64,000 nucleotides of DNA from Cyclobacteriaceae bacterium (GTDB taxonomy: Bacteria; Bacteroidota; Bacteroidia; Cytophagales; Cyclobacteriaceae). Below the pieces are notes generated by a model that searched no databases, was not told the origin of the DNA, and was given only the letters and a program-made list of their open reading frames with translations. The stretch is taken from assembly GCA_026129485.1 (NCBI GenBank), contig JAHCHY010000001.1, positions 308,852 through 372,851 on the forward strand, read 5' to 3'. Below, piece after piece: positions 1 to 64,000 of this stretch. Position numbers and translations under genes: made by a program. Numbering within the stretch: position 1 is the first letter of the stretch; each line of letters starts with the position of its first letter.

Positions 1-317
1 ACCAGGATATGATCGGGAGAAACACCCTCCTTCTCGGCTAATACTTTCTTAAACTCCTGCACGGGCTCAAAAGCATAGCGGTTAAACTCGTTCATGGCAT
101 CCGCAATAGCTTTGCGTGCCAATGCAGACGGCCCATACGGGTTTTCATTTGAACCGAGGCGAACTGTCTTTCCATTTAACAATGGTGTAAAACTTTCTTC
201 TGCAACGCTTACCGGTGCCGCCAGCAACTGGCTTACCAGCGAGGAAGAAACCGTAAGCCCGCCTGTAAGCGCCAGCGTGGACTTAAACCAATCTCTGCGA
301 TTAATGTTTTTGCTCAT
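1..317 (-). CDS. HisC-like PLP aminotransferase with Tat-type leader (5' part only)
   Basis: Only the first 105 codons are present; the gene runs off the left edge. The N-terminus has a twin-arginine-like motif (NRRDWFK) followed by a hydrophobic stretch of about 20 residues, suggesting Tat export. From about residue 55 the sequence reads VRLGSNENPYGPS, the substrate/PLP-domain signature of histidinol-phosphate aminotransferase-like class I/II enzymes. The exported version is a known Bacteroidota variant whose substrate is not necessarily histidinol phosphate. The ATG at 317 is the first start in frame and gives a complete leader. It lies just downstream of the small membrane-protein gene ending at 329 and is probably cotranscribed with it. 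Confidence 0.8.
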   Translation of the reverse strand, partial: MSKNINRRDWFKSTLALTGGLTVSSSLVSQLLAAPVSVAEESFTPLLNGKTVRLGSNENPYGPSALARKAIADAMNEFNRYAFEPVQEFKKVLAEKEGVSPDHIL

Positions 318-328
318 AAGTAAAAAAT

Positions 329-565
329 TTAGTCTTCAATTTCTTCGTAGCCGGTTTTCAGCAGCAGGTAAGCAACAAAACCCGAAACTAAAGTAAAGAG
401 CAGCATTGCAACCGGCACTCCCCAGTCAAACCCGGTCTTGCCCATCGCTACTTTTACGATCCACACAATAAGCGCAATAAAAGAAGCTACGGCACCCATT
501 GCAGCGCCCATGCCGTAGTAAATCGCAAAGCCGCCATTTATTTTTCGTTCTGTTCTGTTGCTCAT
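329..565 (-). CDS. Small two-helix membrane protein, unknown function
   Basis: This 78-residue protein has a short charged N-terminus (SNRTERK), two hydrophobic helices at about residues 17-38 and 50-70, and an acidic C-terminus (EEIED). The shape resembles small inner-membrane proteins of no known function. It starts 2 bp after the stop of the upstream secreted-protein gene and ends 11 bp before the aminotransferase gene, so the three look like one transcription unit. I do not recognise a named family. Confidence 0.7.
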   Translation of the reverse strand: MSNRTERKINGGFAIYYGMGAAMGAVASFIALIVWIVKVAMGKTGFDWGVPVAMLLFTLVSGFVAYLLLKTGYEEIED

Positions 566-566
566 A

Positions 567-1571
567 TTACCACTTCGGTTTTTGATAAAACGTTACATAA
601 GATTCGCCATCCAATACGATCATGGGATCACGTGTTTTGGGATGATTAACTTTCTGCAGTTGATATGAACCCTGCCCGCGTGTTTGTGAATTGTAATAAA
701 TACGATCGCCCTCCACCCACCATGTCCCCTGATCGCTGCCCTGCGATGATGTGCCTGCATAAAACGAGTTGGTGTTGGTATCCATCGAACGCTCAGATGT
801 ATATTGATACGTTCCGTTTGCATTTAATACAAAGCACTCGCTGGAGCTTGAGCCGCCACTGTTGGTAGATGTTACTTTTATCCAGCACCATTTGCCCACC
901 AGTTCCGGTGCCACACGTCCGCCACCGGGCTGCGACTGGCTTTGGGTTTGATTTGCGGTATTCCCTCCTCCTTTCGTATATGTAAACTGCTGTCCGTTGG
1001 CACTTAAGGTAAGTTGGTCGCCTTTAATGCTGTACGCCAGCATAGCACTGCCCTGCGGTGTTGACAGAATAATATGCCCCTGCGATACCTGGTACTGCAA
1101 TGTGTTGCCGAGATAAATACACTGGCCGTTGCTTTTAAATTCAACTGATTCACCATTACCGCTCCACACCCCTATTACATCCGCTCCGTTTTGCGCTCCG
1201 CCACTGGTTTGAGGTTGTGGTGTAGTCTGAGCTGCCTGTTGGGTGTTTGGTGTTCCGCTTCGCGTAAAGGCAATGCTGCCGTCCAGGTCGCCACCGGAAA
1301 GCGTAAGGCTGTTGCCTTGCAGCGCATACGTGTACACGGTAGTCTGGCCGCTTTGTGTAATAATGGAAAGCTTATTGGCCTGGCTGGTGTATTTGATCAT
1401 CTCGCCATCAACCTCTCCGCTGCCATCGGCATGGAGCGCGAGCGTCATCTGGTAACCAAACTGGCTGTTTTGCCAGGTGCCGGTAAGCTGATTGCCTTGC
1501 TGCACTTTGGCCCCGATCTGTGCATACGCAAGAGAAGGGACGAGGAAAAGGACAAAAACGATAGTTTTCAT
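567..1571 (-). CDS. Secreted protein with three lipocalin-like repeats
   Basis: The start at 1571 was chosen because MKTIVFVLFLVPSLAYAQ is a clear signal peptide; an upstream in-frame ATG at 1604 would place 11 extra residues before it. The mature part contains three related modules of about 70-100 residues. Each begins with a G-x-W pattern (LTGTWQNS, VIGVWSGN, LVGKWCWI) and continues with alternating strands, as in lipocalin-like domains. Gln/Thr- and Gly/Ser-rich linkers separate them. The role is unknown; a periplasmic or outer-membrane-associated binding or structural protein is plausible. Confidence 0.75.
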   Translation of the reverse strand: MKTIVFVLFLVPSLAYAQIGAKVQQGNQLTGTWQNSQFGYQMTLALHADGSGEVDGEMIKYTSQANKLSIITQSGQTTVYTYALQGNSLTLSGGDLDGSIAFTRSGTPNTQQAAQTTPQPQTSGGAQNGADVIGVWSGNGESVEFKSNGQCIYLGNTLQYQVSQGHIILSTPQGSAMLAYSIKGDQLTLSANGQQFTYTKGGGNTANQTQSQSQPGGGRVAPELVGKWCWIKVTSTNSGGSSSSECFVLNANGTYQYTSERSMDTNTNSFYAGTSSQGSDQGTWWVEGDRIYYNSQTRGQGSYQLQKVNHPKTRDPMIVLDGESYVTFYQKPKW

Positions 1572-1777
1572 GGGGTGTGATAAATAGTTAACCAATTTAA
1601 GCAAAAGCTAACAAAAACTATTTTCAGGCTGGTCTGTTTACCCGGTTCCTACATGATTATGGAGGTGCTCGTTCGGGAGATTTTCCGTCTGCAAAGGCCC
1701 AGATAATATCCATCTTGCACATTAAAAAAGCAGTGTTTGCTTTTTGCGCCACACCGGGATGGAGCGTGTCTAAAATA

Positions 1778-2275
1778 TCAGAGCATTTTTTCGATCAGTC
1801 GCATTACCTGCGAAAGGTATTCCTCGTCTGTTGCATCAAAATCATTCAGCTTGTCGCTGTCTGCATCCAGCACCAATGCTACTTCATTATTTTTAAATGC
1901 AGGCAGCACAATTTCAGATTTTGAAGCCGAGCTGCAGGCAATATGCCCCGGAAAGGCATCCACATCCGGCACGATAATAACCCGCTTCTCCTTCCAACTT
2001 GTACCGCAAACTCCTTTTCCAAAGCCAATGCGTGTGCAGGCTATCGGCCCCTGAAACGGGCCAAGCACCAATTCCTGCCTGCCGGCAGCGTTATTTTTAA
2101 CGATGTAAAATCCTATCCAAAAAAAGCTGAGTGTTTCCTTGAGCGCTGCCGCGATGTTGGCGAGGTTAGCCATTAGGTCAGGTTCGCCTGATGTAAGCGA
2201 TTCCAATTGCGGAACAAGCGTTTGATAGCGGGAAGCTTTATCGGTTGCGGAAGAAATAACCAGGTTTTCGGCCAT
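1778..2275 (-). CDS. msrC: Free methionine-R-sulfoxide reductase (GAF-type fRMsr)
   Basis: This cytoplasmic 165-residue GAF-domain enzyme reduces free L-methionine-R-sulfoxide. The sequence contains VLGPFQG, FGKGVCG, PGHIAC and KSEIVLP, all diagnostic of fRMsr. The three redox cysteines fall at residues 80, 90 and 114; the 10- and 24-residue spacings equal those of yeast fRMsr. The start at 2275 (MAENLV) matches the family length, and an ATG two codons upstream at 2281 is also possible. A short Ala-Gly-Arg-Gln-containing insertion around residues 61-67 coincides with a DNA palindrome. A TActTTTG -10-like box lies at 2294-2301 on the same strand. The gene is divergent from the DUF4230-type gene. 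Confidence 0.92.
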   Translation of the reverse strand: MAENLVISSATDKASRYQTLVPQLESLTSGEPDLMANLANIAAALKETLSFFWIGFYIVKNNAAGRQELVLGPFQGPIACTRIGFGKGVCGTSWKEKRVIIVPDVDAFPGHIACSSASKSEIVLPAFKNNEVALVLDADSDKLNDFDATDEEYLSQVMRLIEKML

Positions 2276-2455
2276 AAACATTTTATATGGCTCCAAAAGT
2301 AAACTACTCAGCCCTGGTAAAAAAGCAGAATAATAATGATGGCTATTACCACTCCGATTATTTGTATAAGCCCCTTGCGCATATCGGCAGGGAAGCACGT
2401 GCGGAATTTTTGCCAAACCAAAAGCTGGCTTAATTACCTTAACTTTACGGCAAAT

Positions 2456-3097
2456 ATGACACGGCATCTCAAGCTTATTATAGCCCTGATTATTACCGGC
2501 ACTATAGCCGCTTTTGTATTGCTGGTGGTTATTCCTGAGCGATTAGCTAAAAACAGTTATGAGGCAGCCAAAACGCTGGGTGAAGATTTTCGCAAGGCTT
2601 TTCAGTTTACGCCCGAAGTGCGCGTTGAAAATACGGTAGTGCTCAACCAGCAAACCGGTGTGCTGGAGCTGGCCGTGCTTTCGCAAAACTTTCAGCATAA
2701 CTATGGCTACACCAACACCTGGATAGGCAGCACCAAAAAGATCAACATCAGCGGAAGCTTTATTGCCAAGGTGGGGTTCGATCTGAACGAAAAGTTTTCG
2801 ATTACCCTTCAGGATAAAACCGCTGTTGTTTCTTTGCCTGAACCTCAATTACTCTCCATCGAATCGCAAGGCGATATTGCTTACCGCGATGAAAACGGCT
2901 TATGGAATTGGGTAAGCATGGAAGACCGCACCGCAGCCACCAATGCTTTTATTGCCGATGCCAAAGCTTATGCACAACAGGCTGACTTCATCAAAGATTC
3001 AAGAGTCAGGGCAGAAGAGCAGATCAGGAAAGCGCTGGCCCCGCATGCGGATGAAGTGGTGTTTGAGTACCGGGTTGTTATTCCAAAGCTTCAATAA
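2456..3097 (+). CDS. DUF4230-like membrane-anchored protein
   Basis: The 213-residue protein starts with MTRHLKLI followed by one transmembrane helix (about residues 5-27), so it is probably anchored with most of the chain outside the cytoplasm. The rest alternates strands with the pattern IAKVGFDLNEKFSI and LPEPQLLSIE seen in DUF4230 proteins. The ATG at 2456 places the helix at the N-terminus; longer frames upstream read through noncoding sequence. The gene ends 10 bp before the SRPBCC gene, so the two are probably cotranscribed. The function of the family is unknown. Confidence 0.75.
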   Translation: MTRHLKLIIALIITGTIAAFVLLVVIPERLAKNSYEAAKTLGEDFRKAFQFTPEVRVENTVVLNQQTGVLELAVLSQNFQHNYGYTNTWIGSTKKINISGSFIAKVGFDLNEKFSITLQDKTAVVSLPEPQLLSIESQGDIAYRDENGLWNWVSMEDRTAATNAFIADAKAYAQQADFIKDSRVRAEEQIRKALAPHADEVVFEYRVVIPKLQ

Positions 3098-3107
3098 TTT
3101 TCAGTTT

Positions 3108-3548
3108 ATGAAAAAAGTAGAAGCAAGCATTGACATAAATACCAGTCCCGAAAAAATTATTCAGGCTTTTACCGACAGCGATATGCTTCGGGGCTGGTGG
3201 AGTGTTGAACGTACCTTGATTGAAAAACGAACGGGCGGGCTGTATGTTCTCGCCTGGAATATTACCGATAAGGGATTCGGTTATGTTTCATCGGGGGTAA
3301 TAAGCAGGTATGAGCCGGGCAGTATGCTTGAAATAGACCATTTCGTTTACCTCAACCCGGAACGGTCTATGCTGGGCGGTATGAAATTAACCGTAACCGC
3401 TACTGAGAAAGACGGGGGATCGGCATTATACCTTTGTCAAAGCGGTTATCAGAACGGAACGGATTGGGACTGGTATTACGAAGCGGTTAAGCAAGCCTGG
3501 CCTGCTGTTGTAAAAAACCTGAAGGAGTATCTTGAAAGGCAGCACTAA
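3108..3548 (+). CDS. SRPBCC (START/Bet v1-like) domain protein
   Basis: This 146-residue cytoplasmic protein begins MKKVEASIDINTSPEKIIQA and contains the typical opening of an activator-of-Hsp90/SRPBCC fold: an N-terminal strand, the S-P-E-K-I helix and a W-W residue pair near residue 32. The C-terminal helix (YYEAVKQAWPAVVKNLKEYL) is also typical. The ligand is unknown. The start at 3108 is chosen because upstream residues in the same frame overlap the preceding gene out of frame. It lies 10 bp downstream of the DUF4230-like gene. Confidence 0.82.
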   Translation: MKKVEASIDINTSPEKIIQAFTDSDMLRGWWSVERTLIEKRTGGLYVLAWNITDKGFGYVSSGVISRYEPGSMLEIDHFVYLNPERSMLGGMKLTVTATEKDGGSALYLCQSGYQNGTDWDWYYEAVKQAWPAVVKNLKEYLERQH

Positions 3549-3630
3549 CAGCAAACCCGGCAATCCAAACTGCTAAAAATTAAACTACAGGCGTCCGGGT
3601 GAATTAATTTTTTTCGGACATAGGCCAACT

Positions 3631-4158
3631 TTACTTCCTTTTAAATGTCGCCTGTGTGTAAATGAAAAAATCTTTGCCCGGTTCAGCCAGCTCAAAGGTT
3701 TCAACGAATTCATTGTTGTTAATTATTCTGTAAGTTTCCCGTGCCTTCCAGCCTGCCGGAATATTTTCAATCTGCTCGGTGATAAACACGATTATCTTGT
3801 TATCTGGCGAAATACTGTCCGACACATACGTGTTCACAAAGCCTTCTACATGAAATTGTCGCAAAACAAATCGCTTTTTATTTCGGTCATAGCTTATGTA
3901 ACCTATGTCTTCGTGAATTTCACCTTTCGGCTTTTTGTCTGTCGGTGGATAGGTTGTTTTATTCTTTATTTCGATAAACTTGTTTCCCAATATAAATTGA
4001 TAGGTTCTCTCATATTCACCTTTGCCCGGTGCGCCTTCTCCTTTACCAGTCCATTCACCCACAAAGAATTTAATAGGATTCCAAACGGTGTCTTGTTGGA
4101 TTGCCTGCGCATGAGCAAATGCAGGAAACATAATAAGTAAAAGAAGTAACTTTTTCAT
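3631..4158 (-). CDS. Secreted DUF1579-like beta-barrel protein
   Basis: The 175-residue product has a signal peptide (MKKLLLLLIMFPAFAHAQ). The mature part begins FFVGEWTGKGEG, the opening of heme-binding/nitrobindin-like and DUF1579-like small barrels, and continues with alternating strands such as FIEIKNKTTY and RFVLRQFHVEG. The start at 4158 is preferred over the ATG at 4194 because it puts the signal peptide at the N-terminus. Ligand and role are unknown. It is the last gene of a minus-strand group with the lipoprotein upstream. Confidence 0.72.
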   Translation of the reverse strand: MKKLLLLLIMFPAFAHAQAIQQDTVWNPIKFFVGEWTGKGEGAPGKGEYERTYQFILGNKFIEIKNKTTYPPTDKKPKGEIHEDIGYISYDRNKKRFVLRQFHVEGFVNTYVSDSISPDNKIIVFITEQIENIPAGWKARETYRIINNNEFVETFELAEPGKDFFIYTQATFKRK

Positions 4159-4232
4159 TGTTTTAAAAATGTTGCTTGTTGTATTCTGCTCCACGCTTTA
4201 AGTGGAATGTCAGTACTATGTTTTATGCAGTT

Positions 4233-5153
4233 TCATTTCTTCGCTAACCACCTGATAAGGTTCAATACAAATTGCTTATTGTCTTGATTGGGAAGATTCA
4301 TTCCAAATTTATTTCCATTTCTGTCAAACTGTGCAGTTAAAAACGCTGATTCTGCCAATACAACAATCTTGCCCTTGCCGTATTGTTTGCAAATTCCCTG
4401 TGCATAGCCATTTGCAGAATAGAAATCGGCATAAGACACATTTGTTATAATATCTCCGCCTTTCTCTGTAACCTCAACTTTTACGTTATAATTTTGAGCA
4501 TCTGGTGTAAAAATTAAGAGTGGTGTCCATGTAGAATCTCCTTTTACAGAACTTCCCGTAAATGTATTGAGACGTTCAACGTTGTCTAAAATCGGGTGTG
4601 TTGCGTTCAAGCTACCATTTGCTTTTGTAAAAAGCAGGGCATCCGCAACTCCCTCTTTATTGGTTAATAATGTATCTTCAGTATAACCATTATGCACCTG
4701 CACACCAATCCTGTCAAAAACAGGCTTCATTGCAAGTCCGAAAGGGAAATGCTCGGTTACCAGTAATAAAGAACCGCCATTTGTTACCCATTGCTCTAAT
4801 TGTTCAATTTCACTTTGTGAAAAAGGCGGTTTGTCGCCAGGGTCTTTCTTACCCATAGCTGTTGCTATAATAAAAATGTCAGTACCGGATAAAAGAGCTT
4901 GGTCAATAGGCTTACCTGTTGAATTTACAATACAGCCATCGTTGCTGATTAGAGTTGCAAATGGCTTATAAGTAGTTTCAATTTTATGGTGATTTTTGTG
5001 GGCTTTATCAAACAAAACTTTTGGTTTCTGTTCTTTCAATTCCGGGCTTGCTACCGACACATCAAAATCGTTGTCCGCTTTTGAACCTTTACTATTACAA
5101 GCAAAAAGTGTCAAACTGAATGCTACCGCTATAATTAAAATGTTCCTTGTCAT
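4233..5153 (-). CDS. Lipoprotein with DUF4350-like/GATase-like domain
   Basis: The 306-residue protein has a lipoprotein signal ending in LFAC at about residue 19. The mature part reads KPKVLFDKAHKNHHKIET and LLSGTDIFIIATA, followed by an acidic WVTNGGSLLLVTEH segment. This order of strands and the G-G-S-L-L turn resembles DUF4350 and related class I amidotransferase-like folds in proteins with no demonstrated activity. No catalytic Cys nucleophile elbow is evident. It is likely periplasmic and membrane-tethered; the substrate is unknown. Confidence 0.7.
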   Translation of the reverse strand: MTRNILIIAVAFSLTLFACNSKGSKADNDFDVSVASPELKEQKPKVLFDKAHKNHHKIETTYKPFATLISNDGCIVNSTGKPIDQALLSGTDIFIIATAMGKKDPGDKPPFSQSEIEQLEQWVTNGGSLLLVTEHFPFGLAMKPVFDRIGVQVHNGYTEDTLLTNKEGVADALLFTKANGSLNATHPILDNVERLNTFTGSSVKGDSTWTPLLIFTPDAQNYNVKVEVTEKGGDIITNVSYADFYSANGYAQGICKQYGKGKIVVLAESAFLTAQFDRNGNKFGMNLPNQDNKQFVLNLIRWLAKK

Positions 5154-5198
5154 AGATATGCTTGTTTTGAAGTTACTAAAAGTCGAAAATAATTTTTC

Positions 5199-7058
5199 TT
5201 AATGCTCACTACTGACGGCAAGCGGGTCTACGGCATTCACGGCCTGTTTCAATTGTTGCTCCGTCAATTTATCAAGCTGAGGTAACAGGGGTTTTGTTTC
5301 ATCGTAAGATTGTATCTTATTTTTGTTGGCTTCCATCCATTTTAAAATATCACGCATGATTCTGTAATTCGCCTGACCGTGCGGGGTACCGTCATTCATG
5401 TTGCGGGAGTAAACAGCGTTCAGCGCAAGAAAGGGATTGGGCGCAAAATAAATCTCGGAAAGCTTGGCCCGGTACTCCAGTTCTTCGGCTTTCATCTTAG
5501 GGTTATCTTTTAAGTCGATGGTGTGTCTTCCCTCATGAGCGAAAATGCTTGATTCAATGAGTTGTGATTCATAAGCCTGAATAAAGGCGAGTCGGAGATC
5601 ATGTACACCTGATTTTTTTAACTTTAATGAATCGAGTATTTTGTTTCGTGCTTTTGCAACAATCCGGTTGGCAAGCCCCGGCAGGTATGATAATGAATTA
5701 ATGTGCGCGAGTGAATCGTCAAGCCGATTCAATTCTTTTTGTTTCTCTGCCTTTCGGAAAATTTCTGCTTCATCTGTTGCATCAATCCACGCCCGAACCG
5801 GGCCGTTACTATACGCGCTCCTGATTTGTAAGATCGCGTTTGGGCCAGCGGCCCATCCCCCGATTTCTGCCCGCCCGTCCCAAAACCAGGAGGAATACCC
5901 GTTCGAAAGCATGTGGTCTAAAACAAGAAACCTGAGTTCTCCTGATTTTCCATACTGATGGATTGACCGGGCTTCATCAATAACCAGGTGTCCGTAACTT
6001 AATCCGAAATATCCGTTAGCCTCGCTTAATCTGTATTGCGCACGAAACCGTTTTGAAATTTCCTGTTCAAAGACCGATAGTGAAAATGCCGGTGGTGATT
6101 TTTCCCAGGTCAGATTATTTAATAAAGTTTCAGCTTCCTTTATTAATGCAGATTTGTACTTCTTTTCTTTTTGTTTTTTAACAACAGTTAACCTGTAAAA
6201 ATCAGTTGTCAGCTTATTTACCGCATCAAGAAAATCAAGATAGGCACGCAGGTCTTTGATGTACGAATCAACTATAAGAGCTGGATGAGCTGATTGTGCT
6301 ACCTTGTTTGCGTATTCAAAAAAACCAGACCCTGCCAATCCTTTGATGACGGAGAGCGGCTTGTTTTCATCAGGCTTACCCGAATTCCAGCTTTGCAATC
6401 CCTCAAGCAATAATTGCCCAGATTCTCTGAGCATCGTATAAGCAGTCGTATCACTTATTCTGTAATAGGAGCGCCACGCACTCAGCGCTTTCGGCCCGTT
6501 GCCATTCAGCAAATAATAACCCAGTGCTATTCCCGATAGCCCGATATCACCGGGTGATCTGTCGATTAACGTATCGATCATGGTATATGCCTCGGAAAAA
6601 TCTTTTGAGCTTTCAGTAAGCTCTCCCGACTTGTCAAGATATTTTCTCAATACGGATTTGAGATAGACCACCTGGGAATGGTAGGCGGCACTTGCGGAAG
6701 AAGGGTTAGCCATTGACTGCCTGGCTTTTTCAATGCTTTCATCGTATTTCTTCTGGTCGGTCAGCATTCTTGCCCAAACCGCGTACACCCTGTCTGATGA
6801 GGCCGGATATTCTTGAATAAGGGAAGTTAACCGGCTTGTTGCTTTCTGGTCGTTCATATACAAGAGCCAATCCATCCGCGACAACCGCAGGTGAGCATCA
6901 ATTGCATCCTGCTCATTTTGGGATGCTGCCACTTTTTCAAAAGCAGCATAAGCCTCGGTAGCTTTAAGCTGGTAGTATAATTCTTCCGCCCGCGACAGGG
7001 ATTGGGCATCCGTAAAAAAAGGCAAGCCCAGAAGTGCAACAATTACCAACCTCACCAT
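5199..7058 (-). CDS. Secreted TPR-like protein with C-terminal HEGRH metallopeptidase-like motif
   Basis: The 619-residue protein has a signal peptide (residues 1-18, ending TDAQ). Residues 25-250 are helical and repetitive, with TPR-like spacing. The C-terminal third contains IFAHEGRHTID, an H-E-x-x-H zinc-binding pattern, followed about 17 residues later by an acidic EELEYRAKLSE segment that could supply a third ligand. These features suggest a gluzincin-like peptidase, but I do not recognise a named family. It is downstream of the AraC regulator gene on the same strand with a 45-bp gap, which may be a regulatory link. Confidence 0.72.
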   Translation of the reverse strand: MVRLVIVALLGLPFFTDAQSLSRAEELYYQLKATEAYAAFEKVAASQNEQDAIDAHLRLSRMDWLLYMNDQKATSRLTSLIQEYPASSDRVYAVWARMLTDQKKYDESIEKARQSMANPSSASAAYHSQVVYLKSVLRKYLDKSGELTESSKDFSEAYTMIDTLIDRSPGDIGLSGIALGYYLLNGNGPKALSAWRSYYRISDTTAYTMLRESGQLLLEGLQSWNSGKPDENKPLSVIKGLAGSGFFEYANKVAQSAHPALIVDSYIKDLRAYLDFLDAVNKLTTDFYRLTVVKKQKEKKYKSALIKEAETLLNNLTWEKSPPAFSLSVFEQEISKRFRAQYRLSEANGYFGLSYGHLVIDEARSIHQYGKSGELRFLVLDHMLSNGYSSWFWDGRAEIGGWAAGPNAILQIRSAYSNGPVRAWIDATDEAEIFRKAEKQKELNRLDDSLAHINSLSYLPGLANRIVAKARNKILDSLKLKKSGVHDLRLAFIQAYESQLIESSIFAHEGRHTIDLKDNPKMKAEELEYRAKLSEIYFAPNPFLALNAVYSRNMNDGTPHGQANYRIMRDILKWMEANKNKIQSYDETKPLLPQLDKLTEQQLKQAVNAVDPLAVSSEH

Positions 7059-7103
7059 AATCTTTTTAACAAAACTATGGCCGTCAATAACCAGGTGCTT
7101 GTA

Positions 7104-7919
7104 CTAAATAAACTTCTTTACTGTCTTTTGAAAATCGGATGGAGGGCGTCCAAACACGCGCTTAAAGTTTTTGGTAAAATGACTTTGGTCGTAAAACCCG
7201 CATTGAAACGCAGTTTCGGAAACAGACTGATGGCTGTTCATTAAGCAACGGACTGCATGATTCAGCCGCACCCTTACATGATACTCTCCGATAGTCATAC
7301 CATATTTGTTTTTAAAAGCACGTATCATATAAATCGGGCTGACATTGACCAACTCCGATAATTCTTTAAGAGAAGTTTTGTCATCCCAATGTGAATTCAG
7401 ATACTCTTCGAGTTTGGTGAGCCACCCGGTTACATGCGCACTTTTTTTCGGTTGGTGATTTAGCCGATGCTCCTCTGCAATCATTTCCATCAAAACCGAT
7501 TCCATTTCAAGTGGCGTGCTGTCGTCTAAAAATCCCTGGTATAATTTCCATAAATGTATTTTCGGAGGCCCGGAATTGTTTAGGCTATACCGGGTCTTTT
7601 TTAGTTCATTGTGAAAATTGAAGGTATTGTATTCCGGAAATTCTATATTGAAACAGTATGTCAGATTCTTCCCAAAAACATTGTGATGAAGATAATCGGA
7701 TGGCCGGCTGACAAGAACGCCATCGCTCACCGGAGTTGATTCGAACTCATTTCTCTCATAATATCCTCCGGCAAGCACCATAGAATAATAAGGAGAAGTG
7801 TGATAATGAAAATCAATTACCTGGTGGGGCTCATATTTTGTCAATGATAATTCAAAACAATTATGAGAAACTCTTTTCAACGGTGTTCCGAAGCATCGGT
7901 CTGTTCGATTCATAAACAA
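7104..7919 (-). CDS. AraC-family transcriptional regulator
   Basis: The 271-residue protein has an N-terminal cupin-like ligand domain (HYHTSPYYSMVLAGGYYERN) and a C-terminal double helix-turn-helix domain. The latter includes LKELSELVNVSPIYMIRAFK and the signature AFQCGFYDQSHFTKNFKRVF followed by GRPPSDF. It is a DNA-binding regulator with an unknown inducer. A 14-bp palindrome (AAGTAA-TT-TTACTT, 7928-7941) lies just upstream of the start and could be its own operator. The next gene in the same direction is the HEGRH protein, a possible target. Confidence 0.9.
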   Translation of the reverse strand: MFMNRTDRCFGTPLKRVSHNCFELSLTKYEPHQVIDFHYHTSPYYSMVLAGGYYERNEFESTPVSDGVLVSRPSDYLHHNVFGKNLTYCFNIEFPEYNTFNFHNELKKTRYSLNNSGPPKIHLWKLYQGFLDDSTPLEMESVLMEMIAEEHRLNHQPKKSAHVTGWLTKLEEYLNSHWDDKTSLKELSELVNVSPIYMIRAFKNKYGMTIGEYHVRVRLNHAVRCLMNSHQSVSETAFQCGFYDQSHFTKNFKRVFGRPPSDFQKTVKKFI

Positions 7920-8008
7920 CAGGCGAAAAGTAATTTTACTTCGATGTGTGTTTCTTTAGACTAAGAACGTTGATTTACTGTCTTTGTTACACTTTCTCTT
8001 TCTACAAG

Positions 8009-9532
8009 CTACAGCCGTCCGGGATAAATGGTTGAGCCTGTATTGATGATCAATATCTTCTCATCCTTCGGCATTTCATCGCGCATTTGCAGCAACAACG
8101 CAAGACCGGCTATACCTGATGGCTCGCAACGGATGGAGTGTTTTCTGGCAATCTCCAACGCTTCCTCTACAAAATTCTCGTCCACATCCAGAATACCGGA
8201 AAGATTGCCGATACGCTCATTCTGAATCAGGGAGTTGATGTAAAACTGATAATCGTCTAAGGAAGGCAGGTAATACGAAAACAATTTATCTAAACGCGAG
8301 TTGGCATCGCGCGTGGTGGCTCCCATAAAATTGCATTCGGTTATCTTTTTTATATCCCCCAAAAAGCGCGGGTCGTGCTTGTAAATGCTGTTGTTGAATT
8401 CGCGCTCGGCAATAATTAAAATGTTCACAAACAAATCGCCTGTGCCAAATGGCACAAAGCAATACGATGGGTTTTCATTCAGCACTTCGTACGAAAGCCA
8501 GTCGTAATAATTATCGTTAAACCGATCCAGGATCTCGCGATAGGTAATATCAATACCTTCTTTATTGTGTGTGAGCTCTTTTATCTCCTTTCCGGTAAGG
8601 GAGCGAGCGCTTAAATCGGTTTCGTACACCTCGCAGCCCATCTGGCGCAACGATTCTTTAATATCCGCGCTGATCCGGCTATCCATTAATACCTTCAGCC
8701 TGGTGCTTACTTTATACAAATTAAAGAAGTGCTGAATCGCAGCAGCCGCGCTGCCCGAGGAAATAATGGATACTTCTTTAATATTATACCGTTTGGATTT
8801 GATCAGCACCTCCCACGCCATACGCGCTTTATGCGTGCCGGTCGGATTGGTGCTTTCATCTTTCAGCCACACATTGGTAAAACCGGGCACATCAATCCTG
8901 AATGTATTGGATGCCGGGAAGCGCGGCTCGTAAAACGGACGTGGCGGAAATTCAGGTTTGGACGGATCGTTGAGCGAAGGCACATACAAGCCATCAATCA
9001 TGTCATCGCTGGTACGCGCCTGTTCATCGTCAATCTGCTCTTTGATCAGATCGAGCTCTTTCTTGGAAAGCTTTTCAAAAAGCACATTAGCGATCTTGGC
9101 TGCAAATGAATCTACATTATCGGGATCAATCGTTTTGGCTGGCTCTTGTCCTGGCGCATCATCATCTGCACCATCCAAAAGGGGTTTGAATTTATCAGCA
9201 AAGCGATCGTTGATAAGCGTATCCCAGTCTTGCTGATTCTGAGTAGCAAACAAGGCCAGCAAATTGCGTAACGATTGTGTGGCCCCGGGCGGGCTCTTTA
9301 AGTTAAAAGCCCTGCGCAACAAATCTTCCGATGGCCCCTGCGGATAGGCCAGCGATAACTGCGGATCAAGCGAAGATGTATTCTTTACAAAATCCTTAAC
9401 CGCTTTTTGTAACCCGTGAATAAAACTCCAGCGCCCGGTACCTACCGATTCATGAAAACCCGTACGTGCAAGCTGCTCGCGGATCAGATCGAGAATTTCT
9501 TTTGGAATACGCTTGGCCGATGCTTTCTTCAT
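8009..9532 (-). CDS. Fold-type II PLP-dependent enzyme (threonine-synthase/cysteine-synthase-like)
   Basis: The 507-residue protein has an all-helical N-terminal extension of about 190 residues, followed by a tryptophan-synthase-beta-like PLP domain. The motif NPTGTHKARMAWEV contains the PLP-forming lysine; SSGSAAAAIQHF is the substrate-loop equivalent of SSGN in threonine synthase; FVPFGTGDL binds phosphate; and IINTGSTIYPGRL ends the domain. The substrate cannot be assigned. The start at 9532 (MKKASAKR) is chosen over 9562. It lies 76 bp downstream of lspA on the same strand and may be cotranscribed with ileS-lspA. Confidence 0.82.
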   Translation of the reverse strand: MKKASAKRIPKEILDLIREQLARTGFHESVGTGRWSFIHGLQKAVKDFVKNTSSLDPQLSLAYPQGPSEDLLRRAFNLKSPPGATQSLRNLLALFATQNQQDWDTLINDRFADKFKPLLDGADDDAPGQEPAKTIDPDNVDSFAAKIANVLFEKLSKKELDLIKEQIDDEQARTSDDMIDGLYVPSLNDPSKPEFPPRPFYEPRFPASNTFRIDVPGFTNVWLKDESTNPTGTHKARMAWEVLIKSKRYNIKEVSIISSGSAAAAIQHFFNLYKVSTRLKVLMDSRISADIKESLRQMGCEVYETDLSARSLTGKEIKELTHNKEGIDITYREILDRFNDNYYDWLSYEVLNENPSYCFVPFGTGDLFVNILIIAEREFNNSIYKHDPRFLGDIKKITECNFMGATTRDANSRLDKLFSYYLPSLDDYQFYINSLIQNERIGNLSGILDVDENFVEEALEIARKHSIRCEPSGIAGLALLLQMRDEMPKDEKILIINTGSTIYPGRL

Positions 9533-9608
9533 ACGAGAGAAAAGGTCGCAGTATCTGCGCACAATAACAACCCATTGGCATAATTACCATTTGCCATTAG
9601 TATAAAAT

Positions 9609-10277
9609 TTATTCAACCGGTGTAGATGGGTTTTCGTTTACACTTCCCGTAGCATCCGGGGTCAAAACCTGCTCAGGCCCCGAAGTTATTTCAGCAGAAT
9701 TCAACTCCTCTTTAAAGAATCGCTTCTGCGAAAAAAGAATGATCACCACACCTATAAATATGGAGGAGTCTGCAATGTTGAACACCGGGCTAAAGAACTC
9801 GAAGTAATCACCCCCTGCAAACGGTATCCATTCCGGCCATTGAAAATGGAACAGCGGAAAGTAAAGCATATCAATAACCTGGCCGTGAAACCACGGAGTG
9901 GGCACACCGAGTGGCGCATTGTTCAGGAACACGCCATAAAAAGTGCTGTCAATCACATTTCCGATAGCCCCGCCCAGGATAAGTGCGAGGCAAACTAAGA
10001 AACCTCTGTGTGCACTTTTCTGCACCATCCTGATCATGTAGTAGCTGATCCCAAACATGGCGCAGATTCTGAAAATGGTCAGCGCCAGCTTTCCAAACTC
10101 GCTCTCCCACCGGATGCCAAACGCCATGCCCGGGTTGAGCAGGTAATGTAAACGAAACCACGTGCCCAGCACATTTATTTCCTGGTGGATATACATATTG
10201 TGGTACACCAACAACTTACTGGTTTGATCGATGGCTATTACCACCAGTGCAATTAAAAAATACTTTGCGTACTTCAT
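9609..10277 (-). CDS. lspA: Lipoprotein signal peptidase (signal peptidase II)
   Basis: This inner-membrane aspartyl protease cleaves prolipoproteins before the lipidated Cys. The 222-residue sequence has four hydrophobic helices. The catalytic aspartates are in GGAIGNVIDS and in VFNIADSSIFIGV, which match the two family signatures. An acidic, Pro-rich C-terminal tail of about 30 residues is longer than in E. coli LspA. The gene starts 15 bp after the ileS stop, a common ileS-lspA arrangement, so the two are probably one operon. Confidence 0.97.
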   Translation of the reverse strand: MKYAKYFLIALVVIAIDQTSKLLVYHNMYIHQEINVLGTWFRLHYLLNPGMAFGIRWESEFGKLALTIFRICAMFGISYYMIRMVQKSAHRGFLVCLALILGGAIGNVIDSTFYGVFLNNAPLGVPTPWFHGQVIDMLYFPLFHFQWPEWIPFAGGDYFEFFSPVFNIADSSIFIGVVIILFSQKRFFKEELNSAEITSGPEQVLTPDATGSVNENPSTPVE

Positions 10278-10292
10278 TTCGGATGTATATCG

Positions 10293-13200
10293 TCAGTTTA
10301 CCGTAATTTTCAATTTAATCGTGTACTCGTCCATTTCTACTTCCGTGGACCCGGAAAGCGTTTCTTTTAATTCCATCGAAAGCGCCTGCGTTTCAGTCTG
10401 GATGTATGCTTTGTGCTCAGCTAAAGCCGATGTAACCAATTCTCCGTTCTTCTCAACTTCAATCGAAATTTTATCCAGCACTTCAAGGCCCATATCCTTG
10501 CGCAGGTTCTGCACCCGGTTTACAAAATCACGGGCAATACCTTCGCGCTTCAATTCATCAGTTAACGTAATATCCAGTGCCACGGTTAACCCGTTTTCCG
10601 ATGCCACCGACCAGCCGGGAATATCTTCGGAAGTAATCAGCACATCTTCCAGCACCAGGTCGAACCCGTCTTTGCTCAGCTTACCCTGCTTTTCAATAGC
10701 CTGAATATCGGCCTGCTTAAATGTATTGATCACAGCCGATACTTCTTTCATTTTCGGGCCATACTGTTTACCCAGCCTGGCGAAATTCGGTTTTACTTTT
10801 TTCACCAGCAAACCGGAAGCATCGTCTATGTACTGAATTTCCTTCACGTTAACTTCAGCCTTGATAATAGCCTCCACGCTCTTCACACGCTGCGCAAACT
10901 TTTCATCCAGTACCGGCAACAATACTTTCTGTAGTGGTGTACGCACTTTCACTTTGCTGTTTTTACGCAGCGAGTGCACGAGCGAACAAATGCGCTGCGC
11001 ATAGTCCATCGACTTTTCCAACTCTTCGTCTTTGCGGCCGGGCTCTGCCTTAACCAGTAACGTATGATGGATCGATTCGTATTGCAGGGGCGTATTGAAC
11101 TGTTTTGCTTTCTGACGGATATTGTCCGTCAGGTTTTTATACAGCCACTCGCTGAAGAACGGTGCAATGGGCGCCATCAATTGTGCCGTTACCATTAAGC
11201 ATTCATACAATGTTTCGTAAGCGGCTCGTTTATCCTGAGAAAGCTCAACGGGCCTGCCATCCGAAGCGTTTGCGGAGGATGGTTGCCAGAAGCGTTTGCG
11301 GTTAAGGCGTACATACCAGTTCGACAAATGATCGTTTACAAACTCCTGGATGCCACGTGCCGCTTTAGTAGGTTCGTAATCATTATAAGCAGCCGTTACT
11401 TCTTCTATCAGCGATTGCTCTTTGGTGATGATCCATTTATCTAACGGAGCCAACTGGTCAAACGGCACATTATCCATTTCGTCTTTTACAAAGCCATCAA
11501 TGTTGGCATACAATACAAAGAACGAATAGGTATTGATGAGCGTACCAAAGAACCTGCGCTGGGTTTCCTCTACACCGGCAAAGTCGAACTTGAGGTTATC
11601 CCAGGGTGGTGCGTTCTCCATCATGTACCAGCGCAGCACATCGGCACCGTATTTGGAAAGGCTCTCGAACGGATTTACCACGTTGCCTTTGCTCTTGCTC
11701 ATCTTGTTGCCGTTCTTATCAAGCACAAGCCCGTTGGAGATAACGTTTTTAAACGCTACACCACCATTGTTCACTTTTTTGTTTACGGTTTTGATTTCCT
11801 CGCTGCTTTCGCTCAGCATTGTGGCAATCGCGTGAAGCGTAAAAAACCAGCCCCGCGTTTGGTCAACGCCTTCGGCAATAAAATCGGCCGGGTAGCTTTT
11901 CTCAAAAATGTCTTTGTTCTCAAACGGGAAATGCCACTGGGCATACGGCATGGCTCCGCTATCAAACCACACGTCAATCAGGTCGGGCTCGCGATACATG
12001 GGTTCGCCTGTGCTGCTGGCCAGTGTAATTTCATCTACATACGGACGGTGCAAATCGAATTCAGAATTCAAAATTTCAAATTTCGAATTTTGAATACCTG
12101 CCCTCTTAGCTTTCTCAACTTCTCCGGTCAACTGCTCAATCGAACCAATACAAATTTCTTCTCTGCCGTCTTTCGTTCTCCAGATAGGAAGCGGTGTTCC
12201 CCAATAACGCGAGCGTGATAAGTTCCAGTCCACGAGATTTTCGAGCCAGTTACCGAAACGGCCGGTGCCGGTGCTTTCGGGCTTCCAGTTGATGGTTTTG
12301 TTCAGCTCCACCATTTTATCTTTCAATGCCGTGGTACGGATAAACCAGCTATCGAGCGGGTAATACAATACGGGCTTATCGGTGCGCCAGCAGTGGGGGT
12401 AAGTGTGCTCGTACTTCTCTACTTTAAAAGCCTTGTTCTCTTCCTTTAATATAATGGAGATAACAACGTCCGTACTTTTATAATCCGGGTTGCCCTCATC
12501 TTCGTTGGTATAATTCTTTACATAGAAATCATCGGCACCGAGCGGTTTGTGCGTTTTGATGTTATACTTGGCAATACCTTCTTTCAACTTTTCGCCAATA
12601 GGCGTAATGAATTTCCCTTTACGGTCCACCGTAGGTACTTCACTGCCGGTTTCATCTTTCACGGTAAGTGCCGGCACACCGTTTTGTTTGGCTACGCGAA
12701 AGTCATCGGCACCAAACGTAGGCGAAGTGTGCACCACACCGGTGCCATCTTCGGTGGTTACAAAATCTCCGGCTATTACCTGGAAGGCTTTGTCGGCATC
12801 GTAAAAGGGTTGCAGGTAAGGCATGAGTTGCTCGTAGCGAACACCTAATAATCTGGCACCGGCAAACTCCTGTACGATTTGATACGGAATATTTTTATCT
12901 CCGGGCTTATAACCTTCCAGCTTCAGGTCTTTGTTTTTTTCGGAGAAATATTTTCCGACAAGATCTTTGGCCAACACTACACTTACAGGTTTGTACGTGT
13001 ATGAGTTAAATGTATTAACCTGCACATACGTGATCTTCTCGCCTACCGCCAGCGCAGTGTTGGATGGAAGTGTCCACGGTGTGGTTGTCCATGCCAGAAT
13101 AAAAACCTCACGATCTGTTTCTTTAAAAAGAAACTCCGACTTCGCATTGCGCTTCACTTTAAATTGCGCCACAACAGACGTGTCTTTCACGTCCTTGTAG

Positions 13201-13799
13201 GTCCCGGGCAGGTTCAACTCGTGCGAGCTTAAACCCGTGCCCGCTGCCGGTGAGTACGGCTGAATAGTATAACCTTTATACAACAATTGCTTATCGTATA
13301 GTTGCTTTAATATCCACCACAGCGATTCGATATATTCTTTTTCGTAGGTGATGTACGGTTTCTCGAGGTCAACCCAATAGCCCATCTTCATGGTAAGGTC
13401 ATCCCACTGATCTTTGTACTTCATCACCGTTTCGCGGCATTTCTGATTGTATTCTGCAATCGAGATTTTTTTTCCAATATCATCCTTGGTGATGCCCAGC
13501 TCTTTCTCCACCTGCAATTCAACCGGAAGGCCGTGGGTATCCCACCCGCCCTTGCGTTTTACCTGGTAGCCCTGCAGCGTTTTGAACCGGCAAAAAATAT
13601 CCTTTACGGTGCGTGCCATTACGTGGTGGATACCCGGTGTTCCGTTGGCCGATGGAGGGCCTTCATAGAATGTAAATGTGTCAGCGCCTTCGCGTACACT
13701 TACCGACTTCTCAAAAATTTTCTCTTTTTTCCAGAATTCGAGTATTTCGGTGGCCACCCGGGCCAGGTTCAGGTCTTTTGTTTCTCTGTATTTACTCAC
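10293..13799 (-). CDS. ileS: Isoleucyl-tRNA synthetase
   Basis: The 1168-residue class I aminoacyl-tRNA synthetase charges tRNA-Ile. The HIGH box is present as GIHHVMA around residue 57 and the KMSKS motif (NKMSKSKGN) is near residue 698. The editing (CP1) domain lies between them, and the C-terminal half carries the anticodon-binding helices. Two in-frame stretches look like insertions relative to the core: one near residue 573 (QNSKFEILNSEF) encoded by an AT-rich perfect palindrome, and one near residue 845 (QPSSANASDGRPVELS) with CCATCC/GGATGG ends. lspA follows 15 bp downstream. Confidence 0.97.
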   Translation of the reverse strand: MSKYRETKDLNLARVATEILEFWKKEKIFEKSVSVREGADTFTFYEGPPSANGTPGIHHVMARTVKDIFCRFKTLQGYQVKRKGGWDTHGLPVELQVEKELGITKDDIGKKISIAEYNQKCRETVMKYKDQWDDLTMKMGYWVDLEKPYITYEKEYIESLWWILKQLYDKQLLYKGYTIQPYSPAAGTGLSSHELNLPGTYKDVKDTSVVAQFKVKRNAKSEFLFKETDREVFILAWTTTPWTLPSNTALAVGEKITYVQVNTFNSYTYKPVSVVLAKDLVGKYFSEKNKDLKLEGYKPGDKNIPYQIVQEFAGARLLGVRYEQLMPYLQPFYDADKAFQVIAGDFVTTEDGTGVVHTSPTFGADDFRVAKQNGVPALTVKDETGSEVPTVDRKGKFITPIGEKLKEGIAKYNIKTHKPLGADDFYVKNYTNEDEGNPDYKSTDVVISIILKEENKAFKVEKYEHTYPHCWRTDKPVLYYPLDSWFIRTTALKDKMVELNKTINWKPESTGTGRFGNWLENLVDWNLSRSRYWGTPLPIWRTKDGREEICIGSIEQLTGEVEKAKRAGIQNSKFEILNSEFDLHRPYVDEITLASSTGEPMYREPDLIDVWFDSGAMPYAQWHFPFENKDIFEKSYPADFIAEGVDQTRGWFFTLHAIATMLSESSEEIKTVNKKVNNGGVAFKNVISNGLVLDKNGNKMSKSKGNVVNPFESLSKYGADVLRWYMMENAPPWDNLKFDFAGVEETQRRFFGTLINTYSFFVLYANIDGFVKDEMDNVPFDQLAPLDKWIITKEQSLIEEVTAAYNDYEPTKAARGIQEFVNDHLSNWYVRLNRKRFWQPSSANASDGRPVELSQDKRAAYETLYECLMVTAQLMAPIAPFFSEWLYKNLTDNIRQKAKQFNTPLQYESIHHTLLVKAEPGRKDEELEKSMDYAQRICSLVHSLRKNSKVKVRTPLQKVLLPVLDEKFAQRVKSVEAIIKAEVNVKEIQYIDDASGLLVKKVKPNFARLGKQYGPKMKEVSAVINTFKQADIQAIEKQGKLSKDGFDLVLEDVLITSEDIPGWSVASENGLTVALDITLTDELKREGIARDFVNRVQNLRKDMGLEVLDKISIEVEKNGELVTSALAEHKAYIQTETQALSMELKETLSGSTEVEMDEYTIKLKITVN

Positions 13800-13910
13800 G
13801 GTTACCCAAAATAAGGCCGCAATTTAGGACATTTTAGGCATTGGGCATCAGGGAAAACTATCGGGAATCGGGCATTAGGCATTGGGATTCAGGTGTATTA
13901 ATTTTAAGGT

Positions 13911-14504
13911 ATGAAAGTAGAGGAGCCGGATTTGAGCCTGACTTATACCTACGCGGATTACCTGAAATGGGACTTCCCCGAAATGGTGGAGCTGATCCGT
14001 GGCAAGGTGTTTAAAATGTCGCCAGCACCTTCATCAAGGCATCAGCAAATTTCATCCATGCTGGTTATATCCATCGGAAGTTTCCTAAAAGGTAAGAAAT
14101 GCAAAGTGTTTGCTGCTCCTTTCGATGTACGCCTTCCCCGCAAGGGAAAAGCAGACAAGGAAATTGTAACAGTTGTTCAACCTGATATTTGTGTGATCTG
14201 CGACCCGGCTAAAATAGACGAACGCGGCTGTTTGGGTGCGCCCGATTGGGTAATAGAAATATTATCCAAGCATACATCAGCCAAAGATCTGAACGAAAAA
14301 TTTGACGTGTACGAAGAAGCCGGTGTAAAAGAGTATTGGGTAGTGCATCCTACCGAGCAAACTGTTCTGGCTTACACGTTGAACGATAAGGGAAAATATG
14401 AAGGAATTTTGAAACCTTATGTGCGTACCGATAAGATCAGGTCTAAAACATTGCCTCAATTAACGATTGACCTGACCGAGGTGTTTGAGCAGCCGGAGTA
14501 TTAA
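13911..14504 (+). CDS. Uma2-family putative endonuclease
   Basis: The 197-residue protein matches the Uma2 (DUF820) family of PD-(D/E)xK-like nucleases. It has YADYLKWDFPEMVELIRGKV at the N-terminus, VVQPDICVICD around residue 97 (the catalytic D) and WVIEILSKHTSAKDLNEKF around residue 113 (the E and downstream basic residues). The C-terminal YEEAGVKEYWVV segment is also diagnostic. The role is unknown; family members are often mobile and present in many copies. It is divergent from ileS; the intergenic sequence includes simple GGCATT-rich repeats. Confidence 0.9.
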   Translation: MKVEEPDLSLTYTYADYLKWDFPEMVELIRGKVFKMSPAPSSRHQQISSMLVISIGSFLKGKKCKVFAAPFDVRLPRKGKADKEIVTVVQPDICVICDPAKIDERGCLGAPDWVIEILSKHTSAKDLNEKFDVYEEAGVKEYWVVHPTEQTVLAYTLNDKGKYEGILKPYVRTDKIRSKTLPQLTIDLTEVFEQPEY

Positions 14505-14594
14505 ACCTGATGATGCAAAGTCTGTTGATTAAAGGCAAAGCTTTCGTTGATCTTAGCCCTGTTCACAAAAATGTTCAACTAAAAAATAATTAGT

Positions 14595-14798
14595 ATGCCG
14601 ACTTCATTCACCCCGGTGCAATATGTTTATAAAGAAATTATTGAGGAGCAGATCGCAAAAGCAAGCGAAGGGAAAATTTTCTTCTTTAATGACATGGATC
14701 AGGTGGATTCGCTTGAAGGTAGTATTGTAAAAATGGAGGAAATACCACAGCAGGGGGTTTTTATTTTTCTGCGATCCGGAAGCCTGATCAGGGATTGA
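14595..14798 (+). CDS. Small Sm-fold-like protein, probably truncated by a frameshift
   Basis: The open frame encodes 67 residues (MPTSFTPVQYVYKEI to SGSLIRD). The central part (EGSIVKMEEIPQQGVFIFL) has the strand-turn-strand look of an Sm-like barrel such as Rho-binding antiterminators, but this is only a visual resemblance. Removing one G from the GGG run at 14791-14793 extends the product through IDRIITLFGKPG to a stop at 14898, giving about 100 residues. The continuous protein-like character on both sides argues that the intact gene is the longer one. The antisense frame is less protein-like. Confidence 0.6.
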   Translation: MPTSFTPVQYVYKEIIEEQIAKASEGKIFFFNDMDQVDSLEGSIVKMEEIPQQGVFIFLRSGSLIRD

Positions 14799-14898
14799 TC
14801 GCATTATTACATTGTTCGGAAAACCAGGGGCTGCTTATGATGAGTATGATGCTTATGCGAATCAATGCCTGTCGTGCACGGGGGGTTACGATCTTTAA
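14799..14898 (+). pseudogene. Out-of-frame 3' part of the 14595 gene
   Basis: In the frame shifted by one base from the upstream ORF, this segment reads LFGKPGAAYDEYDAYANQC and LSCTGGYDL before a TAA at 14896-14898. It has a C-x-x-C pair. Both frames are open together only between the TGA at 14785-14787 (tail frame) and the TGA at 14796-14798 (upstream frame), which brackets the G run at 14791-14793. The lesion may be real or an assembly error. Confidence 0.5.
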
Positions 14899-14941
14899 TT
14901 AAGAGTAAGAGTTGAGGGTAAACTGGAGAGGGTTGTCCGTT

Positions 14942-17392
14942 TCACTCAGCCGAGCCGTGGCGGTCGTGAATTTTAATCCTGCTCAGGTCAATGGCTTCAT
15001 CGTCCTGTTCACCATAGAAAGAACTGTCAAAACCATCAATCGGTAAACGCTCCTTGCTCTTCTTCGGCTTATCAAAAGTCATAATCAAAGCCGGAAGCAA
15101 AATCAGGTTGGTGAACATGGAAATGATAAGCGTGGTGGAAGTAAGCAACCCCAATGCCACAGTACCCCCGAAATCGCTAAACGCGAAAATGATAAACCCG
15201 GCAAACAATACTATCGAAGTATAAATAATACTCTTGCCCGTTTCGAGGATACTCTCGCTTACGGAACGCGGCACAAAAAATCCGCTCGATAAAAGCTCCT
15301 GCCTGTATTTGGCCAGGAAGCGAATAGAGTTATCTACCGAAATACCAAACGTGATGCTGAAGATTAACGCAGTGCTCGCTTTAAGCGGAATATGAAAATA
15401 ACCCATCAGCCCGGCCGTAATCATTAACGCAATCAGGTTGGGGATAAGCGAAATAATAATCATGCGGGCGTTGGCAAACAGGATGGCCATAGACAACGTA
15501 ATGAGAATACCTGCCAGGATCAGGCTCTCGGTCAGGTTTTCAATCAGGAATTTATTTCCCTTAATAAATATTTTAGACGAACCCGTAACGGTTACCGTTA
15601 CCGTATCGCTTTCTGATCTTAAAATTTTCTTTAGCTCGGCCACGAGCGTATCGGCCTTGGGCTGAATGACCTGATGCACCAGCGAATCCATTTTAACGGA
15701 ACCGATGTCGGCCATCTGCATGGAGATGCGCATTTTGGTATAGGTGGTATCCACAAACGATTTGAACAAGCCGCTGTTGTCGTTCTGACCCTTTAAATAT
15801 TCCAGCACAAACTTGGCTTCGATATCCGATGCCGGTAAGCCGTACCTATCCGGGTTATTATTAAAATAGGCTTGCCGCGATGCTTTAATCAGGCTAAGCA
15901 CCGAAAGCGGACGGGAAGTAACATCGATGGAATCAAGCGAGCTTTCAAACCTATCAATCTCTTTGGCAATGCGCAGGTTTTGCAACGGACGCCTGCGTTT
16001 GGTTTGCAGGTCAACCTCAATTTCCAGGGGCATAATACCACTGAAATTTTCTTCCACAAATTTCAGGTCGCGTTTAATGTCGCTGTCTTCCGGAATATCA
16101 TCCACCATATACGAAACGGAATACAACCGCGACATCCCGTAAACAGCCAAAGCGGTAATAATCAAAGTAGCTGTATAAATAATCACACGATGCCGGTGCA
16201 CCATCAAATCAATGAGCCTGACAAAACCGCCCAATATTCTGAAATCAAGGTGCCTGAGATGCTTGGGCGTTGGCTCCGGCATCCACGAAAGTATGCCCGG
16301 TATCATAATCAGGCTTACAACAAATAAGGCAATGATGTTGATGCCGGCCACAATACCAAACTCGCGCAGGATGATTATATCTGTTGAAAGCAATGTAAGA
16401 AAACCGATAGCTACCGTAAGGTTGGTAAGAAACGTGGCCAGCCCCATCTTCATGACCACAGCCTGTATGGCTTCCATTTTGTTTTTGCGGTTTACATACT
16501 CCACATGATACTTGTTGAGCAGGTAAATGGCATTGGTTATACCAATGGTTACAATAACAGGCGGAATAAGCCCGCTAAGCAGGCTGATCTTAAACCCGAA
16601 CAGGGCAATGGTACCGATAGTCCACACTACCACAATGCCAATCATAATCATGGAGAAAATAACTGCGCGTATAGAGCGGAAGAATAAAAGCATGATTACG
16701 CCTGTTACGATTGCCGACAAATACAAAAAGAACGAAAGCTCTTTGCGTACCTGCTCAGCCATTACCGACCGCACAAAGGGCAGGCCCGCATAATGAATAT
16801 CTATATTGGTTTCTTTACTAAACTCCTGGCCTAACTTTATCAGGCTGTTGGTAACATCTATGCGTTTGGCGGAGTTGGCATACTCTTTCTTTAGCGGGGC
16901 CAGCACCATAGTGGCACCGTTGGCGGTATTCACCAACTGGCCCATGTAAAATTTCTGATCGAAGGCAATCGCCAGCAGGCTATCTAATTGTCGTTGCGAT
17001 GTAAGCGTATCGGGGAACAACGGCACGAGGTTAAACTTCTTCTCCACCGTATCTTTCTCAATGATCCGCAGCAGCGGTAAAGAGAGCACCTCGTTTATAC
17101 CATCAATGCTACGCAGGCTGTTGCTTAAATCTTTCAGCTTCTGAAAGTTCTCGACCTTATACATGGCGCTGTCTTTAATGCCCAGCGCCATCATGTTGCC
17201 ATCTTCGCCAAACTGCTGCTTGAAGCGATTGAAGAATACCATGTCAGGGTCTTCCAACGGTACGGTACGCGCAAAGTCGTAGCTCATTTGCACCTGCGAA
17301 GCATAGTAACCCATTATCAATGTAATTGCGCCAATCAGCGCAATCAATGCTATTCTATACCGGATAATAAACAGGGCTATCTTAGACCACAT
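14942..17392 (-). CDS. RND/MMPL-superfamily transporter with sterol-sensing-like domains
   Basis: The 816-residue inner-membrane protein has 12 predicted helices in two repeats. Each repeat is one helix, a large periplasmic loop and five more helices, the MMPL/HpnN/Patched-like layout. The first helix (ALFIIRYRIALIALIGAI) is followed by a loop to about residue 215, and the second loop runs to about 610. Substrates are unknown; related proteins export lipids or hopanoids. It lies alone on the minus strand, and a TAgtTTTG -10-like box is at 17436-17443 upstream of the start. Confidence 0.9.
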   Translation of the reverse strand: MWSKIALFIIRYRIALIALIGAITLIMGYYASQVQMSYDFARTVPLEDPDMVFFNRFKQQFGEDGNMMALGIKDSAMYKVENFQKLKDLSNSLRSIDGINEVLSLPLLRIIEKDTVEKKFNLVPLFPDTLTSQRQLDSLLAIAFDQKFYMGQLVNTANGATMVLAPLKKEYANSAKRIDVTNSLIKLGQEFSKETNIDIHYAGLPFVRSVMAEQVRKELSFFLYLSAIVTGVIMLLFFRSIRAVIFSMIMIGIVVVWTIGTIALFGFKISLLSGLIPPVIVTIGITNAIYLLNKYHVEYVNRKNKMEAIQAVVMKMGLATFLTNLTVAIGFLTLLSTDIIILREFGIVAGINIIALFVVSLIMIPGILSWMPEPTPKHLRHLDFRILGGFVRLIDLMVHRHRVIIYTATLIITALAVYGMSRLYSVSYMVDDIPEDSDIKRDLKFVEENFSGIMPLEIEVDLQTKRRRPLQNLRIAKEIDRFESSLDSIDVTSRPLSVLSLIKASRQAYFNNNPDRYGLPASDIEAKFVLEYLKGQNDNSGLFKSFVDTTYTKMRISMQMADIGSVKMDSLVHQVIQPKADTLVAELKKILRSESDTVTVTVTGSSKIFIKGNKFLIENLTESLILAGILITLSMAILFANARMIIISLIPNLIALMITAGLMGYFHIPLKASTALIFSITFGISVDNSIRFLAKYRQELLSSGFFVPRSVSESILETGKSIIYTSIVLFAGFIIFAFSDFGGTVALGLLTSTTLIISMFTNLILLPALIMTFDKPKKSKERLPIDGFDSSFYGEQDDEAIDLSRIKIHDRHGSAE

Positions 17393-17435
17393 GGACGAGT
17401 ACCTGAACTGTTTTGAAAGCTTGGTTTTAGGATGC

Positions 17436-17443
17436 CAAAACTA
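17436..17443 (-). promoter_or_regulatory. Possible -10 element for the RND transporter gene
   Basis: On the minus strand the sequence is TAGTTTTG, an exact TAnnTTTG match to the Bacteroidota sigma-A -10 box, 44 bp upstream of the start at 17392. No TTTG-type -33 box is visible at the usual spacing, so the support is limited. Confidence 0.35.
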
Positions 17444-17490
17444 AGGAATTTTGGTTAAGAATTGCCTTTTTGATAGCTGCATTCTTACTT

Positions 17491-17635
17491 ACTGATGTTA
17501 CGCAAAACACAACTTTCTAATGTCAGCCTGAGCCTGTCGAAGGCAATTTCTGTATGGAAAATCGGTTTCGACAGGCCTGTCTGCCGACAGGCAGGCTCAC
17601 CTGACACCTTGTTATTAGCTTTGCGTAACATCAGT
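17491..17635. repeat. MITE-like composite inverted-repeat element, copy 1
   Basis: The 145-bp element has perfect 16-bp terminal inverted repeats (ACTGATGTTACGCAAA at 17491-17506 and its complement at 17620-17635). Inside is a second hairpin that begins GTCAGCCTGAGCCTGTCG at 17522 and returns through TTTCGACAGGC (17567-17577) to CTCACCTGACA (17596-17606). The right inner arm is interrupted by a CTGTCTGCCGACAGGC segment, itself nearly palindromic. There is no ORF of its own. The inner hairpin is shared with the element at 35166-35283, but the outer ends are not. Confidence 0.8.
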
Positions 17636-17658
17636 TACTTATCGAAGCGGTTTTATCA

Positions 17659-17985
17659 TCAGTGTGAAACCACCTTTAAGCCGATTATGGAAACAACCAG
17701 TGTGCTGATAAAAAATATACGCCAGAAATCGGCTGGCTCCCTGAAAATAAAAATACCCACCAGCACGGTGCCTACAGCGCCAATGCCCGTCCATACTGCA
17801 TAAGCGGTACCAATGGGTAACGTTTGTGCTGCTTTGTAAAGCAACACCATGCTAATAGTAAGACAAACCAAAAAGCCACCGAGCCAGTACAGCGAGGCTG
17901 CACCTGTTGTTTCTTTTGCCTTACCGAGGCAGGAAGCAAAGCCTGTTTCAAACAAGCCTGCAATGATGAGAATAAGCCAGTTCAT
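17659..17985 (-). CDS. SMR-family exporter, Gdx/SugE type
   Basis: The 108-residue, four-helix small multidrug resistance protein has the key Glu at residue 13 (IIAGLFE) and the GTAYAVWTGIGAVGTVLVG signature. The C-terminus IIGLKVVSH is like SugE/Gdx rather than EmrE. Characterised Gdx proteins export guanidinium as dual-topology dimers. The gene is 15 bp downstream of dgt on the same strand, so there is no room for a guanidine riboswitch of its own and it probably shares the dgt transcript. Assignment to the Gdx branch is by sequence pattern only. Confidence 0.88.
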   Translation of the reverse strand: MNWLILIIAGLFETGFASCLGKAKETTGAASLYWLGGFLVCLTISMVLLYKAAQTLPIGTAYAVWTGIGAVGTVLVGIFIFREPADFWRIFFISTLVVSIIGLKVVSH

Positions 17986-18000
17986 ATTTTTTGATTTAAA

Positions 18001-19326
18001 TTACACAGCAAAGCCTTTGATCTTTTTGTATAAGCTTATCGCATACCTGTCCGTTAGCCCGGACACAAAATCTACCACATACCGCGCCATTGTATAATGA
18101 TCTGTCGTTTGCCTGATGTTTAAACGAATGTCCTCCGGCAACAGCAGGGCAAGGTTATTATGCTTACGCGATTTTTTATTTTCAATAATATGTATGCCCG
18201 TGGTTAAAAATTCTTCTAACAAGCCTGGCAGCACCTCGTGGCCGGCTGCTTCAATTTCCACCACCTGTCGCGCCCTGTAAATGTTTTCGACCGAAAGCGT
18301 GATAATCGCTTTGAGGGCATCCCGGGATGGACACAAATCGGCCAGGGCGTGGTTAAACTTACCGGCTAATATTTCCTGCTCGCTATCTAAAAATAAAGTA
18401 GAGCACTCATCCATCAGGTCGCCAATGGCAAGCGCACGCAGAAACCCGATCTTCTCCTGCCTGCCGGATAGCTGATCGAGCTTGCCCAGCTTGGATTTAT
18501 TTTTTGTAATAATATTTTCAAACAATGTTTTGGCTTCTTCGTAACCAACAAGCCCGAGGCTGCACGCATCTTCCAAATCGATAATGCTGTAACATATATC
18601 ATCGGCTGCTTCAACAAGATAGGTTAACGGATGGCGTTCGTAAACATGGGTTGTAACTTTCGATAGCTCAAGCGCTGCGGCTACTTCATTGAAGATCGCT
18701 TTCTCCGACTGAAAAAATCCAAACTTTTTCTGGCTGCGTTTTTTCTTATCGCGTTCCGGAAAAAAAGCGGGGCAGGGATACTTGGTAAACGCACCCAGCG
18801 TGGCAAATGTGAGCTTTAAGCCGTATTGGTTTTTATTAAGTATGCGAAAGCCCTGTGCGTTGCCTTCAAACGTAGTGAGGTCGGCCCATGCTGCTTCGCT
18901 AACTTTTTCTTTTAATGATAAGCCAACCGGGTGGTGCTTAAAGAAATCGGAAATGGCATCTTCACCGGCATGACCGAAAGGCGGGTTGCCCAGGTCGTGC
19001 GCCAATGAAGCTGCCGATACAATCGCACCGAAATCAAACAGGGAAAACTCTTTGCTCAAACCCGGATGTCTTTGCAGAATAATTTCACCTACACGTTTAC
19101 CCAGCGAACGCCCTACGCTGCTCACTTCGAGGCTGTGCGTTAAGCGGGTATGCACAAAGTCGTGCTCGGGCAACGGGTGCACCTGTGTTTTGTCTTGCAG
19201 CTTGCGAAACGGGTGCGAAAAAATAATGCGATCGTAATCCTGCTCAAACACGCTGCGCGAAGGCTCTGTTGAGGTTTGTTGCTTTTGACCGCTGCGTTGC
19301 GCAGATAGTAGGTGTTTCCAGTTCAT
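18001..19326 (-). CDS. dgt: Deoxyguanosinetriphosphate triphosphohydrolase-like HD protein
   Basis: The 441-residue cytoplasmic HD-domain hydrolase is predicted to convert dGTP (or other dNTPs) to the nucleoside and triphosphate. Key motifs are SRSVFEQDYDRIIFS and FRKLQDKTQV near the N-terminus, RLTHSLEV (metal His), AHDLGNPPFGHAGE (HD pair), and the later YLVEAADDICYSIIDLEDA. A CCTGCCTGCCGG repeat motif lies inside the coding region at 18456-18467, encoding Ser-Gly-Arg-Gln. An overlapping TATTTTTG box at 19334-19341 is very close to the start. The Gdx-like gene follows. Confidence 0.93.
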   Translation of the reverse strand: MNWKHLLSAQRSGQKQQTSTEPSRSVFEQDYDRIIFSHPFRKLQDKTQVHPLPEHDFVHTRLTHSLEVSSVGRSLGKRVGEIILQRHPGLSKEFSLFDFGAIVSAASLAHDLGNPPFGHAGEDAISDFFKHHPVGLSLKEKVSEAAWADLTTFEGNAQGFRILNKNQYGLKLTFATLGAFTKYPCPAFFPERDKKKRSQKKFGFFQSEKAIFNEVAAALELSKVTTHVYERHPLTYLVEAADDICYSIIDLEDACSLGLVGYEEAKTLFENIITKNKSKLGKLDQLSGRQEKIGFLRALAIGDLMDECSTLFLDSEQEILAGKFNHALADLCPSRDALKAIITLSVENIYRARQVVEIEAAGHEVLPGLLEEFLTTGIHIIENKKSRKHNNLALLLPEDIRLNIRQTTDHYTMARYVVDFVSGLTDRYAISLYKKIKGFAV

Positions 19327-19424
19327 GGCGTGGCAAAAATAGAAAACTATTTTGCGTTAAGCAGGGGTCTGGACAGAGTTTTGGGATTAAGTGGACTACG
19401 GGAGAGTACTGGAGCTGAGCCGCT

Positions 19425-20057
19425 TCATCTCAACGCTCTTCTCCAGGAAGCTCCATACTTTTTATCCAAATACTCTTCCGCCACTTTATTGTACGTTAGA
19501 TACTTTTCCTGTTCTATAAATGATTTTCGATCAGATATCAATAGACAACCTACTGTTTCAATTTCAAAATTGAACTTTCTCTTTAGTCTTTTATTTCTTC
19601 TATAAAAACTTCTTTTATGAATCGCCAGCCAGGGTAATAGATGATAAATTCTTAGATTATTATGGTCAATGTCCAGCTTGGCCTTGTTAATAGAAGCCGT
19701 AAGGGTATCCTGTGGCACCGGTCTAAAATCATCATCCAAGCATAGGATTACATCGGTCACATTCCTATCAACCTTTATAACTACCTCACTTCTATTAACC
19801 AAGGAAGCCGATATTTTATAATTACTTGCTTTTAAGTTGATGAAAATAAATTCGCCTGATTCGCTCGCATAAATTACTTCGTGTCCTACTCCATAGTGTG
19901 GTTCAATATCATCAATTTCTACAGGAAAATCTTTAAAGTTGTCGGACCAGGGTTTATCATAGCAATATTTTAATTGTCCTTTGATTGTAAATGTACCTTG
20001 CCCAATACAAAGAATGCTTATGAGCGTCAGTCCGTATGTGAAAATCAGTCTTTTCAT
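19425..20057 (-). CDS. Secreted protein with a beta-sandwich-like N-terminal domain, unknown function
   Basis: The start at 20057 (MKRLIFTYGLTLISILCIGQG) gives a signal peptide; an ATG at 20147 would add 30 residues before it. The 210-residue product opens with a strand-rich domain (GTFTIKGQLKYCYD through SGEFIFINLKASNYKI) that resembles carboxypeptidase-regulatory-like domains. A basic helical C-terminal half follows (HKRSFYRRNKRLKRKFNFEI). No family is recognised. AT-richness is higher than in the neighbours, which could mean recent acquisition, but the evidence is weak. Confidence 0.65.
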   Translation of the reverse strand: MKRLIFTYGLTLISILCIGQGTFTIKGQLKYCYDKPWSDNFKDFPVEIDDIEPHYGVGHEVIYASESGEFIFINLKASNYKISASLVNRSEVVIKVDRNVTDVILCLDDDFRPVPQDTLTASINKAKLDIDHNNLRIYHLLPWLAIHKRSFYRRNKRLKRKFNFEIETVGCLLISDRKSFIEQEKYLTYNKVAEEYLDKKYGASWRRALR

Positions 20058-20152
20058 AAAATGGCCGGCTACATCTGTGTACACAATATCGCACATATTT
20101 TGAATATGGCATTTTTTAGGCCCTAAACAATATCGTTTACAACTCACTTTTG

Positions 20153-20743
20153 TTACTCCTTCAGCACCAAGTCAATACACATTACGGCTGCCATAATCAG
20201 CATACGCAACGGATGATCAGCCGGTACATCGTTGCTGATCTGGAGGATATAATTATCTGCTGATGTAAACAACTCCTTGCCCAGCCCGCTCCATTTTTTG
20301 GTTACCAATGCAAATTCTTTTCCATCGGGCGCTACAAATTTAAACTCCCAGCTTGTCCATTTGCCTTTCAACATACACAACGGACGCTCGCTGGCATCCA
20401 GCACTTCAAACTTTCCGCCAATGCTGAAAAACTTTTGCTTGAATTTTCCGATCAGCGTTCCGCGCTCGTCCAGCACTTCCACCGTTGACAAAAAGAACGA
20501 CACTCCGCGCTTTACAACCAATACCGTTTTACCCTCCGGTGTTTTTATATCGATCTCAAAAGGCGTTGTTCTCTTGTAATCGGTAAACCGGAACATCTTG
20601 GTGAAGAAGCCGAGCCGCTCTTCCCGCGCCTGCAATATTATTTGTTTGGTATCCGGGTCGAAAATATCAAAGCTGTTGGCAGCCTTAAATACCTTAACGT
20701 GCTCCTTAACGAAATAGAGGTTTTTGTTTAGTGCCGGGTGCAT
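20153..20743 (-). CDS. Scramblase/LURP-one-like (tubby-fold) protein
   Basis: The 196-residue protein has the repeated strand pattern of the tubby C-terminal-like superfamily: FDIFDPDTKQIILQARE near the N-terminus, PFEIDIKTPEGKTVLVVKRG, VEVLDERGTLIGKFKQ and WEFKFVAPDGKEFALVTKKW. The C-terminal hydrophobic helix (LRMLIMAAVMCIDLVL) is also typical and may be buried or membrane-associated. The biochemical role of bacterial members is unknown. Its start overlaps the end of the upstream MtfA-like gene by 38 bp, which suggests translational coupling. Confidence 0.82.
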   Translation of the reverse strand: MHPALNKNLYFVKEHVKVFKAANSFDIFDPDTKQIILQAREERLGFFTKMFRFTDYKRTTPFEIDIKTPEGKTVLVVKRGVSFFLSTVEVLDERGTLIGKFKQKFFSIGGKFEVLDASERPLCMLKGKWTSWEFKFVAPDGKEFALVTKKWSGLGKELFTSADNYILQISNDVPADHPLRMLIMAAVMCIDLVLKE

Positions 20744-21488
20744 AAAATGTTATGGGGTTTTGCATAAAAAGTTTCACTAAAATAGCATAAAGCTGCGGCT
20801 GTGCTTCCAAGAAGGGTTTGGGACGCTCAAAAAAATTTTCCACCGCCACGGCAAAAAACTCTTCCATGTTATCAAAGGCGTACCTCCTGAAAAAATGGTT
20901 CTCGTCTGCCCGCAGGTTAGTCATTTCACGCCCGGCATACCGTTCAAAGGCTTTCACCTGCCCGTTATCCAGCACATCGTAGCTCATGGCTTTGTGTTCT
21001 AACCACAGCGCATGGGCAAACTCATGCAGCAGCAGGTTGATACCATCGTCAGGATGCTGTAATCCTTCGGCAATGCCGCGCCAGCTAAACACAATGGTTT
21101 TAAGCGCGGGATTTACTTCGCCCTTGTGCCTGCGGCTGGTAATGCGCGAGTTGTAATAATCAGGATATACAATAATACGCTTGAAATAAGACAGCCCTTT
21201 TGCTTTGGTGGGTAAAAACAAAAGCAACTGCGCAGCCGCACATGAAATAATGGCTTTCATGGCACGGGTTAATTTTAACCGGTCGCGCGGTATAAACTCA
21301 AAGTATTCGTAATGATCGCGGGCCAGTTTCAGAAATTTAATTTTAAGCGACCACGGCAACGAAGTATAATAGGCGTATTTATGATTGAGAAAGCGATGAA
21401 AGATAGGCCCGTGATAAAAACGAAAGCGCAGCTCCTGGTAGGCCAGGTACACCAGTCGCGCCAGCGCTGCAAACAAGGCAGCCTTCAT
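20706..21488 (-). CDS. MtfA-like (M90) zinc peptidase
   Basis: The 260-residue protein has INLLLHEFAHALWLEHK around residue 145, carrying the HExxH zinc motif of the MtfA family. The downstream MEEFFAVAVENFFERP segment supplies the conserved Glu of the family's third ligand. In E. coli MtfA binds the Mlc repressor and has aminopeptidase activity; no Mlc-like gene is nearby here. It has one N-terminal hydrophobic stretch (AALFAALARLVYLAY). It starts 1 bp after glyQS stops and overlaps the scramblase-like gene. Confidence 0.87.
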   Translation of the reverse strand: MKAALFAALARLVYLAYQELRFRFYHGPIFHRFLNHKYAYYTSLPWSLKIKFLKLARDHYEYFEFIPRDRLKLTRAMKAIISCAAAQLLLFLPTKAKGLSYFKRIIVYPDYYNSRITSRRHKGEVNPALKTIVFSWRGIAEGLQHPDDGINLLLHEFAHALWLEHKAMSYDVLDNGQVKAFERYAGREMTNLRADENHFFRRYAFDNMEEFFAVAVENFFERPKPFLEAQPQLYAILVKLFMQNPITFYAPGTKQKPLFR

Positions 21489-21489
21489 G

Positions 21490-23031
21490 TCATACTTTCT
21501 TTAGCAGTGCGGCCATGGAAACAGATTCAGAAATTATCGCTTTTACTTCATCAATCGCCACACGCTCCTGCTTCATGGTATCGCGGTCGCGAATGGTTAC
21601 CGTGTTGTCCTGTAAGGTTTGATGGTCAACCGTAATACAATATGGTGTGCCGATGGCATCCTGCCTGCGGTAACGTTTACCAATGGCATCCTTTTCTTCG
21701 TAAAAGCAACGGAAATCGAATTTGAGCACGTTCATAATTTCATGCGCCTTTTCAGGCAAACCATCTTTCTTCATTAACGGAAGTATGGCTACCTTATTAG
21801 GCGCCAATGCAGCAGGTATTTTTAACACCACACGCTCGCTGCCATCTTCTAATTTTTCTTCTTTGTAAGAAGAAGCCAGTACGGATAAAAACATACGGTC
21901 TAACCCAACGGAAGTTTCTACTACATACGGAATGTAGTTCTGGTTATCTTCCGAATCGAAGTATTGCAGCTTTTTGCCGGAATACTTTTCGTGGCTTTTC
22001 AAATCAAAATCCGTGCGACTGTGAATGCCTTCCAGCTCGCGAAAGCCCATCGGGAAGTTAAACTGGATGTCGCACGCAGCATTGGCATAGTGCGCCAGGT
22101 TCAGGTGATCGTGATAGCGGTAATTGTCATTCCCTAATCCAAGCGCCTGGTGCCACTTCAATCTTTTCGCTTTCCAGAACTCGTACCATTTCATTTCTTC
22201 GCCCGGCTTCACAAAAAACTGCATTTCCATCTGTTCAAACTCGCGCATGCGGAAGATGAACTGGCGCGCTACAATTTCATTGCGGAACGCTTTACCGATC
22301 TGCGCAATCCCGAAAGGAATTTTCATGCGACCGGTTTTCTGCACATTCAAAAAGTTTACAAAAATACCCTGGGCAGTTTCAGGGCGCAGGTAAATTTTGT
22401 TGGCATCATCGGCAACCGAACCCATTTCGGTAGAGAACATGAGGTTGAACTGGCGCACATCAGTCCAGTTTTTGGTACCTGAAATCGGGTCTGCTATTTC
22501 CAGGTCATCCACTAATTGCTTCATGGCCGCCATATCGTTGTTGGCCATCGCATCTTTTAACCGGGTGTTGATCTCATCTATCTTTTTCTGATACTCCGCC
22601 ACGCGCGCGTTGGTGCCCACAAACATGGCCCGGTCGAAATTTTCGAAACGCTTCGCAGCCTTCTCTACTTCTTTCTCTATTTTTTCTTCCAGCTTTTCAA
22701 TCACGCCTTCAATAAGCTGGTCGGCCCGGTAGCGCTTTTTGGAATCTTTATTGTCGATCATCGGATCGTTAAACGCATCCACGTGGCCGCTTGCTTTCCA
22801 CGTGGTGGGGTGCATAAAAATGGCTGCATCTATACCCACAATGTTATCGTGCAGCAGGGTCATAAACTTCCACCAGTATTCCTTGATGTTGTTCTTTAGC
22901 TCGGCCCCGTTCTGGCCATAATCGTAAACCGCGCTCAGGCCGTCATAAATTTCACTGCTGGGAAAAATAAACCCATACTCTTTGGCATGGGAGATCACAT
23001 TTTTAAAAAGATTGTCTTCAGTGTTTGCCAT
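21490..23031 (-). CDS. glyQS: Glycyl-tRNA synthetase, homodimeric type
   Basis: The 513-residue class II synthetase is the eukaryote/archaea-like dimeric form, common in Bacteroidota. Class II motifs are visible in LRPETAQGIFVNF (motif 2 region), IAQIGKAFRNEI and FVVETS-like VVETSVGLDRMFL (motif 3). The C-terminal anticodon-binding domain begins around APNKVAILPL. The start at 23031 (MANTED) is preferred over the upstream ATG at 23040. A TAtcTTTG -10-like box lies at 23038-23045, immediately upstream of the start, so the leader would be short. Confidence 0.95.
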   Translation of the reverse strand: MANTEDNLFKNVISHAKEYGFIFPSSEIYDGLSAVYDYGQNGAELKNNIKEYWWKFMTLLHDNIVGIDAAIFMHPTTWKASGHVDAFNDPMIDNKDSKKRYRADQLIEGVIEKLEEKIEKEVEKAAKRFENFDRAMFVGTNARVAEYQKKIDEINTRLKDAMANNDMAAMKQLVDDLEIADPISGTKNWTDVRQFNLMFSTEMGSVADDANKIYLRPETAQGIFVNFLNVQKTGRMKIPFGIAQIGKAFRNEIVARQFIFRMREFEQMEMQFFVKPGEEMKWYEFWKAKRLKWHQALGLGNDNYRYHDHLNLAHYANAACDIQFNFPMGFRELEGIHSRTDFDLKSHEKYSGKKLQYFDSEDNQNYIPYVVETSVGLDRMFLSVLASSYKEEKLEDGSERVVLKIPAALAPNKVAILPLMKKDGLPEKAHEIMNVLKFDFRCFYEEKDAIGKRYRRQDAIGTPYCITVDHQTLQDNTVTIRDRDTMKQERVAIDEVKAIISESVSMAALLKKV

Positions 23032-23074
23032 AAGCCGCAAAGATAGAAATAGAAAGGCGCTGCGGGCCTGTTGA

Positions 23075-24391
23075 TTATAAAGATTTTTGGTCGGATCCGG
23101 TGGGCAACCACAGGGTAAAGGTTGAGCCTGCCCCGGGGGTTGACTCCAGCTTAATGGTGCCGTTTAACCGAGCAAGGGTTTCGCGCACGATATAAAGACC
23201 AAGACCTGAGCCACTGGATTGTTCTGAAGCCCGGTAAAACATTTCAAAAATCTTCTGATGATGCTCTTCCGCAATCCCGAGGCCATTATCTGAAATTTCA
23301 ATGCGTGTAAAATCGCCTTCGGCCACCACGCGCACCGCTACCTCCTGGTTTTGCTTTTCAGGATCACTGTACTTAAATGCATTGCCGATCAGGTTATGCA
23401 GCACAACACTCAGCCGCGATTTATCGGTAATTAGCTGATGGCCGGGGGGAATATCCAACCGCACGTAAATCTGTTCCATGCCTTCGGCAAACTTCAGGTC
23501 GTTGATCGTTTCCTGGATAACACGCAGCAAAACCACCGGTTCTTTTTTGATGGCTTGCCGGGCATTGCGCGAAAAATCGATGATCTCTTTGATAAACGCA
23601 TCCATGTTATGAACGCGATCTTTCATCAGCAAATAACATTGCTCCAGCTCTTCCGGGTTGGTTGTGTGCCGGGTTACTTCTATCAGCCCCAGCAACGAAC
23701 GCAACGGGGCGCGTAAATCGTGCGAAGCGCTATAGACAAACCGGTCTAATTCGGCATTCGTTTTTGCCAGCAGCTCATTTTTAGCCAGTATTTCCTTTTC
23801 TGTTTTATCGTTGATCGTGATCATGAAATACAACTGGGCAATTGCCGAAAGCATGGCAATCATAAAGTTGATGGCAAAATTCAGGTTGATGTAAGCCTCT
23901 GAATACGTATGCACCGGCTTGAGCGAAAAGCCACCCCAGTACGAAACGAAAAAAAGCGCCACCGATAAGCACACAAAAGCAAACGCCCAGTATTTATCCC
24001 GATGCCCGAAAATAGTAATGGCCGATATGGCCGTAACCACGAAATAGATGTATACTCCGCTGCGGTACTGATCGTTGGAAGCAAACAAAAACACCAGCAG
24101 GTTAATCAGCAAGACGAATAAAATGCCCGAAAGCTTGTGCTTACCCAACCGGTTGAGGTAAAGCGAAAGCAGCCCGATAAGAATAGCCGCTATATAATAA
24201 GCCTGGTTGCCGTCTATACCATTCACCCAGTCTACAACCAGGTAGGTCAGGCCTACCAGAATGGCTACTATAACCAGGTTACCTCTCAGAACTGCATTTT
24301 TATAATCATACCACGATTCGATGTAGTTCTCTCTTCCTATAACCAGGTTTCTGAAACGCTTTCCAAACATGAGATGGCGGGGAAATTCCAC
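23075..24391 (-). CDS. Sensor histidine kinase with integral-membrane sensor region
   Basis: The 438-residue protein has six hydrophobic helices between about residues 33 and 195, then a coiled linker. The kinase core has the H-box FVYSASHDLRAPLRSLLGLI, N-box NLIGNAFKYSD, and G-boxes ISDNGLGIAEEH and GSGLGLYIVRETL. The signal is unknown and no response regulator is adjacent, so it is an orphan. It is divergent from the GTG-start gene at 24581, and the region between holds a 15-bp perfect palindrome. Confidence 0.92.
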   Translation of the reverse strand: MEFPRHLMFGKRFRNLVIGRENYIESWYDYKNAVLRGNLVIVAILVGLTYLVVDWVNGIDGNQAYYIAAILIGLLSLYLNRLGKHKLSGILFVLLINLLVFLFASNDQYRSGVYIYFVVTAISAITIFGHRDKYWAFAFVCLSVALFFVSYWGGFSLKPVHTYSEAYINLNFAINFMIAMLSAIAQLYFMITINDKTEKEILAKNELLAKTNAELDRFVYSASHDLRAPLRSLLGLIEVTRHTTNPEELEQCYLLMKDRVHNMDAFIKEIIDFSRNARQAIKKEPVVLLRVIQETINDLKFAEGMEQIYVRLDIPPGHQLITDKSRLSVVLHNLIGNAFKYSDPEKQNQEVAVRVVAEGDFTRIEISDNGLGIAEEHHQKIFEMFYRASEQSSGSGLGLYIVRETLARLNGTIKLESTPGAGSTFTLWLPTGSDQKSL

Positions 24392-24493
24392 CTCAATGTA
24401 TTTTTAAATTGCCAGATAAAACATAGCTCAAGTCATAATTTTAAAAAGAAGCTGCCGGTCTTTTGCCCGGTGCCGTTTGTTTTACTGTTAACC

Positions 24494-24508
24494 TACCTGT
24501 TACAGGTA
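24494..24508. promoter_or_regulatory. 15-bp perfect palindrome, candidate operator
   Basis: The sequence TACCTGTTACAGGTA is a perfect odd-length palindrome. It lies between the divergent histidine kinase and GTG-start genes, 22 bp upstream of the -33 box of the promoter at 24531-24561. This is a typical place for a dimeric regulator. The cognate protein is unknown. Confidence 0.45.
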
Positions 24509-24530
24509 CCCTGCTTTACTGCATCACCCG

Positions 24531-24561
24531 TTTGCCAGCCATCATTTTATTTTTATTTTTG
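24531..24561 (+). promoter_or_regulatory. Sigma-A promoter for the 24581 gene
   Basis: TTTG at 24531-24534 and TATTTTTG at 24554-24561 are separated by 19 bp. Both match the Bacteroidota consensus (TTTG and TAnnTTTG). Transcription would start near 24568, about 13 bases before the GTG start codon. Confidence 0.7.
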
Positions 24562-24580
24562 CAAAACCTTCTGTCCCAGC

Positions 24581-25084
24581 GTGATCCGTAAATTTTTTCC
24601 GCTAGACAAAAACTACCTGCTTGAAGAAGCCCAGGTACACGCGCGGCAGCCCCTGCTTGTGCAACTTGTCGAAAAAGTAAAAACCACTTATCTGCAAAAG
24701 CATAATCCATTGGGATTGGATGATAATTTCACTTTGCGTATCAAAGACTTTCAATCCAAAAGCCTGAAGCCGCTCGAAAGCTTTTACCAGAACCTGGCCG
24801 CAGTATACCGGTACAAGCATGGCGAAAACCAGCTTGAGTTTGTATGGGACGGCCGCGAACACATTGAAAAATACCAAACCGAATGGCAGGCTACCTTCGA
24901 AGAATGGATAAGCTGCTTTTGCAAACATGAATTATTTCTGCAGGCTGTTCTGGATTTAACGGTATTTCTTCCCGACAACCGGCACGCTGCCCTTGCCGAA
25001 AACAAAATGAACCATTTCATTCTCACTCATTTTGAAATGCGCCTGCACAAAAACAAAGGTCTTGTTGCCATAAAGGCGGCCTGA
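24581..25084 (+). CDS. Conserved-looking hypothetical protein with GTG start
   Basis: The 167-residue protein is predicted from a GTG start at 24581 (VIRKFFPLDKNYLLEEAQ). This start follows a strong promoter by about 20 bp; the longer upstream frame reads through the promoter and is rejected. The product is helical, with no signal peptide or membrane segment. It contains a conserved-looking WDGREHIEKYQTEWQATFEEW stretch broken around residue 90. I do not recognise the family. It precedes the gltB-like gene with a 103-bp gap that holds a hairpin. Confidence 0.7.
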   Translation: MIRKFFPLDKNYLLEEAQVHARQPLLVQLVEKVKTTYLQKHNPLGLDDNFTLRIKDFQSKSLKPLESFYQNLAAVYRYKHGENQLEFVWDGREHIEKYQTEWQATFEEWISCFCKHELFLQAVLDLTVFLPDNRHAALAENKMNHFILTHFEMRLHKNKGLVAIKAA

Positions 25085-25126
25085 GATTTTCCCCGCATCA
25101 AAGTTACTTTGTGGATTCAAAACGAT

Positions 25127-25147
25127 AAACAGGTTTGATTCCTGTTT
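25127..25147 (+). promoter_or_regulatory. Hairpin in the leader of the glutamate-synthase-like gene
   Basis: AAACAGG (25127-25133) and CCTGTTT (25141-25147) form a 7-bp stem with a 7-base loop, 40 bp before the start at 25188. No T-run follows directly. It may be an mRNA structure, an operator, or the weak end of the upstream gene. Confidence 0.35.
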
Positions 25148-25187
25148 GATAATCGCTAATTTATCCGGCCTTTAATCTAACAAACCT

Positions 25188-26786
25188 ATGAAGCGACCTG
25201 CATTTTACCTGTACTCGGCCATTGCAGTTGCCGTTGTGCTGGCATTAAGTTATTTCTGGATCAATGCATTGTACCTGTTTATCCTCATCGGCCCGGTTAT
25301 CCTGCTGGGCGTACAGGATATTCTTCAGCCCCGGCAATCCATCCGCATAAACTTCCCGGTGCTGGGCCGCCTGCGTTATGTGTTTGAAGACCTCCGGCCC
25401 AAGATTCAGCAATACTTTGTAGAAAGCGACACCGATGGCGCACCCATTAACCGCAACGAGCGCTCCGTTATTTACCAGCGCGCCAAAAAACAAACCGATA
25501 CCATTCCATTCGGTACACAACTGAATGTGTATGCCGAAGGCTACGAGTGGATGACACACTCTATCGTGCCGAAAGATTTTCATAAGCTGGATCACAACCC
25601 GCGCGTGCGCATTGGCGGAAAAGAATGCACACAACCTTACGATATGAGCGTGCTGAATGTAAGCGCCATGAGCTTTGGCTCGCTCAGCAAAAATGCCGTG
25701 CTATCGCTGAATGGCGGGGCCAAAACGGGCGGCTTTGCGCACAACACAGGCGAAGGCGGCATAAGCCCTTACCACCTGCAACCCGGGGGCGACTTGGTGT
25801 GGCAGATTGGCACCGGGTACTTTGGCGCACGCGATGATGATGGCAACTTCCACGATGACACATTTAAAAAGAATGCCTCGCTGCCTAATGTAAAGATGAT
25901 CGAAATCAAATTATCGCAAGGCGCCAAGCCCGGCCACGGGGGTATTTTACCGGGTAAAAAAAACACACCCGAGATTGCAGCCATCCGCCACGTAAAGGCC
26001 GGCACTACTGTATTTTCTCCTCCTTACCACAGCGCATTCGGCACACCGCTGGAGCTGATCCGGTTTGTTAAACGGTTGCGCACACTCTCGGGCGGCAAGC
26101 CTGTAGGCTTTAAGCTTTGCATTGGCCGCAAGGGCGAGTTCCTTTCCATCTGCAAAGCCATGGTTCAGCTCAATACGTACCCCGACTTTATTACCATTGA
26201 TGGTGGCGAAGGCGGCACCGGTGCAGCGCCACCCGAATTCTCCAACTCGGTAGGTATGCCGCTGTTAGATGCGCTCGCTTTCGCGGATAACGCTTTGCGC
26301 GGATTTGGCATCCGTAGTGAAATGAAGCTGGTTGCCTCGGGCCGGATTTTAACCGGCTTTCACATTCTGCGCGCAATAGCGTTGGGTGCCGATACGTGCA
26401 ACAGCGCACGCGCCATGATGATGGCCTTAGGTTGCATACAGGCGCTGGAATGCCACAAGAACACCTGCCCTACGGGGGTGGCCACGCAAGATCCTTACTA
26501 TATGAAAGGCTTAGTGGTGGAAGATAAAACCACACGGGTAGCCAACTACCATAAGCATACCGTGGAAAGCTTTGTAGAGCTGATGGGCGCAGCCGGGCTG
26601 GATCATCCCGACCAGATTAACCGCACCCACGTGTACAGGCGCGTGTTTATGAATCTCGTAAAAACCTACGAAGAAATTTACCCCACCATACCCGATGGCT
26701 GCCTGCTGAACGATGGTGATATCCCGTTTGATTATGACGATTACATGAAACGCGCTTCCGCTGAAAGCTTTGAAGTGGCCGTGTGA
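25188..26786 (+). CDS. FMN-binding glutamate-synthase-like protein
   Basis: The 532-residue protein has two N-terminal hydrophobic helices (about 7-37) and then a full glutamate synthase central/FMN barrel domain. Motifs include MSFGSLSKNAV, GGAKTGGFAHNTGEGG, IDGGEGGTGAAPPEF and GADTCNSARAMMMALGC. The cysteine pattern LECHKNTCPTGVATQDP corresponds to the 3Fe-4S ligands of glutamate synthase. It has no amidotransferase domain, so it may use another electron/ammonia source or a different substrate. Membrane anchoring of this stand-alone family is a general feature, but its reaction is not established. Confidence 0.9.
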   Translation: MKRPAFYLYSAIAVAVVLALSYFWINALYLFILIGPVILLGVQDILQPRQSIRINFPVLGRLRYVFEDLRPKIQQYFVESDTDGAPINRNERSVIYQRAKKQTDTIPFGTQLNVYAEGYEWMTHSIVPKDFHKLDHNPRVRIGGKECTQPYDMSVLNVSAMSFGSLSKNAVLSLNGGAKTGGFAHNTGEGGISPYHLQPGGDLVWQIGTGYFGARDDDGNFHDDTFKKNASLPNVKMIEIKLSQGAKPGHGGILPGKKNTPEIAAIRHVKAGTTVFSPPYHSAFGTPLELIRFVKRLRTLSGGKPVGFKLCIGRKGEFLSICKAMVQLNTYPDFITIDGGEGGTGAAPPEFSNSVGMPLLDALAFADNALRGFGIRSEMKLVASGRILTGFHILRAIALGADTCNSARAMMMALGCIQALECHKNTCPTGVATQDPYYMKGLVVEDKTTRVANYHKHTVESFVELMGAAGLDHPDQINRTHVYRRVFMNLVKTYEEIYPTIPDGCLLNDGDIPFDYDDYMKRASAESFEVAV

Positions 26787-26851
26787 TAGTATGATGAGGA
26801 GATATTGGGTGGCTTAAAGTGTAATGTTGGCAGCCATTACTTCGCACGACA

Positions 26852-27295
26852 ATGAAATATATTCTGACAATACTTTTAGTTAAAGCTCTGTTGACAGATA
26901 ATCCGGAATTGGTGGGGATTTACGAATATAAATCCGCTGAGAAGGATGAAAACCATTATATTGTTTTCGACATAATTGACGGACAGCTTAAAGGGGTTTA
27001 CTTTGGAACCGAGGATGGCAAAGGGCATGGGATTTTCTTTTATGCGACCGACATGACCAACCTGGCAATAGACACGGAGGGAAAGATTGAATTTGAAATT
27101 GGTGATCGCGAACTATTTGAAACGACTCAGTTCAAAATTGTAAAGATTAGAAGCCAACGAGACGAGCCTGTCGGGCATTCACGTGGACTCCTGAAGTACA
27201 AAGGACAAATTAACAAAGATAAAATTCAATTGACATGCACCTCGGAGTTTTACGACTGTTGGGCAGATGAATTGATATTTGAAAGGGTAAAGTAA
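26852..27295 (+). CDS. Hypothetical secreted or surface-associated protein
   Basis: The 147-residue protein has a short hydrophobic N-terminus (MKYILTILLVKALL) that could be a weak signal peptide. The rest is strand-rich (HYIVFDIIDGQLKGVYFGTE, then IQLTCTSEFYDCW) with two C-terminal cysteines that might form a disulfide. No family is recognised. It is 65 bp downstream of the gltB-like gene and ends before a shared bidirectional terminator. Confidence 0.6.
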   Translation: MKYILTILLVKALLTDNPELVGIYEYKSAEKDENHYIVFDIIDGQLKGVYFGTEDGKGHGIFFYATDMTNLAIDTEGKIEFEIGDRELFETTQFKIVKIRSQRDEPVGHSRGLLKYKGQINKDKIQLTCTSEFYDCWADELIFERVK

Positions 27296-27401
27296 CGACC
27301 GTCTTTCAAGCAGAATCTTGCTTCGGACTCCGCGACTGATTGTTCAACATGGTTAGCATGTTTTGCCTGAATTTAAAAAAGCTTAGAAATCATTCATTAA
27401 A

Positions 27402-27434
27402 AAAAGAGAAGCGGGTTGAACCCGCTTCTCTTTT
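27402..27434. terminator. Bidirectional terminator between 26852 gene and katG
   Basis: A 15-bp perfect stem (AAAAGAGAAGCGGGT with ACCCGCTTCTCTTTT) and a 3-base loop lie between convergent genes. The A/T ends give T-runs on both strands, so it can stop both katG and the 26852 transcript. Confidence 0.88.
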
Positions 27435-27452
27435 CAGATTTTAACACTGCGA

Positions 27453-29705
<2,253 letters not shown>

Positions 29706-29762
29706 CTAAAACCGGTTTGCCGCAGCCACAATGATGGTTGTCATGTTTCTTTGGCAACCCGG

Positions 29763-29837
29763 ATAGTTTGCAAGGTTACGAGGATAGGCCACATAAATCA
29801 AATTGATTATTTTTATGATCTTATAGTTTTTATCTAT
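29763..29837. promoter_or_regulatory. OxyR-type binding sites between katG and oxyR
   Basis: An exact ATAG-N7-CTAT element occurs at 29823-29837 (ATAGTTTTTATCTAT), matching the internal t and a of the E. coli OxyR motif. It overlaps the oxyR start codon. Two more ATAG tetramers lie at 29763 and 29784, 21 bp apart, with only partial partners. This layout suits autoregulation of oxyR and activation of katG. Confidence 0.55.
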
Positions 29838-30768
29838 GACTTTGATCCAATTGGAATACCTTGTGGCGCTGGATACCTACCGCCATTTTGTGCTGGCTTC
29901 CGAAAAGTGTTTCGTTACGCAGCCCACTCTTAGCATGCAGGTTCAGAAGCTGGAGGATGAGCTGGGCGTAAAAATTTTTGATCGCACCAAGCAGCCGGTT
30001 ATTCCTACCGAGATGGGCGCCCGGATTATTGCCCAGGCCCGTGTGGTGCTGCGCGAAGCAGCGGTGATTCCGCAAATAATTGCCGAGCAGAAAGACACCA
30101 TGACGGGCGAGATTCGCATTGGAATCATACCCACGCTTGCGCCTTATCTCCTGCCCTCGTTGTTTAAAAATATCCGCGAAAAATATCCACAGGTAAACCT
30201 GGTGGTGCGGGAAATTATAACAGAAGAAGTGGTGCAGGAATTGAAAAACAACCGGTTGGATTGTGGTATTGTGGTAACTCCGCTAAAAGATTCTTCCATA
30301 AATGAAGATGTTCTCTTTTATGAAGAGCTGTTTGTGTATGTGTCTAAAAAGAATGCACTGGCAGATAAAAAATATGTGTTGCCAGCCGAGATCGATCCCA
30401 ACCAGCTATGGCTGCTGGAGGAAGGCCATTGTTTTCGTTCGCAAATCTTAAATCTCTGTGAATTGCGCAAGTATTCCGATCTTCATTTTAAGTATGAAAC
30501 GGGCAGCATCGAAACGCTGAAGCGCATGGTTGACAAGAGCGATGGGATTACCATTTTACCCGAACTGGCGGTTATGGAATTTAACCCGGCCCAGATGAAA
30601 TTAGTTAAACGGCTAAAAGAACCCAGCCCCGCCCGGGAAGTAAGCCTAGTAACCCATCGTAACCATCTGAAAACAAAGCTGATCAAAACATTGAAAGAAG
30701 AAATTCTGATGCTGGTGCCAAAGCAAATGCAAAAGCTGAGTAAGAAGAAAGTGGTGGAGATTAATTAG
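29836..30768 (+). CDS. oxyR: OxyR peroxide-sensing LysR-family regulator
   Basis: The 310-residue regulator has an N-terminal winged helix (MTLIQLEYLVALDTYRHFV) and a substrate-binding-like domain. Redox cysteines are at residues 199 and 208 in EEGHCFRSQILNLC, the same positions as Cys199 and Cys208 of E. coli OxyR. It is expected to form a disulfide on H2O2 exposure and activate katG, its divergent neighbour. The start at 29836 lies directly on an OxyR-like motif. The C-terminus ends in a Lys-rich tail (LSKKKVVEIN). Confidence 0.95.
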   Translation: MTLIQLEYLVALDTYRHFVLASEKCFVTQPTLSMQVQKLEDELGVKIFDRTKQPVIPTEMGARIIAQARVVLREAAVIPQIIAEQKDTMTGEIRIGIIPTLAPYLLPSLFKNIREKYPQVNLVVREIITEEVVQELKNNRLDCGIVVTPLKDSSINEDVLFYEELFVYVSKKNALADKKYVLPAEIDPNQLWLLEEGHCFRSQILNLCELRKYSDLHFKYETGSIETLKRMVDKSDGITILPELAVMEFNPAQMKLVKRLKEPSPAREVSLVTHRNHLKTKLIKTLKEEILMLVPKQMQKLSKKKVVEIN

Positions 30769-30817
30769 GGCTTATGTAATGCCATGAGGACACTAAGTTT
30801 TTTCTTTTATAATTGCT

Positions 30818-31189
30818 TCATGCTTTCTTTCCATGCCATGCAGTCGCAAAAAAGCAAACTATCAGGAGCACACTATACTCCATACCATTTCTGCCTGCAC
30901 CCACCACAAACCAACCGGCAGCGCCATGCACCAGCACAATACCCATGATAAGCTGAAGGATAAACAAAGAGCAAATTGGTATGATCCACTTGCCGGCTAT
31001 CAGCAGAACAGATGCTGTAATTTCAAAGCCGGTGATCACCCAGGCCGTGTAAGGCGGGAAACCTAACCCGGAAAGGAAGCCGTCAAAAGGTGTAACGCCA
31101 TCGTTCACAATTCGTGCTATACCGTGAATGAGCATATTACCGGCTGCGGCAAACCGGATAATGGTTAGCGCGATCTTTTCTTTATTCAT
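30818..31189 (-). CDS. DoxX-family membrane protein
   Basis: The 123-residue protein has four hydrophobic helices. The N-terminal TIIRFAAAGNMLIHGIARI and central YTAWVITGFEITASVLLIAG patterns fit the DoxX family. Some members act with thiosulfate or redox chemistry, but most are unknown. It is convergent with oxyR and divergent from the Nramp-related gene (51 bp between starts), so it may share a regulatory region with that gene. Confidence 0.82.
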   Translation of the reverse strand: MNKEKIALTIIRFAAAGNMLIHGIARIVNDGVTPFDGFLSGLGFPPYTAWVITGFEITASVLLIAGKWIIPICSLFILQLIMGIVLVHGAAGWFVVGAGRNGMEYSVLLIVCFFATAWHGKKA

Positions 31190-31240
31190 ACGGTGTGTGG
31201 ATTTGAATAGGCAAACTTCTATTTTTAAAAATTAAGCAAG

Positions 31241-32506
31241 ATGAGCACACCCGCTAAGATAAGAAGTGTTGTGTTATGGTCGGTAATCTCCGCTGCCTTT
31301 ATCGGGCCGGGTACCATTACTACCGCAGTTTCGGCCGGGGTTTCCTTCCAACTGGGTTTGTTGTGGGCGGTTGTATTTGCAACGCTTGCGTGTATTGTAT
31401 TGCAGGAAGCTTCAGCCCGTATAATTATCAGCAGCGGGTTAACCTTTGGCGAGTGCATACAGCATCACTTTGGTGCCGGTTGGGTGAAATGGCTGGTAGC
31501 CGTTCCGGTGTTATTGGGTTGTGCAGCTTACGAAGCCGGTAATATCCTGGGAGCTGCTTCAGGATTGTCTTTGCTTACATCCGGTAATACAAAATGGCTT
31601 ACCACAATGGTAACTGTTGCGGCTGCTGTTATTTTGTGGCGAGGCGGTAATAAGCTCATTTCAAATACCATGATGTTCCTGGTGGTGATCATGGCCATCG
31701 CATTTGCCATGCTGGCATTCAAGGCAAAATTTACACTGATCGCATTAGTGAAAGCATCGGTAATACCGCAACTACCGGCAGGAAGCGAGTGGATCGCCTT
31801 AGCGTTGGTGGGCACTACCATTGTTCCATACAATATTTTTATAGGATCAGCCATCAGCAAAGGCAATACCATCCCGCTTATGCGGATCGGGCTAACGGTA
31901 TCCGTTATGATCGGTGGGATTATTACAGCTTGTATTTTACTGGCCGGAACCGTGGCCGGGGCTTTCACTTCCTTTCCGGCACTTGCAGAAGTACTGGAAA
32001 ATAATATCGGCTCGTGGGCGGCCCTTGCATTGGGCGTAGGATTATTTGCCGCAGGCTTTTCTTCTGCCATTACATCGCCCTATGCAGCCTCGTTAATTGC
32101 CTCTACAGTATTGGGTTCGGAAAATAAAAAGCATGTGCGACTGGTTTGGGCTGTGGTGCTGCTTACCGGTTTTGGCTTTGGCATAAGTGGTGTAAAACCC
32201 ATACCGGTAATATTAGCCGTGCAGGCGCTGAATGGCTTTGTGTTGCCGTTGCTCGCTTACTTTTTAACCCGGATGGCGAATGATAATCGCCTGGTAAAAG
32301 CAGAGCACCAACATGCGGCATGGTACAATAGCATATTACTCCTGATTTTTGGTATTACTGCTTTGATCGGAATAAACAATGTGGATAAGGCTGTGAGCGA
32401 TGCCTTTAAGCTAACTGCGCATTTTGAAGTGGTGGTAACCATCACAGCCGTTTTGCTGGCGCTGGTTACCGTGCAGCTTGTACGATCAAAAAAAAGACCG
32501 GGTTAA
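31241..32506 (+). CDS. Nramp-related metal transporter lacking the canonical metal motifs
   Basis: The 421-residue protein has 11 hydrophobic helices and the LeuT-fold Nramp layout. TM1 has GPGTITTAVSAG where classical Nramps have the metal-binding DPGN, and TM6 has VGTTIVPYNIF where they have MPHN. The fold is Nramp, but these changes remove the usual Asp, His and Met ligands, so the substrate may be another cation or differ in specificity. It is preceded by a TATTTTTA near-consensus box at 31220-31227. It is divergent from the DoxX gene and nearly touches the convergent arginase-fold gene (8 bp). Confidence 0.88.
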   Translation: MSTPAKIRSVVLWSVISAAFIGPGTITTAVSAGVSFQLGLLWAVVFATLACIVLQEASARIIISSGLTFGECIQHHFGAGWVKWLVAVPVLLGCAAYEAGNILGAASGLSLLTSGNTKWLTTMVTVAAAVILWRGGNKLISNTMMFLVVIMAIAFAMLAFKAKFTLIALVKASVIPQLPAGSEWIALALVGTTIVPYNIFIGSAISKGNTIPLMRIGLTVSVMIGGIITACILLAGTVAGAFTSFPALAEVLENNIGSWAALALGVGLFAAGFSSAITSPYAASLIASTVLGSENKKHVRLVWAVVLLTGFGFGISGVKPIPVILAVQALNGFVLPLLAYFLTRMANDNRLVKAEHQHAAWYNSILLLIFGITALIGINNVDKAVSDAFKLTAHFEVVVTITAVLLALVTVQLVRSKKRPG

Positions 32507-32514
32507 AACAGGAA

Positions 32515-33675
32515 TCAGATCAGCCTGGCTAATGTGCTGATGTAGCGTTCAGGCACCTCGCCTTTGGTGGCCGCCTGGTAATCGTTGTAGCTGCATGGGA
32601 TGATGCTGTTACGCGCGTAACGTGCACTGGGTTGATGGTAGGCAACCTCCATCCACCATTTTTCGGTAACCTTGCTTTTATAGAACGTGATGGTTTCCGG
32701 CTCGGCAGCCATTGACACTACGTACTTTAAAAAATCGTTGCTCCTGAAATTGGTATCGTGCTTGCGATGATAAAATCCCTCAATAAAATACCAGATCATG
32801 GTAGCTATTACCGATGCCGTTTTTTTAGTAGCATCGTCAAAGTCGGGGTTGTATTCATAAAAGCCGGCCGAGCTTAGCTTTTCGTTCATGCCGGCATACC
32901 AGCAAAGCTGGCAGGCTTCTTCACCTGTTAGCCCGAAAGGCTGGGCATTGGCATTGCCGGGCGCATCCGAAGAGCGTATAGCGGTTATGTCAAAGCTCAT
33001 TAAGTCTGCATTGCGGATGGCAGGTTCCATCTCGGCCAGGTTGGTGCGCATTTGCCCGATGCGGAACGCTTCGAAATACAGCTTCTCCAGGATGGCAGCA
33101 GAAGCAGGATCGATCAAATAAAGCTGGTGAGCAAGGTGCGTATAGCTCAACAGGTAATTCGGTTCATGCAATAAAATTTTATGAATGTGCTGACTGGCTT
33201 TGTCTGCTTCGCGGTTATCATCCAGGTCAAGAAAGGCATCAATGTTTAGTAAACTGATGAGCTTTTCCATCTCTTCATAACCACGATACTGGCCATAGTC
33301 CAGATCGTGCGTGCCGCCTAAGATCAGCGGCAACACATTATTCTCCAACAGGATACGACACACTTCGCTGATGCGTACATAGGTTTCATCCAGATCAATG
33401 CCGGCATTCAGGTTACCAAGATCAACAATGCGATAGGTGCCAGTTCCTTTTTTAAGGTTGTAAAGCTTTTTGCGGATTTCATCGGGACCTTTGGCGCAAC
33501 CCGTGTTGGTAGTGGTTCCGCGTTCTTCCTTCACTCCGAAAACAGCGATGTTCGCACCTTTGTAGTCGGGCATCTTATCGCCAAACGCCCGGATGCTTTT
33601 AAAAAGTGAATTGGGGGCGTAGCTCTTTTGATAAATAGATTCGTCAATCGGAGAGAAGAGTATGGTAAGATCCAT
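32515..33675 (-). CDS. Arginase/formimidoylglutamase-fold protein with altered metal site
   Basis: The 386-residue protein belongs to the ureohydrolase fold. GGTHDLDYG keeps the first His, but IDAFLDLDD has Phe where DAHxD has the second His, and SFDITAIRSSDAPG has Thr in place of one Asp. It therefore lacks two of the six classical Mn ligands. Related formiminoglutamase-like proteins are common in Bacteroidota; the reaction is uncertain. A CAAAACTA (TAgtTTTG on this strand) -10-like box lies at 33692-33699. Confidence 0.82.
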   Translation of the reverse strand: MDLTILFSPIDESIYQKSYAPNSLFKSIRAFGDKMPDYKGANIAVFGVKEERGTTTNTGCAKGPDEIRKKLYNLKKGTGTYRIVDLGNLNAGIDLDETYVRISEVCRILLENNVLPLILGGTHDLDYGQYRGYEEMEKLISLLNIDAFLDLDDNREADKASQHIHKILLHEPNYLLSYTHLAHQLYLIDPASAAILEKLYFEAFRIGQMRTNLAEMEPAIRNADLMSFDITAIRSSDAPGNANAQPFGLTGEEACQLCWYAGMNEKLSSAGFYEYNPDFDDATKKTASVIATMIWYFIEGFYHRKHDTNFRSNDFLKYVVSMAAEPETITFYKSKVTEKWWMEVAYHQPSARYARNSIIPCSYNDYQAATKGEVPERYISTLARLI

Positions 33676-33731
33676 GCAAACGAACTTTAAACAAAACTAA
33701 GCAATCAAAAACATATCACCTATAAAAAGAA

Positions 33732-33755
33732 AAAGGAGAGCCAATGCTCTCCTTT
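33732..33755 (-). terminator. Intrinsic terminator of nqrF
   Basis: AAAGGAGAGC and GCTCTCCTTT form a 10-bp perfect stem with a 4-base loop. On the minus strand it is followed by a T-rich run (TTTTTCTTTTTA). It sits 21 bp past the nqrF stop and upstream of the arginase-fold gene start. Confidence 0.88.
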
Positions 33756-33775
33756 CATATTATGATTGTCTGAAT

Positions 33776-35068
33776 CTAACCACCAAAATCGTCAAAGCGG
33801 ATATTTTCTTTCGGAATACCCATGTTATCCAGCATTTTCAATACGGCTGCGTTCATCATGGGCGGGCCGCACAGGTAAAACTCTACATCTTCCGGGGCCT
33901 GGTGCTTGGACAGGTAGTTATCGTACAGGCACTGGTGAATGAACCCGATATAACCATCAGCATCTTTGTCATCCAGGTTTTTCTTCACTTTCCAGTTGTC
34001 TTCCGGCAGCGGTTCAGATAACCCGATGTTGAACTGGAAGTTCGGGAACTCCTGCTCAATTTTTCGAAAGTGCTCTACATAAAACAATTCTTTCTTGGAG
34101 CGGCCGCCATACCAATAGGAAACTTTACGATTGGTTCTTTCCGTATGAAACAGGTGGAAAATCTGCGCACGCAACGGAGCCATACCGGCACCGCCACCTA
34201 TATAAATCATTTCGCGTTGCGTCTTGTTGATGTGGAATTCACCGTAAGGGCCGGAGATGGTTACTTTATCGCCCGGCTTGCGCGAGAATACATAAGAAGA
34301 GCAAATACCCGGGTTTACGTCCATCCACTTGTTGTTGGCGCGATCCCACGGTGGAGTAGCCACGCGGATGTTCAGCATCACAATGTTACCTTCAGCAGGA
34401 TGGTTGGCCATCGAGTAAGCGCGGAAGATGGGTTCATCATTTTTCATCTTCAGATCCCACAGCTTGAACTTATCCCAGTCGCCCTGGAATACATCGGGCT
34501 TATGTCCTAAATCCGGATGTGGTGCTATATCAATTGTTTTATAATCTACCGTAAGCACAGGCACATCGATCTGGATATAACCACCGGCCTCAAACTTCAG
34601 GGTTTCGCCCGGGGGCAGCTTTACCACAAACTCTTTAATGAAAGTAGAAACGTTGTAGTTGCTCACTACTTCGCATTCCCATTTTTTAATACCGAAGATT
34701 TCTTCCGGTATGCGGATGTCCAGGTCTTGCTTCACCTTTACCTGACAACCGAGGCGCACATGTTCTTTTTGCTCCTTGCGGGAAAGATGACCTACTTCGG
34801 TAGGCAGCACATCGCCACCGCCCGACTCTACCACGCACTTGCACATGGCACAGGTGCCACCGCCACCACAGGCGGAAGGAAGGAATATTTTTTCGTTGGC
34901 CAGCGTGCTGAGCAACGAGCTGCCGGCTGAAACCGTAATGGTTTTTTCACCATTGATAACAATTTTTACCGGCCCGGATTGAACCAGCTTTTTCTGGGCG
35001 AAAATCAGCAGCCCCACCAGTAGCAGAATAACTACGGTAAAGGCTACAATAGAAGTGAATATTAACAT
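33776..35068 (-). CDS. nqrF: Na+-translocating NADH:quinone reductase subunit F (stand-alone)
   Basis: The 430-residue protein starts with one membrane helix ([20 protein letters not shown]). It continues with a 2Fe-2S ferredoxin domain with ligands in [14 protein letters not shown] and LGCQVKV, followed by a ferredoxin reductase domain (FAD motif [13 protein letters not shown] motif [14 protein letters not shown]-terminal YLCGPPMM). NqrF feeds NADH electrons to the Nqr complex. The start at 35068 gives the helix at the N-terminus; a longer frame runs into the repeat upstream. No nqrA-E is present here, so those genes must lie elsewhere, or NqrF serves another partner. A TAtaTTTG -10-like box is at 35095-35102. 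Confidence 0.93.
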
Positions 35069-35094
35069 GGAACAGATCGATTTACCTTGGGGTA

Positions 35095-35102
35095 CAAATA
35101 TA
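35095..35102 (-). promoter_or_regulatory. Possible -10 element for nqrF
   Basis: On the minus strand this reads TATATTTG, an exact TAnnTTTG match about 27 bp upstream of the nqrF start. No good -33 element is seen at the usual distance. Confidence 0.4.
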
Positions 35103-35165
35103 GGCACGGAAGCGAAAATTGCCCATGCTTTGGCAATCGAATTATTACCGTTTGCGGATACAAAC

Positions 35166-35283
35166 GAGGCTGCCTCAAAAGTCAGTTCATTTGTCAGCCT
35201 GAGCTTGTCCAAGGCTTTTTAAGCATAGAAACCGGTTTCGACAAGCTCAACCTGACAGTAGAATACACTTTTGAGACAGCCTC
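35166..35283. repeat. MITE-like composite inverted-repeat element, copy 2
   Basis: The 118-bp element has outer 17-bp inverted repeats (GAGGCTGCCTCAAAAGT at 35166-35182 and ACTTTTGAGACAGCCTC at 35267-35283, one mismatch). An inner hairpin has GTCAGCCTGAGCTTGTC (35193-35209) and GACAAGCTCAACCTGAC (35240-35256, two mismatches). The inner arms match those of the element at 17491-17635, including the CGGTTTCGACA right-hand side. No ORF is carried. It lies between hom and nqrF and may separate their transcripts. Confidence 0.8.
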
Positions 35284-35297
35284 TTGTTGTTATGAAA

Positions 35298-36524
35298 TTA
35301 TGCAGAGAGCCGCTCCACCTCAGCGGTTTGAGGAGCAGCCGCCAGGTTAAGCTGAGGCGCCAGGATAACACTTACCCCGTCCTGCTCAGCCCATTCTTTC
35401 AGCTTTTCGAGGTGTACGCTGCCTTGCAGATTTTGAAAGCCATTGCCCTGGTAGCCACCCTTGAAGGTTTCAAAATCGCGGGTAGTAATGTGCGACCCTT
35501 CCGGGAAGCTGACTACAGCATCTACCAGAATTTCGTTCGAGAAGGGAAAGGCATCGCCCTGGGCTATCTTTTTGTATTCGTAACGATAATCGAATGTAAG
35601 AGCAGAGATGTCTGACAGTACTGCCGAACCGGTAGGGTAGCTGCCGGCACCTTTACCAATAAATACCTGCTTTTCCGCGAAAGCGCCTTCCACCAAAACG
35701 GCATTGTATTCGTTGCGTACCGAGGCCAGCATGTGATCGGTGGGAACATATTGCGGAGCGACAAATCCAAAAATGTTGTCCTTGATTTTATAGGCACGCG
35801 CTACCAGCTTAATGGTAAGGTTGTTTTCGCGTGCATATTTCAGATCGGTAGCCGATATTTTATGAATACCGATGTTGATGATGTTTTCGGGTCGCACAAA
35901 CACACCAAACGTATGGGTAATAGCAATGGCCAGCTTGAATTTCGGATCAAACCCTTTTACATCTAATGAAGGATCGGTTTCGGCAAAGCCAAGCTCCTGT
36001 GCCTGCTTCAGCGCTTCTGCATAGTTTTTCCTTTCATCAAAAACTTTGGTGAGGATGTAATTGGTAGAGCCGTTGAAGATACCTTCAATGCTGGTGATCA
36101 AATCATTGTCGTAATACTCTTCGAGGTTGCGTAAGATCGGTATACTACCACATACCGCGCCTTCATACAGAATAGAACGATCGTAGGTTTGCTGGAGCTG
36201 GTAAATCTCTTCGAGGTGTTCGGCTAACATTTTTTTATTGGCCGTAACCACGTGCTTACCATTTTCAATGGCTTTTTTAACAATCTTAAATGCTGCTTCG
36301 GCATCGTCAATCAGCTCCACCACCACATCTATTTCCGGGTCGTTCAGAATATCACCGGCTTCGTAGGTAAAGTAAGCGGCATCAATGATGCGCGGCTTGC
36401 TCCTGTTCTTTACACAAAACTTTTTTACTTCCGCTTTTACGCCATGCGTTTCGTTCAGCACGTGGTAAAGCCCCTGTCCTACACAACCAAACCCGAATAC
36501 ACCCAACTTCAAATTTTTCTTCAT
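35298..36524 (-). CDS. hom: Homoserine dehydrogenase
   Basis: The 408-residue NAD(P)-dependent enzyme converts aspartate semialdehyde to homoserine. GVFGFGCVGQGLYHVL is the dinucleotide-binding loop; VTANKKMLA and GIFNGSTNYIL carry the catalytic-domain residues. ETDPSLDVKGFDPKFKLAIA contains the conserved Asp/Lys pair. There is no aspartate kinase domain and a short C-terminus without an ACT domain. It is the third gene of a metY-metX-hom unit with an 11-bp metY-metX gap and a 39-bp gap before hom. Confidence 0.96.
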   Translation of the reverse strand: MKKNLKLGVFGFGCVGQGLYHVLNETHGVKAEVKKFCVKNRSKPRIIDAAYFTYEAGDILNDPEIDVVVELIDDAEAAFKIVKKAIENGKHVVTANKKMLAEHLEEIYQLQQTYDRSILYEGAVCGSIPILRNLEEYYDNDLITSIEGIFNGSTNYILTKVFDERKNYAEALKQAQELGFAETDPSLDVKGFDPKFKLAIAITHTFGVFVRPENIINIGIHKISATDLKYARENNLTIKLVARAYKIKDNIFGFVAPQYVPTDHMLASVRNEYNAVLVEGAFAEKQVFIGKGAGSYPTGSAVLSDISALTFDYRYEYKKIAQGDAFPFSNEILVDAVVSFPEGSHITTRDFETFKGGYQGNGFQNLQGSVHLEKLKEWAEQDGVSVILAPQLNLAAAPQTAEVERLSA

Positions 36525-36563
36525 CTGTCTTATATGTTTGTCTTCTGTAATTTTTACGAACCA

Positions 36564-37610
36564 CTATACCAGCGATTCTTTTCTTACTTCTGCCTTTAAA
36601 AAATTCCGCACACTCTTTTTAAACTGGTCGAACTCCACCAGGAAACCATCATGGCCGTGCAATGACGTAAGCACCGCCAGGCTGGCGCCAGGAATATGTT
36701 CGGCCAGGAACTCCTGTTCGCGCAATGGGAACAACAAATCCGTATCAATTCCGATTACCAGTGTTTTTGCTTTGATTTCTTTTAAAGCAGCCTCCACACC
36801 GGAACGATTACGCCCCACATGGTGGCTATCCATTGCTTTGGTAAGTACCCAATACGAAAACGCATTGAACCGGTTGGCCAGCTTCTGGCCCTGGTAGCGT
36901 TGATAGGAAGCCGCCCGGTAATCGTCTGTTTTGTTAGCTGTTTTTTCGGCCTGTGTTTGCTGAAACGTTTCGTATGTACGAAATGAAATCATACCAATAG
37001 CGCGTGCGGCTTTCATGCCTTCTGCACCAGCCCGCGCATCATCTTGCTTCCATGTAGCATCGGCAGCAATGGCCATGCGTTGCGCTTCGTTAAGCGCAAT
37101 GCCCCACGGTGAGTGCAGGGCATTGGTGGCAATAGGAATAATCCGTTCAAACACGTTGGGTTGCAGAATAGCCCACTCCAACACCTGCTGGCCGCCTAAC
37201 GATCCGCCCAGCAACGTGTGAATTTTATCAATACCCAGATGCTGGCGCAGCAAGTCAAAGCTTCTTACCACATCGCGATTGGTAATTTCCGGGAAGGTAT
37301 GATAGTATGGCTTGCCGGTTTTGGGATTAAGCGATAACGGCCCGGTAGAACCATAACATCCGCCCAGCGTGTTGGCACAGATAATAAAATAATCGCGCGG
37401 ATCGAAGGGAGTATCTTCAGAAAGGAATCCATTCCACCAATCGGTAAAATCAGCGCTGCCGGTAAGCGCATGGCAAATCCACACCACGTTGTTACGATCT
37501 TTGTTAAGATGCCCCAACGTAGTGTACTTAAGCTGGAAACCAGGGAGAATCCCCCCGGTCTCCAACTGGAACTCACTGGCAAAGTGATATATCTGATCGG
37601 TTTTCAGCAC
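36564..37610 (-). CDS. metX: Homoserine O-acetyltransferase
   Basis: The 348-residue alpha/beta hydrolase acetylates homoserine from acetyl-CoA. The nucleophile elbow is LLGGSLGGQQVLEWA (Ser about residue 138). The other triad members are the Asp in IDTDLLFPLREQ and the His in LTSLHGHDGFLVE. NTLGGCYGSTGP is the conserved oxyanion/substrate loop. It sits between metY and hom and supplies O-acetylhomoserine to MetY, so the operon covers aspartate semialdehyde to homocysteine. Confidence 0.96.
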   Translation of the reverse strand: MLKTDQIYHFASEFQLETGGILPGFQLKYTTLGHLNKDRNNVVWICHALTGSADFTDWWNGFLSEDTPFDPRDYFIICANTLGGCYGSTGPLSLNPKTGKPYYHTFPEITNRDVVRSFDLLRQHLGIDKIHTLLGGSLGGQQVLEWAILQPNVFERIIPIATNALHSPWGIALNEAQRMAIAADATWKQDDARAGAEGMKAARAIGMISFRTYETFQQTQAEKTANKTDDYRAASYQRYQGQKLANRFNAFSYWVLTKAMDSHHVGRNRSGVEAALKEIKAKTLVIGIDTDLLFPLREQEFLAEHIPGASLAVLTSLHGHDGFLVEFDQFKKSVRNFLKAEVRKESLV

Positions 37611-37621
37611 GAAAATTTTTA

Positions 37622-38956
<1,335 letters not shown>

Positions 38957-39050
38957 CTAAATGTTTTTGAATTTCTTATTGAAAAATTTAATGGAGGTGA
39001 GGGTACATAACCGTAACCGTGCCTGTCACCTGGCACAATCATAAGTTAGT

Positions 39051-39088
39051 GGGTTGCCGGAGCGCTACGCTTACAAGGGCAACAACCC
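39051..39088 (-). promoter_or_regulatory. Hairpin just after the leader ORF (possible attenuator)
   Basis: Plus-strand GGGTTGCC at 39051-39058 is complementary to GGCAACAACCC at 39078-39088 with a small bulge, giving a GC-rich stem right after the leader stop codon. A second small hairpin (GTGCC-GGCAC) is at 39019-39036. No T-run follows, so any effect is more likely on translation or via a Rho-type mechanism than intrinsic termination. Confidence 0.4.
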
Positions 39089-39232
39089 CTAACAGCAACA
39101 CATACAACACTGCATGGCAGGGCTGCACATTTGCTGAATGCAATAAGAAAGTTGATTAACCTGTTGGTTGAGGAACTGCTTCAGGTCTGAAAAACCTGAT
39201 CGCACATGGCGGGTGGAAAGTTGTGTTTTCAT
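39089..39232 (-). CDS. Leader ORF of metYX-hom, Cys/Met-rich peptide
   Basis: A 47-codon ORF starts 10 bases downstream of the riboswitch and stops with TAG at 39089. The peptide begins MKTQLSTRHVRSGFSDLK and ends QMCSPAMQCCMCCC. Seven Cys and three Met codons fall in the last 17 residues, including CC-M-CCC at the very end. That is the pattern of an attenuating leader peptide sensing charged tRNA-Cys or tRNA-Met, or simply a short Cys-rich protein. A hairpin follows the stop. It is too short for most gene finders. Its function is inferred only from composition and position. Confidence 0.6.
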   Translation of the reverse strand: MKTQLSTRHVRSGFSDLKQFLNQQVNQLSYCIQQMCSPAMQCCMCCC

Positions 39233-39241
39233 TTTACTTTA

Positions 39242-39363
39242 CCGGTTTATAGTTCTCCTCGGCACCTTGCCGGGAGCAGGATTTAGCACCTTTTTCCCGG
39301 CTTTCCGGGGCGGTTGCTAGCGCTTCAATGAGCCTGTGCTCTCCACGCTTCTTTATAAATCGG
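39242..39363 (-). ncRNA. SAM-I (S-box) clan riboswitch
   Basis: On the minus strand the RNA has the conserved TGAAGCGCTAGCAACC block and the GGTGCTAAATCCTGCTCC block of SAM-I riboswitches. A 10-bp P1 stem with one mismatch joins CCGATTTATA (39363-39354) to TATAAACCGG (39251-39242), and a CGGCA-AGG-TGCCG hairpin precedes the 3' P1 arm. It controls the metY-metX-hom genes; high SAM would be expected to reduce expression. The leader ORF starts 10 bases past P1. Confidence 0.88.
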
Positions 39364-39395
39364 TTTCAGCTAATGCCTCACCGACTATGATGACA

Positions 39396-39427
39396 CAAAC
39401 GTATATCGCTTTGGTAGAGTTTCCAAA
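39396..39427 (-). promoter_or_regulatory. Sigma-A promoter of the met operon
   Basis: On the minus strand TTTG (39427-39424) and TACGTTTG (39403-39396) are 20 bp apart, matching the Bacteroidota consensus. Transcription would begin about 39389, 25 bases before the riboswitch P1 stem, leaving a leader of about 445 bases before metY. Confidence 0.75.
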
Positions 39428-39541
39428 CGCAGATTGAAAAAAATGTTAAAAAGGCTTTACTGACGGGTGTTAGTCAGTTAATGTGTGCTTTCAATTTCGA
39501 TGTTAACCAATCCTGATTCGTACTTCGTAAATTAAAAATCA

Positions 39542-40288
39542 TCAAGTAAGCATTCCTCCGTCCACCTGGATTACCTGCCCCGTGATGTAAGACGACATAT
39601 CGGAACCGAGAAACACGCAGGCATCGGCCACATCATTAGGATTGCCACCGCGTTTTAGCGGAATGGCATCACGCCAGCTTTGCACGGTTTTGGGATCAAG
39701 CACGGCTGTCATTTCGGTTTCAATAAAGCCGGGGGCCACTGCATTGGAACGGATGCCGCGTGAACCTAACTCCAGAGCAACCGATTTGGTAAAGCCGATA
39801 ATGCCGGCTTTGGATGCCGCGTAGTTGGCCTGGCCGGCATTACCTTTTAAGCCAACTACCGAAGTCATATTAATGATAGAGCCGCTCTTTTGCTTCATCA
39901 TGGTTTTGGTAGCGGCCTTAACCGTATTGAAGCATGATCTCAGGTTTACGTTAATGACTTTATCCCATTGTTCTACTGTCATGCGCAGCAGCAAGGTATC
40001 TTGTGTGATGCCCGCATTATTTACCAGAATATCCAGCGAGCCAAACTCGGCTACCACATCGTTGATCAGCTTTTCGGCTTGCGCAAAATCCGATGCATCG
40101 GAACGATAGCCTTTTGCTTTTACACCTTTGGCAGCCAGCTCGGCTTCCAAAGCCTGGCCTTGCTCCACGCTGGATAAGTATGTGAAAGCCACGTTGGCGC
40201 CTTGCTCGGCATACTTTAATACAATAGACCTTCCGATTCCCTTAGATGCCCCGGTTACGAGCGCTGTTTTTCCTTTAAGTAATGTCAT
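39542..40288 (-). CDS. fabG: 3-oxoacyl-[acyl-carrier-protein] reductase
   Basis: The 248-residue short-chain dehydrogenase reduces 3-oxoacyl-ACP with NADPH in fatty acid elongation. TGASKGIGRSIVL binds the cofactor, NNAG is present, and the catalytic Ser-Tyr-Lys are in INMTSVVGLKGNAGQANYAASKAG. RSNAVAPGFIETEM and the C-terminal VIQVDGGMLT are typical of FabG. It stands alone on the minus strand, divergent from lpd, with 139 bp between them. Confidence 0.94.
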   Translation of the reverse strand: MTLLKGKTALVTGASKGIGRSIVLKYAEQGANVAFTYLSSVEQGQALEAELAAKGVKAKGYRSDASDFAQAEKLINDVVAEFGSLDILVNNAGITQDTLLLRMTVEQWDKVINVNLRSCFNTVKAATKTMMKQKSGSIINMTSVVGLKGNAGQANYAASKAGIIGFTKSVALELGSRGIRSNAVAPGFIETEMTAVLDPKTVQSWRDAIPLKRGGNPNDVADACVFLGSDMSSYITGQVIQVDGGMLT

Positions 40289-40364
40289 GTTTAATTGTTT
40301 ACAAGAACTCTCAAAATTGTCAATTAATCGCAGAATTTAAAAACGAACACCTGCCAATCAGCCT

Positions 40365-40394
40365 TTTGAAAGACCGCCCGGCAATGTATCTTTG
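40365..40394 (+). promoter_or_regulatory. Sigma-A promoter of lpd
   Basis: TTTG at 40365-40368 and TATCTTTG at 40387-40394 are separated by 18 bp, matching the Bacteroidota consensus. Transcription would start about 40401, leaving a 27-base leader before the ATG at 40428. Confidence 0.72.
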
Positions 40395-40427
40395 ACCGCA
40401 TTTTAAGACTTTTAAAATCCTGCATGT

Positions 40428-41819
40428 ATGGCAAAATATGATGTTATCGTAATTGGTTCAGGTCCGGGTGGGTATGTGGCGGCAATCCGCGCTTCGCAAT
40501 TAGGCATGAAGGTAGGCGTGGTAGAGAAGGCCGAATTAGGTGGTATTTGTTTGAACTGGGGTTGTATTCCTACCAAGGCGTTATTAAAGAGCGCACAGGT
40601 TTTTGAATACCTGAGCCATGCAAAAGATTACGGTATTGAAGTAAAAGATGCCAAAGCTGATTTTGGCGCTATTGTAAAACGCAGTCGCGATGTAGCCAAC
40701 GGCATGAGCAAGGGCATCCAGTTCCTGTTCAAGAAAAACAAGATTGAGCAGATTGCCGGAACCGGTAAGCTGAAAAAAGGCGGTAAGGTAGAAGTAACAT
40801 CAGCCGATGGAAAAAAAGAAGACCATGAAGCCAAACATATCATACTCGCGACCGGTGCGCGCTCGCGTGAGCTGCCTGCATTAAAAATTGATGGTAAAAA
40901 AATTATCGGCTATCGCGAAGCAATGTCGCTGCCCACACAGCCCAAGAAAATGGTTGTGGTAGGTTCGGGTGCGATTGGTGTTGAGTTTGCCTATTTCTAC
41001 AGCACGATCGGCACCGAAGTAATCATTGTGGAGTTTATGCCGCGCATTGTGCCGGTTGAAGATGAAGAAGTTTCAAAGCAATTAGAGAAATCGTTCAAGA
41101 AAGCAGGCATTACCATTTATACCAGCGCAGAGGTAACAAAGGTAGATACAACAGGCAAAGGTTGTGTGGCTACAGTAAAAACCAAAGATGGTGAAATTAA
41201 ACTCGAAGCAGATATTGTGCTTTCCGCAGTAGGTGTTGCTACCAATATTGAAGGCATTGGCCTGGAAGAAGTGGGTGTGAAAACCGACAAAGGAAAAGTT
41301 ATTGTAGATGACTTCTATAAAACTAACGTGGCGGGTGTATATGCTATTGGCGATATTGTAAAAGGCCCTGCATTGGCCCACGTTGCTTCTGCCGAAGGCA
41401 TTACCTGTGTAGAAGCTATTGCCGGATTAAAACCGCATCCGATCAACTACAATAACATTCCCGGCTGTACATATTGCAGTCCGGAAATTGCATCTGTGGG
41501 TTATACCGAAGAGGCCGCCAAAAAAGCAGGCTATGAAATTAAGGTCGGCAAGTTTCCGTTCTCGGCATCGGGCAAGGCAAAAGCTGCCGGTGCACCGGAT
41601 GGCTTTGTAAAAGTTATCTTCGATGCCAAATATGGTGAGTGGTTAGGCGCGCACTTTATTGGCGCCAACGTTACCGAAATGATTGCCGAAGTGGTAGCTG
41701 CCCGCAACCTCGAAACCACAGGCCACGAGATAATCAAATCGATACATCCGCACCCTACCATGAGCGAGGCTATTATGGAAGCCGCGGCTGCCGCGTATGG
41801 CGAAGTGATCCATTTGTAA
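40428..41819 (+). CDS. lpd: Dihydrolipoyl dehydrogenase
   Basis: The 463-residue flavoprotein reoxidises dihydrolipoamide in 2-oxo acid dehydrogenase complexes. The FAD loop is VIGSGPGGYVAAI, the redox disulfide is Cys41-Cys46 in GGICLNWGCIPTK, the NAD loop is VVGSGAIGVEFA, and the C-terminal His-Glu pair is in HPHPTMSEAIMEA. It has a clear promoter and an apparent terminator, so it is probably transcribed alone, divergent from fabG. Confidence 0.97.
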   Translation: MAKYDVIVIGSGPGGYVAAIRASQLGMKVGVVEKAELGGICLNWGCIPTKALLKSAQVFEYLSHAKDYGIEVKDAKADFGAIVKRSRDVANGMSKGIQFLFKKNKIEQIAGTGKLKKGGKVEVTSADGKKEDHEAKHIILATGARSRELPALKIDGKKIIGYREAMSLPTQPKKMVVVGSGAIGVEFAYFYSTIGTEVIIVEFMPRIVPVEDEEVSKQLEKSFKKAGITIYTSAEVTKVDTTGKGCVATVKTKDGEIKLEADIVLSAVGVATNIEGIGLEEVGVKTDKGKVIVDDFYKTNVAGVYAIGDIVKGPALAHVASAEGITCVEAIAGLKPHPINYNNIPGCTYCSPEIASVGYTEEAAKKAGYEIKVGKFPFSASGKAKAAGAPDGFVKVIFDAKYGEWLGAHFIGANVTEMIAEVVAARNLETTGHEIIKSIHPHPTMSEAIMEAAAAAYGEVIHL

Positions 41820-41862
41820 TTCCCGATAACTCGAAACGATCGGGTATATGGTATATTGAATT

Positions 41863-41891
41863 AAAGGGGCTGGTGGTGAACCGGCCCTTTT
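41863..41891 (+). terminator. Intrinsic terminator of lpd
   Basis: AAAGGGGCTGG and CCGGCCCTTTT form an 11-bp stem with two G-T wobbles and a 7-base loop. The right arm ends in TTTT. It lies 44 bp past the lpd stop. Confidence 0.65.
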
Positions 41892-42093
41892 GCATTTGAC
41901 TGGTTCAATCCGGTTACCATTGAGGCCCGTGGCGGATCACCAGTTCCCATCGCTGCATACATACCGGTTGCGGGCAAAATTAAAGGCTGACGTTTACCTT
42001 TTTTATTGCCTGTTCACCGACCGGCAGCGCGGGGTTGCAAACTTCAAGTTTATTTTAGTATATTTAAGTTATTGTATTAAAAATCAGATCATT

Positions 42094-42210
42094 ATGAAAT
42101 CAAAAATTACCCCTGCCAAGGTATATTACAACAACCCCCGGGTTTTGGCTGCGCTGGTTGTGGTTTGCTTTGCAGTCTATTTTATAGCGAGATTTATCGT
42201 TGAATCATAG
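42094..42210 (+). CDS. Single-helix microprotein A
   Basis: The 38-codon ORF encodes a basic N-terminus (MKSKITPAKVYYNNPR) and one hydrophobic helix (VLAALVVVCFAVYFIARFIV). It is very similar in layout to the next ORF at 42243: K-x-Y-Y, an Arg shortly before the helix, then 16-20 hydrophobic residues. The ORF is short, so it could be spurious, but the paired resemblance supports it. An inner-membrane location is predicted; the role is unknown. Confidence 0.6.
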   Translation: MKSKITPAKVYYNNPRVLAALVVVCFAVYFIARFIVES

Positions 42211-42242
42211 TTTTGACTACCCAGCGAAAAAAGAAAAGCATT

Positions 42243-42350
42243 ATGCCCGTTAAGGGCTATTACGAACGCGCCCGCATGTTCGGTTATCTTGTGTTGCTTG
42301 TGGGAGTGGCCTTGCTGGCCTATTATATCTATCAATACTTTACTTCCTGA
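42243..42350 (+). CDS. Single-helix microprotein B, paralogue of A
   Basis: The 35-codon ORF encodes MPVKGYYERARMFGYLVLLV followed by the rest of a hydrophobic helix and YYIYQYFTS. The K-G-Y-Y-x-x-x-R-M start and helix match microprotein A (K-V-Y-Y-x-x-x-R-V). It starts 32 bp after A stops. Tandem duplication followed by divergence is the simplest explanation. Function unknown. Confidence 0.6.
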   Translation: MPVKGYYERARMFGYLVLLVGVALLAYYIYQYFTS

Positions 42351-42384
42351 AATAACTTACCGGTAGCAGCGTTTTAACACTGCT

Positions 42385-42753
42385 ATGCAAAAAATCTTAA
42401 TCTGGACTTTCCTAAGTCTGTTGGCTGTTATTGCGCCCCGGTTATCGCTGGCCCAAACCACGCTTGGCGATAAAGCTCCTGAAGATATTCAGGTACACTC
42501 CAAAAAGCTGAAGCCCACCCATCAGCAAACCAAAAGGCAAAAAATTCTGCTGAAGAGGGCAAAAGTGAAGCACACTGCGCAGTACGAGTTTTATGCGCGG
42601 GTTGAAAAGGCAGCAAAAGAAAAACAAAAGCTTCTGAAAAAGCTGGCGGCTCCGCAATACTCTAACCCGTTGTACTTCGGTCATAAAAAAATGCCAAAGA
42701 AAAACCCGCCTTATAAAATGCAATACTGTAAAGAGTGTGGCATCAGGCACTAA
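42385..42753 (+). CDS. Lys-rich secreted protein with C-terminal CxxC
   Basis: The 122-residue protein has a signal peptide (MQKILIWTFLSLLAVIAPRL, cleavage after LAQ). The mature part is strongly basic, with many Lys residues, a central helix (YEFYARVEKAAKEKQKLLKK) and a C-terminal YCKECGIRH. The CxxC could bind metal or form a disulfide. The charge would suit binding to acidic polymers, but no family is recognised. It starts 34 bp after microprotein B and may be cotranscribed with it. Confidence 0.65.
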   Translation: MQKILIWTFLSLLAVIAPRLSLAQTTLGDKAPEDIQVHSKKLKPTHQQTKRQKILLKRAKVKHTAQYEFYARVEKAAKEKQKLLKKLAAPQYSNPLYFGHKKMPKKNPPYKMQYCKECGIRH

Positions 42754-42813
42754 GGGGTATAAAATCTGATGAAGAAAAACTAATTTCGTTGCCTGATCTG
42801 CAACGAAAACATT

Positions 42814-43473
42814 TTGGATTTAGCCTCCTACATTGAGCAAACCAATTTAAGTCCGACCTTAACGATAAGCGCGGTTGATGAATTGGTAAACGATGCCCGC
42901 GAGTTTGGATTCCTGGGTATATGTGTTCCTCCCTTCTGGGTAAAGCGTGCCAAACGGGAAATCGGAAGCGCCCCGGTCAAACTTGTAACCGTTGCCGGTT
43001 TCCCGTTTGGCTATAGCATGACCGAAACCAAGCTGGATGAAATTAAAAGAGCCATTGACAATGGTGCGGATGAAATTGATGTAGTCTGGAACATCAGCTC
43101 TTTTAAAACCGGTTTGCCGTGGACAAAAATTGAAATAGCAAAATGCAGCAAGCTGGCTCACGATCATCAGAAGCTGCTGAAAGTTATAATTGAAACCGCG
43201 TACCTGTCGGATGAAGAAATAACCGAAGCCGGTAAGCTGTGTGCCGATGCCGGTGCGGATTTTGTAAAAACTTCCACCGGCTTTGCTCCGGCCGGGGCAA
43301 ATGCGGAGCACGTCCGGTTAATGCGGAGTGCCGTGCCGGCCACCGTGGGCATCAAAGCGAGTGGCGGAATAAAGACCTATCAGCAGGCTGTAGAACTGAT
43401 CGAAGCCGGGGCCGATCGCCTGGGAACATCATCAGGCAAAACATTGATCATCTCGAAACCTAACCTTACATGA
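42814..43473 (+). CDS. deoC: Deoxyribose-phosphate aldolase
   Basis: The 219-residue TIM-barrel enzyme cleaves 2-deoxyribose 5-phosphate to acetaldehyde and glyceraldehyde 3-phosphate. The Schiff-base lysine is Lys152 in DFVKTSTGFAPAGA, and the second lysine is in GIKASGGIKT. The start codon is TTG at 42814; no ATG is available in frame at the expected place. It overlaps the next gene by 4 bp (ATGA), so the two are translationally coupled. The aldolase product is a substrate of the GapN-like enzyme. Confidence 0.94.
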   Translation: MDLASYIEQTNLSPTLTISAVDELVNDAREFGFLGICVPPFWVKRAKREIGSAPVKLVTVAGFPFGYSMTETKLDEIKRAIDNGADEIDVVWNISSFKTGLPWTKIEIAKCSKLAHDHQKLLKVIIETAYLSDEEITEAGKLCADAGADFVKTSTGFAPAGANAEHVRLMRSAVPATVGIKASGGIKTYQQAVELIEAGADRLGTSSGKTLIISKPNLT

Positions 43474-45089
43474 GCATTTTAAACAACCTTTTTCCCGAAG
43501 AACAAAGTATACCTGCGGCAGTAAAACTACCTGCCTATATGGAACAGCGCGAATATCTGCTGAACGGAGAACTCATTACCTGGCAAGGCGACATGAGCCC
43601 GGTGCTAAGTCCTGTTTGTTTAAAGCAACCGGATGGCACATTGAAGCAACAGGTAATCGGAAGCACTCCCTTGCTCACTTCAAAAGAAGCGCTGGAAGCG
43701 CTGGATGCTGCCACAAAAGCGTACGATCAGGGGCACGGTGTATGGCCTACCCTTTCGGTTGCCGAACGCATTGAGCATGTGGAAAAATTCCTGGTAAAAA
43801 TGCGTGAGCAGCGTCAGGCAGTAGTAAACCTGTTGATGTGGGAGATCGGCAAATCACAGAAAGATTCCGAAAAAGAATTTGACCGCACCTGCGATTATAT
43901 TATTGATACTATTAACTCGTTGAAAGAGCTCGATCGCAAATCATCGGGCTTTGTGTACGAGCAGGGCATTATGGCGCAGATCAGACGCGTGCCGTTAGGC
44001 GTAGCTTTATGTATGGGGCCGTATAATTATCCGCTCAACGAAACGTTCAGCACACTTTTCCCTGCTTTGATCATGGGCAATACCGTGGTGTTTAAACCGG
44101 CCAAGTATGGTGTGCTGTTAATCCGCCCGTTGCTCGAAGCCTTCCGAACCAGTTTTCCTCCCGGGGTGATTAATGTGATCTATGGTCGTGGCCGCGAAAC
44201 GGTAGGTTCGTTAATGGAAACCGGTAAGGTAGATGTGTTTGCCTTTATCGGAACCAATAAAGGTGCGAATGAATTGAAGAAGCTTCATCCCAAGCCGCAT
44301 CGCTTAAAGGCGATCTTGGGTCTGGATGCCAAAAACCCGGCAATTGTTTTACCCGATGCCGACCTGAACAATGCAGTTAGTGAATGTTTATTGGGATCAT
44401 TATCATTCAACGGCCAGCGTTGTACCGCGCTTAAAATCCTGTTTGTTCACAAAAGCATTGTAGATGAGTTTCTGAAAAAGCTCGCTGCAGAAATCAGCAA
44501 GCTGAAACCCGGCATGCCGTGGGATACCGGTGTGGGCCTTACGCCACTACCCGAACCCGGTAAAACCGATTACCTGGCTAAGTTAGTGGAAGATGCCAAA
44601 CAACAGGGCGCTTCGGTTGTTAATCCAAATGGCGGTAATGTATCGCAAACATTTTTTTACCCGGCATTGCTTTACCCGGTTAACGATAAGATGCGGGTGT
44701 ATTATGAAGAGCAGTTTGGCCCCGTAGTGCCGGTAGTTCCGTTTGAGAAGGAAGAGGACGCGATTGCATACGTGCTTAACTCCAACTTCGGACAGCAGGT
44801 AAGCATTTTCGGAAACGACTCGAAACAGGTAGCGCGTTTAATCGATGCGTTCTCCAGCCAGGTGGGCCGCATTAACCTGAATGTGCAATGCCAGCGCGGG
44901 CCCGATACATTTCCGTTTAACGGAAGAAAAGATTCTGCCGAAGGAACCTTATCGGTTTCAGATGCCTTGCGTGTGTTTTCCATTCGCACATTGGTGGCTA
45001 CCAAGGCAAGCGATGGCAACAAAAAAATCATTGGCAAGATTATACAAAACAGGGAGTCGGTGTTTTTGAGTACGGATTATATTTTTTAG
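43470..45089 (+). CDS. gapN: NADP-dependent glyceraldehyde-3-phosphate dehydrogenase-like aldehyde dehydrogenase
   Basis: The 539-residue protein is in the aldehyde dehydrogenase superfamily. It has MGPYNYPLNETF and FKPAKYGVLL near the cofactor site, FIGTNKGANELKK, and the catalytic Cys in GSLSFNGQRCTALKIL. The overall pattern is of GapN/ALDH11-type enzymes that oxidise glyceraldehyde 3-phosphate to 3-phosphoglycerate. The ATGA overlap with deoC fits removal of the aldolase product. The exact substrate is not proved by sequence. Confidence 0.88.
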   Translation: MSILNNLFPEEQSIPAAVKLPAYMEQREYLLNGELITWQGDMSPVLSPVCLKQPDGTLKQQVIGSTPLLTSKEALEALDAATKAYDQGHGVWPTLSVAERIEHVEKFLVKMREQRQAVVNLLMWEIGKSQKDSEKEFDRTCDYIIDTINSLKELDRKSSGFVYEQGIMAQIRRVPLGVALCMGPYNYPLNETFSTLFPALIMGNTVVFKPAKYGVLLIRPLLEAFRTSFPPGVINVIYGRGRETVGSLMETGKVDVFAFIGTNKGANELKKLHPKPHRLKAILGLDAKNPAIVLPDADLNNAVSECLLGSLSFNGQRCTALKILFVHKSIVDEFLKKLAAEISKLKPGMPWDTGVGLTPLPEPGKTDYLAKLVEDAKQQGASVVNPNGGNVSQTFFYPALLYPVNDKMRVYYEEQFGPVVPVVPFEKEEDAIAYVLNSNFGQQVSIFGNDSKQVARLIDAFSSQVGRINLNVQCQRGPDTFPFNGRKDSAEGTLSVSDALRVFSIRTLVATKASDGNKKIIGKIIQNRESVFLSTDYIF

Positions 45090-45097
45090 GAGAATGC

Positions 45098-45113
45098 CAG
45101 ATACAAGTATCTG
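45098..45113 (+). terminator. Possible terminator hairpin after gapN
   Basis: CAGATAC and GTATCTG form a 7-bp perfect stem with a 2-base loop, 9 bp past the gapN stop. The following sequence is only moderately T-rich, so its efficiency is uncertain. Confidence 0.35.
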
Positions 45114-45147
45114 AAAGTTTCTTATATTTAGTTACTAAAAGTATTTT

Positions 45148-45522
45148 ATGACAATTGACGAACAGCTTAAGTATTGCAGAATCTGCGACAACAGAAAGAT
45201 GAATCCCGCTTTCGGGCTGGTCTGTGGACTTACAAACGAGAAACCGGCTTTTGAAATTAATTGCCCGGACTTCAAAATCGACCAGGGAGAGGCTGACAGA
45301 TTAATTCAGCTTGAGCATGACGTTAAGGAGGAAGAAGAATCAACGGGAATGTTTGCTCCTGAGAAAAAGGCTATTAAGATGGGCGTTTGGGGAGGCATCA
45401 TAATGATTGCAGTCGCTTTAATTTGGTTTATAGCAGGTTGGATAAACGGATACATTTACTTTTACCCACCGATCCTTTTGGGAATCGGAGTTTACGCAAT
45501 AATTAAAGGGCTTAAAAAGTAG
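45148..45522 (+). CDS. Four-Cys (zinc-ribbon-like) membrane protein
   Basis: The 124-residue protein has four cysteines in YCRICDN, LVCGL and NCPDF in its first 40 residues, arranged like a small zinc-binding module. An acidic Glu-rich linker follows, then two hydrophobic helices at about residues 77-95 and 100-118. The cysteine domain would face the cytoplasm by the inside-positive rule, but this is not certain. I do not know a role. It is followed 16 bp later by the lipoprotein gene, so they are likely cotranscribed. Confidence 0.7.
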   Translation: MTIDEQLKYCRICDNRKMNPAFGLVCGLTNEKPAFEINCPDFKIDQGEADRLIQLEHDVKEEEESTGMFAPEKKAIKMGVWGGIIMIAVALIWFIAGWINGYIYFYPPILLGIGVYAIIKGLKK

Positions 45523-45538
45523 TAAATCTTAAACCAAG

Positions 45539-46048
45539 ATGAAACGTTGGTATTTATTTGGTTTCATTTCGGCAGTTTTGATGAGTTGTACAAGCTCAGA
45601 AACAAGGATAGTTACTAACAAAAAAGGTAAGTACACCATAAACATGCCTCCAGAATGGGATTATAGTTTGGAGGATTTAAGTACCAGATTGTATCGGACC
45701 AGGTACTACGGAACAAATTACGTTACAGGAACTCTTTTTGTGTCTATGACTGATTCCGACTACGAAAGTTTAGAGGAGTCGGTAATAAATTATGTAGGAC
45801 AGCTAAAGCATGGGTTCACTGACTACAAAAAGATAGGTGATGGGCTTACTCAAATAAATGGAGTTACGACAAGCTGGCATAGAATGAAGGATACCGATAA
45901 GGGTACGAGGTTTGTGACACTTCAATATCTAATGCAACCTAAAGGGAGGAAATTGTTTGTAATAAACTGTTCCGCTACTGAGGGCACTTTTGATGACTTC
46001 GAAGATGACTTCAATAAAATTGCGTTTAGCTTTAAGATTTTGGACTAA
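45539..46048 (+). CDS. Lipoprotein with PsbP/DUF1795-like domain
   Basis: The 169-residue protein has a lipoprotein signal (MKRWYLFGFISAVLMSC, lipobox LMSC). The mature domain has KYTINMPPEWDYS, a strand-turn pattern seen in PsbP-like and DUF1795-like proteins, and a C-terminal GRKLFVINCSATEGTFDDFE. It is likely anchored in a membrane and facing the periplasm. Function unknown. It is 16 bp downstream of the zinc-ribbon-like membrane protein. Confidence 0.72.
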   Translation: MKRWYLFGFISAVLMSCTSSETRIVTNKKGKYTINMPPEWDYSLEDLSTRLYRTRYYGTNYVTGTLFVSMTDSDYESLEESVINYVGQLKHGFTDYKKIGDGLTQINGVTTSWHRMKDTDKGTRFVTLQYLMQPKGRKLFVINCSATEGTFDDFEDDFNKIAFSFKILD

Positions 46049-46135
46049 AGACTGCTCCCAACAGTACAATGTTTTTGAGCGGGGTTAGCGCTATGTGTCC
46101 TATGTTTCTATGTGGTTAAAATTTTTAATCCAAAA

Positions 46136-46178
46136 AAGGTTACCCCAAAGCTTGCTCGCACAAACCCGGGATAACCTT
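46136..46178. terminator. Terminator between the lipoprotein and vWA genes
   Basis: AAGGTTACCCC (46136-46146) and GGGATAACCTT (46168-46178) form an 11-bp stem with one mismatch. On the minus strand the stem is followed by TTTT, so it can end the vWA transcript. It may also end the convergent lipoprotein transcript. Confidence 0.7.
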
Positions 46179-46190
46179 AACCCATCACGC

Positions 46191-47339
46191 TTAGAAAGTT
46201 AAATCCTTTGCTTTGGCCTTTTCGCGCACGGCTTTGATCATAGCGGCATCCAGCATATTATCTTTTGCATGGGCCGGTGTATGAGTAGCCACATACTCCT
46301 GGCGTTTTTTACTCAGCGTCTGAATTTCCTGCTGAATTTTTACACGCTCATCGGCTTTCTGCTTTACATACGCCTGGCGCTGGGTTACCGTCATTCCTTT
46401 CATTTCCTTTGGCAGATCTTCATCTTTTGCTTCCACGATCACCTTCTCGCTTTCCTTCGAGGCATCCACCAGGTCCCAGCTTGAATTTTTGTAGGCATGT
46501 GAGCTTTTTGAAACAGCTCTTTCTACTGCATTCGCCTGCCCATAGCTGCCGGCATTGCTGTCTTGCGCAGCCTGCAATTCTTTTTTGGATGCACCCGTTT
46601 TTCCATAATACACATACGTTTCATTCAACTTTACATTAAGCGCACTGATACGATCATCGTAAGGCGAAGGCACATAGACCGTTTTACGGTTTTGCTCAAT
46701 GCTCATGTATGAACCGCTTGTAATGTCCGCTCCATCTTTCCAGCTTGTGCGGATTCCTTCTTCAAACGGGCCGCAGAAAATAGTATTCACCACCACACCC
46801 TTTTCGCGGGCTAATGCGCTGGCTGTACGGTACGATACAGAACCTTGTGTAAAGGGTTCGTTACCGGCAATAAAAATCATTTTCAGGTCATTGGCCGAAG
46901 TGCTCCATTCTAATTGCTTAAGCGAAGCATGGATTACCTGTCCGCAATATTCATTACCTCCATTGGTCGAGAGCGCAAATAACTTTTCGGAAATCACATC
47001 CAAATCATCCGTCAACCCGCTTACCAGGCGGATGTAACCTTCTGATGCAGGCAGGCCATCGTTGCCATATTCATAAAGCGCTATTTTAATATGGGGTTTC
47101 TTTCCATCGGCACATTTGGCAGCGGCCAGCTCGTTTACAATTTTCCACAATTGCGATTTGGCCTGGTCAATCAACCCATCCATACTGTTGCTGGTATCGA
47201 GCAACAAAGCCAGTTGAATGCTTTGATCTTTAGCCACCGGTGCCGGTGCAAATGCGCTGAGGTTAAAAACCAGGATCAGCGATAAAAGGGCAAATACACG
47301 GTTCTTAACCTTACCTGCCCGGGTAATTGAAGTGTTCAT
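46191..47339 (-). CDS. Secreted von Willebrand factor type A protein
   Basis: The 382-residue protein has a signal-like N-terminus (KVKNRVFALLSLILVFNLSA) and a vWA domain beginning LALLLDTSNSMDGLIDQAKS, which holds the metal-ion-dependent adhesion site Asp-x-Ser-x-Ser. The C-terminal region is helical and Lys/Glu-rich (AYVKQKADERVKIQQEIQ). The start at 47339 is preferred over 47372. vWA proteins usually mediate protein-protein contacts; partners are unknown. It is convergent with the lipoprotein gene. Confidence 0.85.
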   Translation of the reverse strand: MNTSITRAGKVKNRVFALLSLILVFNLSAFAPAPVAKDQSIQLALLLDTSNSMDGLIDQAKSQLWKIVNELAAAKCADGKKPHIKIALYEYGNDGLPASEGYIRLVSGLTDDLDVISEKLFALSTNGGNEYCGQVIHASLKQLEWSTSANDLKMIFIAGNEPFTQGSVSYRTASALAREKGVVVNTIFCGPFEEGIRTSWKDGADITSGSYMSIEQNRKTVYVPSPYDDRISALNVKLNETYVYYGKTGASKKELQAAQDSNAGSYGQANAVERAVSKSSHAYKNSSWDLVDASKESEKVIVEAKDEDLPKEMKGMTVTQRQAYVKQKADERVKIQQEIQTLSKKRQEYVATHTPAHAKDNMLDAAMIKAVREKAKAKDLTF

Positions 47340-47555
47340 GGCGTTTTTGTTTTTGGTAAAGTTTACGCGCAAAAACGGGCGAAGGTACCTGAACTTAGTG
47401 AAGCAACCGTTTCACCGGGTGAACCATCCCGGTGAGCGGGTAAACCCATCAAAATCGATAATCCTGCCCTGAAATGACCAAAAATTATTGTAGTAACTTT
47501 CCGATCCAAACACAGCTTTCTCCCGTTGAGTTAACCGGAGAGATGAAATAGTGAA

Positions 47556-49484
47556 ATGAAAAAGCTCCTGATCTTTTTGCTTACCGCACTGCTAACAGGC
47601 ACAGGGGTTTGCTTTGCGCAGAAGAAAAAAGCGGAATCGTACCAGGACTATAAAGGCCGGTCTTCACAAAACAGCATTACACAACTCTTGCGCGATGCCG
47701 AGTCGGCAAAGCGAAACAATCCTGCGCAGGCATTAAACTTTGTACAGGAAGCATTAGGTATGAGCCTGGCGCAGGGCGATGCCTTGAATGAGGCGCGGTG
47801 TTATCTGCTGATTGGCGAGATCAATGAACAGATAAATGAGTGGAGCCTGGCATTGGAAAATTACAACAAAGCCTACCAGCGGCTGGCTGTGCGCTACGCC
47901 TCTTCACCTGAGTATGCCCGCACCCTGCGCGGACTTGGAAACACTTATCTAAAAATGGCTAACTATGACCAGGCGCTGAGCTATTTCAGGCAAACATTGG
48001 AACTTCGCCTCAGCAATTCAGAAAAGGCAGAAAGACAGCTTGATATTTCGGAAGTATATTATCAGAAGGGCGATTACCCGCAGGCGCTTGCGGCTGTCGA
48101 AGAAATAAAGGTAAATCAGAAAGTAGCGGATGATGTGCTGCTGGGTAAAATCCAGAATCAGAAAGCGAAAATTTATGCCCGTACCAATGAGCTCGATAAA
48201 GCCAATACACTTTATCAATCTTCACAGCTTAACATGCGCGCGGCCGGTAATGCCGCACCGGCAAAAGAAGAAGAGGCATTAAAATCGACCAAGGAAGAAA
48301 TATCGGAAGCGTTGCGCGGACAAAAACGCTACGATGAAGACATTACCCTGCGCAACCAGTCTATTGATTACAATCTTGAATCGAAAAACCTGGGCGAGGC
48401 TTCAAAAGATAAAATTCAGCTCAGCAAATCGCTTGCAGCAAAAGGCGAAACAAACGAGGCCATTCAACAACTGAAAGAAGCCGCCACGCTGGCCGATTCT
48501 GTCAGTAGCCCCAAAGAGCAGGCAGCGGCATACCTGAACATGGCCACGCTTTACGAAAAGAACGGCCGCCCCTCCGATGCGCTGAAGGCTTACCAGAAAT
48601 ACAGCGAAGCCGTTACCCAAACCGAGCAGCAGTCTGAAATCAACCAGCAGCAGAAAGCCGAGCTGATCCGCAAGCAAAAAGAAATTGAAACGCTTACCAA
48701 TGAAGTAGTGCTGGGGCAACGGGAAGAGCAAACGTTGCTGCAACGGCAGCAGCTTATTATCTACGGCTTGCTGGCGATTATTGCCATCATCCTCATCACC
48801 TCCTACTTCATTTACAAAAATGCGCAGGCCAGCAAGCGTGCCAACCAGTTGCTGGCGCTTAAATCGCTGCGCGGGCAAATGAATCCGCATTTTATTTTTA
48901 ATGCGCTCAATTCCGTTAACCAGTTCATTTCACAAAACGATGAACGCTCGGCCAATAAATACTTGTCGGGGTTTTCAAAGCTGATGCGCCTGGTGCTGGA
49001 AAATTCACAGGAAGATTTTATCTCCCTGCAAAAGGAAGAGGAGATCATTTCACTTTATGTAAAGCTGGAACATTACCGCTTTCGCGATAAGTTTGATTAT
49101 CACATTTCCATTGATGAAAGCCTGAACAAAGAGGCGATCCAGTTGCCTCCCATGCTCATTCAGCCGTATATCGAAAACGCAGTGTGGCACGGATTGCGGT
49201 ACAAGGAAGATAAGGGCAAGCTTGATTTGAGCTTTGAAAGGCACAACGGAAGTATGCTGATATCCATTACCGATGATGGCATCGGGCGTAAAAGATCGGC
49301 ACAGCTTAAAACCGATAATCAGAAGAAGCACAATTCAACCGGCCTGAAAAATATCCAGGAACGCCTGCATATTTTGAATACGGTATATCAAACAAATTAC
49401 ACCGTAAGCATAGAAGATTTGCCGGCCGGTAACGGTACGCGCGTAACCATTTCCATCCCTGTTCCTCAAACTACATCTGCATGA
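47556..49484 (+). CDS. TPR-containing LytS-type sensor histidine kinase
   Basis: The 642-residue protein has a signal sequence (MKKLLIFLLTALLTGTG), helical TPR repeats between about residues 35 and 365, a coiled segment, and one membrane helix (IIYGLLAIIAIILITSYFIY). The cytoplasmic part has the LytS-type kinase motif RGQMNPHFIFNALNSVNQF (phospho-His) and an ATPase domain with DDGIGRKRSAQLK. The TPR region would face the periplasm and sense protein or envelope signals. The partner is the LytTR regulator downstream. Confidence 0.92.
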   Translation: MKKLLIFLLTALLTGTGVCFAQKKKAESYQDYKGRSSQNSITQLLRDAESAKRNNPAQALNFVQEALGMSLAQGDALNEARCYLLIGEINEQINEWSLALENYNKAYQRLAVRYASSPEYARTLRGLGNTYLKMANYDQALSYFRQTLELRLSNSEKAERQLDISEVYYQKGDYPQALAAVEEIKVNQKVADDVLLGKIQNQKAKIYARTNELDKANTLYQSSQLNMRAAGNAAPAKEEEALKSTKEEISEALRGQKRYDEDITLRNQSIDYNLESKNLGEASKDKIQLSKSLAAKGETNEAIQQLKEAATLADSVSSPKEQAAAYLNMATLYEKNGRPSDALKAYQKYSEAVTQTEQQSEINQQQKAELIRKQKEIETLTNEVVLGQREEQTLLQRQQLIIYGLLAIIAIILITSYFIYKNAQASKRANQLLALKSLRGQMNPHFIFNALNSVNQFISQNDERSANKYLSGFSKLMRLVLENSQEDFISLQKEEEIISLYVKLEHYRFRDKFDYHISIDESLNKEAIQLPPMLIQPYIENAVWHGLRYKEDKGKLDLSFERHNGSMLISITDDGIGRKRSAQLKTDNQKKHNSTGLKNIQERLHILNTVYQTNYTVSIEDLPAGNGTRVTISIPVPQTTSA

Positions 49485-49538
49485 AATCGCCATTAACCAA
49501 GTACACCCGACACCATGATAATAGCGTATTGGCGATTC

Positions 49539-49559
49539 CCTGCCTACCGGACAGGCAGG
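49539..49559. repeat. Short dispersed palindromic repeat
   Basis: CCTGCCT and AGGCAGG flank a 7-base loop (ACCGGAC). The same core occurs at 17571-17595, 2074-2088 and 18456-18467. It lies between the kinase and regulator genes and could be a weak mRNA structure. Confidence 0.6.
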
Positions 49560-49590
49560 CATATGACCACATTAAAACAATTATTAACAT

Positions 49591-50328
49591 ATGAAGGCTA
49601 TAATTGTTGATGATGAAAAAGACAGCCGCGAAATCCTGGCAAACTATATCAAGAAGTATTGCCCCGATGTTGTGGTATGCGGCTTTGGCGAATCGGTAGC
49701 CACCGGGCTGGAAGAAATAAAAAAGCATAACCCCGATGTGGTGTTTCTGGATATTGAAATGCCTTACGGAAACGGGTTTGATCTGCTGGATAAGGTTGAT
49801 GAAGTAACCTTTGAAACGGTTTTTGTAACCGCGTTTGATAATTATGCCATACAGGCGCTTAATCAAAGCGCTGCCTATTATTTACTAAAGCCTATTGATA
49901 TTGATGAGCTGGTGAAAGCGGTGGAGAAAATCCGGGTGGAGCGCACCGAAAAAAATTATATGCAACACGCCCGGCTGCTGCTCGAGAACAAAAAGAACAT
50001 CGCCCATCAGAAAATTATGCTACCCACGCTGGAGGGCTTTGAGATCGTGAACATCAACGCTATTCTATATTGCGAGGGTGCTGATAACTTTACGCGGTTC
50101 CATTTCGAAAACGGGCAGCCGCTTTTGATTTGCCGCACCTTGAAATATTTCGAGGATATTTTAAAGGAGCACCGGTTTGTACGTATTCACCGTTCACACC
50201 TCATCAACCCCGATTTTGTGGTACGATATTCGAAGGGAAAAGGCGGATACGTAACCATGAAGAACAGCCAGGAGCTGGAAATTTCACCTAATAAAAAACA
50301 GGAGTTTTTGAACCTGTTTGAATCCTAA
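49591..50328 (+). CDS. LytTR-family response regulator
   Basis: The 245-residue regulator has an N-terminal receiver domain with the phospho-acceptor Asp in VVFLDIEMPYGNGFDLL and the conserved Lys in LLKPIDIDEL. The C-terminal LytTR DNA-binding domain spans about residues 140-245 (ILYCEGADNFTRFHF and FVRIHRSHLINPDFV). It pairs with the TPR histidine kinase 106 bp upstream. The short gap contains a palindromic repeat. Targets are unknown. Confidence 0.94.
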   Translation: MKAIIVDDEKDSREILANYIKKYCPDVVVCGFGESVATGLEEIKKHNPDVVFLDIEMPYGNGFDLLDKVDEVTFETVFVTAFDNYAIQALNQSAAYYLLKPIDIDELVKAVEKIRVERTEKNYMQHARLLLENKKNIAHQKIMLPTLEGFEIVNINAILYCEGADNFTRFHFENGQPLLICRTLKYFEDILKEHRFVRIHRSHLINPDFVVRYSKGKGGYVTMKNSQELEISPNKKQEFLNLFES

Positions 50329-50339
50329 ATGAGACCCGT

Positions 50340-50768
50340 ATGAAAATATTCAGCCTTCTGACAGCCGTGATCCTATTGATTGCCGGCTGCAGGCCATCTG
50401 ATAAAATAAGCCAGGTAGTTGGTGTCGGCAAAGCCCCTACGCTGGAAAACACCCGATGGACTTTAACCGAGCTCAACACACAACCTGTATCGATTGAAAC
50501 CAAGCCCTACCTGGTGTTTGCTGCCAAAAGCATGGTATTGAATGGCTTTGGAGGCTGCAATCAATTAGCCGGTTCGTACGAATCTTCCGGCCATAAGATC
50601 AAATTCAACAACATTGCAGCAACCCGCATGTTCTGCCAGGAAACCATGCAGGTGGAAGCTGCTTTTCTTCAAGGATTGCAAAGCATAAGCCACTACAGGA
50701 TTGAAGGACATGAACTGATACTGTTGCAGGACAATACGGTGGTGGCGCGCCTCCGCGCAGTAAATTAA
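50340..50768 (+). CDS. META-domain lipoprotein
   Basis: The 142-residue protein has a lipoprotein signal with lipobox IAGC (about residues 14-17). The mature domain has LENTRWTLTEL, LNGFGGCNQLAGSYE and FNNIAATRMFCQETM, which together identify a META/HslJ-like domain. The two Cys in GGCN and MFC are conserved in the family. It starts 11 bp after the response regulator stops and is probably cotranscribed with it. Confidence 0.9.
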   Translation: MKIFSLLTAVILLIAGCRPSDKISQVVGVGKAPTLENTRWTLTELNTQPVSIETKPYLVFAAKSMVLNGFGGCNQLAGSYESSGHKIKFNNIAATRMFCQETMQVEAAFLQGLQSISHYRIEGHELILLQDNTVVARLRAVN

Positions 50769-50869
50769 GAGCCATTCAGCGCCCCGTTCATCAAAAATAT
50801 AGTTGCCTTACTTCAGGTAGTTTTTTAAACTGCGTGTTAAACAACCTGTTAAACTATAACCAAACTATT

Positions 50870-51337
50870 ATGAAGACAAAGTTTTTTGTAATTCCGTTTT
50901 TTTGTTTCCTGGGCACATTGGCTTATGCCCAGGATACAACTGTTACCGATGAAGAGCTGACCCGTTATGCTACGGCTATGGATTCGATCAACGAAATGTC
51001 GGCTGAGGTAAAAGAAATGATTACCGAGCTGGTAAAGAACAACAAAGTTGTATCGGCTGCTCGCTACAATGAGATTTCAAAGATCATTGCAGACGAAGCA
51101 AAGCTTGCCGATGCCAAGGCTACTCCGGAGGAAATAGCATTTGTGAAAGAGCTGACTGTAAAACGTGACTCTGCTACGCTTAAAATCAACCAGGCCGTGC
51201 AAAGTCTGGCTAAAGATTATGTTGGCGCTGCTACGTTTAACAAGGTAAGAAAGGCATTAAGTACCGATGCTGAATTAAAAAGCAAGTACGATGCCCTGAT
51301 GAGCGAGTTGGCCAAGGATAACCCCGGGATACAATAG
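50870..51337 (+). CDS. Secreted helical protein (DUF4168-like)
   Basis: The start at 50870 (MKTKFFVIPFFCFLGTLAYA) gives a clear signal peptide; an ATG at 50834 would add 12 residues in front. The mature 136 residues are almost all helical and rich in Ala, Lys and Glu (TRYATAMDSINEMSAEVKEM). The pattern resembles DUF4168 proteins but is not conclusive. An intrinsic terminator follows at 51355. Function unknown. Confidence 0.75.
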   Translation: MKTKFFVIPFFCFLGTLAYAQDTTVTDEELTRYATAMDSINEMSAEVKEMITELVKNNKVVSAARYNEISKIIADEAKLADAKATPEEIAFVKELTVKRDSATLKINQAVQSLAKDYVGAATFNKVRKALSTDAELKSKYDALMSELAKDNPGIQ

Positions 51338-51354
51338 GATAGAATGGCATAAAC

Positions 51355-51387
51355 AAAACGGCTCACAAAAATTTGTGAGCCGTTTTT
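51355..51387. terminator. Bidirectional intrinsic terminator
   Basis: AAAACGGCTCACAAA and TTTGTGAGCCGTTTT form a 15-bp perfect stem with a 2-base loop, followed by TATTTTAT on the plus strand. It lies between the secreted helical protein gene and the convergent yicC gene. Confidence 0.9.
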
Positions 51388-51426
51388 ATTTTATATTCCA
51401 AAAGCTTCTATATGTTACGAAGAAAA

Positions 51427-52305
51427 CTATAACACGTTATTCAGCTGTTCTTTAATTTTTTCAAGCTCTTCTTTCATCAGCACCACGTGCTTTTGCATTT
51501 CGGCATCGTTGGCTTTACTGCCAATGGTGTTTATCTCTCTTCCTATTTCCTGCGCAATAAATCCTAATTTTTTCCCGGACGATTGCTTTTCGTTCATCAC
51601 TTTCAAAAAATAATCGAGGTGTGTTTTCAGGCGAACACGTTCTTCGTGAATGTCCAGCTTCTCGATATAGAAAATAATTTCCTGCTCCAGGCGGTTGGCA
51701 TCAAAACCTTCGTTGCCAAAAAACTCGGTAATATTTCCTTTAATGCGGGCTCTTATTTTTTCAACCCGTGTCGGGTCGACTGCCTCCACTTCCAGCAATC
51801 CCTTTCGAATGGTTTCGATGTAGCCGGCCAGCTTACCTTCAAGCGCTTTTCCTTCTTCTTTACGGAATTTATCGCACCGGCTTATGGCATCATCCAGAAC
51901 AGCTAATACACGTTCCCATTCTGCCGGGTCAAGCTCTTCCCGGCCATTGCTCTGCACCACATCGGGCGAGTTAAGCGCCATCTGGAACAAACCTTCATGC
52001 GGGGCTTTTACCCGGTCGGCCAACTTTTTCAGTTCGTTATAATAAGCTTCAAACAATGCATCGTTATACTGTTGCTTAATCTCCTGCTTTATCCCGGGCT
52101 GGTGCTCAATGTTGAGTGTAACCTTTCCGCGTTCCAGCTTTTCAGCAACGAGGTTACGCAGCTCCAGCTCTTTTTCAGAATATTTTTTAGGCAGCCGCAA
52201 GCTTAAATCCAGAAATTTTGAATTGAGGCTTTTCACTTCAATAAAAAGCACGCCTTCGCCAGAGTTGGAAGTAGCCTGACCAAAACCGGTCATCGATTTA
52301 ATCAT
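51427..52305 (-). CDS. yicC: YicC-family RNA-processing protein
   Basis: The 292-residue protein starts MIKSMTGFGQA and has the SLNSKFLDLSLRLPKKYSEKE segment, both typical of YicC. The C-terminal half (DIHEERVRLKTHLDYFLK and GKKLGFIAQEIGREINTIG) matches the family's C-terminal domain. Members have been shown to act as endoribonucleases with links to stationary-phase RNA turnover. It is convergent with the upstream secreted protein gene and lies 55 bp from the TolB-like gene. Confidence 0.93.
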   Translation of the reverse strand: MIKSMTGFGQATSNSGEGVLFIEVKSLNSKFLDLSLRLPKKYSEKELELRNLVAEKLERGKVTLNIEHQPGIKQEIKQQYNDALFEAYYNELKKLADRVKAPHEGLFQMALNSPDVVQSNGREELDPAEWERVLAVLDDAISRCDKFRKEEGKALEGKLAGYIETIRKGLLEVEAVDPTRVEKIRARIKGNITEFFGNEGFDANRLEQEIIFYIEKLDIHEERVRLKTHLDYFLKVMNEKQSSGKKLGFIAQEIGREINTIGSKANDAEMQKHVVLMKEELEKIKEQLNNVL

Positions 52306-52360
52306 ACTATAACAGGTTCAAATACGCTGCAAGGTATTATTTTTTATGCAGTTGCCGGGA

Positions 52361-55300
52361 TCAGAAATCGAAGCCGAGGGTAACAGACAGGCGCGGGTCT
52401 TTTACCTGGTAGTTCTCCACCGGCCAGGCAAGATCAAATTTCATGTAATAGCCCAGCATCATGGTGCGGAAGCCTAAGCCATAGCTATACAGCCACGGAT
52501 TAAGGTATTCGTTAATCTCAATCACAAACGGACTACCTGAGCCCGGCTCATCCGGCACTACGCGCTTTCTAACGCTGTTGCGCGAATTAACAGGTATGGG
52601 CCCTGTCCAACCTGTGCCAATATCATAAAAGGCTGTAAACTGCAGGTTGCGGAAAAAGTTTGACGTGATCGGGCCGCTGCTGAGCGCACGGATCAAAGGC
52701 ACACGTAATTCAACATTACCAACCGTTACGCTGTTCCCATAAAGTGTTGCATAATCAAAACCGCGCAGGCTGGTGGCAAATTCCGAGAAAAGAATGTTTT
52801 CATTAAACGTACGTTCTGTGCTTCTGAGCGGATTCTGAAGACCTGTATAATTGATCCGGTTGAATGCCCAGTTATCCATTCCGCCCAGCAGGTATTTCTT
52901 GGGCGAGTTACCAAAGAATGTCCCGGCAAACCCACGCACCGCTAACACAATCTCGCGATAGATTTTCTGATAGTGGCGCACATCCAAAGACGCCTGCGAA
53001 AAGCTTTTGGATGAATTCCCTATTGCTTCGTAATGCACCAGGCTGAACTTACCGCGTGTACCTTCTATAATGTTCATACCCGTGGCAAGCGAATTATCAT
53101 ATACCACTTCGGCACGGGCGCCTGCATAAACCTGGCGCTGCGATGGCTGGAATGAAGGCACTGTATCCTGTGGAATAATGTATCCCCTGTCTATAAACTG
53201 GGTAAAGCCCACAAACGGCTTAAGTGAAACACGGGTACGCACCGAGAGCGGCACGGATGCGCCCACTTCTATTTTCTGGAAAGAATATTTTTGCTCTTCC
53301 ACATCGGTAACGCGCGGGGTGTTGGTTTCCCAAAAAATTACCTTACGGTCGAAGCGTACACTATAATCAACCCGGTAAGGCAGGAACTGAAACTCGCCCC
53401 ATACATCGCCACTTTTAAAATCAAACGCGGTTTGCAGCCCGCCCAGGATGCGGTAGTTCTCCAGCATATCATTCATCTGCGCCTCCAGCTTTACACTAAA
53501 CCCGCGCAACGGATCAATTACAAAATTGGTAGCAAAGTTTTCGTAGCTGAACTTCGGCATATACGGGAACGGTCCCGTTACCCGGCTGGCATCGCGCGCT
53601 TTCATATAGCGGGTCAGAAATGTTTCGCTGGGCTGCTTGGTTTTCAACACATCATCTTCAAACACATAGTCATTCGTGTTCAAAGGTTTTTCTGTTTTGG
53701 GCTTCAGCGTGTCTGCTTTTACAGGTTCATCAAACGTGTAGTCATCAGTATTGATCACACCTTTGTCTGTTTTCAACGAGTCCGGTTTTGCTTCGGGTTT
53801 AGGCGGTTCATTCCGGGTAGTATCTGTTTTTTCTTTAAGCCGGGCATTGATCAGGTCTTTGATCGACATATTCTTCGGCTGCTCCTGCTTGCGTCTTTCC
53901 GTCAGGGTTTTGGCCTGCTGCACTTCGCGCCTGCGCGATGCAGGAGTAAAAACCTGTTTTTCGATATTGAAGTTGCTCACCTTAAAAATATCCTCGCCCA
54001 TTTCCTGTGTAGCTACCATCACGAAAGTGCGGTTAACGAAATTCAGATCGTAATCGCTTATGCTGGAGTTGTAGTTGGATATTTGCGCATAAATGCCTGT
54101 TTGACGATTGTACCGGAACAGGTTTACAATGCCGCGCTGATCGCTCAGGTAGAAAAAGTTGTTTTCATCCAGCGCCTTGGGCTTAAAGTCTTTGCTTAAT
54201 GTATTGGTAACACGGGTTACGGTAGTCGTGGTAGTATCTAAGCTAAAGAGAAAGAGATTATAATTAGTTGTTGATTTATCATACCCGCGCACATTGCTGG
54301 CAATCGAATCGGTTGTGCGATTGGAGCTGAACACTACGGTATTACTGTTGGGAATGAACGATGGATCAAGGTCATCAAAAATATCATTGGTAAGCCTGCG
54401 GGTACGATCTCTCCTGCTGCTGATCAGGAATAAATCATTCTGGCCATTCAGGTCTGCGCTTAACACGGCCAGCCTGCCATTTCCTGAAAAATCAAAGCTG
54501 CGCACATTGCTGAACCGATCCAACTCGCGGGGAAGCTTGCTTTTGGTTAGCAGATCGTACAGCCAGAAAACATATTGCCCGTTCTTAACACCAATTACAC
54601 CCAGTGTATTGGCATCTGACCAGCTCAGCAACGGAATGTTATGATCAACGGTTTGCTTGATCACTTTATTTCCACCGTTTAGGATAACGGTTTCCTGGCC
54701 GTTTTCCAGCGAACGGACTCTTACGGTAAACTTACCGCGATCATTTTCTGCGTACGCAATTTTCTTTCCGTCAGGGCTGATTTTTACCGTGGTGTACACA
54801 ACAGACTTGCGATGCTTGTAGCTGAACCGTGAAGAGTCTTCAGGCGATACATAGCTCTGCGCCACACGTTTCTCCATGTCGCCATAATAATTTTTCCATT
54901 CCGTCATCAATTGCTTGAATGGAATACCTAATGTAATCAGCACGCTGCGCTCTTCATTGCGGATAATGCGGGTGTAGTTGAGAATATTGTTGATCGAGCT
55001 TTTGCCGTATTTTTCTACAATAAAATTCCAGATGGACTGCCCCACCAATGCGGCATCGGGACCTGTCATGCGCAAGGCTTTGTTTGCTTTCTTTTCCGCC
55101 ATGATCTGGCGCACAAAATCATCCATTTCGTCATTCCAGCCTTTGGCCACATACAACGAGGCGCCATCCACAAACCAATCGGGCAGGTTCAGCAGCACGG
55201 CATTCTGAAACATGTCTTTCAGGCTTCCGCCAAACATCATCTCGTTCAGCATCAGGTCCGAAAACTTGTAGATCAGCTCTTCTTTAAATTCTTCAACCGT

Positions 55301-55687
55301 ACCCGGATGCGCCACTTCTACGTAGGGCTTTACAAAATCAGTTTCTCCACCGGAATTAAACTGCTGCTTGTTCAGGCCCATGTTGCTCTGCTGCAGATCG
55401 GCTACCGAACTGTATAAAAAAACCTTGGTTTTCTGGTAAGGATAAAACCCGATCAGGTCTGTAATCCGGTCGAATTCTTTTTCGAGGTAATCGAGGGCTT
55501 CCTGCGCTACACGCCTACGGTCGTCATAATAGTACACATCAAAGTTTTCGGAGCTGAGGTAATTCCACCGGAATTGCTTGTACTGAACCCTGTTCTTTCC
55601 AAACTGCTCATAGGCGCGCTGCGCATGCACCTCGCTAAATCCAAATCCAGCAATCAAAATCAGAATAACAACCCGGAACACTCGCAT
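52361..55687 (-). CDS. TolB-like beta-propeller fused to an outer-membrane barrel
   Basis: The 1108-residue protein has a signal peptide, then a peptidase-MA-like N-terminal region (LSSENFDVYYYDDRRRVAQE through FVDGASLYVAKGW) lacking a clear HExxH motif. PD40/TolB-like propeller repeats follow (KKIAYAENDRGKFTVRVRSL, GRLAVLSADLNGQNDLFLIS). A low-complexity linker with two copies of an NTDDYTF/NTNDYVF block sits around residues 650-690. The last 400 residues look like an Omp85/BamA-type barrel ending in Phe (LSVTLGFDF). It is likely an outer-membrane protein. The exact role is not known. Confidence 0.82.
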   Translation of the reverse strand: MRVFRVVILILIAGFGFSEVHAQRAYEQFGKNRVQYKQFRWNYLSSENFDVYYYDDRRRVAQEALDYLEKEFDRITDLIGFYPYQKTKVFLYSSVADLQQSNMGLNKQQFNSGGETDFVKPYVEVAHPGTVEEFKEELIYKFSDLMLNEMMFGGSLKDMFQNAVLLNLPDWFVDGASLYVAKGWNDEMDDFVRQIMAEKKANKALRMTGPDAALVGQSIWNFIVEKYGKSSINNILNYTRIIRNEERSVLITLGIPFKQLMTEWKNYYGDMEKRVAQSYVSPEDSSRFSYKHRKSVVYTTVKISPDGKKIAYAENDRGKFTVRVRSLENGQETVILNGGNKVIKQTVDHNIPLLSWSDANTLGVIGVKNGQYVFWLYDLLTKSKLPRELDRFSNVRSFDFSGNGRLAVLSADLNGQNDLFLISSRRDRTRRLTNDIFDDLDPSFIPNSNTVVFSSNRTTDSIASNVRGYDKSTTNYNLFLFSLDTTTTTVTRVTNTLSKDFKPKALDENNFFYLSDQRGIVNLFRYNRQTGIYAQISNYNSSISDYDLNFVNRTFVMVATQEMGEDIFKVSNFNIEKQVFTPASRRREVQQAKTLTERRKQEQPKNMSIKDLINARLKEKTDTTRNEPPKPEAKPDSLKTDKGVINTDDYTFDEPVKADTLKPKTEKPLNTNDYVFEDDVLKTKQPSETFLTRYMKARDASRVTGPFPYMPKFSYENFATNFVIDPLRGFSVKLEAQMNDMLENYRILGGLQTAFDFKSGDVWGEFQFLPYRVDYSVRFDRKVIFWETNTPRVTDVEEQKYSFQKIEVGASVPLSVRTRVSLKPFVGFTQFIDRGYIIPQDTVPSFQPSQRQVYAGARAEVVYDNSLATGMNIIEGTRGKFSLVHYEAIGNSSKSFSQASLDVRHYQKIYREIVLAVRGFAGTFFGNSPKKYLLGGMDNWAFNRINYTGLQNPLRSTERTFNENILFSEFATSLRGFDYATLYGNSVTVGNVELRVPLIRALSSGPITSNFFRNLQFTAFYDIGTGWTGPIPVNSRNSVRKRVVPDEPGSGSPFVIEINEYLNPWLYSYGLGFRTMMLGYYMKFDLAWPVENYQVKDPRLSVTLGFDF

Positions 55688-55699
55688 ACAATCCCTTCT

Positions 55700-56755
55700 C
55701 TAAGATTTCGAATATAACGCTTTAAACCTGTTAATATTTACAACGGGCATAATTTCGGCAACGCCAGCCAGCCAATCGGCCAGGTGCGCTGCAAAATAAG
55801 GGGCCAGGCTTACACCCTTGGTGCCCAAACCGTTAAAAATAACAACATTTTTCGAATTAGGGTGGCGCCCCAGCATGGGCCTGCGGTCGGGCGAAGTGGG
55901 CCGCATACCCCAATCCTGGGCCACCGTTTGGAAAGGCAGCCTTAACAATTCGGCCGTACGCGCTTCCAGTTCGGCCCGGGCCTTTTCGGTTATAGTTTCC
56001 GAAAGCCGATGCGCTTCGTATGTTGCCCCCACTTTACAATAATTACCGGCTGACGGTACGATATAAACACCACGGTTATAAATTAGTTTAGGGGCTTCAT
56101 CAAGCTGAACAGTTAACGTTTCACCCTTAAGAGGCTTTACCGGCAGGGCTTGCCATAAACGGGTTTGAGATGTTACCCCTGTGCAGAAAATAACAGCCGA
56201 TGCCTGCCATTGCTTGTAGGTTACGCCCGTGTTATCGTACTGCAACTGCGATTCATCAAACCACTCTTCTGCAAATGCGTTTTGCTGCACCAGCCAGACG
56301 CGCACGCTGCTTAAAAATACCGGCACATCTACATAACCGCATTGTCGGATAACCAGACCGCCAAAAGCATCGTAAGCCTGATCGCCATAGGCGCTGCGGG
56401 TATGAATGCGTTCAATAAATTTTTCATTTTCAGGTTGGGCGCTGTACCCCATCCATTCGTTTTGTTCCTGCACCGACAGGAACGGCCGATACAAAGGCAT
56501 AGGATGAAAAAACTTCTGGTTAAGCGCTCGCTCAGCTTCCGGGTAAAAATCAAAGACAGATTGAAAGAGTGTTTCTGCCAGCCAGGTGCGGGTCATTAAT
56601 TTACCGGTAATGGGGTTGAATAACCCCGCAGCGATCATAGAGCTCCGGTTTTTTTGAGGTACATCCAGAACCAAAATCTTTTTACCGCGCTGCACCAGCT
56701 GCCACGCCAGGCACGAGCCTGCCAACCCTTGTCCAATAATCAGGTAATCGAACAT
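55700..56755 (-). CDS. DAO-type FAD-dependent oxidoreductase
   Basis: The start at 56755 (MFDYLIIGQGLAGSCLAWQL) places the dinucleotide-binding GxGxxG near residue 8; the longer frame from 56806 has 17 extra residues. The 351-residue protein has the D-amino-acid-oxidase-like layout, with a C-terminal IVPSAGNYCKVGATYEAH and RPTSPDRRPMLGRHP region for flavin and substrate contact. The substrate is probably an amine or amino acid but cannot be named. It is on the opposite strand to the MBL-pssA-porU group. Confidence 0.88.
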   Translation of the reverse strand: MFDYLIIGQGLAGSCLAWQLVQRGKKILVLDVPQKNRSSMIAAGLFNPITGKLMTRTWLAETLFQSVFDFYPEAERALNQKFFHPMPLYRPFLSVQEQNEWMGYSAQPENEKFIERIHTRSAYGDQAYDAFGGLVIRQCGYVDVPVFLSSVRVWLVQQNAFAEEWFDESQLQYDNTGVTYKQWQASAVIFCTGVTSQTRLWQALPVKPLKGETLTVQLDEAPKLIYNRGVYIVPSAGNYCKVGATYEAHRLSETITEKARAELEARTAELLRLPFQTVAQDWGMRPTSPDRRPMLGRHPNSKNVVIFNGLGTKGVSLAPYFAAHLADWLAGVAEIMPVVNINRFKALYSKS

Positions 56756-56834
56756 GCAGAATTTTAATGGTTTAAAAATACGTGCATCGCCCGTTGTTTC
56801 CATCAAATTTTAGCAAAAGCCTTACTTTTACAGG

Positions 56835-57488
56835 ATGATGAAGATTCAGACTTTCACCTTCAATCCATTCCAGGAGAATACTTTTGTAGCTTATGATGAA
56901 AGTGGTGAAGCCGTAGTGATTGACCCCGGTTGTTATGATGCAGATGAGAAGGCTGAGCTTGTTCAGTTTATTGAGAACAACCGGCTTACGGTTAAGCTTT
57001 TGCTGAATACGCATTGCCACATCGACCACGTTTTGGGCAATGATTTTATCAAATCAAAATACAACGTACCGTTCCTGATCCATGAGAAAGAATTGCCGGT
57101 GTTAATGGCTGTTAAAAGCTATTCTTCCAACTATGGCTTTGCTTTATACCGGGAGGCGCTGCCCGATCGGTTCTTAAAGGAGGGTGATATGGTTTCGTTC
57201 GGGAATACCCATCTGCAGGTATTGTTTTTACCCGGTCATGCCCCGGGGCACATCGGGTTTTATCATAAGCCCACCCATGCTTTGCTGAGCGGTGATGTGA
57301 TTTTTGAAAGCAGCATTGGCCGTACTGATCTGCCCGGTGGCGATTATAATACACTGATTCAAAGCATCCGGCAAAAAGTTTTTGCCCTGCCGGATGAAAC
57401 GATTGTTTATCCCGGCCACGGAAACACGACAACCGTGGGCGAAGAAAAAGTTTCCAATCCTTTTTGCGCTTTATCGATTACCGAATGA
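56835..57488 (+). CDS. MBL-fold hydrolase, glyoxalase-II-like
   Basis: The 217-residue protein has the metal-binding motif LLNTHCHIDHVLGNDFI (HxHxDH), then LFLPGHAPGHIGFYH, LSGDVIFESSIGRTD and VYPGHGNTTTVGEE. These match the metallo-beta-lactamase/glyoxalase II fold with two metal ions. Possible activities are thioester hydrolysis, as in glyoxalase II, or a persulfide dioxygenase; the sequence alone does not decide. The first two codons are ATGATG (56835 and 56838). It overlaps pssA by 4 bp. Confidence 0.9.
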   Translation: MMKIQTFTFNPFQENTFVAYDESGEAVVIDPGCYDADEKAELVQFIENNRLTVKLLLNTHCHIDHVLGNDFIKSKYNVPFLIHEKELPVLMAVKSYSSNYGFALYREALPDRFLKEGDMVSFGNTHLQVLFLPGHAPGHIGFYHKPTHALLSGDVIFESSIGRTDLPGGDYNTLIQSIRQKVFALPDETIVYPGHGNTTTVGEEKVSNPFCALSITE

Positions 57489-58171
57489 GCTTGCTGCGTC
57501 ATATTCCCAATGCGCTTACCTGTGCAAACCTCGTGTGCGGATGCTTCGGTATCATCAGTCTATTCACCAATACGGTTGAACCTGCTTATTTTATCTGGGC
57601 TGCCTGTGTGTTCGATTTTTTTGATGGCTTTGCTGCACGGTTGCTCAAAGTATCTTCGCCAATTGGTAAAGAGCTGGATTCGCTTGCCGATGTAGTAAGC
57701 TTTGGCGTATTGCCCGCACTTGCCATGTACACGTGGATCGGAGTCGAATCTGTTCACACCTACCTGCCATACGTGGCCATTCTGATTGCCGTGTTTTCTG
57801 CTTGGCGATTAGCCAAATTCAACATCGATGAAAATCAAAGCGATTCTTTTATCGGAGTACCTACTCCGGCCAATGCGCTGTTTATATCAGCATTGCCGTT
57901 TTTACCGGAAGCGCTTCGTATTGCCGTATTTTCACCCTATGTGCTGGCCGCTATTGCTATTGTGTTCTCGCTTCTGCTTGTTGCTCCGCTACCCCTGTTC
58001 GCATTAAAATTCAAAAGCTTTAGCTGGCAGGGTAATCAGCCCCGGTTTACTTTTCTGGCTGTTTCGGTATTGTTATTGGCTGCCTTCCATGCCGGGGCAA
58101 TACCATTTATTATACTGTTCTATATTGGCATCTCGTTAGGTTCGCGATTGGCAGGAGTAGAAACAAAATAA
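57485..58171 (+). CDS. pssA: CDP-diacylglycerol-serine O-phosphatidyltransferase
   Basis: The 228-residue integral membrane enzyme makes phosphatidylserine from CDP-diacylglycerol and serine. The CDP-alcohol phosphotransferase signature is DFFDGFAARLLKVSS followed by PIGKELDSLADVVSFG, containing the DG-x2-AR-x8-G-x3-D-x3-D pattern. About seven hydrophobic helices are present. The start at 57485 overlaps the MBL gene stop (ATGA). It is upstream of porU with a 2-bp gap, so it is probably in one transcript with the type IX genes. Confidence 0.93.
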   Translation: MSLLRHIPNALTCANLVCGCFGIISLFTNTVEPAYFIWAACVFDFFDGFAARLLKVSSPIGKELDSLADVVSFGVLPALAMYTWIGVESVHTYLPYVAILIAVFSAWRLAKFNIDENQSDSFIGVPTPANALFISALPFLPEALRIAVFSPYVLAAIAIVFSLLLVAPLPLFALKFKSFSWQGNQPRFTFLAVSVLLLAAFHAGAIPFIILFYIGISLGSRLAGVETK

Positions 58172-58173
58172 CG

Positions 58174-61100
58174 ATGTCCGCAAGCAGATTTGCGCTTTGT
58201 TTAATCTTTTTTGGCTTGAGTGCTGTTTCAGTAGCGCAAGACAATTCTGTATTGCGAAACGGAAACTGGTTTAAATTTTCGGTTACAGCCGATGGCGTGG
58301 TCAGCATCAGCTACAATCTTTTGCAGCAGGCGGGTGTTAACCCCGATCAGGTTGATCCGCGTAATATCCGCATCTATACCGGGCACAACGGCATGTTACC
58401 CCAGGCCAACAGCAAGCCGCGCAAAATTGATTTAACCGAAATTGCCATCCAGGTTGTGGGCGAGCAGGACGGGCGTTTTAATACAGGCGATGTAATCCTG
58501 TTTTATGCACAAGGGCCGGATCAATACCGTTACAATTTGCAAAAGCAGGTTTTTGAGTATGAGAACAACCTGTTTACCGATAAGAACTTTTATTTTTTAA
58601 CTATTGGAACAGAGCCGGGCAAACGGATTGCTTCACGCGAAAGCGTTGCCGGTACATATCCCGTACACACTACCTATCAGCATCCCGGGTTTTACGAAAC
58701 AGAAAAGTATAACCTGCTGAAATCAGGACGCCAGTGGTTTGGCGAACAGTTTGACGCCAGCTTATCCGCCACTATCCGCTTTGAAATAAGCGACATCGTG
58801 GAGAATTCTGAAATAAAATTAGTGTCGCACGTTATGGCGCAATCTGTTACACCTTCGTCTTTTTCAGTTTCCTACAACAACAACCCCATACTCGCTCAGC
58901 CCATTGATGCGATTCCCAACACCCGGTATGGCGTAAAGGGTATTATAAAAGCAGATACTGTTGTGCTCAATTCAAATACCGTTGGCGCCAGTAACACCTT
59001 AAACCAGGATATCCGCTACCAGTTCACCAAAGGCTCGCCAGGTTTATCGGTAGGTTATCTCGATTTTTTCACGCTCACGTTCACACGTAAGCTGATCATG
59101 CATAGCAATCAGCTTTTGTTTCGCACCGCACAAAGTGTTGAAGCACCGGTTTCTGCTTATGAAGTTTCAGGCACCACACCCAATACGTTGGTTTGGGATG
59201 TTACCGACCCGGAGCTTGTTGTGCAACAACAGGTTACCCATACCGCAGGTAAAACCGGTTTTGCTGCACCTTCCGATTTATTGAGAACATTTGTAGTGAT
59301 GAACCCGGCACAGCTTAATGCACCTGCATTTGAAGGCGTTGTGCCAAACCAAAACCTGCGTGGCGCCACGGCCCCTCAGCTTTTAATTATCACGCACCAG
59401 GATTTTACATCAGAAGCGCAGCGGCTGGCCGCACATCGTCAGCAGCAAGGCATTTCAGCTTCAGTTGTTACCGTTGATCGCATCTATAATGAATACGCTG
59501 GTGGTAAACAGGACTTTACTGCCATCCGTGATTTTATTCGCAGCTATTACCGGCAGCCCGGTTCCGCACTTAAAAATGTACTGATCTTTGGCCGCGGTTC
59601 TTATGATTACAAAAACAGGGTTTTCAATAACTCAAACTTTGTTCCGGTCTACGAATCCAGAAATTCACTAAGCCCGCTGGAAACATACTCGTCTGACGAT
59701 TACTATGCATTTATGGATGAAACGGAAGGCGATTGGTTTGAATCACCTGCGCAAAACCATACACTTGACCTGGGCATCGGGCGTCTGCCGGTTAAAACAC
59801 CTGAAGAAGCTAAAGTAGTGGTAGATAAGCTTATTGAATACGATACCGATGCTGCGGGCGCGTGGCAGAATGCAATTCTCTTTGTAGCCGATGACGGGGA
59901 CTTCAACATTCATCATTCGCAGGCCGACCAGCTCGCCAGCTATGTGGAGCAAAATTATCCGGCCATGTCCACCAAAAGATTTTTTGTGGATTCGTATGAG
60001 CAGGTTACCCGCCCCAGCGGACAAACCAGCCCCGAGGCGGCAAAAGCATTAGACCTTGCCATTCATAAAGGTGCGCTGATTGTAAATTTTACCGGCCACG
60101 GTTCCGAACAGGTGTGGATGGACGAACGCATTCTGGATGATGTGATGATTAAGAACTGGAAAAACAAACCCATGTACCCGTTATTCATTACGGCTACCTG
60201 CGAATTTGGCCGGCATGATGATCCGTTACAGATTACCAGTGGCGAATTAACTTTGTTGCAACAAAAAGGCGGCAGCATTGGATTGGTTACATCCGCACGG
60301 CCGGTTAATTCCAGCACAAACTTTACATTGAACCGTGCCTTTTACGAAGCGCTGCTTACCAAAACCAACAATCAATATGAAGATCTTGGCTCTACATTCC
60401 GTATCACAAAAAACAACAGTACCAGCGGTGTCGCCAATCGTAATTTTTCTTTGCTTGCCGATCCCAGCATGAAGCTCGCCTTACCACAGAATGAAGTCGT
60501 GTTTGATGAGATTACCACTGCGGCCGGATCATCAACACTTACCGGGCTTTCAGAAATCAACATAAAAGGTCATATCGAAAATGCAGGCGAAACCGTTACC
60601 GGTTTTGATGGTAAACTAACACTTACCTTATTGGATGAACCGGTATCGCAAACCACAAAAGGCGATGATAACTCACCTTTCAGCTATTCAGAGCGATCGA
60701 ACATATTGTTTCGGGGCCAGGCATCGGTAACACAGGGAGAATTTGAAACGGCCTTTGTCCTGACTAAAAATGTTCCGGCAAATAATTCAACAGGATTATT
60801 TACCGGATTTGCCTACAACAAATCTGCACTGGCAAGCGGTTATACTACACAAGCTGTTGCCGGTATTGATAACACGGCTGCTGCAGACACAACCCCACCA
60901 CACATCCGGTTATTTATGGGCGACACCACGTTCGTTTCCGGGGGTATCGTGGGGCCATCAACCAGAATTGTGGCCATCCTTTCAGATAATAGCGGGATCA
61001 ATATCACCAATTCCCCGGCAGGAAAAGAAATTCATTTTTCGCTGGATGGCGGAGAACCCCAAAACATCAACGATTATTATATTGCCGATACGGATTCTTA

Positions 61101-61545
61101 CAAAAGCGGAATGTTGATTTATCCTTTAAATGATTTGGAAAAAGGGAATCACACCTTAACCTTAACCGCTTCCGACACATATAATAATACCACATCTGTT
61201 TCGGTTCCTTTTGTGGTTACCGATGGCAGCCAGATCCAGATTGAACAATTCGTGAACTACCCTAACCCGTTTGATATAAGTACAACCCTTGAATTTACCC
61301 ATACCCGCCCGGGCGAAGACCTGGAGGTATGGCTTAGTATTATAGACCTGGCCGGTAACAAGGTTCTGGAGCAGCATTTTGAGGTTCCGGAAAGCCAATA
61401 CCGGGTTACCCTTACGCAATGGAACGGGCATTCCGGTTCGGGAACAAAATTAGGCAGGGGAATATATTTGGGTAAACTCTCCGTTCGTTCATTATTGGAT
61501 GGCTCGAAAAATGAGCAATTTACCAAGCTAATTGTGCTTAATTAA
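58174..61545 (+). CDS. porU: Type IX secretion system sortase PorU
   Basis: The 1123-residue protein is a C25-family cysteine protease of the type IX system. It removes the C-terminal signal from cargo and links cargo to the cell-surface anchor. It has a signal peptide (ending VSVAQ), a long beta-rich N-terminal domain and a gingipain-like catalytic domain. The catalytic His is near residue 641 (VNFTGHGSEQVW) and Cys near 676 (FITATCEFGRHD). The C-terminus has an Ig-like FlgD-type domain (VNYPNPFDISTTLEFTH). porV follows 20 bp downstream. Confidence 0.95.
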   Translation: MSASRFALCLIFFGLSAVSVAQDNSVLRNGNWFKFSVTADGVVSISYNLLQQAGVNPDQVDPRNIRIYTGHNGMLPQANSKPRKIDLTEIAIQVVGEQDGRFNTGDVILFYAQGPDQYRYNLQKQVFEYENNLFTDKNFYFLTIGTEPGKRIASRESVAGTYPVHTTYQHPGFYETEKYNLLKSGRQWFGEQFDASLSATIRFEISDIVENSEIKLVSHVMAQSVTPSSFSVSYNNNPILAQPIDAIPNTRYGVKGIIKADTVVLNSNTVGASNTLNQDIRYQFTKGSPGLSVGYLDFFTLTFTRKLIMHSNQLLFRTAQSVEAPVSAYEVSGTTPNTLVWDVTDPELVVQQQVTHTAGKTGFAAPSDLLRTFVVMNPAQLNAPAFEGVVPNQNLRGATAPQLLIITHQDFTSEAQRLAAHRQQQGISASVVTVDRIYNEYAGGKQDFTAIRDFIRSYYRQPGSALKNVLIFGRGSYDYKNRVFNNSNFVPVYESRNSLSPLETYSSDDYYAFMDETEGDWFESPAQNHTLDLGIGRLPVKTPEEAKVVVDKLIEYDTDAAGAWQNAILFVADDGDFNIHHSQADQLASYVEQNYPAMSTKRFFVDSYEQVTRPSGQTSPEAAKALDLAIHKGALIVNFTGHGSEQVWMDERILDDVMIKNWKNKPMYPLFITATCEFGRHDDPLQITSGELTLLQQKGGSIGLVTSARPVNSSTNFTLNRAFYEALLTKTNNQYEDLGSTFRITKNNSTSGVANRNFSLLADPSMKLALPQNEVVFDEITTAAGSSTLTGLSEINIKGHIENAGETVTGFDGKLTLTLLDEPVSQTTKGDDNSPFSYSERSNILFRGQASVTQGEFETAFVLTKNVPANNSTGLFTGFAYNKSALASGYTTQAVAGIDNTAAADTTPPHIRLFMGDTTFVSGGIVGPSTRIVAILSDNSGINITNSPAGKEIHFSLDGGEPQNINDYYIADTDSYKSGMLIYPLNDLEKGNHTLTLTASDTYNNTTSVSVPFVVTDGSQIQIEQFVNYPNPFDISTTLEFTHTRPGEDLEVWLSIIDLAGNKVLEQHFEVPESQYRVTLTQWNGHSGSGTKLGRGIYLGKLSVRSLLDGSKNEQFTKLIVLN

Positions 61546-61565
61546 CTACCTTTACCGCTTAGAAC

Positions 61566-62726
61566 TTGAGTATGAATAAGTTAAGTCTGCTGGCCTTTTT
61601 TCTCTGCGCAACCTCATTGGGTTTTGCCCAACCGCAACAAGGTACCCTGATTGGGCAGGACAGCACCAACAAAGTAATCACCACGGCCGTTCCGTTCCTT
61701 ACCATTACACCCGATGCACGGGCTGCCGGTATGGGCGATGTGGGCGTAGCTACATCAGCCGATGTAAACTCGGCTTACTGGAATGCCGGTAAGCTTGCGT
61801 TTATAGATAATGGATTGGGCTATGGAATTTCAGGCTCTTACACGCCCTGGCTGGGTAAAATCATTAACGACATGTATGTATTTTACCTGTCCGGTTTTTA
61901 TAAGCTGGGGCGCGAACAAACCGTAGCTGCTTCCATGAAATATTTCGACCTGGGTGAAATACAGTTCCGGGGTGTAAGCAATGAAGACCTCGGACGATTT
62001 AACCCGCGCGAATTTGCTTTTGATGTTACCTACTCACGTTTACTTACAGAAGAGCTCGCCATTGGTGGCGCTTTGCGTTATATCCATTCCAATCTAACGG
62101 GTGCACTGTCAACCGGAAATATTGATGCGCGCCCCGGTAATTCAGTAGCGGTTGACCTGGGTATCTATTATACAAAGCCGATGGCTTCAGAAAACTCAAC
62201 ACTTTCGTTGGGAGCTGCTATCACCAACCTGGGTGCCAAAATTTCGTACTCCGATGCTAACAACCGCGATTTTATTCCAACCAACCTGCGCATAGGTGGC
62301 GCTTACACAATGGAGCTGGATCCGCGTAACAAGCTCACGCTCGCGCTCGACTTTAACAAGCTGTTGGTTCCCAGCCCACCCAGGAATAACTCCACCCCGT
62401 TGCTAAGCGGAATCTTCGGATCATTCACCGATGCTACCGGAGGTTTCAGGGAAGAAATAAGAGAATTTACTACCTCAACCGGGGTTGAATACTGGTACAA
62501 CAACACAGTTGCCGGCAGATTGGGATACTTTCATGAAGCCTTTGACAAGGGAAACAGAAAATACCTGACAGCCGGTGTAGGATTTCGGCATCAGCGGTTT
62601 GGTTTTGATGTCGCCTATCTTGTGCCTACCAATAAAAGAGAGAATGCCCTTGCCGAAACGCTTCGGATCACGATTATGCTCAACTTCGAAAGCAAGGCCC
62701 GCGAAAACGATTCTGTTACAGATTAA
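61566..62726 (+). CDS. porV: Type IX secretion system outer-membrane protein PorV
   Basis: The 386-residue protein has a signal peptide (MNKLSLLAFFLCATSLGFAQ) and a FadL-like outer-membrane barrel. TPDARAAGMGDVGVATSADV and NSAYWNAGKLAF are characteristic of PorV/LptO. It binds cargo after translocation and partners with PorU. The last strands (FGFDVAYLVPTNKRENALAE) close the barrel. It sits between porU and the M16 gene. Confidence 0.95.
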   Translation: MSMNKLSLLAFFLCATSLGFAQPQQGTLIGQDSTNKVITTAVPFLTITPDARAAGMGDVGVATSADVNSAYWNAGKLAFIDNGLGYGISGSYTPWLGKIINDMYVFYLSGFYKLGREQTVAASMKYFDLGEIQFRGVSNEDLGRFNPREFAFDVTYSRLLTEELAIGGALRYIHSNLTGALSTGNIDARPGNSVAVDLGIYYTKPMASENSTLSLGAAITNLGAKISYSDANNRDFIPTNLRIGGAYTMELDPRNKLTLALDFNKLLVPSPPRNNSTPLLSGIFGSFTDATGGFREEIREFTTSTGVEYWYNNTVAGRLGYFHEAFDKGNRKYLTAGVGFRHQRFGFDVAYLVPTNKRENALAETLRITIMLNFESKARENDSVTD

Positions 62727-62731
62727 GCTTG

Positions 62732-63991
62732 ATGCCCGATCGAAAGTCAGCTCCCCCGTTTACATCGTTAACCAATTTTCAACTTCCAACACCCGAAGTT
62801 GCTGCACTCTCAAACGGGTGTAATCTTGTTAGCCTGGATATTGTTCGGCAGGATGTAATCAAGATTGAATTACTTTTTAAATCCGGCAAGTGGTTCGAAA
62901 CATTGCCCGGCACGGCACATTTTACCGCGCAGTTGTTAGATAAGGGTACGCCCGATAAAACTGCCTACCAGATTGCCACGTGGTTCGATTTGCATGGAGC
63001 TTCGGTAGAGATTAATGCCGGCCTCGATTTCACATCAGTTTCTTTGTATTCATTGGCTTCCAATGTGCAGCTAAGCCTTCCGCTGTTTTTTCAATTGATA
63101 ACGGTATCCACATTTCCGGATGACGAATTATTAAAAGCCAAAGACATTTTCATACAGAATCTAAGACTCAACTTCGAAAAGAACAGTTTTGTTGCCAGTC
63201 GTATAATTCGCAGAAACATATTTGGTGAACTCCATCCTTACGGAGCCACACTGGAAGAGCAGCATTTGAATCAACTTCACTCCGATGCCCTTGCGGAATA
63301 TTTCAAAACCCGTTTTACCCCGCTCGAGGTATACGTTACCGGTACGTTGAACACTGTAGCTAAAAACATGTTGGTGGAGTTGCTGCAACGACTTAAATTC
63401 AACTCTGCTTCAGATCCTAAAGATTTTTTGGTCAGCAAATCAGGTAACGTTCAGCACCTTGAAAAGCCTGAGAGCATTCAGACCTCGTTACGCCTGGGCA
63501 AACGTTCAATCAGTCGCGCCCATCCTGATTATCCTTCAGTCATTTTACTAAATCACATCTTAGGTGGTTATTTCGGCTCCCGCCTGATGAAGAACCTCAG
63601 GGAAGAGAAAGGTCTTACTTATGGTATTCATTCATCTGTTTCAGGCTTCGCTCATGACGCGGTGTTCATGATCGGAACAGATGTGAATAAGCAAGATCGT
63701 GAGTTGGCAATTAATGAAATCAAAAGAGAGATCAGCAGGCTTGGCACAGACTTGGTTCCAAACGAAGAGCTAATGCTGGCCCGGAATCATTTACTTGGAG
63801 GACTACAATTAGACGCTGCCAACCCATTCGCCATAATGGATAAAATCAAATTACTACGAACCTATAACCTGACCCCGGATTACTACAATTCCCTGTTCTC
63901 CGGAATTATGATGACCAGTCCGCATGACTTAAAAAACCTGGCGGCTGAGCATCTTTACCCGGAAAGCATGTCTATCGTTTCTGTTGGGTAA
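62732..63991 (+). CDS. M16-family peptidase-like protein without HxxEH
   Basis: The 419-residue protein is like the M16 (insulinase/pitrilysin) family, but the expected HxxEH zinc motif is replaced by GTAHFTAQLLDKGT, with no second His or Glu. The C-terminal R/Y pair remains in LMKNLREEKGLTYGIHSS. That pattern is typical of the non-catalytic partner of a two-subunit M16 pair. The start is the ATG at 62732, 5 bp after porV; a TTG at 62729 is also in frame. It may be part of the type IX transcript, but no functional link is known. Confidence 0.85.
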   Translation: MPDRKSAPPFTSLTNFQLPTPEVAALSNGCNLVSLDIVRQDVIKIELLFKSGKWFETLPGTAHFTAQLLDKGTPDKTAYQIATWFDLHGASVEINAGLDFTSVSLYSLASNVQLSLPLFFQLITVSTFPDDELLKAKDIFIQNLRLNFEKNSFVASRIIRRNIFGELHPYGATLEEQHLNQLHSDALAEYFKTRFTPLEVYVTGTLNTVAKNMLVELLQRLKFNSASDPKDFLVSKSGNVQHLEKPESIQTSLRLGKRSISRAHPDYPSVILLNHILGGYFGSRLMKNLREEKGLTYGIHSSVSGFAHDAVFMIGTDVNKQDRELAINEIKREISRLGTDLVPNEELMLARNHLLGGLQLDAANPFAIMDKIKLLRTYNLTPDYYNSLFSGIMMTSPHDLKNLAAEHLYPESMSIVSVG

Positions 63992-64000
63992 GTTGATACC

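Follow-up and report, generated by a model that had tools for sequence, protein, structure and literature searches.

A cysteine-run leader ORF behind a SAM-I riboswitch upstream of metY in Bacteroidota, a candidate two-input attenuator for sulfide assimilation

Why should a SAM-I riboswitch be followed almost at once by a short ORF that ends in a run of cysteine codons, with metY, metX and hom coming only after it? This question is raised by a locus on the minus strand of the window, the whole 64,000-nt stretch of Cyclobacteriaceae DNA analyzed here. The original prediction had read the locus as a promoter, a SAM-I-type riboswitch, a 47-codon ORF, a hairpin behind the ORF stop and then metY, and this order was borne out (Table 1). 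The aptamer (G000:C1:348095-348212 in genome coordinates) lies 34 nt from the promoter and matches RF00162 above its gathering score (59.5 against 44.4 bits; E 2.9e-11), as expected of the proposed riboswitch class; it is one of five SAM-I aptamers in the window's genome. The ORF has the 47 codons and the CCMCCC end that had been described, along with 7 Cys and 3 Met in its last 17 residues, and a hairpin was found after its stop. It was noted that the ORF does start close behind the aptamer, the gap being 11 nt instead of the 10 bases claimed, and that the distance from its stop to the metY ATG (38944) is 144 nt, close to the predicted figure of about 145. The two-layer leader in the window is a real, confirmed observation.

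Table 1. Elements of the metY locus, in positions of the window
Feature	Position	Strand	Evidence
Bacteroidota-type promoter: TTTG (39424-39427), 20-nt spacer, TACGTTTG (39396-39403)	39396..39427	-	sequence
SAM-I riboswitch aptamer (RF00162)	39244..39361	-	cmscan 59.5 bits, full length 1-108
A-rich spacer from the P1 3' strand to the leader AUG	39233..39243	-	AUG offset conserved
Leader ORF, 47 codons, C-terminus CCMCCC, stop TAG	39089..39232	-	ORF list and conserved layout
Terminal Cys-codon run (C C M C C C)	39092..39109	-	sequence, ORF list, tail enrichment
Hairpin 1: 5' strand directly 3' of the stop, 3' strand GGCAACCC, inner GCG/CGC stem	39051..39088	-	alignment A2 (23 leaders), window fold
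Hairpin 2: outer stem UAAC...GUUA, inner stem GUGCC/GGCAC, loop with GUGA	39008..39048	-	alignment A2
metY, O-acetylhomoserine sulfhydrylase	37622..38944	-	TIGR01326, 674 bits vs cut-off 495
metX, homoserine O-acetyltransferase	36564..37610	-	PRK00175, 334.6 bits vs cut-off 331; TIGR01392, 358 bits, under cut-off 500
hom, homoserine dehydrogenase	35298..36524	-	PF00742; NF004976, 330 bits vs cut-off 205

We assessed which riboswitch loci carry such a leader. A locus was scored as positive when an ATG lay 0-20 nt past the aptamer and began an ORF of 6-70 codons whose final 10 residues included three or more Cys. The relatives set comprised all 111 SAM-I matches in the window's genome and 57 relatives, and the phylum set comprised 89 loci (29 best-scoring and 60 hand-picked among the matches listed, spread over families and not random); the resulting 200 loci were sorted by the class of their downstream gene. 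Altogether, 50 of the 200 satisfied the rule, compared with 0.12 expected from dinucleotide shuffles. In the relatives set, the leader was found at metY (38/43), YceI-like (3/4) and SusC/TonB (1/2) genes, and at ATP-grasp genes (4/5, with L033 counted here via a 55-codon remnant, its intact downstream gene being SusC/TonB-like). None was found in this set at metH (0/42), metB-like (0/10), metX (0/2), cysH (0/1) or unclassified (0/2) loci. The rule misses a GTG start (L051) and weak or late runs (L030, L047, L071, L090, L111), all of which were scored as misses in these counts; the run in L047, weaker and below the rule, precedes cysH.

In the phylum set, the rule was satisfied at 4 of the 43 metY loci, with no Cys run at the other 39, and at no metH (0/17), metX (0/14), metB-like (0/10), SusC/TonB (0/2), hom (0/1) or unclassified (0/2) locus. 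When both sets were pooled, Cys-run leaders were absent from metH (0/59) and from the metB-like gene (0/20). The same restriction was noted within the window's genus alone (metY 31/33, metH 0/33, metB-like 0/8), and in the relatives set metY differed from metH (Fisher exact test; p = 5e-19) and from the metB-like gene (p = 2e-7) in a calculation that ignores relatedness. A chance ORF was considered as an explanation and is ruled out by the shuffles together with the metH and metB-like controls.

The distribution was then extended to named species, using the best 80 of at least 573 MetY loci, scanned with Rfam. Among these best 80 of at least 573 loci, 74 had a SAM-I aptamer (75 aptamers altogether), and in 73 the aptamer lay within 900 nt upstream of metY; the strict rule was satisfied in 54 of these 73 loci with an adjoining riboswitch, and a looser rule (start within 250 nt, at most 75 codons) in 57. 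The later starts account for three loci (L223, L238, L247), and Marivirga and Bernardetia are among the late-start cases. By genus, and counting riboswitch loci within the best 80 of at least 573, the Cys-run ORF was found in Pedobacter (7/7), Mucilaginibacter (8/8), Hymenobacter (5/5), Rufibacter (2/2) and Pontibacter (3/4), with single cases in, among others, Chryseolinea, Chryseosolibacter, Cesiribacter, Thermonema and Lewinella. In the same best 80 of at least 573, a riboswitch lacking the Cys run was recorded in Algoriphagus and Belliella (0/7), Spirosoma and Flavisolibacter. Chryseolinea belongs to the Cytophagales, and the remaining genera presumably to the Cytophagales, Sphingobacteriales and Saprospirales. 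The original prediction had proposed a search for the same layout upstream of metY in other Bacteroidota, and it was found in many of them; the layout is conserved there. That outcome supports the original prediction's view that both layers could sense products of the pathway. A separate observation in Belliella kenyensis was a DUF805 RNA (RF03081, 73.3 bits; L214:1201-1268) upstream of the metY locus.

We sought to characterize what is conserved in the leader peptide itself. The leader statistics are from 93 distinct metY leaders and the composition figures from 96 sequences, with the late-start L223, L238 and L247 left out. The 93 leaders are 27-57 codons long (median 43). Cys makes up 519 of the 1116 residues in their last 12 positions versus 70 of 2716 in the body, and Met 105 of 1116 versus 46 of 2716; at least one Met lies within the last 12 residues in 73 of the 93. 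The Cys codons in these tails are mixed (TGT 329, TGC 190), as are the stops (TAA 58, TGA 20, TAG 15), and because synonymous codons and stops are mixed in this way, it would appear to be the amino acids rather than one RNA sequence that are kept. The ORF, its stop and its Cys run, whose conservation the original prediction had suggested checking, were all kept, and pN/pS was at most 0.66 in 11 of 15 related pairs, the pairs not being independent. The ratio was at least 0.93 in three pairs and undefined in one, so the N-terminal part is weakly constrained. Judged from these comparisons, the end of the leader is constrained and its front much less so. Cys is the constant feature of the leaders, and since Met is enriched in the tail, Met sensing is possible as well. 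Two hallmarks of an amino-acid leader-peptide attenuator, a coded short ORF upstream and a run of pathway-amino-acid codons near its end, were found.

A cysteine-rich tail could also act through its chemistry. The peptide might itself be the sensor or the product, much as in CruR, with its thiols binding metal or reacting with sulfide or oxidants and thereby releasing or causing a stall. CruR works via a CXXC in the nascent leader together with Rho (PMC9426467), and the Cys runs, which reach 9 residues, are unusual and might coordinate metal. However, the spacing and number of the Cys residues vary freely (longest run 1 to 9) without a fixed motif, and Cys is the very last residue in 71 of the 93 leaders, so the thiols would presumably not yet have left the exit tunnel when the stop is reached. 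The leader most often precedes metY, and no classified target is a known metal gene, with the caveat that no role is established here for the ATP-grasp, YceI-like and SusC/TonB targets. We consider this explanation very unlikely.

The placement of the leader relative to the promoter and the aptamer was examined next to its coding content. A TTG-N17-24-TANNTTTG promoter was present within 150 nt upstream in 36 of the 42 metY riboswitches with a Cys-run leader (0.3 expected from base shuffles), and in 31 of those 36 the promoter ended 31-36 nt before the aptamer; the sigma-A -7 consensus is given as TAnnTTTG in PMC9723704. The leader AUG lies 7-12 nt 3' of the aptamer in 44 of 50 Cys leaders, the full range being 1-14. 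In Algoriphagus, an AUG 8-9 nt downstream of the riboswitch still opens an ORF, one without a Cys run, an arrangement compatible with gating of leader translation by the riboswitch being separable from Cys sensing. The serial layout supports, as far as arrangement can indicate, gating of one sensor by the other over two independent sensors. On balance, we regard it as probable that the layout is a serial two-input attenuator for sulfide assimilation.

How the signal would be passed on was approached through a terminator scan running from aptamer to gene, in which strict sites had UUUU in the tail and loose sites 5 T in 8. Strict sites were found at 12 of 20 metB-like riboswitches, 13 of 44 metY riboswitches without a leader and 2 of 42 metY riboswitches with one. 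Loose sites were found at 14 of 20 (0.7 expected), 17 of 44 (2.6) and 20 of 42 (3.9), respectively, and in the named set (best 80 of at least 573) at 15 of 57 loci with a leader (5.45 expected) and 4 of 16 without (0.95). When leader loci were scanned from the Cys run onward only, terminator-like sites were found at 6 of 42 (2.9 expected) and 5 of 57 (3.35 expected), and in 12 of the 20 loose sites of leader loci the "U tail" was the Cys-codon run itself.

These counts bear on the possibility that the two sensors act in parallel, the riboswitch alone setting transcription or RNA stability and the Cys leader acting separately on metY, so that the inputs add. Cys-run leaders do occur without a riboswitch in Actinobacteria (PMC1262725), and an additive response would be physiologically sensible with MetY probably supplying both Met and Cys. 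Nevertheless, the usual stand-alone output of the metB-like riboswitches, the UUUU-tail terminator, is present at only 2 of 42 Cys-leader metY loci, and the nearly fixed position of the AUG past the aptamer is what would be expected if P1 controls leader initiation. A parallel arrangement is in our estimation unlikely, and the serial attenuator is the reading carried forward below.

Some hairpins around the Cys run were observed in their own right. At L063, L082, L102 and others, the Cys run has a hairpin ahead of it whose 3' strand enters the Cys codons (12 of 42 Cys-leader metY loci under the loose rule), and the codons TGTTGTTG resemble a weak U tract. L017 (G057) and L021 (G038) each have a hairpin within the leader body, ahead of the Cys run, and here the U tract is a true one. 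Because of that U tract, an intrinsic terminator may be the output at these two loci, and translation of their leaders is expected to disturb the hairpin. More generally, hairpins just before the Cys run could matter, with few of them resembling ordinary intrinsic terminators.

The base composition of the leaders was also assessed. In the leader body the C fraction is 0.250 and the G fraction 0.143, with C above G in 89 of 96 sequences; C was above G in 7 of 59 metH coding starts and, within the window, in 9 of 19 intergenic regions and 23 of 53 coding starts. Stretches with C above G are described as a sign of Rho-dependent terminators (PMC9426467), and a rho gene is present. Since the metB-like 5' regions share this lean (15 of 19), the bias of the leaders is only suggestive of Rho.

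The region after the stop was compared within the window's genus, where two hairpins follow the Cys run in 23 of 33 metY leaders, picked by eye for the motif. Aligned as A2, these 23 leaders conform to a four-helix structure with 90.9% of cells paired, and the covariation score was 0.275 versus 0.195 (sd 0.013) in shuffles, none of 500 of which reached 0.275, though the structure was drawn from the same sequences on which it was scored, which favors it; sliding destroys the structure. In hairpin 1, helices 1 and 2 are paired in 86.3% and 90.6% of cells, and in hairpin 2, helices 3 and 4 are paired in 93.0% and 98.6%, with both-sided changes. Judged by eye, the 5' strand of hairpin 1 falls inside the Cys codons or a few nt past the stop, and therefore the position of the ribosome should decide whether this hairpin forms. 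Separately, the GUGAC stretch in the loop of hairpin 2 (39008-39048, A2) hardly varies and bases of its internal loop are conserved as well, which is more than a simple hairpin would require; hairpin 2 could be a binding site for a protein or the ribosome.

No Rfam family fits these hairpins. The idea that they form an independent RNA regulon was rejected, as the covariance model R1 found no further copies in 39 genomes. In 16 of the 25 genomes from the same genus R1 matched at a single position, always in the metY leader, and these 16 are expected by construction because all are rows of the model's own alignment; further matches were weak (G049, E 0.002; L059, E 0.034, in a scan of 32 loci). 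Other lineages have post-stop hairpins of their own. Judged by eye among loci L201-L280, the Pedobacter leaders carry CUUCC/GGAAG and the Mucilaginibacter leaders CACG/CGUG, each with apparent compensatory changes. Because the hairpins differ between lineages, those of the window's type would be a lineage-specific output device outside the system's core. Across 50 leaders, no mutually exclusive pair of structures common to the lineages was found. Universal pairing of the Cys codons with downstream RNA was likewise rejected, being barely above shuffles (mean z -0.55, 50 leaders).

Directly supported by the data are the order of the elements, their spacing, the coded Cys run, the restriction of targets, the rarity of U-tract terminators and the composition bias. 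From these, the serial attenuator may be envisaged in three steps. When SAM is plentiful, the aptamer would fold, with P1 ending about 10 nt before the AUG, and the leader would go untranslated. When SAM is low, the leader would be translated, and the ribosome would slow at the Cys run only if Cys-tRNA is short. In the third and least certain step, a ribosome held at the ORF end would let transcription reach metY-metX-hom, and an untranslated leader or a departed ribosome would lead transcription to stop, probably through Rho acting on the C-rich, G-poor RNA; in some lineages hairpins beside the Cys run or the stop might aid or replace Rho. The net result would be expression of metY solely under a joint shortage of SAM and cysteine. 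Were metY the sole entry of sulfide, a response to either shortage might suit the cell better than one to both.

A different coupling would have ribosomes that finish the leader restart at metY, so that the riboswitch governs metY by way of leader translation and the Cys run is a modulator. There is precedent in Mycobacterium tuberculosis, where the leader under a B12 riboswitch at ppe2 is translated and expression of ppe2 itself depends on termination-reinitiation (PMC11260477). The distance argues against it here, since among the 57 named leader loci (best 80 of at least 573) the leader stop lies 95-161 nt from metY in 43 (range 71-609), which is far for ordinary reinitiation, and in some loci an OsmC-like gene intervenes. 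Reinitiation thus appears quite improbable as the explanation of the layout.

An additional question is why cysteine would be monitored at a methionine operon. The window's genome encodes a 456-aa protein with PALP and CBS domains that scores 510.0 against a cut-off of 510.25 bits for cystathionine beta-synthase, and no CysK above the cut-off was found in that genome. Because the former is near its cut-off and the latter was not found above its own, Met and Cys probably both derive from the homocysteine made by MetY, and Cys would be a natural second signal since it is probably made from this MetY product. In 80 genomes, CysK above the cut-off was present in 2 of 42 with a leader versus 14 of 38 without, or 11 of 42 versus 34 of 38 when shorter CysK-like proteins were included, a pattern that relatedness alone could yield, as the genomes with a leader are mostly of one genus and those without are mostly of others.

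Several observations were made on the genes that accompany the leader. RimK-like ATP-grasp genes (L031 by Pfam; L065, L079 and L051 by likeness) lie under a SAM-I aptamer with a Cys-run ORF, the start in L051 being GTG, and in the window's genome about 3 kb separate the ATP-grasp locus from the metB-like riboswitch. The RimK-like gene may belong to sulfur metabolism. At L033 (G000:C36:15060-15174 and downstream), a second SAM-I aptamer and Cys-run leader, with the residues SSCCCQSLFA, comes first, then a 55-codon remnant that shares 64% identity with the L031 ATP-grasp gene, then a SusC/TonB gene; it looks as if a copy of the regulatory cassette, still carrying the 5' end of its former gene, had been placed before a new one. 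An OsmC-like gene stands between leader and metY at L063 (by Pfam) and at L082, L050, L019 and L203 (by likeness), with the leader staying first. A wider proposal would be that the output of the riboswitch is translation of a Cys-sensing leader, forming a Rho-read SAM and Cys gate on sulfide entry in a large part of the Bacteroidota, with the cassette copied to ATP-grasp, YceI-like and SusC/TonB genes; we put this forward as tentative, possible but short of probable.

We also examined whether Cys-run ORFs occur elsewhere in these genomes. In the window's genome, the Cys-run pattern matched 76 times, and among the 30 matches inspected a SAM core lay upstream of one, the metY leader; L301 (13 codons) and L302 (76 codons), also among these 30, end in CCC without a SAM core. 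The sibling leaders L031 and L033 lack the searched Cys pattern at their ends. Of 30 matches inspected in six other genomes, SAM cores were present at L318, L320 and L334, and Cys-ending frames without a SAM core were L311, L312 and L314.

The locus was compared with several known systems. As in the SAM-I class (S-box, RF00162), the aptamer scores above the gathering cut-off and precedes methionine genes, and one mode known for this class sequesters the ribosome-binding site within the P1 3' side (PMC2258182). It differs in that the first start codon here opens a Cys-run leader and not a structural gene, and in the near absence of UUUU-tail terminators (2/42). In mycobacteria, polycysteine short ORFs attenuate cys operons (Canestrari et al. 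2020, as cited in PMC13236596 and PMC9094748), and Actinobacteria have Cys-run leader peptides for which no conserved terminator hairpin was found (PMC1262725). Like our locus, these are short ORFs that carry Cys runs close to the stop and stand before sulfur amino acid genes. However, the mycobacterial ORFs are called leaderless, with no riboswitch mentioned in the accessible text, whereas the ORF described here lies behind a SAM-I aptamer, in another phylum and before metY; it would not be leaderless, because the -7 box is 34 nt before the aptamer and the AUG lies far inside the predicted transcript.

Another likeness is to uORFC-8-2, which precedes cysS in Rhodobacterales and whose tandem Cys codons are thought to sense Cys-tRNA (PMC8632094); according to the accessible text it differs in having two Cys codons, an intrinsic terminator, no riboswitch and cysS as its target. 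The M. tuberculosis B12 riboswitches with uORFs at metE and ppe2 also join a riboswitch and a translated leader in one messenger (PMC11260477), but the accessible text reports no amino-acid-sensing run, coupling is by reinitiation, and the loci are two in a single species. The copper-responsive CruR uORF shares a C-above-G stretch, a stalled ribosome proposed to block Rho and a long gap downstream (PMC9426467); it differs in sensing copper via CXXC and in being a longer protein (mutations to residue 140), with neither a riboswitch nor a stop-side Cys run reported in the accessible text. Within the Bacteroidota, clues of leader-peptide attenuation upstream of amino-acid operons have been described in Flavobacterium psychrophilum (PMC9723704). 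The open-access literature searched, a body of text that mostly excludes subscription papers and preprints, yielded no description of a Cys-run leader behind a SAM riboswitch. The arrangement appears to resemble a leader-peptide attenuator placed behind a SAM-I aptamer, and we do not assign it to the classical terminator-antiterminator type. As far as these sources extend, each part was already known and the combination is apparently new.

If the proposed reading is true, the locus would be a natural two-metabolite gate built from two known RNA sensors in series, and leader-peptide translation would be an added output for SAM-I riboswitches. The layout is conserved across several well-cultured genera of the Bacteroidota, a phylum whose RNA regulation is little studied and whose translation, which is independent of Shine-Dalgarno sequences, is likewise little studied. 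The same genomes hold natural controls in the metH and metB-like riboswitches that lack the leader. The finding also draws attention to conserved peptides whose small size puts them beyond routine gene calling, and it offers a testable case of how Met and Cys may be balanced in the use of sulfide, with homocysteine probably the precursor of both.
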